Source of the DNA: Candidatus Iainarchaeum sp.
Lineage (GTDB): Archaea > Micrarchaeota > Micrarchaeia > Anstonellales > Bilamarchaeaceae
Reading direction: 5' to 3'
Assembly (NCBI GenBank): GCA_028714535.1
Contig: JAQTME010000012.1
Span: 1 to 32,341, forward strand
Length of the DNA: 32,341 bases
A model generated the notes under the pieces. It was not told the DNA's origin. It saw only the letters and a program-made list of their open reading frames with translations, and ran no database searches. Positions 1 through 32,341 of this stretch are shown piece by piece. Numbering within the stretch: position 1 is the first letter of the stretch; every line of letters starts with the position of its first letter. A program made the position numbers and the translations under genes.

Positions 1-610
1 AGGTCACGCAGGGCTGGAACACGTCGATGAGCGCGAAGCCCTTGTGCGCTATCGCCTGCTTGATGGTCTCCTTCATGTGCGCCATGTCGCCTGCGAACAC
101 GCGTGCGACGAACGTCGCGCCGCCGCCTATGGCCGTGGCGACCGGGTTGAACGGCATCTCCACGACTCCGTATGGCGTCGTCTTGGTCTTCATGCCGAGC
201 TGCGAGGTGGGCGACGCCTGCCCTGTGGTGAGCCCGTATATCTGGTTGTCGTGGACCATGTAGACCAGGTCGTAGTTCCTCCGCATGATGTGTATGAAAT
301 GGCCTGCGCCTATGCCGTATCCGTCGCCGTCGCCCCCTACCGCGATCACGTTCAGCTTGTGGTTGGCCAGCTTTATGCCGGACGCGACCGGCAGGGTCCT
401 GCCGTGCAGGCCCTCGAATCCGTAGGTGTCCACGTAGTGGGGCAGCTTGCTGCTGCACCCTATGCCTGAAGATATCACGGTCTGGTGCGTTGGTATGTCC
501 AGCTCATGCAGCGCGCCCTTTATGGCCGCCACGATGGCGAAGTTGCCGCAGCCAGGGCACCATTGCGAGCGTTCCTTTACGTTGAAATCCGCGAGTTGCA
601 CTGTCATCAT
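1..610 (-). CDS. 2-oxoacid:ferredoxin oxidoreductase, beta subunit (3' end outside window)
   Basis: This is the thiamine-pyrophosphate subunit of a 2-oxoacid:acceptor oxidoreductase, which decarboxylates a 2-oxoacid to an acyl-CoA while reducing ferredoxin. Reading on the minus strand from an ATG at 610 (a second ATG follows at 607), the protein carries WCPGCGNFAIV near residue 17 and the TPP/Mg motif VGGDGDGYGIGAGH near residue 90, both hallmarks of the family's beta subunits. About 203 codons are present; the usual length is near 280-300, so the C-terminus is lost at the window edge. The start lies 6 nt after the stop of the alpha gene, with GGTGG just upstream, so the two genes form one operon. 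The substrate (pyruvate, 2-oxoglutarate or branched-chain) cannot be told from these motifs. Confidence 0.93.
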   Translation of the reverse strand, partial: MMTVQLADFNVKERSQWCPGCGNFAIVAAIKGALHELDIPTHQTVISSGIGCSSKLPHYVDTYGFEGLHGRTLPVASGIKLANHKLNVIAVGGDGDGYGIGAGHFIHIMRRNYDLVYMVHDNQIYGLTTGQASPTSQLGMKTKTTPYGVVEMPFNPVATAIGGGATFVARVFAGDMAHMKETIKQAIAHKGFALIDVFQPCVT

Positions 611-616
611 GACCAC

Positions 617-2425
617 CTACAGCCCGTATTTCTGGGTGTTGTAATACTCCAGGTCTTCCTTTTCCACGACCGTGATCGGCTTCCTTGCCTTGTAGGCGGT
701 TGCCTTGAGCTTCGTGACCTCCTCGGCTATCTGCTCAGGGAAGAACGGCCTGCCGTCGTATTTCAGGAGCGTGGCGTCCATCTTCACCGCAGCGTACTGC
801 CGCAGCAGGCCTGCGAACTGCGCGGTGGAGTTGTTCTCTACCATCACGAGCCTTTTGGATTTCTTGAGCAGCTTCTTGACCGCCCTGCCGTCGAGCGGGA
901 ACAGGTGCGTGAAGTGGATGAAGTTCGCCTTTATGCCTGCCTTCTCAAGCAGCTGCAGCGCGTCGAGCACCGGCAGTTTCATGGAGCCCCAGCCCACGAG
1001 CGTCACTTCAGCGTCATGCGGGCCATGAACCACCGGTGGCGGCATCTCCTTGAGAATCGCCTTCAGCTTGGCCGCGCGTTTGTCGACTTGTTTCGTGCGC
1101 ATCACGAAGTTCTCGGTGCTGAACCCGCGCTCGTCATGCTCGTACGATGAAGCGACATGGTTGCCGTTGGGCGTGCCGGGGAACACCCTTTCGGATATGC
1201 CGTCCCTGGTCAGCGCGTACCTTTTCCACCTTTCCATGGGCTGCAGTTGCGGCAGCTTTTTCGCCAGCTTGCCCCGTTCAATCTTCACCTTTGACTGGTC
1301 GAACTGCGCAGTGGAGAATATGGTCTCTGAAAGGTGCTTGTCGCTCAGGACTATGACCGGAATCTGGTATCTCTCCGCCAGGTTCAGCGCCTGGGCGGTC
1401 ATGAAGAAGCACTCCTGCACGTCCCCCGGGGCGAGCACTATCCTTGTGAAGTCATCCTGGGATGCATGGACCGCGAACCTGAGGTCGCCCTGGCCTGTCC
1501 AGGTCGGCAGGCCTGTGCTCGGGCCAGGCCTCTGGACGAGCACTGCCACCACTGGCGTCTCTGACATGGCAGCCATGCCGAGCGCCTCGACCATGAGCGC
1601 GAAACCACCCCCAGACGTCCCTGTCATGGCGCGCACGCCTGCATAGGAAGCGCCTATGGCGTAGTTCATGGCCGCTATCTCGTCCTCTGTCTGCTTGACC
1701 AGGAGGTTGAACTTCCTTTCATTCTCTATGAGGTAATGGAGTATGGTGGACGCGGGCGTCATGGGATAAGCGGCGAAGAACTTCATCCCCCCGCGGACCG
1801 CGCCGAGCGCGATTGCCTCGTTGCCGGTTATTATGATGCTCCTGTGGCTCGACAACGGCTTCACGGTCTTGGCGGATTTTATGCCGTTCGCCTTCGCGTA
1901 ATCGTAGCCTGCCTTGGCAGTGACGATGTTGACCTTGATTATCTCCTCGCCCTTGCGCCCCAGCTCGTCGCGTATGATGCCCTCGAGGATGTCGAACGGG
2001 TAGTCTATCATGGCCAGCGCAGCGCCCAGGGCCGCGGTGTTCTTCATCTGCTCTGTCCCGCCTGCTGCCTGCGCCAGCTTGGCGAGCGGCAGCGGGTACA
2101 TCTTCACGTCCTGGCGGACCGTGAACTTGCTCACGTCGATTAGCTCGTCGTACACTATGGCGCCCCCGCTTGCCATGGTGTTCATATGATAGAATATCGC
2201 GTCCTTGTTGAGCGCCATAAGCAGGTCCTGGTACTGCACAGGGGAATTTATCGGCTTGTCGCTTATGCGGACCTGCACTGTGTTGTGCCCGCCCCTTACC
2301 AGCGACGGGTATTCAGGATACCCTATCACATGGTATCCTCCGCGCGTGAAGCACTTGACCATCATGCGGCCGGTTATCATGACCCCTGCCCCGGCTTGGG
2401 CTGCTATCTTGCAGACGAAAACCAT
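617..2425 (-). CDS. 2-oxoacid:ferredoxin oxidoreductase, fused gamma-alpha subunit
   Basis: This is the large subunit of the two-subunit archaeal 2-oxoacid:ferredoxin oxidoreductase. Residues 1 to about 190 form the gamma domain (AAQAGAGVMITG, then EYPSLVRGGHNTVQVRIS). Residues from about 200 to 600 form the alpha domains, with YPMTPAS near residue 222, which corresponds to the YPITPSS motif of the Sulfolobus-type enzyme. The 602-residue length matches these fusions. The ATG at 2425 is supported by the gamma domain beginning immediately; a TATA-like CGTTTAAATT lies at about 2481-2491 on the minus strand. The beta gene follows 6 nt downstream. Sulfolobus-type enzymes act on several 2-oxoacids, so broad specificity is possible but not shown. 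The gamma-alpha fusion and the absence of a delta (ferredoxin-like) gene inside the window are consistent with the two-subunit type. Confidence 0.93.
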   Translation of the reverse strand: MVFVCKIAAQAGAGVMITGRMMVKCFTRGGYHVIGYPEYPSLVRGGHNTVQVRISDKPINSPVQYQDLLMALNKDAIFYHMNTMASGGAIVYDELIDVSKFTVRQDVKMYPLPLAKLAQAAGGTEQMKNTAALGAALAMIDYPFDILEGIIRDELGRKGEEIIKVNIVTAKAGYDYAKANGIKSAKTVKPLSSHRSIIITGNEAIALGAVRGGMKFFAAYPMTPASTILHYLIENERKFNLLVKQTEDEIAAMNYAIGASYAGVRAMTGTSGGGFALMVEALGMAAMSETPVVAVLVQRPGPSTGLPTWTGQGDLRFAVHASQDDFTRIVLAPGDVQECFFMTAQALNLAERYQIPVIVLSDKHLSETIFSTAQFDQSKVKIERGKLAKKLPQLQPMERWKRYALTRDGISERVFPGTPNGNHVASSYEHDERGFSTENFVMRTKQVDKRAAKLKAILKEMPPPVVHGPHDAEVTLVGWGSMKLPVLDALQLLEKAGIKANFIHFTHLFPLDGRAVKKLLKKSKRLVMVENNSTAQFAGLLRQYAAVKMDATLLKYDGRPFFPEQIAEEVTKLKATAYKARKPITVVEKEDLEYYNTQKYGL

Positions 2426-2542
2426 AGTTTCACTTTTTCATATGTATTCTGGTCGAACAGGGGTTAGTGTCAGAATACCTAATTTAAACGTATCGAATTG
2501 CCTGTCGGCATCTGACGTTGCCGCTGCCCTGCCGGCGATAAG

Positions 2543-2554
2543 TTTTTATATTTT
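2543..2554 (+). promoter_or_regulatory. TATA box for the unknown gene at 2585
   Basis: TTTTTATATTTT stands about 37 bp before the ATG at 2585 in an otherwise GC-rich stretch. This predicts transcription starting only about a dozen nucleotides before the start codon. The same TTTTTATA core occurs before both downstream genes. Confidence 0.6.
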
Positions 2555-2584
2555 GCCGTTGTCTGTAACCATATCGGCGACAGA

Positions 2585-3139
2585 ATGTTATTAGTAGCAG
2601 AGCCTCCCCGTAAGCCAGTTGCGAAAGGAGCACCGCCAGTGCTGGCACTCTTCAAGTCGGTCAGCTTCAGGTGCCTACACCCGGCGGTCGAACCAATTCA
2701 AACCGAGCCATCCATACTCACGGCTAAGATGGAAGGCAGGATAGAGGCGCTCTCGAAATGGCTCGTGCAGCGGATGCGGACGCGCAAGCAGCCAGTCGGT
2801 GCTGGACTCAATGGGCATCTCAACGACATCGCTGATGCCGTCCTGGAACTGCACCGGGATGAGCCCTTTGCGCTCTCCCTAGCCAAGCAGGCCCTCCATA
2901 AGGAGGTTGTCAAGGCGGTTCTCGAAGTGGATGGCGAGCGCTTTGAGAGGAAGTTTGAAGCGCTGATAAAAAAGCATTCGCAACTCGATCCTAACCTTCG
3001 AGAATACAAGGAAGTATACGTTCAAACGGCAAATTTCATCTCGTTGCAGATTGCTACCGAACTGGGCAATGTCCTGTGCCTGGAGCTGAGCCGGCTGGTA
3101 AGGTCTGGTATCGAAGAACAGGGACAAATGGTCGCATGA
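2585..3139 (+). CDS. Unknown protein, mostly helical, 184 aa
   Basis: I do not recognise this protein. It has no signal peptide, membrane segment or metal-binding motif. The first 40 residues are Pro-rich and probably disordered. The remainder (about 45-184) has the alternating charged and aliphatic pattern of a helical bundle (for example RIEALSKWLVQRM and KFEALIKKHSQLD). The ATG at 2585 follows a TATA box at a short-leader distance, and no Shine-Dalgarno sequence is visible. It is the first of three genes on the same strand that each have their own TTTTTATA promoter; the next two are paralogues of each other, but this one shows no obvious similarity to them. A functional link with the pair is only a guess from position. 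Confidence 0.75.
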   Translation: MLLVAEPPRKPVAKGAPPVLALFKSVSFRCLHPAVEPIQTEPSILTAKMEGRIEALSKWLVQRMRTRKQPVGAGLNGHLNDIADAVLELHRDEPFALSLAKQALHKEVVKAVLEVDGERFERKFEALIKKHSQLDPNLREYKEVYVQTANFISLQIATELGNVLCLELSRLVRSGIEEQGQMVA

Positions 3140-3172
3140 GCGTTTCCTGCTCATAAAACCCCATTTAGATAC

Positions 3173-3181
3173 ATTTTTATA
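3173..3181 (+). promoter_or_regulatory. TATA box of first tandem paralogue
   Basis: ATTTTTATA is centred about 29 bp before the ATG at 3206, predicting a leaderless transcript. The block from here to about 3194 is nearly repeated before the second paralogue at 4493. Confidence 0.7.
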
Positions 3182-3205
3182 CCTTTTATAACATAATAAT
3201 CTAGT

Positions 3206-4489
3206 ATGACCGCTCAGATTGTGAAAGATGCCCCCTCAGTGCAGAGGCTGATGTTCGGAAAGTATGTCACCCCCACCCAGATGGGCCATTGCCATTCGCC
3301 TGTCCTCTCGTTCATGCGGAACGCATCAGGTGTTAATACCCTTATTGATGGCGAGCCAAACCGCGCCGCAGGCGCTATTCCAATCACTTCTGCCGTTGAA
3401 GAGCGGCTGCACAGTGCGGCGCTGGACCTGGATACCCCTCCCTTCAGCAGGGACGCGGGCAAAGGGCCTTATGCCGACAAGGACGGCATGGTACAGCGGC
3501 TCGCCAGGGCAGTGATAAGCAATGCCGGCGACGACAGGGCACTCATCATAGACCGCGTAATGGACCTTCTCCGCCCATTTGCCGGTGTTCAAGCCGAGAT
3601 GCTCGCCCCCCGTACGTTCCATGATGAAGAGTTTAACTTCATATTATCTGACGGCTGTGCCGCCATCCCGGATGTGCTCCCTTATGCAGGCGCGATACTG
3701 ACGCAGAGGGAACGGCGCACGCTTAATGATGACACGGGCGCGCCATCCATCATCCTCACGAGCATGATGGAGCCCTATGTACTCGCTGCCGCAGTGCTGA
3801 GGCAGGCCGGTTTGGCTGCCTACCCTTCCCTCGCGGTGCTGCCTGATGAGCAGGGCGGGGAATTTTACACCCCGGTGATGTCCATTGTGAACGTGACCGG
3901 CGAGGTGCCGCTGCAGACATTCGCGCTGTTGCGGGCACACCCTGATTTCAGCTCGCTCATACTCATGAGCGATGCCGCGGTCATGGGCGTGCTGAACATC
4001 ATAGTGGCTGAAACCAGGGCAAAGCACCTGTGCGTGGACATCGTGGAGCACAGCAAGCAGGGCCTGGATATCCAGGAGAGCGTGGTGGACAACCAGCTCA
4101 AAAGGATAGCCAACGCGCTTTTCGAAGGGCACATGCTCTGGCCAGGGACCCATTTCATCAACGACGCCGTTGCCTTCATGAACAACGAACTCGCCAAGGC
4201 ATCAATAATCACCTACGTTAGCCAGAAAGAGGCCATGGAGGCCATGGGACCGTTATGCAACCAAATCGCAGCCGCCGTCGCCACGTCGCAGACGATCTCC
4301 GAGGCGTTGAGCCGGCTTGCAGCGTACGCCAATTCCCCTGCCGGGCTGACAATAGAGCAGCTATTTGAAGAGGCAGTGGGCCTTGCAACCCGGCTCTCAG
4401 GTAGTACGTTGACCTATCTTTCAATGTGCGTCGAATCCAGCCGGCCCCACGACACGTTCGAGCACAATCGGAAGCAGCCCGGGCAGTAA
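3206..4489 (+). CDS. Unknown protein, tandem paralogue A (possible degenerate transglutaminase-like fold), 427 aa
   Basis: I do not recognise this as a named family. It is clearly paralogous to the gene at 4524. Shared blocks are SVQRLxFG at the N-terminus, KGPYAD near residue 86, VMDLLRPF near 113, LTSMMEPY followed by VLRQAGLAAYPSLAV near residues 190-212, YTPVMSIV near 222, and ALFEGHMLWPG near 308. The middle block resembles the core helix and following strand of transglutaminase/DUF3857-type domains (LLRxxGIxAYPxL, then FNHxIVAV), but the positions that would be the catalytic Cys and His hold Met and Pro. If the fold is right, it is probably inactive. No signal peptide or membrane segment is present. 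The 40 C-terminal residues beyond the paralogue are polar. The ATG is leaderless relative to its TATA box. Confidence 0.8.
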   Translation: MTAQIVKDAPSVQRLMFGKYVTPTQMGHCHSPVLSFMRNASGVNTLIDGEPNRAAGAIPITSAVEERLHSAALDLDTPPFSRDAGKGPYADKDGMVQRLARAVISNAGDDRALIIDRVMDLLRPFAGVQAEMLAPRTFHDEEFNFILSDGCAAIPDVLPYAGAILTQRERRTLNDDTGAPSIILTSMMEPYVLAAAVLRQAGLAAYPSLAVLPDEQGGEFYTPVMSIVNVTGEVPLQTFALLRAHPDFSSLILMSDAAVMGVLNIIVAETRAKHLCVDIVEHSKQGLDIQESVVDNQLKRIANALFEGHMLWPGTHFINDAVAFMNNELAKASIITYVSQKEAMEAMGPLCNQIAAAVATSQTISEALSRLAAYANSPAGLTIEQLFEEAVGLATRLSGSTLTYLSMCVESSRPHDTFEHNRKQPGQ

Positions 4490-4492
4490 TCC

Positions 4493-4501
4493 ATTTTTAT
4501 A
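4493..4501 (+). promoter_or_regulatory. TATA box of second tandem paralogue
   Basis: ATTTTTATA is centred 27 bp before the ATG at 4524. Together with the following CTTTTTGCAACATA it closely matches the promoter at 3173. It begins within 5 nt of the stop codon of the upstream gene, so this gene can be transcribed independently. Confidence 0.7.
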
Positions 4502-4523
4502 CTTTTTGCAACATATTCAGATT

Positions 4524-5669
4524 ATGGCAGCGATAACACCGACCGGCTCAGTCCAGAGGCTGGACTTTGGCAGGCGGCTGGGCACCGATGCCCATGGAGC
4601 AAGGCGCCCGTTGCTGTCCAGCGGCGTCCTGACCGATATCCACATCACGCCTTCCCCTGGCATTTCCCGTGCCAGCCTGGTCTCTGCGGCCAGGGAGCTC
4701 ATGAGCCATGACCTGGAGCTGGACAAGGGCCCTTATGCAGACGCCCACGGTGCAGTCGCCTGGCTCCTGAACGACGTGAAGTCCCTCATCATGCAGGCTG
4801 CCGAAGGCAAGCCGACGCCGGACGCGCTTCTCAGGTGCGTCATGGACGTCCTCAGGCCCTACCGGGGCGCCGTCGCGGAAAGGCAGCTCCAGCGCAAATA
4901 CGTCAGCGAAAGCCACCATTTCCTGCTCAGCGAGGACGCGGTCATAGACGACTCGAAGCCGGCCTGCGCCGGGGAGCTCCTGACCGACATAAGGCGGCAG
5001 GTGGTCGAGACGGCGACCGGCAGGAATTTCACGCTGCTGACCAGCGTGATGGAGCCCTTCTTCATCGCCACGAGCCTGCTGCGCAGGCTTGAGATGGACG
5101 CATACCCTGCGCTGGCCAGCGTGGAGCCTGAAGCAGGGAAGGGGCTGCGCTACGAGCCGGTCATGGCAATCGTGAGCCTGGACAGCACTGCGCCCCTGCG
5201 CACGTTCCCGCTCCTGGGCCAGCACCCGGCCATGGACTCGCTCATACTGATAGGCGACGACGCCATGCAGGGCGTCGCCTGGGCCATCGTTGCCAGGAAG
5301 CTGGTGAACCAGGCGGCGCTGGAAATCGTGGGGCCTGAAGGCGCTTCGCCATCGCACAATATCAGGCCGGACCTTGACGCCATATCCGATGCGCTTTTCG
5401 AATGCTACAAGGCATGGCCAGGCTCGTTTTTCATAGAGGACGCGCTTGGCTTCATGCGGACAAGGATAACCGAGACGCTCGACCAGATAGGCATGCTGGC
5501 GCTTGACCGGGACATCGCCATACCAAGGGGCCTGAGGCAGACCGTCTTTTCCACGAGCCGGCTTGTTTTCGACTTCGTCCATCCCATAGCCGCGTCGAAG
5601 ACCGAGGACTACGTTGGCCGGGTCCTCCGCACCCTCAACGCGAGGATAAAGGAGACGCTGCCCGAGTAG
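4524..5669 (+). CDS. Unknown protein, tandem paralogue B (possible degenerate transglutaminase-like fold), 381 aa
   Basis: This is a paralogue of the gene at 3206, at roughly 30 percent identity by eye. Corresponding blocks are SVQRLDFG, KGPYADAHG, VMDVLRPYRG, LTSVMEPFF with LLRRLEMDAYPALA, YEPVMAIVSL, and ALFECYKAWPG. As in the partner, the Cys and His positions of a transglutaminase-like core are replaced (Val and Pro), while the acidic residue after the Cys position is retained as Glu. The start at 4524 is preferred over an in-frame upstream ATG at 4506 because it sits 27 bp after the TATA centre, and because the SVQRL block then lies 8 residues in, close to the spacing in the partner. No export signal is present. 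Function is unknown; retention of two diverged copies with like promoters suggests related roles under the same control. Confidence 0.8.
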   Translation: MAAITPTGSVQRLDFGRRLGTDAHGARRPLLSSGVLTDIHITPSPGISRASLVSAARELMSHDLELDKGPYADAHGAVAWLLNDVKSLIMQAAEGKPTPDALLRCVMDVLRPYRGAVAERQLQRKYVSESHHFLLSEDAVIDDSKPACAGELLTDIRRQVVETATGRNFTLLTSVMEPFFIATSLLRRLEMDAYPALASVEPEAGKGLRYEPVMAIVSLDSTAPLRTFPLLGQHPAMDSLILIGDDAMQGVAWAIVARKLVNQAALEIVGPEGASPSHNIRPDLDAISDALFECYKAWPGSFFIEDALGFMRTRITETLDQIGMLALDRDIAIPRGLRQTVFSTSRLVFDFVHPIAASKTEDYVGRVLRTLNARIKETLPE

Positions 5670-5745
5670 GAAAACGGGCCCGACGCGTTCCCGAACGGCG
5701 GGCCGTTCGCGTGCTTCAGGCCCTGCGGTGCGGCTGACGTTTTCA

Positions 5746-5844
5746 CGGGCCCGAAGGGATTTGAACCCTCATCTCAAGGTCACTCCTGCAATCAGGAGAG
5801 CGCATCCGAAGCCTTGCCGGTTATCCAGGTTACCGCACGGGCCC
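5746..5844 (-). tRNA. tRNA-Arg(UCG) with a 25-nt intron
   Basis: The minus-strand transcript folds as a complete tRNA. The acceptor stem is GGGCCCG/CGGGCCC with G73 and no encoded CCA. The D arm is CGGU/ACCG with A20 in the loop (an arginine identity base). The anticodon stem is CAAGG/CCUUG with loop CUUCGGA, and the T arm is GAGGG-UUCAAAU-CCCUU. The anticodon stem only closes if 25 nt (5781-5805) are removed at the canonical 37/38 position. The precursor shows a textbook bulge-helix-bulge: outer CAAGG/CCUUG, central CUUC/GGAG, inner UGCG/UGCA, and 3-nt bulges GGA and UGA. The gene starts 7 nt after the methionine aminopeptidase stop codon on the same strand, so it is probably co-transcribed with it. 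Confidence 0.95.
5781..5805 (-). other. tRNA-Arg intron (canonical 37/38)
   Basis: This 25-nt intron is predicted to be cut as GG^A at its 5' end and UG^A at its 3' end, between the second and third bases of the two 3-nt bulges as expected for the archaeal splicing endonuclease. Inside it CUCCUG and CAGGAG could also form an alternative hairpin. Confidence 0.9.
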
Positions 5845-5851
5845 AATAGCA

Positions 5852-6748
5852 TCATCGCGTAAGCACGTCGCATCCGTCCGCGGTCACGAGCACAGTGTGC
5901 TCTGCCTGGGACACGAGGCCGCGGCCCGCCTCCCTGAGGACCGGGTAGCCGCGGATGAAGTGGTTCTCGAGCAGCTCGCGCAATGCTGCGCTCACGAGCA
6001 GCTTGGACTGGAACTCCTTGCGCACCCAGCGCTCTGCGAACGGCAGCATGCGGTAGTTCTTCACGACGAATTCGACTATCTTGCGCGACTGCCTCATGCG
6101 CACGCCTGCGGGCGAGTATATGGAGAATATCTCGACCTGCTCAAGGTCCTCCACGAAGCCGGTGCCAGTGGTCGCGAACGGCTCTATGGCGAATATGTCG
6201 CCCTCCTGCAGCACGTAGGGCTCGTTCGTCTTCACGTTCGGTATCTCCACTCCCGCATGGAGCTCGTTGGACTTTATCATGTGTCCTGACAGGTTCGCTA
6301 TGGGTCTGAAGCCGTAGCCGGTTATGGTCTGTTCTATGCGTGTGCTCACCTCGGCCACCGGGGTGCCTGCCCTGGCTGTTTTTATCGCGTTTTCCAGCGC
6401 CTCGTCGGCCGCCTTCACCAGGACATCGTTCTTCCCGCTCAAATCAACGGTGTATGCGGTGTCCGAGAGCGCGCCGTTGACCTCTATGCCGAGGTCTATC
6501 TTGACCACGTCGTTCTCGTCCAGGGACGCCGTGGATTCGAACTCTGGCGTGTAGTGCGCCGCGATGTCGTTTATGGAGATGTTGACAGGGAACGCAGGCC
6601 TTCCGCCCTCCTCGCCTATCATCTGCTCTATGGTTTCCGCGATGTCAAGCAGGGATTCCCCTACCATGATGAGCCGCTTGCTCTGCTCGCGCACCCTGGA
6701 GGCCATCCCTCCGGATTCCCTGAACAGTTCGAGTTCCGCCTCTTCCAT
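5852..6748 (-). CDS. map: Methionine aminopeptidase, type II
   Basis: The enzyme removes the N-terminal methionine from nascent proteins. The 298-residue length and sequence match archaeal type II enzymes. The five metal ligands are visible: D85 (VKIDLGIEV), D96 (LSDTAY), H156 (SGHMIK), E189 (AIEPFA) and E283 (SQAEHTV). The substrate-contacting His of AAHYTP is at residue 65. The open frame runs further upstream, but that part is antisense to the divergent helicase gene; the ATG at 6748 gives the family's usual N-terminus and lies about 36 bp from a TTTAAA box at 6782-6787 on this strand. The gene is divergent from the helicase, and tRNA-Arg follows 7 nt after its stop. Confidence 0.95.
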   Translation of the reverse strand: MEEAELELFRESGGMASRVREQSKRLIMVGESLLDIAETIEQMIGEEGGRPAFPVNISINDIAAHYTPEFESTASLDENDVVKIDLGIEVNGALSDTAYTVDLSGKNDVLVKAADEALENAIKTARAGTPVAEVSTRIEQTITGYGFRPIANLSGHMIKSNELHAGVEIPNVKTNEPYVLQEGDIFAIEPFATTGTGFVEDLEQVEIFSIYSPAGVRMRQSRKIVEFVVKNYRMLPFAERWVRKEFQSKLLVSAALRELLENHFIRGYPVLREAGRGLVSQAEHTVLVTADGCDVLTR

Positions 6749-6800
6749 GTCAATCGCGATTACTATGTGAGCGGCTACAGTTTTAAAGTTGCCATCATGG

Positions 6801-6808
6801 TTTATATT
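6801..6808 (+). promoter_or_regulatory. TATA box of Lhr-like helicase gene
   Basis: TTTATATT lies 26-33 bp before the ATG at 6834, giving a leaderless transcript. It sets the start, against a TTG at 6789 that lies upstream of the promoter. A separate TTTAAA for the divergent methionine aminopeptidase gene is a few bases away. Confidence 0.7.
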
Positions 6809-6833
6809 CGGGAAGCGGCATAACGCATACTGC

Positions 6834-9392
6834 ATGGCCGACGTGGCACAGCTGGTCAGGGAACGGTTCGGCGAGCTTACCGAAATACAGAAACTCGCCA
6901 TCCCCAGGGTCCTTGCCGGCGAAAACGTGCTCATCCTGGCGCCGACCGGCTTCGGCAAGACCGAGACCGCGCTCCTTCCGGTGCTGGAGAAGATAAAGAC
7001 GAAACCGGCAGAAGGCGGAGGCATACGCGCGCTCTACATAACGCCCTTGCGCGCGCTCTCGCGCGACCTGAAGGGCCGCTTCGGCTGGTGGTGCGAGCGG
7101 CTCGGCATAAGCCATGACATAAGGACAGGCGACACGACCCTGGCCGAGCGCGCCAAGCACAGGAAGAAGCCGCCGCAGATACTGCTCACGACCGTGGAGT
7201 CGCTGCAGGCGCTCCTCCTCGGGAGAGTGATGCGCCAGCACCTCACAAGCGTCGAATTCGTCATAGTGGACGAGATCCACGACATACTGGACAACAAGCG
7301 CGGCGCGCAGCTGTCCATGGGGCTGGAACGGCTGGCCAACATCGCCAAATTCCAGCGTATCGGCATAAGCGCGACAGTGGCTAACGAGGACGAGGCGGCG
7401 AAACTCCTGTTCGGCGAAAGGCCGTTCGCTGTCTGCGAGGCGGGAAAGAACCGGAAGATGGACACGTCGGTGGATTTCACGCCATCCCATGAGGAAAGGC
7501 AGAAGAAGATGAAGGCGCTCATCGAGGAGAGCCGCTCACTGCTTTTCGTGAACACGCGCAGCACGGCGGAAGAATTGGGCGCATCGCTGAAAAAGATGGG
7601 CGCCCCGATAGAGGTGCACCACGGCTCGCTTTCCAAGGAAATCCGGCTTTCCACTGAGGACCGCTTCAAGCGCGGCGAGATAAAGTCAATTCTTGCAACG
7701 TCCTCGCTTGAGTTGGGAATAGACATAGGCGACGTTTCGCTCGTGGTGCAGTACGGCTCGCCGCACCAGGCGTTCAGGCTCATCCAGCGCGTGGGCAGGT
7801 CCGGGCACAGCCTTGAGAAGACGCCGCGCGGCGTGATTTTCGCGACCGATTTCGACGACATGCTGGAAAGCGAGGTCGTGCGCGTGCTCGCGTCCAACGG
7901 GTGGATGGAGGACAAGCGCGTGGAGCGCGGCGCATTGGACGTCATCGCGCACCAGCTCACAGGCCTCTGCCTGGACTTCGGCCCGATGAAGCTGTCCCAG
8001 GCGCACGAGACGCTCTCGCGTTCATACGCCTACGGCATAGGCTACGACAAGCTGCGCATGGTCGCGCTGCAGCTGTATGGCGAGGGCATCCTGAACTACG
8101 AGGAGTCAGGCAAGGACGTGTTCGTGCGCATACGGCCGCGTGCGCGCATCTACTACTCGTCGTTCCTGAGCACCATCCCGAAGACGAAGCGCTTCTCCAT
8201 GCGTGACATATCCGCCAACAAGCCGGTGTCCAGCCTCGACGAGGAATTCGTGGTCAACCTGGAGCCAGGCACAAGCTTCTTCTCGCGCGGCCTTCCCTGG
8301 CGCGTGGTCGACATAACCGAGGACGAGGTGCTGGCAGAGCCGAGCTCGGCCAGCGACATAGCCGTGCCTTCCTGGACCGGGGAGGACATCCCTGTCTCGT
8401 TCGAGGTCGCCCAGGACGTGGGCAGGATGCGCGCCGTGAAGAAGGAGATATCCCCGATGCCCGACGACAAGACCATCGTGATGGAGATAATCGAAGACCT
8501 GATAATCGTCCATGCCTGCTTCGGCAGCAGGGTGAATTCGGGGCTGTCGCGCATATTCGGCCAGAACCTTTCCAGGGCAGTGGGCGAGAGCGTGCGCGCT
8601 GTGTCAGACCCCTACCGCATAATGGTGCGCCTGCCCTATCCGCTCAAGGAGGATGCGATAAGGCGCGCGTTCATGGAAATCAGGGACGTGAAGGCGCAGC
8701 TTTCAGAATCACTCACAAACTCGTCGCTGCTCAAGTTCAAGTTCCTGCACGTGGGCCGCATGTTCGGGCTGCTCTCCGAGGAAGCCACAATCAACAGCCG
8801 CTTCATAGACGCATTGCGGAATTCGGTCGTATACGAGGAGGCGATGCGCTCCATATTCTTCAGGTATTTCGACATCCCAAGGACCAACGAGGTGCTTGCC
8901 AAGCTCAGGAAAGGCGGACTGAAACTCGTCGTTGACGCGCGCAAGCACCCGAGCTATTTCGCCAAAATCGGCATAGACCGGGTTTCAGGCGGTGAATACG
9001 CAGGCGCGTTCGAGCCGCGCGAGCGGATAATCGCGGCCTTCAGGGAGAACGCGCTATCGAAAACCCTGCGGCTGGTGTGCCTGCACTGCAAGGCCACGCG
9101 GTACCTCCACCTGGCAGGCGCCCCGGAAATAATAAAATGCCACAAGTGCGGCGAGAAGGCGCTGGCCCTGCTCAACCGCGAAGGGGAGGCGAAGAGCGAC
9201 CTTGACTTCTCGGCAGGCCTGATACGGGCATACGGCAGGAAGGCGCTCATAGCGCTTTCCACGTACGGCGTCGGGCCGAAGACAGCTGACAGGGTGCTTA
9301 AACGTCTGCACAAGACAGATGACGCGTTCTACCTGGACCTGCTCGAGGCGCAGAAGCTTTTCATAAAGAACAAGAGGTTCTGGAAGCCCTGA
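6834..9392 (+). CDS. Lhr-like superfamily 2 helicase
   Basis: This is an ATP-dependent nucleic-acid helicase of the archaeal Lhr/Lhr2 type, linked in other archaea to DNA repair and RNA processing. In 852 residues the order is: a Q-motif-like LTEIQKLAIP (about 15), Walker A APTGFGKTE (about 38-46), ITPLRALSRDLK, VDEIHD box (about 145), SATVAN, a second RecA domain with ATSSLELGIDIG and QRVGRSGH, then the Lhr winged-helix and core regions. Near residue 750 there is a CxxC...CHKC zinc knuckle, followed by a helix-hairpin-helix-like YGVGPKTADRVL. The ATG at 6834 is leaderless relative to its TATA box. The gene ends exactly where the convergent MgtC-like gene ends. It is not a Hel308 or a reverse gyrase: the topoisomerase part and the Hel308 domain order are absent. 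Confidence 0.92.
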   Translation: MADVAQLVRERFGELTEIQKLAIPRVLAGENVLILAPTGFGKTETALLPVLEKIKTKPAEGGGIRALYITPLRALSRDLKGRFGWWCERLGISHDIRTGDTTLAERAKHRKKPPQILLTTVESLQALLLGRVMRQHLTSVEFVIVDEIHDILDNKRGAQLSMGLERLANIAKFQRIGISATVANEDEAAKLLFGERPFAVCEAGKNRKMDTSVDFTPSHEERQKKMKALIEESRSLLFVNTRSTAEELGASLKKMGAPIEVHHGSLSKEIRLSTEDRFKRGEIKSILATSSLELGIDIGDVSLVVQYGSPHQAFRLIQRVGRSGHSLEKTPRGVIFATDFDDMLESEVVRVLASNGWMEDKRVERGALDVIAHQLTGLCLDFGPMKLSQAHETLSRSYAYGIGYDKLRMVALQLYGEGILNYEESGKDVFVRIRPRARIYYSSFLSTIPKTKRFSMRDISANKPVSSLDEEFVVNLEPGTSFFSRGLPWRVVDITEDEVLAEPSSASDIAVPSWTGEDIPVSFEVAQDVGRMRAVKKEISPMPDDKTIVMEIIEDLIIVHACFGSRVNSGLSRIFGQNLSRAVGESVRAVSDPYRIMVRLPYPLKEDAIRRAFMEIRDVKAQLSESLTNSSLLKFKFLHVGRMFGLLSEEATINSRFIDALRNSVVYEEAMRSIFFRYFDIPRTNEVLAKLRKGGLKLVVDARKHPSYFAKIGIDRVSGGEYAGAFEPRERIIAAFRENALSKTLRLVCLHCKATRYLHLAGAPEIIKCHKCGEKALALLNREGEAKSDLDFSAGLIRAYGRKALIALSTYGVGPKTADRVLKRLHKTDDAFYLDLLEAQKLFIKNKRFWKP

Positions 9393-9806
9393 CTACTCGT
9401 CCTCGATGTGCGCCCTCACGAGCGGCTCTTTCGAGTAGATGATGGCCATTATCAGGATTGTGGCAACTGCGACCTCCAGCCACATGCCAAGCCCTATAAG
9501 GACTCCCGCGGCCGCCGTCGCCCACACTGTGGCTGCGGTGGTGACGCCTGACGGCTTGCCGCCGTACTTCCATATCGCCCCCAGCCCAAGGAAGCCGATG
9601 CCTGTGACGACCTGCGCTATCACGCGCGTCGGGTCGGTCATGGGCGAATCGCTGCTTATGGAAATCACGGTGAAAATGGTGCAGCCCAGGCAGAGCAGCG
9701 CGAGCGTGCGCACGCCTGCCGGCTTGTGCCTGCGCGTGAAGCCGAGGATCAGGCCTATGAGCGCAGATGCGATGAACCTCGTTATGATTTCCGTTTCCGC
9801 CAGCAT
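9393..9806 (-). CDS. MgtC/SapB-family membrane protein
   Basis: This is a 137-residue integral membrane protein with four hydrophobic segments (about 8-22, 33-50, 62-80 and 92-124). It has the family signature of an N-terminal RFIASALIGLILGFTRR and VVTGIGFLGLGAI in the middle, which is typical of the MgtC/SapB N-terminal membrane domain. Bacterial MgtC proteins modulate Mg-related stress and ATP synthase; the role in archaea is unknown. It has no soluble C-terminal domain. Its stop codon abuts the helicase stop with no gap. The ATG at 9806 is 24 bp from a symmetric TATA box shared with the divergent Pth2 gene; an out-of-frame ATG at 9810 is ignored. Confidence 0.88.
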   Translation of the reverse strand: MLAETEIITRFIASALIGLILGFTRRHKPAGVRTLALLCLGCTIFTVISISSDSPMTDPTRVIAQVVTGIGFLGLGAIWKYGGKPSGVTTAATVWATAAAGVLIGLGMWLEVAVATILIMAIIYSKEPLVRAHIEDE

Positions 9807-9828
9807 GCATTTGCCATCTTGTCAGAGC

Positions 9829-9836
9829 TTTATAAT
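9829..9836. promoter_or_regulatory. Shared bidirectional TATA box (MgtC-like gene / Pth2)
   Basis: TTTATAAT contains the palindrome TTATAA (9830-9835). Its edges are 24 bp from the minus-strand ATG at 9806 and 26 bp from the plus-strand ATG at 9861. No other AT-rich box exists in the 54-bp gap, so one element appears to drive two leaderless transcripts in opposite directions. Confidence 0.75.
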
Positions 9837-9860
9837 CTTTTCCCGCCCGAAGTACATCGT

Positions 9861-10211
9861 ATGTACAAGCAGACCATAGTCGTCCGTGCCGACCTGGGCA
9901 TGGGCAAGGGCAAGCTGGCAGCGCAAAGCAGCCACGCGTCGCTCGGCGCCTACAAGAGCGTCATGCGTTCGCATCCTGACGTCGCCAGGGCCTGGGAGCA
10001 GGAGGGCCAGATGAAGGTCGTGCTCAAGGTGAAGGGAGAGGGCGAGCTCCTAGAATGCTACAACAAGGCCAAAGCAGCAGGTATCCCCTGCGAGCTGATA
10101 AGGGACGCTGGGCACACCCAGATCGAGCCAGGCACGCTGACCTGCTTCGCGGCAGGCCCATGGAAGGAAAGCGAATTGGACGCGCTGTTCGGCAAACTGA
10201 AGCTTCTGTGA
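9861..10211 (+). CDS. pth2: Peptidyl-tRNA hydrolase, Pth2 family
   Basis: The enzyme frees tRNA from peptidyl-tRNA that has dropped off the ribosome. The 116-residue protein has the Pth2 features: KQTIVVRADLGMGKGKLAAQSSHAS at the N-terminus (quoted in part: RADLGMGKGKLAAQ and SHAS, containing the catalytic Lys and His region), IRDAGHTQIEPGT in the middle, and CFAAGPW near the C-terminus. The ATG is leaderless relative to the shared TATA box. The next gene starts 5 nt after the stop, so the two are probably one transcript. Confidence 0.95.
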   Translation: MYKQTIVVRADLGMGKGKLAAQSSHASLGAYKSVMRSHPDVARAWEQEGQMKVVLKVKGEGELLECYNKAKAAGIPCELIRDAGHTQIEPGTLTCFAAGPWKESELDALFGKLKLL

Positions 10212-10216
10212 ACCTC

Positions 10217-10768
10217 ATGAAGGCATTCATCTTCCATTGCTGGGGCGGGGATTCCCGCGGATGCTGGCGCGGATGGCTGGCAGACGAACTGAAAGGCAGG
10301 GGTGTCGAGGTCGTAGCGCCTGAATTCCCTGACACCAACAACCCCACGCTCTCCGCATGGCTCGCCGAGGCAAGGCGCAATGTGCCTAAGTTCAATCCTC
10401 ACGACGAATGGGTGTTAATCGGCCACAGCCTTGGCTGCCCGGCGATACTGCAGCTGCTGGATGGCATGAAGGAAGGCGAGAAGGTGAAGGCTGTCGTGCT
10501 CGTAGCAGCCTTCGCCAAGGACCTAGGCATCGCTGAAATACGCAGCTTCATCGACAAGCCGTTCGACTGGAAGAAAATAAAGAACAAAGCCGGCAAGTTC
10601 GTCGTCATCAATTCTGACAACGACCCCTACGTCCCGCTGGCGGAAGGCGAACGCATCGCTAAGCTGCTTGGCGCCGAGCTAATCGTAGAGCCTGGCGCCG
10701 GCCATATAAACGAAGGTTCGGGGTTCACAAAGTACCCGCGGCTACTGCAGCTTCTCTCTGCATTGTGA
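10217..10768 (+). CDS. Small alpha/beta hydrolase, RBBP9/YdeN-like
   Basis: This 183-residue protein has the RBBP9/YdeN hydrolase pattern: FIFHCWGGDSRGCW at the N-terminus (in place of the usual HG), the nucleophile elbow IGHSLGCPA (Ser near residue 75), a late Asp in NSDNDPYVP (near 135), and a catalytic His in GAGHINEGSG (near 160). These form a complete Ser-Asp-His triad. Substrates of the family are largely unknown. It follows Pth2 by 5 nt. Its last 44 bp overlap the 3' end of the opposite-strand gene at 10725-11141. Confidence 0.88.
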   Translation: MKAFIFHCWGGDSRGCWRGWLADELKGRGVEVVAPEFPDTNNPTLSAWLAEARRNVPKFNPHDEWVLIGHSLGCPAILQLLDGMKEGEKVKAVVLVAAFAKDLGIAEIRSFIDKPFDWKKIKNKAGKFVVINSDNDPYVPLAEGERIAKLLGAELIVEPGAGHINEGSGFTKYPRLLQLLSAL

Positions 10769-11141
10769 CGCTGGTAATTGCCTCGCCGCTGGTGTAGCGC
10801 ACCCTTATGTCAAACCCGCTATCGTCTCCGTGCTTGGCCGAGTAGGATATCTCAACAAGGGGCTCAAGCGCCTTGCCGGCCTGCGCATCCACGCGCTTAC
10901 GGACGCCGCTGCCTGCCTTCTGCTTCCCTGAGGAAGCGCAGAACGCGACATCGCCCCTCTTCCCGCTTACCCATAGCCTTTGCACGCTGCCCTGTTCCAG
11001 CAGCGGGGCGAGGTTTACGAAGTACGTGCCCGGCAGCATGCTGTCCCTTTGGCCGAGCACAGCCCTGGCTATCCCATGGCTTCCATACCTCGTTATCTCC
11101 CTGTCGCCGAACGCGACCATCTTCCCGTTTTTTCCATTCAT
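10725..11141 (-). CDS. Unknown protein, 138 aa, AbrB-like N-terminal segment possible
   Basis: I do not recognise the whole protein. Residues about 11-40 (REITRYGSHGIARAV ... LPGTYFVNLAPL) resemble the swapped-hairpin segment of SpoVT/AbrB-type proteins, but that is a weak visual match. The rest is basic with a central KRGDVAF strand. The ATG at 11141 is chosen because GAGGTG lies 6 nt before it; upstream in-frame ATGs overlap or precede that ribosome-binding site. A TATA-like AAAAAAATATTTC lies at about 11184-11196. The 3' end overlaps the hydrolase gene by 44 bp in antisense, which is unusual even in this compact region. Coding status is supported by the promoter and ribosome-binding site but not by homology. 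Confidence 0.6.
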   Translation of the reverse strand: MNGKNGKMVAFGDREITRYGSHGIARAVLGQRDSMLPGTYFVNLAPLLEQGSVQRLWVSGKRGDVAFCASSGKQKAGSGVRKRVDAQAGKALEPLVEISYSAKHGDDSGFDIRVRYTSGEAITSVTMQREAAVAAGTL

Positions 11142-11446
11142 GAACATCACCTCGTTTTTTTGGCAGCAAAAACTCAAGAGAGAAATATTTTTTTCAAAGT
11201 CCGGGGATTATGGTGTGGGTGGCTGGTTAGGCCAATACCGGCACGACTGCTGGCAAGCTGGGCATTGGAGAAGACGCGAATTTCAATTCAGTTCCGGCTT
11301 GCATATGGCTGATTGTGGGAAGATTTATTTTTAAATGTGTGTAACGTGTGCGATTGCGGATGTAAATCCCGGCGAAAATCCCTGCCCCATACCGGCCTGA
11401 TGTGCCATTTTAGAATGTTATGTATACAAAGAAAAGAATACGTTAA
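11142..11446. other. Intergenic region upstream of tRNA-Phe
   Basis: This stretch of about 305 bp lies between two divergent units. It holds the leadered promoter of the minus-strand gene (TATA about 11184-11196). It also has an AT-rich box ATTTATTTTTAAATG at about 11323-11337 that could start an unidentified plus-strand transcript, and TATGTATAC at about 11420-11428, placed correctly for tRNA-Phe. I see no open reading frame or recognisable RNA in 11200-11320. Confidence 0.5.
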
Positions 11447-11475
11447 GCCGCAGTAGCTCAGTGGGAGAGCACACC

Positions 11476-11515
11476 TGGGCCTTCTGGAAGTTATTTGACC
11501 AGCGGGCTCTGTGAA
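11476..11515 (+). other. Non-canonical tRNA-Phe intron (30/31), 40 nt
   Basis: A full bulge-helix-bulge is visible: outer AG/CU, central CACA/UGUG, inner GGGC/GCUC (one G-U), and 3-nt bulges CCU and AAG cut as CC^U and AA^G. These cuts give exactly the junction that completes the anticodon stem. Confidence 0.88.
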
Positions 11516-11522
11516 GCTGAAG

Positions 11523-11573
11523 ACTCTCAATGGGCATGAAGCCCGTTTGAGGCGCCGATACAAAGGCGCAGAA
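11523..11573 (+). other. Canonical tRNA-Phe intron (37/38), 51 nt
   Basis: The intron contains two hairpins, CUCAA+GGGC with GCCC+UUGAG (11526-11551) and GCGCC with GGCGC (11552-11569). The central helix of the splice motif is imperfect (three pairs and an A-G mismatch), so it is a relaxed motif that may need prior or assisted folding. Confidence 0.83.
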
Positions 11574-11636
11574 ACGGTGGGGTCGCTTGTTCAAATCAGG
11601 CCTGCGGCATTTATACTTTCTTTAAGGAGGCATCCT

Positions 11637-11870
11637 ATGGCATCCCTATTTTCCGATATCAAGGCGGTCGTCTTCAGGGCACAGTTCATCGCGACGCTCG
11701 CGATGTTCCTGTCCATAACGCTCATGGTGATCCAGGGCGACATGACAATCCGCGCCTTCCTGCTCCTCCCGGCCATCCTGTTCTACTACCTCTCCAAGAT
11801 CCTTTTCGCCAAGGAACTGCAGGACAAGGCGGACAAAACCATCGAGAAAATCAAGGCAAGGCAGGAATAA
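11637..11870 (+). CDS. Small two-helix membrane protein, 77 aa
   Basis: I do not recognise the family. Residues about 17-34 (FIATLAMFLSITLMVIQG) and 39-60 form two transmembrane helices, followed by a charged tail (LQDKADKTIEKIKARQE), presumably cytoplasmic. The ATG is well supported by AAGGAGG 6 nt upstream, the strongest Shine-Dalgarno in the area. It lies 27 bp downstream of the tRNA-Phe 3' end; TTTATAC at 11610-11616 could be its own TATA box but would give a transcript lacking the Shine-Dalgarno, so read-through from the tRNA promoter is the alternative. Function is unknown. Confidence 0.8.
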   Translation: MASLFSDIKAVVFRAQFIATLAMFLSITLMVIQGDMTIRAFLLLPAILFYYLSKILFAKELQDKADKTIEKIKARQE

Positions 11871-11876
11871 CAAGCA

Positions 11877-11886
11877 ATTTTAAATT
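11877..11886 (+). promoter_or_regulatory. TATA box of pyrF gene
   Basis: ATTTTAAATT is centred about 26 bp before the ATG at 11907, giving a leaderless transcript that may extend through the downstream tightly spaced genes. Confidence 0.7.
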
Positions 11887-11906
11887 TCGCCGCGCCAGCA
11901 CTATCC

Positions 11907-12701
11907 ATGGAGATGCGGGAGAGGCTGGCGAAAACCGCCAGGGACAGGGGGACGATACTCTGCTTCGGCGTAGACCCGGACCTGGTGAGGATAAACCACG
12001 CTGTCACTGGCGAGGACAAGATAGGGCCGTTCTTCCACGCGATAATTGAGAAGCTTCTCGACGAGAACGCGGTCGCGGCGCTCAAGCCGAACTACGCGTA
12101 TTTCGCCCAGTACGGGTTTGACGGCCTTTATGCGCTGGAGGACGTCATCCAGCATTACAGGAACAAGGTCCCCATAATACTCGACGGCAAGCGTGGCGAC
12201 ATAGGCAAGTCCAGCGAGGCGTACGCCCGCGAGGCATACGATTTCTGGGGCGCTGACGCGGTCACAGTCAGCCCCTACATGGGATACGACTCGGTTGCGC
12301 CGTTCGTGAGGGAAGGAAAGCTCGCTTATGCCCTGTGCAGGACGTCCAACGAGGGCGCTAAGGATTTCCAGGAACTGAAGTGCGGCAAAAAATACTTATA
12401 CGAGGAAATAGCGGCGAAGGCAGCTAAATGGAAGTGCGGCCTTGTCGTGGGCGCCACAAGCACCGCTATCGCGAAGCTGGCCAAGGCCACCAAGGACGTC
12501 CCATTCCTCATCCCGGGCGTGGGCGCCCAAGGCGGCGACCTGGAGGCAGTCATGAAGGCGATAAAAGGCAACCCTGGCATCCACAGGATAAACGCGTCCT
12601 CGTCAATCGCCTATGCCTACGAGAAACAGGGCGGCAGCCCTGCGGATGCCGCCGCAAAGGAAGCGGAAAAGCTGAACGCTGTCATACGGAAGCACCTCTA
12701 A
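11907..12701 (+). CDS. pyrF: Orotidine 5'-phosphate decarboxylase (PyrF type 2)
   Basis: The enzyme catalyses the last step of de novo UMP synthesis. The 264-residue barrel shows the substrate Asp in CFGVDPDL (about 22), a Lys in ALKPNYAYF, the catalytic IILDGKRGDIG motif (about 90-99) and a phosphate-binding region IPGVGAQGGD (about 205). Its length and the DGKRGDIGKSS form match the longer type 2 group (as in Mycobacterium) rather than the short archaeal type. The ATG is leaderless. The dehydratase gene follows 11 nt downstream. Confidence 0.93.
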   Translation: MEMRERLAKTARDRGTILCFGVDPDLVRINHAVTGEDKIGPFFHAIIEKLLDENAVAALKPNYAYFAQYGFDGLYALEDVIQHYRNKVPIILDGKRGDIGKSSEAYAREAYDFWGADAVTVSPYMGYDSVAPFVREGKLAYALCRTSNEGAKDFQELKCGKKYLYEEIAAKAAKWKCGLVVGATSTAIAKLAKATKDVPFLIPGVGAQGGDLEAVMKAIKGNPGIHRINASSSIAYAYEKQGGSPADAAAKEAEKLNAVIRKHL

Positions 12702-12712
12702 GGGCGTGCGCA

Positions 12713-13456
12713 ATGGAAAAACTGTTCGTGCCGAAGAAGCGCTCGCACAAGGGCGAGAACGGCAGGCTGCTCATCATAGGCGGGAGCAGACAGTACCATG
12801 GCGCTCCTGTGCTTTCCCTGCTCGCGGCGCGGCGCTTCGTAGACCTAGCCTATTTCTATCCAGGCGACAAGGACCGCAACCTCATGAACGCGGTGAAGCG
12901 CGTTCCGGAGGTCATCGTCGTCCGCGGCCTGGGCAACCTTGCGAAAATGGACTGCGTCCTGTTCGGCGTCGGGCTTGGCAGGGCCAGGTTCAGCCTGGTG
13001 CGGCTCAGGAAGGCGAAAAAGCTGGTCATAGACGGAGACGGGCTCAAGCGCGTGAGAGGAAGGATACCAAAAAACGCCATACTCACGCCGCACGAGGGCG
13101 AATTCCGCATGCTGTTCGGCATGCACGGGACACGCGCCAACGTCAGGGCCATGGCAGCCAAGCACAGGTGCATCATCTTAAAAAAAGGCCCTGAGGACAT
13201 AATAAGCGACGGCAGACGCACCGTGATAAACAAGATCCACAACCAGGGGATGACGAAAGGCGGGACAGGAGACGTCCTTTCCGGGCTTGTGGCTGCGCTC
13301 GCCTGCAAGAACGGCAGCTTCACGGCGGCAATCGCTGGCGCGAGGATAAACGGCCATGCCGGCAACATGCTGAAGAAGTCCTACGGATATAACTTCTCTG
13401 CATCCGACCTGGCGAACAGGCTGGCCGAGAGCTGCGAAAAGCTGTACGGAAAGTGA
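12713..13456 (+). CDS. nnrD: ADP/ATP-dependent (S)-NAD(P)H-hydrate dehydratase
   Basis: The enzyme repairs hydrated NAD(P)H using a nucleotide triphosphate or diphosphate. The 247-residue protein has the ribokinase-like YjeF C-terminal domain: HKGENGRLLIIGGSRQYHGAP at the start (core KGENGRLLIIGGS), LTPHEGEFRMLF near residue 124, KKGPEDIISDG, and the anion-hole and catalytic motif TKGGTGDVLSGL near 182. The N-terminal epimerase domain (NnrE) found fused in many organisms is missing and would have to be encoded elsewhere. Upstream frame extends into pyrF, but the ATG at 12713 gives the proper domain start. The downstream gene's ATG is 5 nt past its stop. Confidence 0.92.
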   Translation: MEKLFVPKKRSHKGENGRLLIIGGSRQYHGAPVLSLLAARRFVDLAYFYPGDKDRNLMNAVKRVPEVIVVRGLGNLAKMDCVLFGVGLGRARFSLVRLRKAKKLVIDGDGLKRVRGRIPKNAILTPHEGEFRMLFGMHGTRANVRAMAAKHRCIILKKGPEDIISDGRRTVINKIHNQGMTKGGTGDVLSGLVAALACKNGSFTAAIAGARINGHAGNMLKKSYGYNFSASDLANRLAESCEKLYGK

Positions 13457-13461
13457 TTCTT

Positions 13462-14508
13462 ATGGATGAAAACAAGAGGAAGCACGGCAAGCTTGGGACC
13501 GGTTTCTCGGACAAGCTCCAGCCCCTGGAGGCGCTCGACCTCTCAAAGGTGAAAAGCGCAGACGACCTCGTGCGCGGCATGGGCAAATGCGCCTTCGGCG
13601 CGCGCAACGTGGGCGAGGCCGCAGACGTGCTCGAGGCGATGGTGAAGGACAAGAGCTGCTACAAGGTGCTCACGCTTTCCGGCGCCATGACCGTGGCGAA
13701 GATGGGGCTCGTGATATGCGACATGATCGACAATGGCATGGTCGACGCTGTCATAAGCACAGGCGCTCTCATGGCGCACGGCTTCGTGGAATCGGTCGGC
13801 ATGCGCCACTTCAAGTTCGACTGGGGCATGCAGGACGAGGAGCTCTACGAGAAGGGCTACGACCGTGTCTACGACACACTCGAGCTGGAGAAGAACCTCG
13901 ACGACGTGGAAACGATCGTGAACGAGGTGCTGGGAAAGGTGGACAGCGAGGTCCTCTGCAGCCACAGGATAAACCGCATGCTGGGCGAATACCTGGTGAA
14001 GAAGACAAAGGGAAGGGGCGTGCTCAGGTCGGCCTGCGAACGGAACGTCCCTGTCTACGTGCCTGCGTTCACAGACAGCGAAATCGGCCTTGACATGGCG
14101 CTGCACAACGTCAGGAGGAAGGAGGCGGGAAGGCCGCAGCTCGCGTTCAACCCGTTCCTCGACCTTGAGGACTTCGCAGGCCATATACGTGCAGCGAAGA
14201 AGATAGGCATATTCACCATAGGGGGCGGCGTGCCGCGCAACTGGGCGCAGCAGGCGGCCTGCTACCTTGACCTGATAAACAGCCGCATCGGCCATGGCGG
14301 GGACTTCAAGCGCTACAACTACGCGGTCCGCATATGCCCTGAGCCTGCCCACTGGGGCGGGATGTCTGGCTGCACCTACTCGGAGGGCGTCAGCTGGGGC
14401 AAGATAGTGCCGAAGAGCGAGGGCGGGATGTACGCAGAAGTTTTCGACGACGCCACAATCGCCTGGCCGCTCGTAGTGAAGGCCGTCCTCGAACGGATGG
14501 GGAAGTGA
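13462..14508 (+). CDS. Deoxyhypusine-synthase-like protein (DHSL; possible homospermidine-forming type)
   Basis: This is a member of the deoxyhypusine synthase family, 348 residues. It retains the catalytic Lys motif EGVSWGKI near residue 312 and the NAD-site region ISTGALMAHGF near 96. It departs from true DHS, which has TAGG there (as in the downstream copy), and has HWGGMSGCTYSEG in place of DGSxSGARxxE. These changes match the bacterial-type DHS-like group, some members of which transfer the aminobutyl group to putrescine or a similar amine rather than to eIF5A. ATG 13462 is preferred to a GTG at 13453 that overlaps the upstream stop. The next gene starts inside its stop (TGATG), so translation is coupled. 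Confidence 0.88.
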   Translation: MDENKRKHGKLGTGFSDKLQPLEALDLSKVKSADDLVRGMGKCAFGARNVGEAADVLEAMVKDKSCYKVLTLSGAMTVAKMGLVICDMIDNGMVDAVISTGALMAHGFVESVGMRHFKFDWGMQDEELYEKGYDRVYDTLELEKNLDDVETIVNEVLGKVDSEVLCSHRINRMLGEYLVKKTKGRGVLRSACERNVPVYVPAFTDSEIGLDMALHNVRRKEAGRPQLAFNPFLDLEDFAGHIRAAKKIGIFTIGGGVPRNWAQQAACYLDLINSRIGHGGDFKRYNYAVRICPEPAHWGGMSGCTYSEGVSWGKIVPKSEGGMYAEVFDDATIAWPLVVKAVLERMGK

Positions 14509-15416
14509 TGGGGATGCATGTCGAGGACATAGGCGTGGATGCCATTGCGGCCATGGACGCCGAGCGTGCGTTCTCAAACTGCGGCTTCCAGGCGACCAAC
14601 ATCGCGCGCGGCATCGCCATAATCCGCGAGATGAAGATGAAAAAGGCGACTGTTTTCCTGACGTTCACATCCAACCTGGTCGCATCAGGCCTCCGCGGGC
14701 TCATCAAGGAGATGTGCAGGCGGAAATTCGTAGATGCGATAATCACTGCAGGCGGCAGCCTGGACCACGACCTCATAAAGTCGGCGAAGAAATACGAGCT
14801 CGGCTCCTTCATGCTGGATGACGCCGAGCTCCACAAGAAGGGCATCAACCGCCTCGGCAACATACTGGTGCCGAACGAGTGCTACGAATACCTGGAAACG
14901 TTCATGCAAGGGATATACGAGGAGCTCTACCAGCAGGGCAAGACAGTTTCGCCGTCGCAGATCGCGGCCAGGATAGGCGAGAAGACCGGCGAGGATTCGT
15001 TCCTCCACTGGTGCACGAAGAACAGGATACCTGTCTTCTGCCCGGGCATAACCGACTCTGCCATCGGGCTGCAGGCATATTTCTTCAAGCAGAAGCGCAA
15101 GGATTTCTGCATAGACGTCACGAAGGACATGAGCGAGCTGGCGCAATTGGCTCTCAACGCGGAAAAGACGGGCGGCATAGTGCTTGGCGGCGGAATATCC
15201 AAGCACCACGCCATGGGCGTGAACCTCCTGCGCGGCGGCTTCGACTACGCCGTATACGTGACCACGTCTTCGCCATGGGACGGCTCGCTCAGCGGCGCGC
15301 GCACCAACGAGGGCATATCCTGGGGCAAGATAAATGAGAAGGCCAACCACGTGACCATAGACGCTGACGCCACAATCGCCTTCCCGCTCATCATGGCGTC
15401 TTTCCTGAAACGGTGA
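14508..15416 (+). CDS. dys: Deoxyhypusine synthase
   Basis: The enzyme transfers the aminobutyl group of spermidine (or an archaeal substitute) to a lysine of aIF5A, the first step of hypusine formation. The 302-residue protein has the canonical NAD-site IITAGGSLDHDLIK near residue 81, GINRLGNILVPN near 110, PVFCPGITDSAIG, and DGSLSGARTNEGISWGKI near 268, including the active Lys. The ATG overlaps the stop of the upstream DHS-like gene (TGATG). A GTG at 14505 and an ATG at 14514 are alternative starts. The tandem with a DHS-like paralogue is notable and may divide protein and small-amine substrates. Confidence 0.93.
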   Translation: MGMHVEDIGVDAIAAMDAERAFSNCGFQATNIARGIAIIREMKMKKATVFLTFTSNLVASGLRGLIKEMCRRKFVDAIITAGGSLDHDLIKSAKKYELGSFMLDDAELHKKGINRLGNILVPNECYEYLETFMQGIYEELYQQGKTVSPSQIAARIGEKTGEDSFLHWCTKNRIPVFCPGITDSAIGLQAYFFKQKRKDFCIDVTKDMSELAQLALNAEKTGGIVLGGGISKHHAMGVNLLRGGFDYAVYVTTSSPWDGSLSGARTNEGISWGKINEKANHVTIDADATIAFPLIMASFLKR

Positions 15417-15420
15417 TGCG

Positions 15421-15921
15421 ATGGACATGACCCTGCTGCCGTTCATCCTCGCGTTCGTCGCAGGCTTCATCGTCAAATGCGTGGACTGGCTGGACGACGA
15501 CCGGAAAAGCAGGCACCCCGCCAAATACGCCCTCGCGGTAATCTACGGCATCCTGATAGGCTATGTCATCGGCGCGTCCACGTTCTCGGTCCTCTTCGTC
15601 GCAGCGCTCGTGGCCCAGGTCTTCGCCAAGAAGGTGGACACGATTGCGCACCGCCTCGGCTTCATAGCCACCGCCATCGCCATGCTTGCATTCGGCTTCC
15701 CGTTCATGGACGCTGTGCAGTTCGGCTTCTTCCTGCTGCTCGCGTTCCTCGACGAGGCCGATTACATCGGCCGGCTCAGGCCGCTGGCAGAATACAGGCC
15801 GTTCCTTCCGGCAGGCGCGCTGTGCATGCTGGCTTTCGGGCGCTGGGACTATTTCGCCGGCATAGCGCTTTTTGACATCGGCTACAGGCTTTTCCCCGCC
15901 CTCCAAAAACATATAAAATAA
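15421..15921 (+). CDS. Multi-pass membrane protein, unknown, 166 aa
   Basis: The protein has about five hydrophobic segments (about 4-20, 37-58, 60-70, 80-97 and 100-112, and again near 130-150) separated by charged turns such as DWLDDDRKSRHPAK. The acidic loop and later FLDEADYIGRLR recall Asp-rich loops of membrane prenyltransferases, but no full motif is present, so no function is assigned. It begins 4 nt after the deoxyhypusine synthase stop and ends 17 nt before primase, so it belongs to the same transcription unit. Confidence 0.8.
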   Translation: MDMTLLPFILAFVAGFIVKCVDWLDDDRKSRHPAKYALAVIYGILIGYVIGASTFSVLFVAALVAQVFAKKVDTIAHRLGFIATAIAMLAFGFPFMDAVQFGFFLLLAFLDEADYIGRLRPLAEYRPFLPAGALCMLAFGRWDYFAGIALFDIGYRLFPALQKHIK

Positions 15922-15938
15922 GGGAGAGAATAACCATT

Positions 15939-16901
15939 ATGGATGAGGGGCTGGATTTCGCTGTCAAATACCCGTTCAGCGACAGCGCCAGGAAAAGCCT
16001 GGGCGACATCCAGCTCACGGAGCGCATAGTCGAGCTCGCAGTGGAGCGCATAAGGAAGGCCGTCAGGGGCGACGACAGCGCTAGGGTCGTCTTCCACGAA
16101 TCCGACAAGAGGGAGGAGATAGCGTCGTTCGCAGCGGCACGCATGATACTCGGCCACCTGCGCAACTCCTACCTCACCAACCGCTTCGCCATCAACGAGT
16201 CCAAAATCGTCCGCGGCCGCATAAACAAGGAGGACGAGCGGACCGTGGACGCGGTCGCTGCCCAGTTCGGCATAGCCAGCGCAGTGGAAAACGGCATGAT
16301 GCTCCTGGATTTGCCGACCTACCTCAGGTACAGCGTGCGCGACCCGCACTACAAACTCATCAACAGGAAGCTGTTCAGCGGCAGGGTCGAGATAAACGCG
16401 GAAGAGAAGAAGAGGCTGGTGGAAGAGGCGGTCAAGAAGCACATAGAGCGCATCCCGACCGTCAAGGACCCGCCGGACATAATCAAGAACGCGGGCAAGC
16501 AGCTTGTGGCAGAGATACCCAAGACCGAGGTGAGGATGACCGTCAAGGCGGGCGACCACCCCCCCTGCGTGATGAGGCTGCTTGAGAGCCTGAAAAACCA
16601 CGAGAACCTGCCGCACCACGCCAGGTGGTTCCTTGCGGCGTATACGCTCGCCATAGGCATGGGCGAGGACGACATAGTGAAGCTGTTCGCAGGCGCGCCT
16701 GACTTCAGCGAGAAGATAACCAGGTACCAGGTGAGCCACATAAAGAAGAAGGGATACAGCGTGCCGTCCTGCGCGACCGTGATGAGCTACGGGCTGTGCT
16801 GCGCGGTTTGTAGGATAGGCAGCCCGATAAACTGGCACACCCTCGAGAAGGGAAGGAAGGACGCGATAAACGCGGAGGCAGACAATGCAGCCAAGGGATA
16901 G
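15939..16901 (+). CDS. priL: DNA primase large subunit
   Basis: This is the regulatory subunit of the archaeal/eukaryotic-type primase, partner of the adjacent PriS. The 320-residue protein has an N-terminal helical domain and a C-terminal iron-sulfur domain. The cluster ligands are visible as HPPCVM near residue 210 and PSCATVMSYGLCCAVC near 277-291, giving the required four Cys with one to spare. The short length fits small archaeal versions. GGGAGAG lies upstream of the ATG. The 3' end overlaps the PriS gene by 17 bp, which supports coupled production of the heterodimer. Confidence 0.94.
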   Translation: MDEGLDFAVKYPFSDSARKSLGDIQLTERIVELAVERIRKAVRGDDSARVVFHESDKREEIASFAAARMILGHLRNSYLTNRFAINESKIVRGRINKEDERTVDAVAAQFGIASAVENGMMLLDLPTYLRYSVRDPHYKLINRKLFSGRVEINAEEKKRLVEEAVKKHIERIPTVKDPPDIIKNAGKQLVAEIPKTEVRMTVKAGDHPPCVMRLLESLKNHENLPHHARWFLAAYTLAIGMGEDDIVKLFAGAPDFSEKITRYQVSHIKKKGYSVPSCATVMSYGLCCAVCRIGSPINWHTLEKGRKDAINAEADNAAKG

Positions 16902-17970
16902 GCAGGCGCTCCTCAAGCTGTTCGCAGCTTACTACGAGACGGCTGACTTCAGGATACCCGGCCTCGAGCAGAGAGAGTTTGGCATCGGCAACATCAGGAA
17001 GATAGAGGCCCGCCACCTGAACTTCCCGAACCTCCAGTCCTTTCGCGGCTATCTCACCAACAACACCCCGTTCTTCGTCTCGCATTCCACCGCGTATTAC
17101 GAGTTCCCCGGCGCCACGCCGATACAGAAAAAGGCCTGGAAGGGCGCCGACCTGGTCTTCGACCTCGACATCCATGCGGAGGGCAAGTACGGCCCCTACG
17201 CGTTGCTGGGCCAGGTCAAGGCAGACCTCCAGCGGCTGGTGAAGGACTTCATAATCAACGATTTCGGCTGCAGGGACGTGCTCGTCGCCTTCTCAGGCAA
17301 CCGCGGCTACCACGTGCACGTGCGCGACAAGGCGTTCCTCCCGCTCGGCGGCGAGGAACGGCGCGAGCTGGTAGATTACGTCATGGGCAACGGCCTGAAC
17401 TACAGGGATTTCTTCTCCTATTCCGACAAGAAACAATTGCTCGGCCCGCGGCCTGACGAGGGCGGCTACCGCGGCAGGTTCGCGAGGGCTGCGATGGAGC
17501 TCATAAACAGCAAGCCGACCGCGGTCTCGCGCGTGTTCTCAAAGGAAAAGGAGCGCGGCTTCTTCCTCGGCGGCGTCCGCCAGGGCAACTGGAGCAAGAC
17601 GTCGCTCAAGTTCGACGACCTTGTCGGCAGGCTCAGCCCGCTGGCGGCCACGCTGCCCGTCGGCTCAGTGAATACCGATGCAGGAGTCACACAGGACCTG
17701 AGCAAGCTCATCCGCGTCCCGAACAGCATCCATGGGGAGACCGGATTGATAGCGAAGATAATCGAGCCGGGCGAGGTGGACAGGTTCGAGCCGCTGCGCG
17801 ACGCGCTCGTCCGGAGCAGCGAGCGCATGAAGGTGAGATTCGTCGAGGGCGTGCCTTCGCTCGAGCTGGGCGGGGAGACGGTCGGCCCGTTCAAGACAGG
17901 CGATGAAAAGGAGCTTCCCAGGCCGGTTGCCGTGTTCTTCGTGGCCAAGGAAAGCGCTACTCTGTTATGA
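16885..17970 (+). CDS. priS: DNA primase small (catalytic) subunit
   Basis: This is the catalytic subunit that makes primers at replication forks. In 361 residues it shows the metal-binding DLVFDLDIHAE (Asp 93 and 95 region), SGNRGYHVHV near residue 139 with the catalytic His region, and RVPNSIHGETGLIAK near 281, all PriS signatures. It starts within the end of priL in another frame. A convergent gene ends 20 bp beyond its stop. Confidence 0.95.
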   Translation: MQPRDRQALLKLFAAYYETADFRIPGLEQREFGIGNIRKIEARHLNFPNLQSFRGYLTNNTPFFVSHSTAYYEFPGATPIQKKAWKGADLVFDLDIHAEGKYGPYALLGQVKADLQRLVKDFIINDFGCRDVLVAFSGNRGYHVHVRDKAFLPLGGEERRELVDYVMGNGLNYRDFFSYSDKKQLLGPRPDEGGYRGRFARAAMELINSKPTAVSRVFSKEKERGFFLGGVRQGNWSKTSLKFDDLVGRLSPLAATLPVGSVNTDAGVTQDLSKLIRVPNSIHGETGLIAKIIEPGEVDRFEPLRDALVRSSERMKVRFVEGVPSLELGGETVGPFKTGDEKELPRPVAVFFVAKESATLL

Positions 17971-17990
17971 AAAAGGGAAAAATCAAGGTC

Positions 17991-18404
17991 TTACTTCTTG
18001 GCAGCAGGCTTCTCAGGAGCCGATGCCTTGGAGAGCTGTATCCTCGGCGGTATCAAAGGCGCCGTGAGGCCGAGAACCCTCGCGAGGAGCGTGCCGTTCG
18101 CGCTTCCACTGTAGTTGACCGCGCTGAGCACAGTCTCCGCATACGCGTCCGGGACCTTCTTGTTCTTCTTCCACATGTCGACAATCTCGTTGGCGAGCTT
18201 GTCCTCCTCTTTGGCCACGAGTACGCCCTTTATCTTTATCTGGCCGACGTTCTCCTCGTAATTCGCGGTATAGACGTAGGTTATCTCGACCTGGCCGTTC
18301 TGCCGCTGGACGTCCTCGAGCGCGATGTTTATGTTGAGCCCCTTTATGCTGGCCCCTATGGTCTTCTTTCCGCTGACATCAAGTATCCTTTCTCCAACTA
18401 TCAT
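17991..18404 (-). CDS. Conserved small archaeal protein, possibly SecB-like, 137 aa
   Basis: I recognise the general look but not a secure family. A run of beta strands (IKGLNINIALEDV, QVEITYVYTANY, GQIKIKGVLVAKEE) is followed by a helical part with VPDAYAETVLSAVNY and LGLTAPLIPPRIQL. This strand-then-helix order with a terminal Pro-rich segment recalls SecB-like chaperone proteins of archaea; that is inference. The C-terminal tail is Lys/Ala/Pro-rich. ATG 18404 is chosen because AAAGGAGG lies 8 nt upstream; a TATA-like TTTTTAAT at about 18447-18455 gives a leader of about 20 nt. Confidence 0.75.
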   Translation of the reverse strand: MIVGERILDVSGKKTIGASIKGLNINIALEDVQRQNGQVEITYVYTANYEENVGQIKIKGVLVAKEEDKLANEIVDMWKKNKKVPDAYAETVLSAVNYSGSANGTLLARVLGLTAPLIPPRIQLSKASAPEKPAAKK

Positions 18405-18528
18405 CAAATTCGCCTCCTTTATGTGTTTTGTAATCTACAACAGAGAGATTAAAAACCTACTCCGGGCGCCGGGAGGGGCTTAAAACCTGCGGATGCCTAC
18501 GTCGTGCGGAAGCCAAACTTCCACTATT

Positions 18529-18537
18529 CATTTAAAG
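18529..18537 (+). promoter_or_regulatory. TATA box of orc1/cdc6 gene
   Basis: CATTTAAAG is centred about 26 bp before the ATG at 18559, implying a leaderless transcript. The 154-bp gap between divergent genes contains no obvious repeated origin-recognition boxes. Confidence 0.65.
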
Positions 18538-18558
18538 GTTTGCTGCCAACTATAGCCC

Positions 18559-19755
18559 ATGGCTTCTTTTGATCAGATACTCTCAAAGAAATCCATCTTT
18601 CGGGACGTATCTGTGCTGTCGCCGCACTATGTCCCCAAGGAGCTGCCTTTCCGCGCGAAGCACATGCACGAGATAATGACCGTCCTCTCTCCCGCGCTGA
18701 GGAACCAGAAGCCCCGCAACCTGATAATATACGGCAAGACCGGGACCGGGAAGACCTGCTGCATAAAGCGCGTCACCGAGGAGCTGGCCGAGGCGTCCTC
18801 CAAGAACGGCAGCCCGATAACCATCAACTATGTCAACTGCAGGATATACAACTCGCGCTACCGCATCCTGCAGAAGATGCTCAAGGACTTCGTGCCAGAG
18901 CTGGAGAAGGCCGGCTTCGGGCTGACGTTCCTCTACGAGAAGCTCCTCGAGCTCGCGTCCAGCGGCAGGCAGATAGTTGTGCTGCTCGACGAGATAGACA
19001 TGGTGAAGGACCTGGACGAGCTCATCTACACGCTCACCCGCTCCAACGACGAGATAAAGAAGGGCGGCGTCTCCATGGTCGGCATATCCAACAAGCTGTC
19101 GTTCAAGGACGTGCTCGACCCGCGCAGCAGGAGCAGCCTTTACGAGACCGAGATGGTGTTCGAGCCATATACCGCGGAGCAGCTGCAGAAGATACTTTCC
19201 CAGCGCGCCGAAGAGGGCTTTGAAAAGGGCGTCGTGGAACCGTCGGCCGTGAACCTGGCCGCCGCCATAACATCGCAGGAGAGCGGCGACGCGCGCTACG
19301 CGCTCAAGCTGCTGGTCAAGGCAGGCGAGATGGCAGAGCAGGCGGGCAGGGCGAAGATAACCGACGAGGACGTTGAGGCCGCCAGGAAGAAGGTGGAGCT
19401 CGACCTCACAATGGAGACGACCAACACGCTGCCCGAGATGCACCAGATCGTGCTCTATTCCATCGCATCCATATCCATAAGCGGAAGCAAGTACTCCCGC
19501 CTCGAAGGGCTTGAAAGCGGCTTCCTTTTCTCGGGCGAGGTCTACGAGGAATACGAGGCCACGTGCAAGAAGCTGAGGAAGCGCCCGAGGAGCACGCGCT
19601 GGTACAAGGAATACCTCAACGACCTGGAGACGCTCGGCCTGATAACGACCACGCCGAGCGGCAAGGGCATCCGGGGCCAGACCACCCTGATAAAGCTCGG
19701 CCCGAGCCCGCATGGCATACTGGGCATAGTGAAGAAGAACCTGTTTGGCGGCTAA
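18559..19755 (+). CDS. Orc1/Cdc6 replication initiator
   Basis: This is an origin-recognition AAA+ ATPase that loads the replicative helicase. The 398-residue protein has Walker A YGKTGTGKT near residues 58-66, Walker B VVLLDEIDMV near 139, sensor 1 in VGISNKL, an arginine-bearing DPRSRSSL region, a lid domain with SGDARYALKLLVKAGE, and a C-terminal winged helix (about 300-390) with TTPSGKGIRGQTTLI. All key ATPase residues are present. Its stop overlaps the stop of the convergent regulator by 2 bp. A local replication origin is possible, as these genes often sit beside one. Confidence 0.95.
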   Translation: MASFDQILSKKSIFRDVSVLSPHYVPKELPFRAKHMHEIMTVLSPALRNQKPRNLIIYGKTGTGKTCCIKRVTEELAEASSKNGSPITINYVNCRIYNSRYRILQKMLKDFVPELEKAGFGLTFLYEKLLELASSGRQIVVLLDEIDMVKDLDELIYTLTRSNDEIKKGGVSMVGISNKLSFKDVLDPRSRSSLYETEMVFEPYTAEQLQKILSQRAEEGFEKGVVEPSAVNLAAAITSQESGDARYALKLLVKAGEMAEQAGRAKITDEDVEAARKKVELDLTMETTNTLPEMHQIVLYSIASISISGSKYSRLEGLESGFLFSGEVYEEYEATCKKLRKRPRSTRWYKEYLNDLETLGLITTTPSGKGIRGQTTLIKLGPSPHGILGIVKKNLFGG

Positions 19756-20231
19756 AGCCCCCGCAGTTCCTCCACAAGCCGCACGACGTTTATCTTCCCG
19801 TATTTCTCCACGTGCACTATGCCGCGCGTTTCCAGCTTCTTCACTATGCGGTGCGCCTTCAGCCGCGTCATGCCGGGCAGCCTGGCCATCTCGCTCTGGG
19901 TGGTCATGCCCTCCTTGTCGCCCATGAGTTGCATGACCTCGCGCTCGTCCTGGCTGAGGAATTTCATGAGTATCCCGATATTGGTCTTCACGACCTTCTT
20001 CTGCTTCTCCAGAGTGGCGTTGAGTATGCTGTAGACCACGAGCCCCGAGCCGAGGCCGAAAAATCCCATCAGGACCATGAACTGGACATGGAATTCTATG
20101 AAGGGGCGCAACGGCCCGGGCACCGGCTGCCCGTCCGAATATGCAGTGAAGACAAAAACTAGCGCGGTGACCAGGAATATGAAAATCGAGACTATGACGA
20201 GCCCGAGGACTATCTTTTTCCTTATGTCCAT
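19752..20231 (-). CDS. Membrane-anchored winged-helix regulator, 159 aa
   Basis: Two transmembrane helices lie at about 8-32 and 48-70, joined by an extracytoplasmic loop of about 17 residues (SDGQPVPGPLRPFIEFH). A linker and a cytoplasmic winged-helix domain follow (about 90-159: LSQDEREVMQLM, TQSEMARLPGMTRLKAHRIVKKLETRGIV cited in part, then a wing with KYGKINVV). This is a one-component membrane-bound regulator layout. It is divergent from the copper operon and shares a 60-bp promoter with it, flanked by an inverted repeat, so control of that operon and of itself is likely. There are no Cys and few Met or His, so direct copper binding is not obvious; a partner such as the neighbouring membrane protein could sense the metal. 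Confidence 0.82.
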   Translation of the reverse strand: MDIRKKIVLGLVIVSIFIFLVTALVFVFTAYSDGQPVPGPLRPFIEFHVQFMVLMGFFGLGSGLVVYSILNATLEKQKKVVKTNIGILMKFLSQDEREVMQLMGDKEGMTTQSEMARLPGMTRLKAHRIVKKLETRGIVHVEKYGKINVVRLVEELRGL

Positions 20232-20246
20232 GACGATGATTCGGTC

Positions 20247-20288
20247 TGTTTCATTATTTAATATATATTGTTTCAGCGCAATGAAACA
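20247..20288. promoter_or_regulatory. Divergent promoter with inverted-repeat operator
   Basis: TGTTTCAT (20247-20254) and ATGAAACA (20281-20288) form a perfect 8-bp inverted repeat. A further GTTTCA lies at 20270-20275. Between the arms is the palindromic AT box AATATATATT (20260-20269), which sits about 26 bp from the plus-strand ATG at 20291 and about 33 bp from the minus-strand ATG at 20231. Binding at the arms would cover both start sites. Confidence 0.7.
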
Positions 20289-20290
20289 TC

Positions 20291-20755
20291 ATGAGCGAAG
20301 AAAAAATAATGGTTCAGAAAACGACGGCATTGCTGTTAGCCGCCCTTGCCTTTGCAGTGCTGGCAGGCGCATATGCTGTTTATGCCCATCCAGGCGCGCA
20401 GGTTCAGCAAAGCGTGCCTGCGGCTGCAAATCCGGGCAGCGCGGCCCAGGCAATCCGGCCGCCGCCAGATGCCGGCCCTCAGCCGGCCGTTCAGGACGTC
20501 TATATCAGGGCGCTTGGCACCGGCGCCTATGACAAGGCGGAAATCGCCGTGAAAAAAGGGATTCCCGTGCGCTTTCATTTCACTGCCGACGCCGATGCGG
20601 GCTGCGGCAGCTACCTCGTGATGGAGGAATTCGGCGTGAAGCTCCTGTCCAGGAATGGAGAGGAGCAGGTGGCCGAGTTCACGCCACAGCAGGCAGGCAC
20701 TTACGAGTATCATTGCGGCATGCACATGTTCGTAGGAAGGATGGTGGTTTCATGA
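20291..20755 (+). CDS. Cupredoxin-domain copper protein, membrane-anchored
   Basis: This is an exported single-domain cupredoxin of 154 residues. An N-terminal hydrophobic helix (about 11-32, TTALLLAALAFAVLAGAYAV) anchors or exports it. A Pro/Ala/Gln linker follows, then a beta-sandwich domain (about 68-154). Likely copper ligands are the Cys of DAGCGSYLV and the C-terminal YHCGMHMFVGRM cluster (Cys, His, Met). This is the type often found beside or fused to CopA in prokaryotes, probably receiving or buffering copper outside the membrane. The ATG is leaderless relative to the shared TATA. Its stop overlaps the next start (ATGA). Confidence 0.88.
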   Translation: MSEEKIMVQKTTALLLAALAFAVLAGAYAVYAHPGAQVQQSVPAAANPGSAAQAIRPPPDAGPQPAVQDVYIRALGTGAYDKAEIAVKKGIPVRFHFTADADAGCGSYLVMEEFGVKLLSRNGEEQVAEFTPQQAGTYEYHCGMHMFVGRMVVS

Positions 20756-20961
20756 CTGAACGTGTTTTGAGCGTGAAGGGAATGCACTGCAGGTCGTGCG
20801 AGATGCTGCTAACTGACGCGGTTTCGCAGGTCGAAGGGGTGGAGGGCGTCGTTGCTGACTGCAGGAGGGGGACCGTGACCATAAGCTGCGGCGCCGGCGC
20901 CATTGACGCCGTGGCTGAGCGCGTGGCCAGGGCCATACGGAGGGAAGGCTATCGGGTGTAG
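20752..20961 (+). CDS. CopZ-like heavy-metal-associated (HMA) copper chaperone
   Basis: This 69-residue single HMA domain has VKGMHCRSCEMLL, with the CxxC copper-binding pair at residues 13 and 16. The beta-alpha-beta-beta-alpha-beta pattern follows through VVADCRRGTVTIS to AIRREGYRV. It presumably carries Cu(I) in the cytoplasm to the CopA ATPase encoded two genes downstream. The start ATG overlaps the cupredoxin stop by 4 nt, so translation is coupled. The next gene's ATG follows its stop by 1 nt. Confidence 0.92.
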   Translation: MTERVLSVKGMHCRSCEMLLTDAVSQVEGVEGVVADCRRGTVTISCGAGAIDAVAERVARAIRREGYRV

Positions 20962-20962
20962 C

Positions 20963-21643
20963 ATGGAAGCGCTGAAATATCTCACATCAGTCCTCTCGGG
21001 CGGGCTGGAAACCGAATCAAGGCTGGTTAATTACTCCTTGGCGTCGGCAGCTGTGCTGGTGCTGCTCGGTAGCATCGGCTACTGGGCGCTATCCGGCGAT
21101 GCCGGCGCATACGTGCCGCTTGCACTCCTTGCCATAGGCAGTTCTGTTGCAATGGTATGCTCCTGCGCCCATGCCCTGTGCTACCGGCAGGCCATGGCAT
21201 GCATGCACGGCATGATGGCAGGCATGACCCTGGGCATGGCGGCTGGCTTCATGGTCGGCGCCCTTTTAGGCGCCACCAACGGCATGTTCATGGGTTCCGT
21301 TGCCGGCATGGCCGCAGGAATCGGCCTGGGCACAAGCCTGGGCCGCTGCACAGGCGTGATGGGCGCAATGGAAGGCGTCATGGCAGGGCTCATGTCCGGG
21401 GTGATGGGCGCGATGACTTCGGTCATGATGCTGAATGACCACCTGGTCGGGTTCCTTTTCCTGCTTTTCGTGCTCTGCGCGCTCGTGCTGGGCAGCCTTG
21501 GCTACATGCTATACCGGGAGAACGGAGCCGCGCCCCCCAGTGCCGTGAAATTCCACGAGTTCCTCGCCGCAAGCATGATTTTAAGCGTGCTTATGGTAGC
21601 GGTTATCATATGGGGGCCGAAAGGGCCCATAACATACCCCTAG
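20963..21643 (+). CDS. Met/Gly-rich multi-pass membrane protein of the copper operon, 226 aa
   Basis: The protein has about six or seven transmembrane helices. The centre (about 75-155) is packed with Met and Gly (MHGMMAGMTLGMAAGFMVG, TNGMFMGSVAGMAAGIG, MGAMEGVMAGLMSGVMGAM) in glycine-zipper-like helices, plus Cys and His residues in CSCAHALCYRQAMACMHG. Such thioether- and thiol-rich helices suit Cu(I) binding or passage. I recall similar Met/Gly-rich proteins beside copper genes in other prokaryotes, but no function is established. It starts 1 nt after the chaperone stop, and CopA starts directly after its own stop. A GAAA-loop hairpin sits at its 3' end. Confidence 0.82.
   Translation: MEALKYLTSVLSGGLETESRLVNYSLASAAVLVLLGSIGYWALSGDAGAYVPLALLAIGSSVAMVCSCAHALCYRQAMACMHGMMAGMTLGMAAGFMVGALLGATNGMFMGSVAGMAAGIGLGTSLGRCTGVMGAMEGVMAGLMSGVMGAMTSVMMLNDHLVGFLFLLFVLCALVLGSLGYMLYRENGAAPPSAVKFHEFLAASMILSVLMVAVIIWGPKGPITYP
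21609..21632 (+). other. Hairpin at the junction before copA
   Basis: ATGGG...GCC and GGGCCCAT pair around a GAAA tetraloop just before the stop of the Met-rich gene and 12 nt before the GTG start of CopA. It could affect message stability or re-initiation; it has no T-run, so it is not a terminator. Confidence 0.4.
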
Positions 21644-24106
21644 GTGGTCTGCATCCAGAAATCCACTATATCCGTGTCCGGAATGGACTGCGCCTCATGC
21701 GCCATGAACATCGAGCGCAGGCTGAAGAAGCTGAAGGGCGTGAAGGGCGCCAATGTCAACTACGCCACCGGCCGTGCGGTCGTGGAATACGACGAAGCGC
21801 TGGTCGCGCCCGGCAACATGAAGGATGCAATAGAGGAGCTGGGCTACGGTGCCGACATACCCGACGAGGCGCCGAAAAAGGGCAAGGGCAGGATGTACCT
21901 GCACGTTATCGGCATGGACTCGCTGCACTGCGCAAACATTGTCGAAAAGGCGCTGAAGAAGGCGCCCGGCGTTGACAAGTTCGACCTTAATTTCGCCCTG
22001 GAGAAGGCGGTGATCGACTACGACCAGGGGAGGACTGATTTCGGCAGGATAAGGAAAGCCATAGTCGCCTCAGGCTACGACGCCGAGCTCATGGAGCTTG
22101 GCGAGGAGGTCGACAAGGAAAAACTGGCAAGAGAAAAGGAGATGGCAGGCCTGCGCTCGCGCCTCATATGGTCTGCCGCCCTGACGCTCCCGGTGCTCGC
22201 GCTCTCGCTTCCGGAAATGCTCACGGGCATAGCCACCATCGCATACCCGCCTGCTCTCGCATCCGCCATACCATTTCTCCAGTTCCTGCTTTCTACCCCG
22301 ATACTCTACATAAACAGGGAATTCTTCATACGCGGCATCCGCCAGCTGGTGCGTGGGATGCCGGGTATGGACAGCCTGGTGGCGCTGGGCGTCGGTACTG
22401 CGTACATTTACAGCGTGGCGACCGGGTTCGGTGCCATAGCCGGTGCCGTCTACTATGAGACCGCAGCGCTCCTTCTGACGTTCATCGTGCTGGGGAAATA
22501 CCTGGAATCGGTCGCAAAGGGCAGGACTTCAGAAGCCATAAAACGCCTCGTAGGGCTGCAGCCGAAGACCGCGCACGTGGTGCGGAACGGCAAGGCCGTT
22601 GACATCCCCATCAAGGACGTCGTTGCCGGGGATGTCATCATCGTCCGGCCTGGGGAGAAGATTCCGGTGGACGGCACGGTCCTGGACGGGGACAGCAGCG
22701 TGGACGAGTCCATGGTCACCGGCGAGAGCATCCCCGCGCACAAGAAGAAGGGCGACGTCGTCATCGGCGCCACAATCAACATGACCGGCTCATTCAGGTT
22801 CAGGGCGACGCGTGTCGGCAGCGACACCATGCTCGCGCAGATAATAAAGATGGTCGAGGATGCGCAGGGCAGCAAGGCGCCCATCCAGAGGCTTGCAGAC
22901 CTTGTCGCAGGCCGCTTCGTCGAGGCGGTGATCCTCCTCTCCATACTCGCATTCGCCTACTGGTATTTCATTTCCGGCCAGCCGTTCGCCTTCGCGCTCA
23001 CAGTGCTCGTCTCCACGCTGATAATCGCGTGCCCGTGCGCCATGGGCCTTGCGACGCCGACGGCGGTCATGCTGGGCACAGGGAAGGGCGCCGAGAACGG
23101 CGTACTGATAAAGGACGCCGCGGGCCTCGAGCTGCTGCACCAGGCATCCATCGTGGTGCTGGACAAGACAGGCACGATGACCACGGGCAAGGCGGTGGTT
23201 ACTGACGTGGTTCCCTTCGGCGTCAGCGAACCTGAATTGCTCCGCATCGCCGCTTCGGCCGAGAACAATTCAGAGCACTATCTGGCGCAGGCCATGGTGA
23301 AGAAGGCAAAGGAAAGGAAGCTGAAGCTCACAGAGCCGTCTTCCTTCAACGCCATCCCCGGCTATGGAATCGCATCCACACTCGGCAGGACGCGCGTGCT
23401 GATAGGCAACCATGCGCTCATGGAAAAGGAAGGGGTCGCAGTCCCGGCCGCCGCCCTCAAGAGGATGTACCGGATGGAGCTCGATGGCAAGACCGCTGTC
23501 CTCGTTTCCATTGATGGCAGGGCCTCAGGCCTTGTTGCGATAGCCGACACGCTCAAGGAGCACTCCGGCGAGGCTATCGCCCGCCTGCGCGGCATGGGCT
23601 ACGAAGTGGCCATGATAACAGGCGACAACGAGCGGACCGCCATGGCGGTCGCAAAACAGGCGGGCATAGACCGCATCCTGGCGCACGTGCTTCCAGAGGA
23701 CAAGGCCAACGAGATAAAGCGGCTGCAGAAAAAGGGCGAGAAGGTCGTGTTCGTGGGCGACGGCATAAACGACGCGCCTGCACTGGCCCAGGCCGATGTC
23801 GGCATAGCCATAGGCGCGGGCACCGATGTGGCCATTGAAAGCGGCAGCATCGTGCTGGTGAAAAGCGACCTGCGCGACATCGTCAAGGCGATTGAACTGA
23901 GCAGGTACACCATGAAGAAGATAAAGCAGAACCTGTTCTGGGCGTTCTTCTACAACTCGGTCGGCATCCCCGTAGCCATGGGCGTGCTCTACCCCTTCAC
24001 CGGCTTCCTGCTGAGCCCTGTGATAGCAGGCGCTGCGATGGCGTTCAGCTCCGTGAGCGTCGTATCCAACAGCCTCCTCATGCGCGGCTGGAAGCCGAAG
24101 AGATAA
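21644..24106 (+). CDS. copA: Copper-exporting P1B-type ATPase
   Basis: This is a Cu(I) export pump of 820 residues. Two N-terminal HMA domains are present: the first has GMDCASC (Cys 16 and 19); the second (about 88-155) has GMDSLHCAN, with a single Cys, so it is degenerate. Then come the membrane helices, the TGES actuator motif, [10 protein letters not shown] in the transport helix (about 463), DKTGTMT with the phosphorylated Asp (about 507), the SEHYL-type His ([10 protein letters not shown]), TGDNE (about 659) and [10 protein letters not shown] (about 705). CPC marks the Cu(I) subclass. GTG directly follows the upstream stop codon with no Shine-Dalgarno, so termination-reinitiation is expected. 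tRNA-Ser lies convergent 10 nt beyond the stop. Confidence 0.96.
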
Positions 24107-24116
24107 TAAGCAAAAA

Positions 24117-24200
24117 CGCCGGGGGGGAGATTTGAACTCCCGAACGCTGATGCGCAACAGGTTAGCAACCTGCCGCCCTACCGGACTAGGCGACCCCAGC
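24117..24200 (-). tRNA. tRNA-Ser(GCU)
   Basis: Minus-strand 84-nt tRNA: acceptor GCUGGGG/CCCCGGC (one U-G) with G73 and no CCA; D arm GCCU/GGGC; anticodon arm GCAGG-UUGCUAA-CCUGU giving anticodon GCU. A 15-nt variable arm has a short stem (class II, as serine requires), and the T arm is GGGAG-UUCAAAU-CUCCC. No intron is needed. TTTTT follows directly, a likely terminator. Confidence 0.95.
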
Positions 24201-24210
24201 ATGACTATGA

Positions 24211-24244
24211 TGGGGTGCAGTGAACGAAGTTCACCCAAACCCCA
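24211..24244 (-). other. Two-tier hairpin between aIF2 gamma gene and tRNA-Ser
   Basis: The outer arms TGGGGT/ACCCCA and inner arms GTGAAC/GTTCAC (loop of 3 nt) are perfect and separated by small unpaired segments. It lies about 40 nt beyond the aIF2 gamma stop and 10 nt before tRNA-Ser on the same strand. It may be a processing or termination structure, or a small structured RNA; no T-run follows. Confidence 0.5.
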
Positions 24245-24284
24245 GCGTGACTTGCGGTTAGGTTATTTCTTTGTCGAATTAGTT

Positions 24285-25478
24285 TTAAACCACTGTGCCC
24301 CAGGCGCTCAGGCGCCATCTCTGGCCTGACTTCCTGGAAAGCGCCACGTGCATGCCCTTGTAGGCGACGGTCGGCTTCTTGAGCGTTATCGTCGCGATGC
24401 CCTTGGCCAGTTCGGTGACGAAGCCGACGCCGGTCGCTGTGTGCACGTTGACGACGACCGGCTCGTTCTCGCGCAGGGGCGCGTTGTCCACGTCCGTGCG
24501 CTTCAGCAGAGTATATTTGACCTTCACGACGTCCACCGGCTCGGGCACCTCTCCCTTCCTGCCTATGACAGAGCCGACGAGCGCGTCCGATTTGGTCAGC
24601 GCGGGGTCGAGGGTCGTCCCTACGGCGACCAGCCCGCCCGCATGCGCGACATCGAGCTTCTCGGTCTCCTCCATCATGCTCTGGACCTTGCAGACTATCG
24701 GCACGGGCTTCGCGCCTTCCTTGCGCGCCACGCCGGGGCTTATCTCTATCTCGTCGCCTGACTTCAGCGAGCCCTGGACTATGGAGCCGCCGAGGACGCC
24801 CCCCTTCAGGGACGTGATTTCCGCGCCGGGCCTGTTGACGTCGAATGAGCGCGATACGTACATCCTCAGCTGTGCGTTCTCGTCACGCACCGGCGGCTTC
24901 ATGCCGTCGTTTATCGTCTTCAGCAGCATGTCTATGTTGAGGTTGTAGTTGGCCGATACCGGGATTATGGGCGCGTTCTCCGCGGCCGTGCCCTTGAGGA
25001 ACTGCTTTATCTGCTTGTAGTTCTCCAGCGCCTTCTCCCTTGTGACCAGGTCAATCTTGGTCTGCACGACTATGATGTTCTTTATCCCGGTAGCATTGAG
25101 CACGAGCAGGTGCTCGGTCGTCTGCGGCTGCGGGCATGGCTCGTTGGCCGCGATGAGGAAAAGCACGCCGTCCAGTATGCTGGTGGCGGCTATCACAGTG
25201 GTCATCAGCGTCTCGTGGCCCGGCGCGTCAACTATGGATATCTTCCTCACGAGCTTGGGCTTGCCGCCGCACTTGGGGCATTTCGCCTCGCTTACGAACT
25301 TGTCGCATTTCTGGCAGTGGTAGATATATGCGTCGGCATAGCCAAGCCTGATCGAGATGCCGCGCTTGATTTCCTCGCTGTGGGTGTCGGTCCACTTGCC
25401 CGTCAATGCCTTGGTGAGCGTTGTCTTCCCGTGGTCGACATGCCCGAGCATGCCGATGTTCATGTCAGCCTGCATCAT
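24285..25478 (-). CDS. Translation initiation factor aIF2 gamma subunit
   Basis: This is the GTPase core of archaeal initiation factor 2, which delivers initiator Met-tRNA to the small subunit. In 397 residues it has the P-loop GHVDHGKTTL (about 12-21), a zinc knuckle with CQKCD and CPKCGGK (about 57-77), DAPGHE (about 91), QTKIDL for NKxD (about 146), then the two beta-barrel domains ending in WRLSAWGTV. The QTKIDL form replaces NKID as is usual in IF2 gamma. The ATG overlaps the S6e stop (ATGA), so the two are translationally coupled, a pairing common in archaea. A second ATG follows at 25475. Confidence 0.96.
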   Translation of the reverse strand: MMQADMNIGMLGHVDHGKTTLTKALTGKWTDTHSEEIKRGISIRLGYADAYIYHCQKCDKFVSEAKCPKCGGKPKLVRKISIVDAPGHETLMTTVIAATSILDGVLFLIAANEPCPQPQTTEHLLVLNATGIKNIIVVQTKIDLVTREKALENYKQIKQFLKGTAAENAPIIPVSANYNLNIDMLLKTINDGMKPPVRDENAQLRMYVSRSFDVNRPGAEITSLKGGVLGGSIVQGSLKSGDEIEISPGVARKEGAKPVPIVCKVQSMMEETEKLDVAHAGGLVAVGTTLDPALTKSDALVGSVIGRKGEVPEPVDVVKVKYTLLKRTDVDNAPLRENEPVVVNVHTATGVGFVTELAKGIATITLKKPTVAYKGMHVALSRKSGQRWRLSAWGTVV

Positions 25479-25864
25479 TTCTTCTCCTTCTTCTCCTGCT
25501 TCGGGAAGAGCTGGTCGAGCGGCGATGCGCCGGCCTGCTTCACCTTGGCGTTCACCTGCGCGATTTCGGACGAGTAGGCGTTCCCGCGGACGTACTTCCG
25601 CTTCCTGGCGCCCTTGTCTTCCGCGTGGAAGCCCACGCCGTCGCTCATGAGCGAGAACTTCTTGGCCGAGCCGGCGACGTCGCTCCGCATGGGCACGCCG
25701 CTGCTGTCGCTCCCTCCGGTCAGCTCAAGCACGTAGCCGGCTGCGCCTATGAGGTTGCCGTCGAGGGCCTCGCCTATCTTCTTGCCTATTATCATGGCTT
25801 CCTTGTCCTTCGCTATCTCAGCCTGGTAGCTTTTTCCGCTGGATTCTGATATGACTATCCTCAT
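25475..25864 (-). CDS. rps6e: Ribosomal protein S6e
   Basis: This small-subunit protein of 129 residues has the S6e pattern: MRIVISESSGKSYQ, IGKKIGEALDG, and the conserved ELTGGSDSSGVPMRSDV segment (cited as TGGSDSSGVPMR). The C-terminus is Lys/Glu-rich. GAGGTGA lies 5 nt before the ATG, and an AT-rich TTTTTTAAATTAA at about 25913-25926 serves as promoter. It leads the S6e-aIF2 gamma unit. Confidence 0.95.
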   Translation of the reverse strand: MRIVISESSGKSYQAEIAKDKEAMIIGKKIGEALDGNLIGAAGYVLELTGGSDSSGVPMRSDVAGSAKKFSLMSDGVGFHAEDKGARKRKYVRGNAYSSEIAQVNAKVKQAGASPLDQLFPKQEKKEKK

Positions 25865-25953
25865 GCTTTCACCTCAACAAGTAGGATGTTCTGGAAAAGG
25901 ATTAGTAGGGGTTAATTTAAAAAATATAAGGAAAAAGGAAAAAAAGAGAAAAT

Positions 25954-26169
25954 TCAGGCGTTTTTGAGCCTCGCCTTGTAAACATAGCCGTCCTTGCCCA
26001 GGTAGTACATGTAGCCGGACTCTTTGCTTACCTTCTCGCTGCTGACCTTCTTCTTGCGGCCGCTCTTGTTGTGCTTCATTGGCGCTGCCCAGACGTAGCC
26101 GTCCTTCCCTATATAATACAGGTATCCGTCTTCCCTTGAGATTTTTTCAGATCCGATTTTCTGTCCCAT
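25954..26169 (-). CDS. Small basic protein with two YYxGKDGYV repeats, 71 aa
   Basis: The protein consists of two tandem copies of one unit: GSEKISREDGYLYYIGKDGYVW and SSEKVSKESGYMYYLGKDGYVY (cores YLYYIGKDGYVW and YMYYLGKDGYVY), joined by a basic PMKHNKSGRKKK linker. I believe similar small proteins occur in other archaea, but I cannot name a function. The repeated aromatic hairpin with a basic linker suggests a nucleic-acid or ribosome-associated role (inference). ATG 26169 is chosen over an upstream in-frame ATG because AGGTGA lies just before it. The TATA box TTTATAAA at about 26260-26268 gives a leader of about 65 nt. Confidence 0.8.
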   Translation of the reverse strand: MGQKIGSEKISREDGYLYYIGKDGYVWAAPMKHNKSGRKKKVSSEKVSKESGYMYYLGKDGYVYKARLKNA

Positions 26170-26330
26170 TTCGTCACCTTTTAGGCCCTTCATTCAAAGG
26201 GTTTGTTTGCCTCCCATTTTCATCCCGTGAGGGGCATCGTCTGTATATCCAGATTATGCTTTATAAATTTATCGTCGATTTACCGACGTTGTTTTGACCA
26301 CAGGGACTATTTTAAACCTACTACCCCGAA

Positions 26331-26600
26331 ATGGGCTTCATGTTTTCCGTTTTCGCCCGGCCGAAGCCGTGCAAGATAATGACGACGCTGCGCGACACGG
26401 AGGCATCGTGGCATCTTTCGAAACTGGCGAAAGTCAGCGACACCTCCTACGTATACGTCACCCGGCTCGTCTCGCGGATGCAGAAGGAGGGCCTCGTCAC
26501 CATCGAGGCGAAAGGCAAGAAGAGGCTCGTGAAGCTGACGGAAAAGGGGATGAAGGTCGCTAACGCCATCACCGAGCTGATGAACAAGTTCCAGGGCTGA
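26331..26600 (+). CDS. Winged-helix regulator, MarR-like, 89 aa
   Basis: This single-domain protein has a helix-turn-helix (HLSKLAKVSDTSYVYVTRLVSRMQ, cited as LSKLAKVS and YVTRLVSRMQKEGLV) and a wing with IEAKGKKRLVKLTEKG, then a C-terminal helix. The layout is MarR/PadR-like, and the minimal length lacks a clear ligand or dimer domain beyond the last helix. The ATG at 26331 is leaderless relative to TTTTAAAC at 26309-26316. Its target is unknown; no obvious inverted repeat was found beside it. Confidence 0.8.
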   Translation: MGFMFSVFARPKPCKIMTTLRDTEASWHLSKLAKVSDTSYVYVTRLVSRMQKEGLVTIEAKGKKRLVKLTEKGMKVANAITELMNKFQG

Positions 26601-26603
26601 CGG

Positions 26604-27035
26604 TCACACTGCGCGCAGCGAAGCGCTCTTCTTTATGTAGCTCATGACCTTGTCGTATCCTATGTAGTGCGCGAACACGGTCACGTCGACCGGGTATGCG
26701 CCCTCGGCGGTCTGGCTGTTGCTCCATATGTCTATGGCGATGTCCTTGCTCTCGCCAGGCTTGAGCTCACCGGCGCGCTTCTCGACCGCCTTGTTTATGC
26801 ATGCCTGGTCGAAGCCGACCATCGCGTTCTTGGGGAGGAGCGCGTCAACGGACACGAGCTGCGGGTCAGGCGATATGTTCTTGACCTTGACAAGCAGGCT
26901 CACGTTGCTGCTCCTCTTCGCCGAAAGCCTGAGCGGCGAAAATCCGACCGTCACGTTGAACGGGTTTGTGTACTTGCTGTCGCCCGCCGCCTTCTGCGGC
27001 TTGTCCTCACCCAGTATTGAATCCAAAAAGCCCAT
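26604..27035 (-). CDS. Unknown protein with predicted beta-sandwich, 143 aa
   Basis: I do not recognise a named family. After MGFLDSILGED and a linker, residues about 20-140 form alternating strands typical of an immunoglobulin- or arrestin-like sandwich: NVSLLVKVKNISPDPQLVSV (cited in part), LKPGESKDIAIDIW, and GAYPVDVTVFAHYIGYD. There is no signal peptide, so it is probably cytoplasmic. ATG 27035 is chosen because AGGTGA lies 5 nt before it. Its 3' end comes within 4 bp of the convergent MarR-like gene. Confidence 0.72.
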   Translation of the reverse strand: MGFLDSILGEDKPQKAAGDSKYTNPFNVTVGFSPLRLSAKRSSNVSLLVKVKNISPDPQLVSVDALLPKNAMVGFDQACINKAVEKRAGELKPGESKDIAIDIWSNSQTAEGAYPVDVTVFAHYIGYDKVMSYIKKSASLRAV

Positions 27036-27073
27036 CGATTTCACCTGATATTAGTAGTAATGACTATCAACCG

Positions 27074-27622
27074 TCAGAATATTAAAACTGCCGCAGCAAC
27101 CACAGACGTCCATTTTCCGTCCTTGTCGCATACGGCCGACTGCGTTGTGTTGGTCGTGCGCACGATTTTTCCGCTCATCTTGAAGTAATTCTCGCGCTCG
27201 TCCCAGGCCGCGTTGGGGTCGAACTCCAGGCCGAGCGTGGATGCGAGCATTGACGCGGCCAGGTCCTCTGCGTATTCCCCCGCCTTTTCCTCGGTTTGCC
27301 CGAAGGCGTGGTGCTCGCTGAGGTAGCCGTAGGTGTTCTTCTCGGCCGGTATGGCGCAGCCCACCGACGCGGCTATGAGCCTGTTCGGCTCGTCGGACGC
27401 GCAGCGCGACATGACCACGAAAAGTATCTGGCCGGGCTTCAGGTGCTCCAGCCCCTCCTTCCTGGAGATGACCTCCGCCCCAGGCGGGAAAATGCTTGAC
27501 ACGGTGACCAGGTTGAATGGTGCGATGCCTGCATCGCGCAGCGCCAGTTCGAAAGAAGTGAGCTGCTCGGTGCTTCTGCCGACCCCCTTTGTGAAGAATA
27601 TCTTTTTAGGAATTAGTTCCAT
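27074..27622 (-). CDS. pdaD: Pyruvoyl-dependent arginine decarboxylase
   Basis: The enzyme makes agmatine from arginine, the first step of archaeal polyamine synthesis. The 182-residue proenzyme has the self-cleavage site in [11 protein letters not shown] (cleavage between the two Ser generates the pyruvoyl group), [12 protein letters not shown], and [17 protein letters not shown] with the catalytic Glu region. ATG 27622 is 26 bp from the TATA box TTATTAAAA on the minus strand, so the message is leaderless; a GTG two codons upstream is rejected on that ground. It ties in with the DHS-family genes at 13462-15416. Confidence 0.95.
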
Positions 27623-27643
27623 AACCACAACAAACCAAAAAAC

Positions 27644-27653
27644 ATTTTAATAA
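27644..27653. promoter_or_regulatory. Shared TATA region, arginine decarboxylase / exported protein
   Basis: ATTTTAATAA on the plus strand reads TTATTAAAAT on the minus strand, where it sits 26 bp before the decarboxylase ATG (leaderless). On the plus strand it would give a leader of about 40 nt carrying GAGGAG at 27702-27707 before the ATG at 27714. One AT box thus may serve both genes with different leader types. Confidence 0.6.
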
Positions 27654-27713
27654 CGTTCGTGTTTGTGTATCCAGTGCCCCTTGCGGGCCATAATCGGAAA
27701 AGAGGAGTTTTGC

Positions 27714-28964
27714 ATGGAATACCAGGAAAAAATATTGCTCTTAGTGACCGCCCTGCTCGTCGTGCTTGCTGTCTATTTCACGCTGAGCGCGCCTGCTGCC
27801 AGGCCGCCTGAGAACATCAGCACGGCAGATGCCGAGGCGCTCCTCCTGAAGGGGCTTTCGTTCGGCGCCGGCCAGGAAAACTACACCTATGCATACCGCG
27901 AGCTGTCAGACGGCTACAGGACCAGCTATGTGCTGACGAAAAATGGCAACGAGAGCATGATTGAAATCCAGAACCCGCTTTCCAGCAAGACGGCATACTT
28001 CCTCAGCAACGACACAATCCTCTGCATAACCTACGGAGGCAACGAGAGCTGCGCATCCGTGCAGAACGAGAAGGACCTCGTCAACTACCTCAACTCGCTG
28101 CGCGCGAAGTTCTTCAGCGACGCCATAATCCAGAGGAACAAGGACGACATGTCATACCTGGTCTACCAGGGCTATGCCCGGCTCAGCCCCGGCCTAGCCC
28201 CCAAGTCCGTGGAAGGCAAGGCATGCACAGGGCTCGCATACACGCTTGATTTCAGCAACATGAGCATCAGCGACGCCGCGCGCTTCGGCGTCGGCATCAC
28301 CACGCCCAAGGTGTTCAGCTGGGAGATGTGCGTGGACAACGCGACCGGCTACACCATGCAGAAGTCCTTCAATTATACATACGAGGGAATACCGCACAGC
28401 TACCTGTTCACCCTGGTTTCCTATATTCCCCAGCCAGCACTAATCGCCGCGCCAGAAAACCTCGGCGGCGACGTGATAACGCCGCTCCTGAATGAGAAGG
28501 AGCAACAGATGCGCATGGCAAACTGCTACACCGGCAAGCAGGGCGACGAACTTGACAGGTGCATCGCCGCGATCGCGCTGGACAACCGCAGGAAGGACCT
28601 GTGCGAATACGCTGGCGGCCGCCGCGACCGCTGCCTGGTCTCCATAGTGCCCGTGACCAGGGACCCGACCATCTGCACCGCAATGGCATCAGGTTCATAC
28701 CGGGACGACTGCTACATCGAGCTGGCAGGGGCGTACAAGAACAGCTCCTGGTGCGCGAGCGTGCTGAACACGAGCAAGACCGGTTTCTGCATGAACGTTT
28801 CGCTGCCCGTGGTGCCCCTGCCGCAGAACGTGACCCCCGCCCAGGGCGGCGGGAACGCTTCGAACAGCACAGGCAACTCCACGGTGGACATCAACAAGTT
28901 CCTAAACTACATCGAGGGCCAGGGCGACGCTAACGCGACCAACAGGTCCAACGGGACCGGCTAG
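27714..28964 (+). CDS. Exported, sequon-rich, Cys-rich protein, 416 aa
   Basis: I do not recognise the family. An N-terminal hydrophobic helix (ILLLVTALLVVLAVYFTL, about 7-24) exports or anchors it. The rest carries about 18 Asn-X-Ser/Thr sequons and 12 Cys, an even number suited to disulfides. The C-terminal 60 residues are Asn/Ser/Thr/Gly-rich. This points to a glycosylated cell-surface protein. The Cys-containing segment at about 265-355 (NCYTGKQGDELDRCIA, DLCEYAGGRRDRCL, ICTAMASGSYRDDCY, WCASVLN) looks like a repeated Cys-pair helix module. ATG 27714 has GAGGAG 6 nt upstream. The adjacent glycosyltransferase could be relevant to its modification. Confidence 0.8.
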   Translation: MEYQEKILLLVTALLVVLAVYFTLSAPAARPPENISTADAEALLLKGLSFGAGQENYTYAYRELSDGYRTSYVLTKNGNESMIEIQNPLSSKTAYFLSNDTILCITYGGNESCASVQNEKDLVNYLNSLRAKFFSDAIIQRNKDDMSYLVYQGYARLSPGLAPKSVEGKACTGLAYTLDFSNMSISDAARFGVGITTPKVFSWEMCVDNATGYTMQKSFNYTYEGIPHSYLFTLVSYIPQPALIAAPENLGGDVITPLLNEKEQQMRMANCYTGKQGDELDRCIAAIALDNRRKDLCEYAGGRRDRCLVSIVPVTRDPTICTAMASGSYRDDCYIELAGAYKNSSWCASVLNTSKTGFCMNVSLPVVPLPQNVTPAQGGGNASNSTGNSTVDINKFLNYIEGQGDANATNRSNGTG

Positions 28965-28972
28965 GCATACCT

Positions 28973-28981
28973 TTTTTATAT
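28973..28981 (+). promoter_or_regulatory. TATA box of GT4 glycosyltransferase gene
   Basis: TTTTTTATA-type box centred about 26 bp before the ATG at 29003; the message is predicted to be leaderless. Confidence 0.65.
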
Positions 28982-29002
28982 CCCTGAAGCGGAGTATTAG
29001 CC

Positions 29003-30157
29003 ATGAAGATAGCCGTATTCACGGATACATACCTGCCGCAGACCAACGGCGTGGTCACCTACCTGGTGGACTCGCTGCGCCTGCTCTCCAAAAACAACAA
29101 GGTGGTGCTTTTCGCCCCTGGCGGCAGCGAGTTCCGCGTGGAGCAGCGCTCGCCGCGCATGAAGATATACTGGATACCCGCATCGCCATTCCCGTTCTAC
29201 GAGGGGTACAGGATAGCTTCGTTCAACTACGGGCGCGTGAGCGGCATCCTGAAAAGGGAGAAGCCGGACATAGTCCATGCACACGCGCCGGTGCCGCTCG
29301 GGCTGCAGGGCCTGCTCTGGGCGAAGCGGCACAACGTCCCTTCCGTCGTCACCTACCACACGCACTTCCCCGACTACCTGCCGCACCTGCTCAACGGCAG
29401 GCTGCCGGGGTTCCTGCACGGCCTCAGCCACCAGACCGTGCGCCAGCTCATATACCACGTGTTCAAGAACGTCAGCGCGGTGACCGCGCCGACGCACGAG
29501 CTTTGCGAGGAACTGCGCTCCTACGGGCTGCGCAACGTCGCCCACCTGCCGAACGGCGTGGACTTCAGGAGGTTCAGGGGCAAGCCCGCGGACGGGGCGG
29601 TGTTCAGGAGGCGGCACAAGATTGGCAGGCGCAGGGTCGTCCTCTACGTCGGAAGGATAAGCTTCGAGAAGCGCCTGGACGTGCTGCTGGAGGCGTTCAG
29701 CATGATAGAGAACAGCGAGCGCGTCCTGGTTGTCGTCGGCTCGGGCCCGTATATGGGGAAGCTTAAGGAGCTTGCCGCCGCGCTCGGCATGAAGGGCGTG
29801 ATATTCACTGGCTATGTCAAGGACGCCGGCGCGGCCTACCGCTGCGCCGACGTGTTCGCATCCGCCTCGGACACCGAGACGTTCGGCATGACGTTCGTCG
29901 AGGCCATGCATGCCGGCCTGCCTGTCATCGGCGTGCGCATGCTTGGCGCAAAGGAGGTAATCACCCCGAAATGCGGCCTCCTCGTGGAGCCTGGCAGCCC
30001 GGGAGAGATGGGGAGGGCGATGGAAAAGCTCCTCGACGACAAAAAGCTCAGGGCGGGCATGGCAAAGGAGGCGCCGAAGCGCGCGATGCAGTATTCCATG
30101 GACAAGAGCGTGAAGAGGACGCTCGAGATATACAGGGGGCTCCTAAGGGGCGGGTGA
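29003..30157 (+). CDS. Glycosyltransferase, GT4 family
   Basis: This is a GT-B fold glycosyltransferase of 384 residues that uses a nucleotide-activated sugar. The N-terminal domain has MKIAVFTDTYLPQTNGV with the glycine-turn region, VHAHAPVPLGLQG and TYHTHFPDYL. The C-terminal domain has LYVGRISFEKRLDVLLEAF (cited in part), VVGSGPYM, and the EX7E signature in DTETFGMTFVEAMHAGLPV. These patterns resemble GT4 enzymes that glycosylate lipids (for example mannosyl- or glucosyl-diacylglycerol synthases), but acceptor and sugar cannot be fixed from sequence. There are no membrane segments, so it is cytoplasmic or membrane-peripheral. The downstream gene starts 10 nt after its stop. Confidence 0.92.
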   Translation: MKIAVFTDTYLPQTNGVVTYLVDSLRLLSKNNKVVLFAPGGSEFRVEQRSPRMKIYWIPASPFPFYEGYRIASFNYGRVSGILKREKPDIVHAHAPVPLGLQGLLWAKRHNVPSVVTYHTHFPDYLPHLLNGRLPGFLHGLSHQTVRQLIYHVFKNVSAVTAPTHELCEELRSYGLRNVAHLPNGVDFRRFRGKPADGAVFRRRHKIGRRRVVLYVGRISFEKRLDVLLEAFSMIENSERVLVVVGSGPYMGKLKELAAALGMKGVIFTGYVKDAGAAYRCADVFASASDTETFGMTFVEAMHAGLPVIGVRMLGAKEVITPKCGLLVEPGSPGEMGRAMEKLLDDKKLRAGMAKEAPKRAMQYSMDKSVKRTLEIYRGLLRGG

Positions 30158-30167
30158 GCGCATATAC

Positions 30168-30599
30168 GTGATAGTCGGCATTGACGCCGGCATAAAGACC
30201 GGCTACGCAGTCCTAGACCTGAACGGCCGGCTCGTGGCGAGCGGCTGCGAGAAGGAGGCCAGCGACGAGCGCCTCGTCAGGGTGATATCGTCGGTCGGCA
30301 TACCGGTCCTGGTCGCGTCCGACACGTCGCCGCCGTCGCACTTCGTCCAGAAGGTGGCCGCCAGGCTCAACGTCCGCGTGTTCGCCCCTCCCCACAGCCT
30401 GGCAAAGGTGGAAAAGCGGCAGATAAGCGGCGGGCTGGGCGACCCGCACGTGCGGGATTCCTATGCCGCCGCCGTAAAGGCCTACAGGAAGTACCAGAAC
30501 CGCCTCCGCCATATAGACTCCATGTCAGTGCCCGCCGCCGAAGAACTGAAAAAAATGGTCATTATGGGAGAAAGGATAGCCGAAAAGCTCGATAAATAA
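30168..30599 (+). CDS. Free-standing RNase H-fold (DUF460-type) domain protein, 143 aa
   Basis: MIVGIDAGIKTGYAVLDLNG is the first strand pair of the RNase H/RuvC fold, with the catalytic-type Asp in GIDAG. It is followed by VLVASDTSPPSHFVQKVAARL, FAPPHSLAKVEKRQ and HVRDSYAAAVKAYRKYQ. The Asp-and-Ala-rich helix and HxRD match DUF460 proteins, which in other archaea run to about 600 residues with a coiled coil; here only the nuclease-like N-terminal domain is present with a short tail. GTG at 30168 is the only suitable start. It may be a Holliday-junction or RNA nuclease, but this is unproven. Confidence 0.8.
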   Translation: MIVGIDAGIKTGYAVLDLNGRLVASGCEKEASDERLVRVISSVGIPVLVASDTSPPSHFVQKVAARLNVRVFAPPHSLAKVEKRQISGGLGDPHVRDSYAAAVKAYRKYQNRLRHIDSMSVPAAEELKKMVIMGERIAEKLDK

Positions 30600-30635
30600 C
30601 CATGAATATACACCAATTCCCACTAAAAAACAAAC

Positions 30636-30647
30636 CTTTATATATAA
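30636..30647 (+). promoter_or_regulatory. TATA box of TFE gene
   Basis: CTTTATATATAA is a very strong box in a 100-bp AT-rich gap. It predicts a start near 30668 and a leader of about 35 nt containing AAGGTGG at 30692-30698. Confidence 0.7.
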
Positions 30648-30703
30648 AAATTGCGTAAATACTGTTGCTAAAAGAAGATGGGTGGGTCATCAAGGTGGTT
30701 CAT

Positions 30704-31474
30704 TTGGCAGTCAAAAAGCTCAAGAAGGCGGCAAAGCATTCCAAGGCCAGAAAGGCATCCAGGGCCATAAGGAGGCCCAGGGCTGCCAAAAAGGTCATCC
30801 GCACCGCCAGGTCTGCCAAAATCCGTGCCAAGGCCAGCCCAAAGATCAAGGCAATGCGCATCCGCAAGGCGAAGGCCAGGAAGGCCGCGAAGCCAGTCCG
30901 CGTCCAGGCGCCCAAGAAGCAGCCGAGGAAGGAAAGGGACGCGTTCGAGGAGAGGATTGCCAGCAAGCTGCCAAAGGTGGAGGTCGGCCCGAATCCCATT
31001 GACGTGGAAAAGATAACCGCCATTTTGGCCGATTCGCGCATCAGGCAGATGCTCATAGAGCTCGGCGGCGAGAACGCGCTCGCAATCATACGCAACTTCT
31101 ACGGCAACCACAGCGACGAGGAACTCGCAAAGAAGCTCAAGCTCAAGATAAGCGACGTCCGCGCCACTCTGAACAAGCTCCACAACGAGGGGCTCGTGAA
31201 CTACATCCGCGAGAAGGACAGCGACACCGGATGGTATTCCTACAGCTGGTCCCTGAACATCATGCGCATGGAGCGCTGGGCCGGCTCCCAGAGCCTGAAG
31301 GCCGGCGACCTGATTGACAGCCAGTACTACTTCTGCCCGTCGTGCGGCGAGTCCAGCATCACCAATTTCGACTCTGCCGCAGAGGACGACTTCAGGTGCG
31401 AGCGCTGCAACAAGCTTTTGGACTTCATCGACGAGAAGAAGCTGAACGAGCTCATCACCGGCAAGAAGCAGTAA
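30704..31474 (+). CDS. tfe: Transcription factor E alpha subunit with histone-H1-like basic tail
   Basis: TFE helps RNA polymerase open promoters. Residues about 100-190 form the winged helix (IRQMLIELGGENALAIIRNFYG, cited as LGGENALAIIRNF; HSDEELAKKLKLKISDVRATLNKLHNEGLVNY in part). The zinc ribbon has CPSC near 210 and RCERC near 232-235. Both are diagnostic. Unlike usual TFE (about 170-190 residues), an extra N-terminal tail of about 80 residues is made almost only of Lys, Ala and Arg (KKLKKAAKHSKARKA, RRPRAAKKV, RKAKARKAAK), like histone H1 tails. TTG 30704 is chosen because AAGGTGG lies 5 nt upstream; a TTG at 30665 and GTG at 30695 are alternatives that would lengthen the tail. Confidence 0.9.
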   Translation: MAVKKLKKAAKHSKARKASRAIRRPRAAKKVIRTARSAKIRAKASPKIKAMRIRKAKARKAAKPVRVQAPKKQPRKERDAFEERIASKLPKVEVGPNPIDVEKITAILADSRIRQMLIELGGENALAIIRNFYGNHSDEELAKKLKLKISDVRATLNKLHNEGLVNYIREKDSDTGWYSYSWSLNIMRMERWAGSQSLKAGDLIDSQYYFCPSCGESSITNFDSAAEDDFRCERCNKLLDFIDEKKLNELITGKKQ

Positions 31475-31539
31475 TCGCGCTGTCCGCTAAAACTTCTATT
31501 GGAGAAGCGCCAGCGCTGTACTTCTCAATGAGGCGCCGA

Positions 31540-32334
31540 TCACATCGACTTGAACTCGATGAGCATCTTCTCGAACTCGTCCGCGGTCAGCAGCTGGACC
31601 GCCCCGCTGTCCGCCTCCATCTTGAGCGTGAGCGGCGCGGCCGAAGGCGACTGTATCATGCCCTGGAAGGCGGCCTTCTCGCCCTCGCTCCTGAACATGA
31701 TGATGGTTATCCCCTTGCCTATGGTGCCCAGCGCCTTCTTCAGCAGGCCCCTCTGGTCGCCCTCCTTCTCGTAGAAGTGCAGGAACATCTGCTGGCCGGC
31801 CACGGTCACCTCGCTGTCGGCAGCTTCCGACTCGCCGAGGCTGGTGAACGGCACCGCGTTGTTCACGCATATGTCGCGGAGCCTGCGCATCATGGCAAGG
31901 TAGTTTATGGAGCGCTTGCTGGCCTCCTCCCACCCTGTGAGGCCGTAGTAGCCCATGGATTCCTTGAGCCTGCGCTTCTTCTCCAGCTCGTTGAGCAGGT
32001 ATTCCACGTTGTAATCCGTCACGTATATCGGCTTGCCCTTGTAGAATATGTCCTTGAACCCGTTCTTTATCTCGGCCGGCGTGAGCGGCGTGTTCTGCCA
32101 GCGGTAGTTCTCGTTGACCTTGCCCAGGACGCTCAATACGGTGTCCGAGGGCAGCGGTATCTTGGTCCGTGCCACCGGCGGGAAGTCCGGTATGTCTATG
32201 AAGTATGCGATGCTCTCCTGCCTTGCGAAGAATATGCCGATTGCGACGATGCCGCCGGTCAGTATTATGACCAGCCAGAGCATCGGGTTGTCGAATATGG
32301 ACTGGCTTCTGGCATGCTCGACCGGTATGGCCAT
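31540..32334 (-). CDS. Membrane-anchored protein of unknown function, 264 aa
   Basis: I do not recognise the family. One transmembrane helix (about 18-37, PMLWLVIILTGGIVAIGIFF) sits near the N-terminus, followed by a soluble domain of about 220 residues. That domain contains a helical middle (VEYLLNELEKKRRLKESMG, GWEEASKRSINYLAMMRRLRDIC in part) and a mixed alpha/beta C-terminus (VAGQQMFLHFYEK, GITIIMFRSEGEKAAFQGM). With few Cys and no sequons it may face either side of the membrane. The ATG is 7 bp from the window end, so its promoter is not visible. It is convergent with TFE, separated by 65 bp that hold a small GAGAAG/CTTCTC hairpin (31502-31526). Confidence 0.75.
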   Translation of the reverse strand: MAIPVEHARSQSIFDNPMLWLVIILTGGIVAIGIFFARQESIAYFIDIPDFPPVARTKIPLPSDTVLSVLGKVNENYRWQNTPLTPAEIKNGFKDIFYKGKPIYVTDYNVEYLLNELEKKRRLKESMGYYGLTGWEEASKRSINYLAMMRRLRDICVNNAVPFTSLGESEAADSEVTVAGQQMFLHFYEKEGDQRGLLKKALGTIGKGITIIMFRSEGEKAAFQGMIQSPSAAPLTLKMEADSGAVQLLTADEFEKMLIEFKSM

Positions 32335-32341
32335 CCTGAGC

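Follow-up and report, generated by a model that had tools for sequence, protein, structure and literature searches.

The locus

The window, that is, the whole stretch of 32,341 nucleotides analysed here, makes up contig 12 of an assembly, 1.14 Mb in size and 91% complete, of a small and uncultured archaeon of the Ca. Micrarchaeota (genome G000 below). A tRNA-Phe gene lies on its plus strand at positions 11447-11609, and its sequence and coordinates as first annotated proved exact to the single base. The gene is made of three exons separated by two introns:

11447..11475, plus strand: exon 1, acceptor 5' strand, D-arm and positions 26-30 (sequence; spliced product called tRNA-Phe(gaa))
11476..11515, plus strand: intron 1, 40 nt, position 30/31 (junction contiguous in relatives; covariation of the bulge-helix-bulge, BHB)
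11516..11522, plus strand: exon 2, GCTGAAG, 7 nt, positions 31-37 with the anticodon GAA (same letters in the relatives examined)
11523..11573, plus strand: intron 2, 51 nt, canonical 37/38 site, with hairpins at 11526-11551 and 11552-11569 (junction contiguous in G014 and genus g2)
11574..11609, plus strand: exon 3, position 38, anticodon stem 3' strand, variable loop, T-arm, acceptor 3' strand and discriminator A (sequence; ARAGORN call)

As the initial annotation had proposed, excising 11476-11515 and 11523-11573 yields a 72-nt tRNA with anticodon GAA and all four stems paired (GCCGCAGTAGCTCAGTGGGAGAGCACACC-GCTGAAG-ACGGTGGGGTCGCTTGTTCAAATCAGGCCTGCGGCA), and ARAGORN calls this product tRNA-Phe(gaa); when only one of the two introns is excised, the program makes no call. 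The locus is thus a multiple-intron archaeal tRNA gene, with two introns and a canonical tRNA after their removal. Unspliced, it is missed by ARAGORN and, in a covariance-model check, by Rfam RF00005 at the gathering threshold; at E up to 10, RF00005 detects only its 3' part. Downstream, a small membrane-like protein is encoded at 11637-11870 (plus strand). The list of open reading frames places its start at 11511, inside the tRNA, and the ATG at 11637, behind AAGGAGG, is a likelier start.

No second tRNA-Phe was found in the 91%-complete assembly, whether by DNA search, by RF00005 at E up to 10 or with a pattern for an uninterrupted tRNA-Phe, so that the second intact gene envisaged by the initial annotation as a refutation did not appear. 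The case for a single copy is strong but not final, because the assembly is incomplete and another tRNA-Phe could be unassembled.

Reading the stretches around tRNA matches in the same genome revealed introns also in the Asp, Thr(CGT), Gly(TCC), Tyr, Arg, Leu(CAA) and Glu(TTC) tRNAs. At least the Lys(CTT) and Trp tRNAs have two introns each, and Arg(TCT), Ile, initiator Met and Gln(CTG) appear by eye to be multiply interrupted. The tRNA-Phe gene is therefore not exceptional within its own genome, where multi-intron tRNAs are common. The window itself holds a further tRNA on the minus strand (5746-5844), apparently Arg with anticodon TCG and one intron, which RF00005 finds and ARAGORN misses.

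Two introns with different motifs

The motif of intron 1 (BHB1) is built as follows, with arrows marking predicted cuts:

11470..11473, plus strand: central helix 5' strand CACA (positions 25-28), pairing with 11510-11513 (pairing, covariation)
11474..11476, plus strand: 5' bulge CC↓U, predicted cut 11475/11476 (sequence; junction confirmed by intron-less relatives)
11477..11509, plus strand: inner helix h' and loop, GGGCCU 11477-11482 with GGGCUC 11504-11509 (folding, covariation)
11510..11513, plus strand: central helix 3' strand UGUG, within intron 1 (pairing, covariation)
11514..11516, plus strand: 3' bulge AA↓G, predicted cut 11515/11516 (sequence; intron-less relatives)

The position at 30/31 and the two 3-nt bulges, each cut between its second and third base, stand as first described, and the junction cannot slide because the flanking bases differ. 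The central helix CACA/UGUG, both bulges and the inner helix GGGCCU/GGGCUC are all perfect, and the short central helix with two 3-nt bulges identifies an archaeal BHB tRNA intron. The word "complete", which had been applied to this motif, holds for these elements but overstates the whole: the exon-side outer helix is missing, since C25 (position 25) is part of the D-stem. Where a strict hBHBh' motif would have a helix, no more than weak outer pairing is possible, and the type is the relaxed HBh'.

Intron 2 is of a looser kind. Its motif comprises three pairs, CUG/CAG, followed by an A.G mismatch, a 3' bulge AA↓A and, on the 5' side, an open loop with two hairpins:

11569..11571, plus strand: CAG, 3' strand of the 3-bp central helix of motif 2, pairing with CUG of exon 2 at 11517-11519 (folding)

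It falls short of a strict BHB with a 4-bp helix and two 3-nt bulges, and belongs to the relaxed bulge-helix-loop type. Forcing it in folding costs about 2 kcal/mol; motif 2 is weak, with 3 bp plus A.G and lacking a strict 5' bulge. A one-base slide (A/A) of the junction is possible and leaves the mature tRNA unchanged. The initial annotation had rightly recognised an imperfect second motif that uses bases next to the first junction: the two motifs do share nucleotides, and the CUG of the 7-nt exon lies in helix 2. It had also spoken of multiple non-canonical introns, which cannot be retained: intron 1 alone is non-canonical, intron 2 sitting at the classical 37/38 site with nothing but its motif relaxed.

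Might these interruptions be self-splicing or mobile introns of group I or II instead of BHB introns? Archaeal group I introns are reported in a paper that treats Micrarchaeota as well (PMC6125680). Here, however, the introns measure just 40 and 51 nt, the cuts lie in 3-nt bulges or their relaxed form, and no Rfam group I or II match, hence no ribozyme core, was found in the window. We give this explanation practically no credence.

Introns of tRNA-Phe among Micrarchaeota

The precursor was compared by blastn with 43 genomes of the family, and patterns and a mature-tRNA query were then run over the order and the phylum. Among about 300 Micrarchaeota genomes searched, 21 carry the 30/31 intron (20 found by pattern, plus G030): 19 are in the window's family and two other families have one each. 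When 84,980 named species genomes were scanned with an exact pattern for this form of tRNA-Phe, CC being required at 29-30, 12 records matched, all of them Ca. Micrarchaeota MAGs; the window's own record may be outside that collection. The states of the gene are:

No intron: G014, G031, genus g2
37/38 only: G001, G005, G010, G011, G015, G040, G042, genus g9 (G035 read through, other g9 members taken as alike)
30/31 and 37/38: G000, G003, G004, G006, G007, G008, G012, G013, G016, G039, genus g4
Three introns, with one in the T-loop near 59/60 added: G002 (L015), G023 (L029), G112/AUK049 (L072), G030 (L194)
30/31 and T-loop, without 37/38: G032, G033
D-loop and 37/38, without 30/31: G009 (L027)

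Relatives that lack one or both introns have uninterrupted junctions and unchanged exon letters. Junction 1 is contiguous as CACACC↓GCTGAAG in G011, G015, G010 and G005, which fixes the first splice site independently of any model, and junction 2 as GCTGAAG↓ACCGAG in G014 and genus g2. By eye, the T-loop intron of AUK049 shows a perfect BHB (UUCA/UGAA, AA↓A, AA↓U). Continuous 5' halves of tRNA-Phe at first seemed to be lacking in family f5, and a hidden 30/31 intron was considered there; reading the genes led us to reject it, the halves having been missed because the D-arm reads GCTCAACC, a form that the search pattern excluded. The f5 genes either lack introns or carry one at 37/38 or in the T-loop.

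The sequence of intron 1, similar between G000 and genus g4, otherwise varies in ways that preserve its folding. At position 28, the pair of the central helix (H) is A-U in 8 of the 21 copies, U.G in 12 and U-A in one, the intron partner tracking the base change that the exon requires in the anticodon stem; the inner helix likewise varies with compensating changes across genomes. Since the exon strand of this helix also belongs to the mature tRNA, it is the intron end that followed the tRNA, and we regard the exchange of A-U for U-A as direct evidence of constraint on BHB1. In 20 distinct sequences of the intron, H and h' are paired in 183 of their 200 cells. When the 3' strands were re-dealt among genomes 5000 times, a control in which relatedness remains, 150.3 cells were paired (sd 4.1, max 165) and none of the 5000 re-dealings reached 183. 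Recurrence in 21 genomes with pairing above this control is not chance. Judged from comparative data, the two-intron arrangement is real and selection keeps it in related species.

These data also bear on whether the locus is a decaying pseudogene, silent, with the working tRNA-Phe elsewhere and unassembled. That standard tRNA finders miss the gene, that the assembly is a draft and that the second motif is weak would all suit such a fate. A decaying gene would hardly, however, keep a mature tRNA perfect in every stem, BHB pairs that covary between species and an architecture maintained in many genomes, and the alternative gene was not found in the assembly. We consider decay very improbable, and expression of the locus presumable.

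On the endonuclease tree the state of the 30/31 intron changes at least 9 times (9 steps with an absent root, 10 with a present one), and that of the 37/38 intron 3 times; sister species differ in intron state (G015 versus G002, G011 versus G012). The idea that a 30/31 intron always comes with a 37/38 one, losses passing through splicing intermediates, fits the genus and was refuted by G032 and G033.

The splicing enzymes

A 403-aa protein encoded on contig C4 of G000 is homologous, through its residues 16-403, to the three-unit epsilon2 splicing endonuclease of ARMAN-2 (4fz2, E=3.9e-127). It has the features of this class, namely a single chain of ~390 aa, alphaN-alpha-betaC units and the key residues: those aligned to Y236, H251 and K282, whose roles as catalytic triad come from PMC6379350, and to Y160/K161 of the ARMAN-specific loop (ASL), whose roles come from PMC12397907, are all present, and the alignment shows the motifs GTYK, FRIY, WMHS and VKK. 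Of 196 Micrarchaeota genomes sampled, 191 have proteins above the PF01974 cut-off. The ARMAN-2 enzyme cleaves both BHB- and bulge-helix-loop (BHL)-type pre-tRNA introns (PMC12397907), so by analogy such an enzyme would suit both motifs of the tRNA-Phe. We thus regard the 403-aa protein as a putative epsilon2 endonuclease, homodimer formation and cleavage being known for the ARMAN-2 enzyme only (PMC12397907).

Compared with the ARMAN-2 entry (Ca. Micrarchaeum acidiphilum, PDB 4FZ2, 9W2K), the homologue is full-length and alike in triad and ARMAN loop, but almost every genome of the window's family adds a separate EndA-like protein of ~165 aa. This PF01974 paralogue (L010:1456-1953, G000:C8:10170-10412; orthologues L124-L143) is present in nearly all 43 family genomes and was not found in G014 and G042. 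It has a conserved RKGxRPGED motif without the catalytic His, is sometimes encoded 1-3 kb from the epsilon gene, and is possibly an accessory subunit.

The gene for the RtcB ligase is also present in the genome, with an unexpected insertion:

14754-16100 of the record (G000:C2, L276), minus strand: rtcB, HMM match; insertion locus at about 2805-2740

Between MPDGH and SGYGFPIGGVAA, 33 nt with in-frame TGA and TAA interrupt the frame, and their exact removal restores MPDGH[E/S]GYGF, which is uninterrupted in relatives. The RNA of the insertion folds at -24.6 kcal/mol (z -4.8) into a relaxed BHB with central helix GCC/GGC plus G.A and bulges AC↓A and AA↓U. Because the frame is interrupted, ligase activity would require this putative splice, unless the gene is damaged. 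In a raw listing, rtcB falls into at least 2 HMM pieces in about 49 of 269 genomes of the phylum, and some of these cases will be paralogues or contig ends.

Order of splicing

Helix H1 of BHB1 and the anticodon stem compete for positions 27-28 and are mutually exclusive. Folded under constraint (at 37 C, protein and modification left out), each of the 13 precursors is more stable as the H1 conformer than as the anticodon-stem conformer, the gap being 2.6-8.6 kcal/mol. Once intron 1 is removed, no more than about 4 kcal/mol, and usually no more than 1-2, separates the anticodon-stem conformer from the unconstrained cloverleaf. Because the helices exclude each other and folding favours BHB1, it is likely, though not proven, that intron 1 leaves first.

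We propose that, as the precursor first folds, CACA at positions 25-28 would pair with UGUG at the end of intron 1. The cuts at CC↓U and AA↓G would be made by the epsilon-type endonuclease, after which RtcB would join position 30 to 31. Only then would the anticodon stem (27-31 with 39-43) be complete and provide the outer helix of the second, relaxed bulge-helix-loop motif, so that the same endonuclease would excise intron 2 at 37/38. Cleavage by this enzyme and its order we infer.

The order could instead be free or reversed, with intron 2 excised from a conformer that loops out intron 1 and so closes the anticodon stem. Intron 1 does form a stable hairpin of its own, a three-way-junction conformer is possible (-62.3 kcal/mol), and genomes with the 37/38 intron alone (G015, G011) or without it (G032, G033) indicate that each motif can be spliced alone. 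Such a conformer is nevertheless less stable than the BHB1 conformer in all 13 precursors, and positions 27-28 are common to H1 and to the anticodon stem that motif 2 needs as its outer helix. We think a free or reversed order unlikely. The same genomes qualify the initial claim that a 7-nt exon implies ordered splicing: helix competition and folding favour intron 1 leaving first, but dependence is not strict, since relatives carry either intron alone. As a whole, we hold with high confidence that this is a working, single tRNA-Phe(GAA) gene, from which the epsilon endonuclease would remove intron 1 and then intron 2, with RtcB as the ligase.

A hairpin element dispersed in tRNA introns

A hairpin element of about CAAACTTTTTAGGAAAAAGTTTGATCAAAAACTGG recurs within introns of many tRNAs, at 37/38, in the D-loop and in the T-loop (L231-L275, 17 genus genomes; in G000 at C23:4905-4967, C5:59305-59337, C8:17413-17446 and C19:2169-2197). 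A perfect T-arm lies within 130 bp of 14 of 24 copies, compared with 2% of random positions. Its orientation relative to the tRNA is mostly one and the same; it is reversed in the tRNA-Phe 37/38 introns of G001, G004, G009 and G015, which points to spread at the DNA level. The 113-nt 37/38 intron of G004 (L022) has about 50 nt apparently inserted in the hairpin loop of the element, and intron 2 of the window is laid out in a similar way as two hairpins, though their arms differ. Similar introns across tRNAs and positions are also known from tRNA intron transposition in Thermoproteales (PMC4033280, PMC4090602), but the element shared here also occurs reversed, for example in the tRNA-Phe 37/38 introns of relatives.

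Discussion

Several BHB introns per tRNA, an epsilon2 endonuclease and their occurrence in Micrarchaeota form an already known class, and the present locus is a new member. The initial annotation had named Thermoproteales and a few other lineages; the class is known from them, but the list omitted the organism's own phylum, for multiple-intron tRNAs are tabulated for ARMAN-1 and -2 (PMC4033280 Table 1), and the Lys(CTT) and Trp tRNAs here have two introns as well. Like the present gene, tRNAs of Thermoproteales and other archaea including ARMAN-1 and -2 (PMC4033280; tRNAscan-SE 2.0, PMC8450103) contain 2-3 BHB introns at canonical and non-canonical sites, some so close that one must leave before the motif of the other forms (PMC8450103). 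What distinguishes the present case is the combination of 30/31 and 37/38 in tRNA-Phe, within one Micrarchaeota family, and a series from 0 to 3 introns. No such series among relatives was met in the literature searched, whose reach excluded some key papers.

The insertion in rtcB is the strongest side finding and, with the hairpin element, may outweigh the main locus in worth. For archaeal pre-mRNA BHB introns, cbf5 is the only gene that a 2020 paper names (PMC7714728; see also PMC2738675); if spliced, the rtcB insertion would add a second gene beside cbf5 (PMC7714728). It is tempting to join a tRNA-Phe supply that depends on two overlapping introns leaving in order, the seeding of tRNA introns by a hairpin element that spreads as DNA in both orientations, and a 33-nt BHB-like intron in the rtcB pre-mRNA, which the very machinery containing this ligase would have to remove, into a self-dependent splicing circuit; this idea is possible, though on balance doubtful.

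For the analysis of such genomes, the locus is a warning: tRNA searches in bacterial or generic mode overlook essential tRNAs. For the biology of the family, dense multi-intron tRNA splicing, on record in Micrarchaeota for two ARMAN genomes, now reaches across a whole family, and the graded series of 0, 1, 2 or 3 introns in the same gene of close relatives opens tests of intron gain and loss, and of whether competing RNA helices set the order of splicing.
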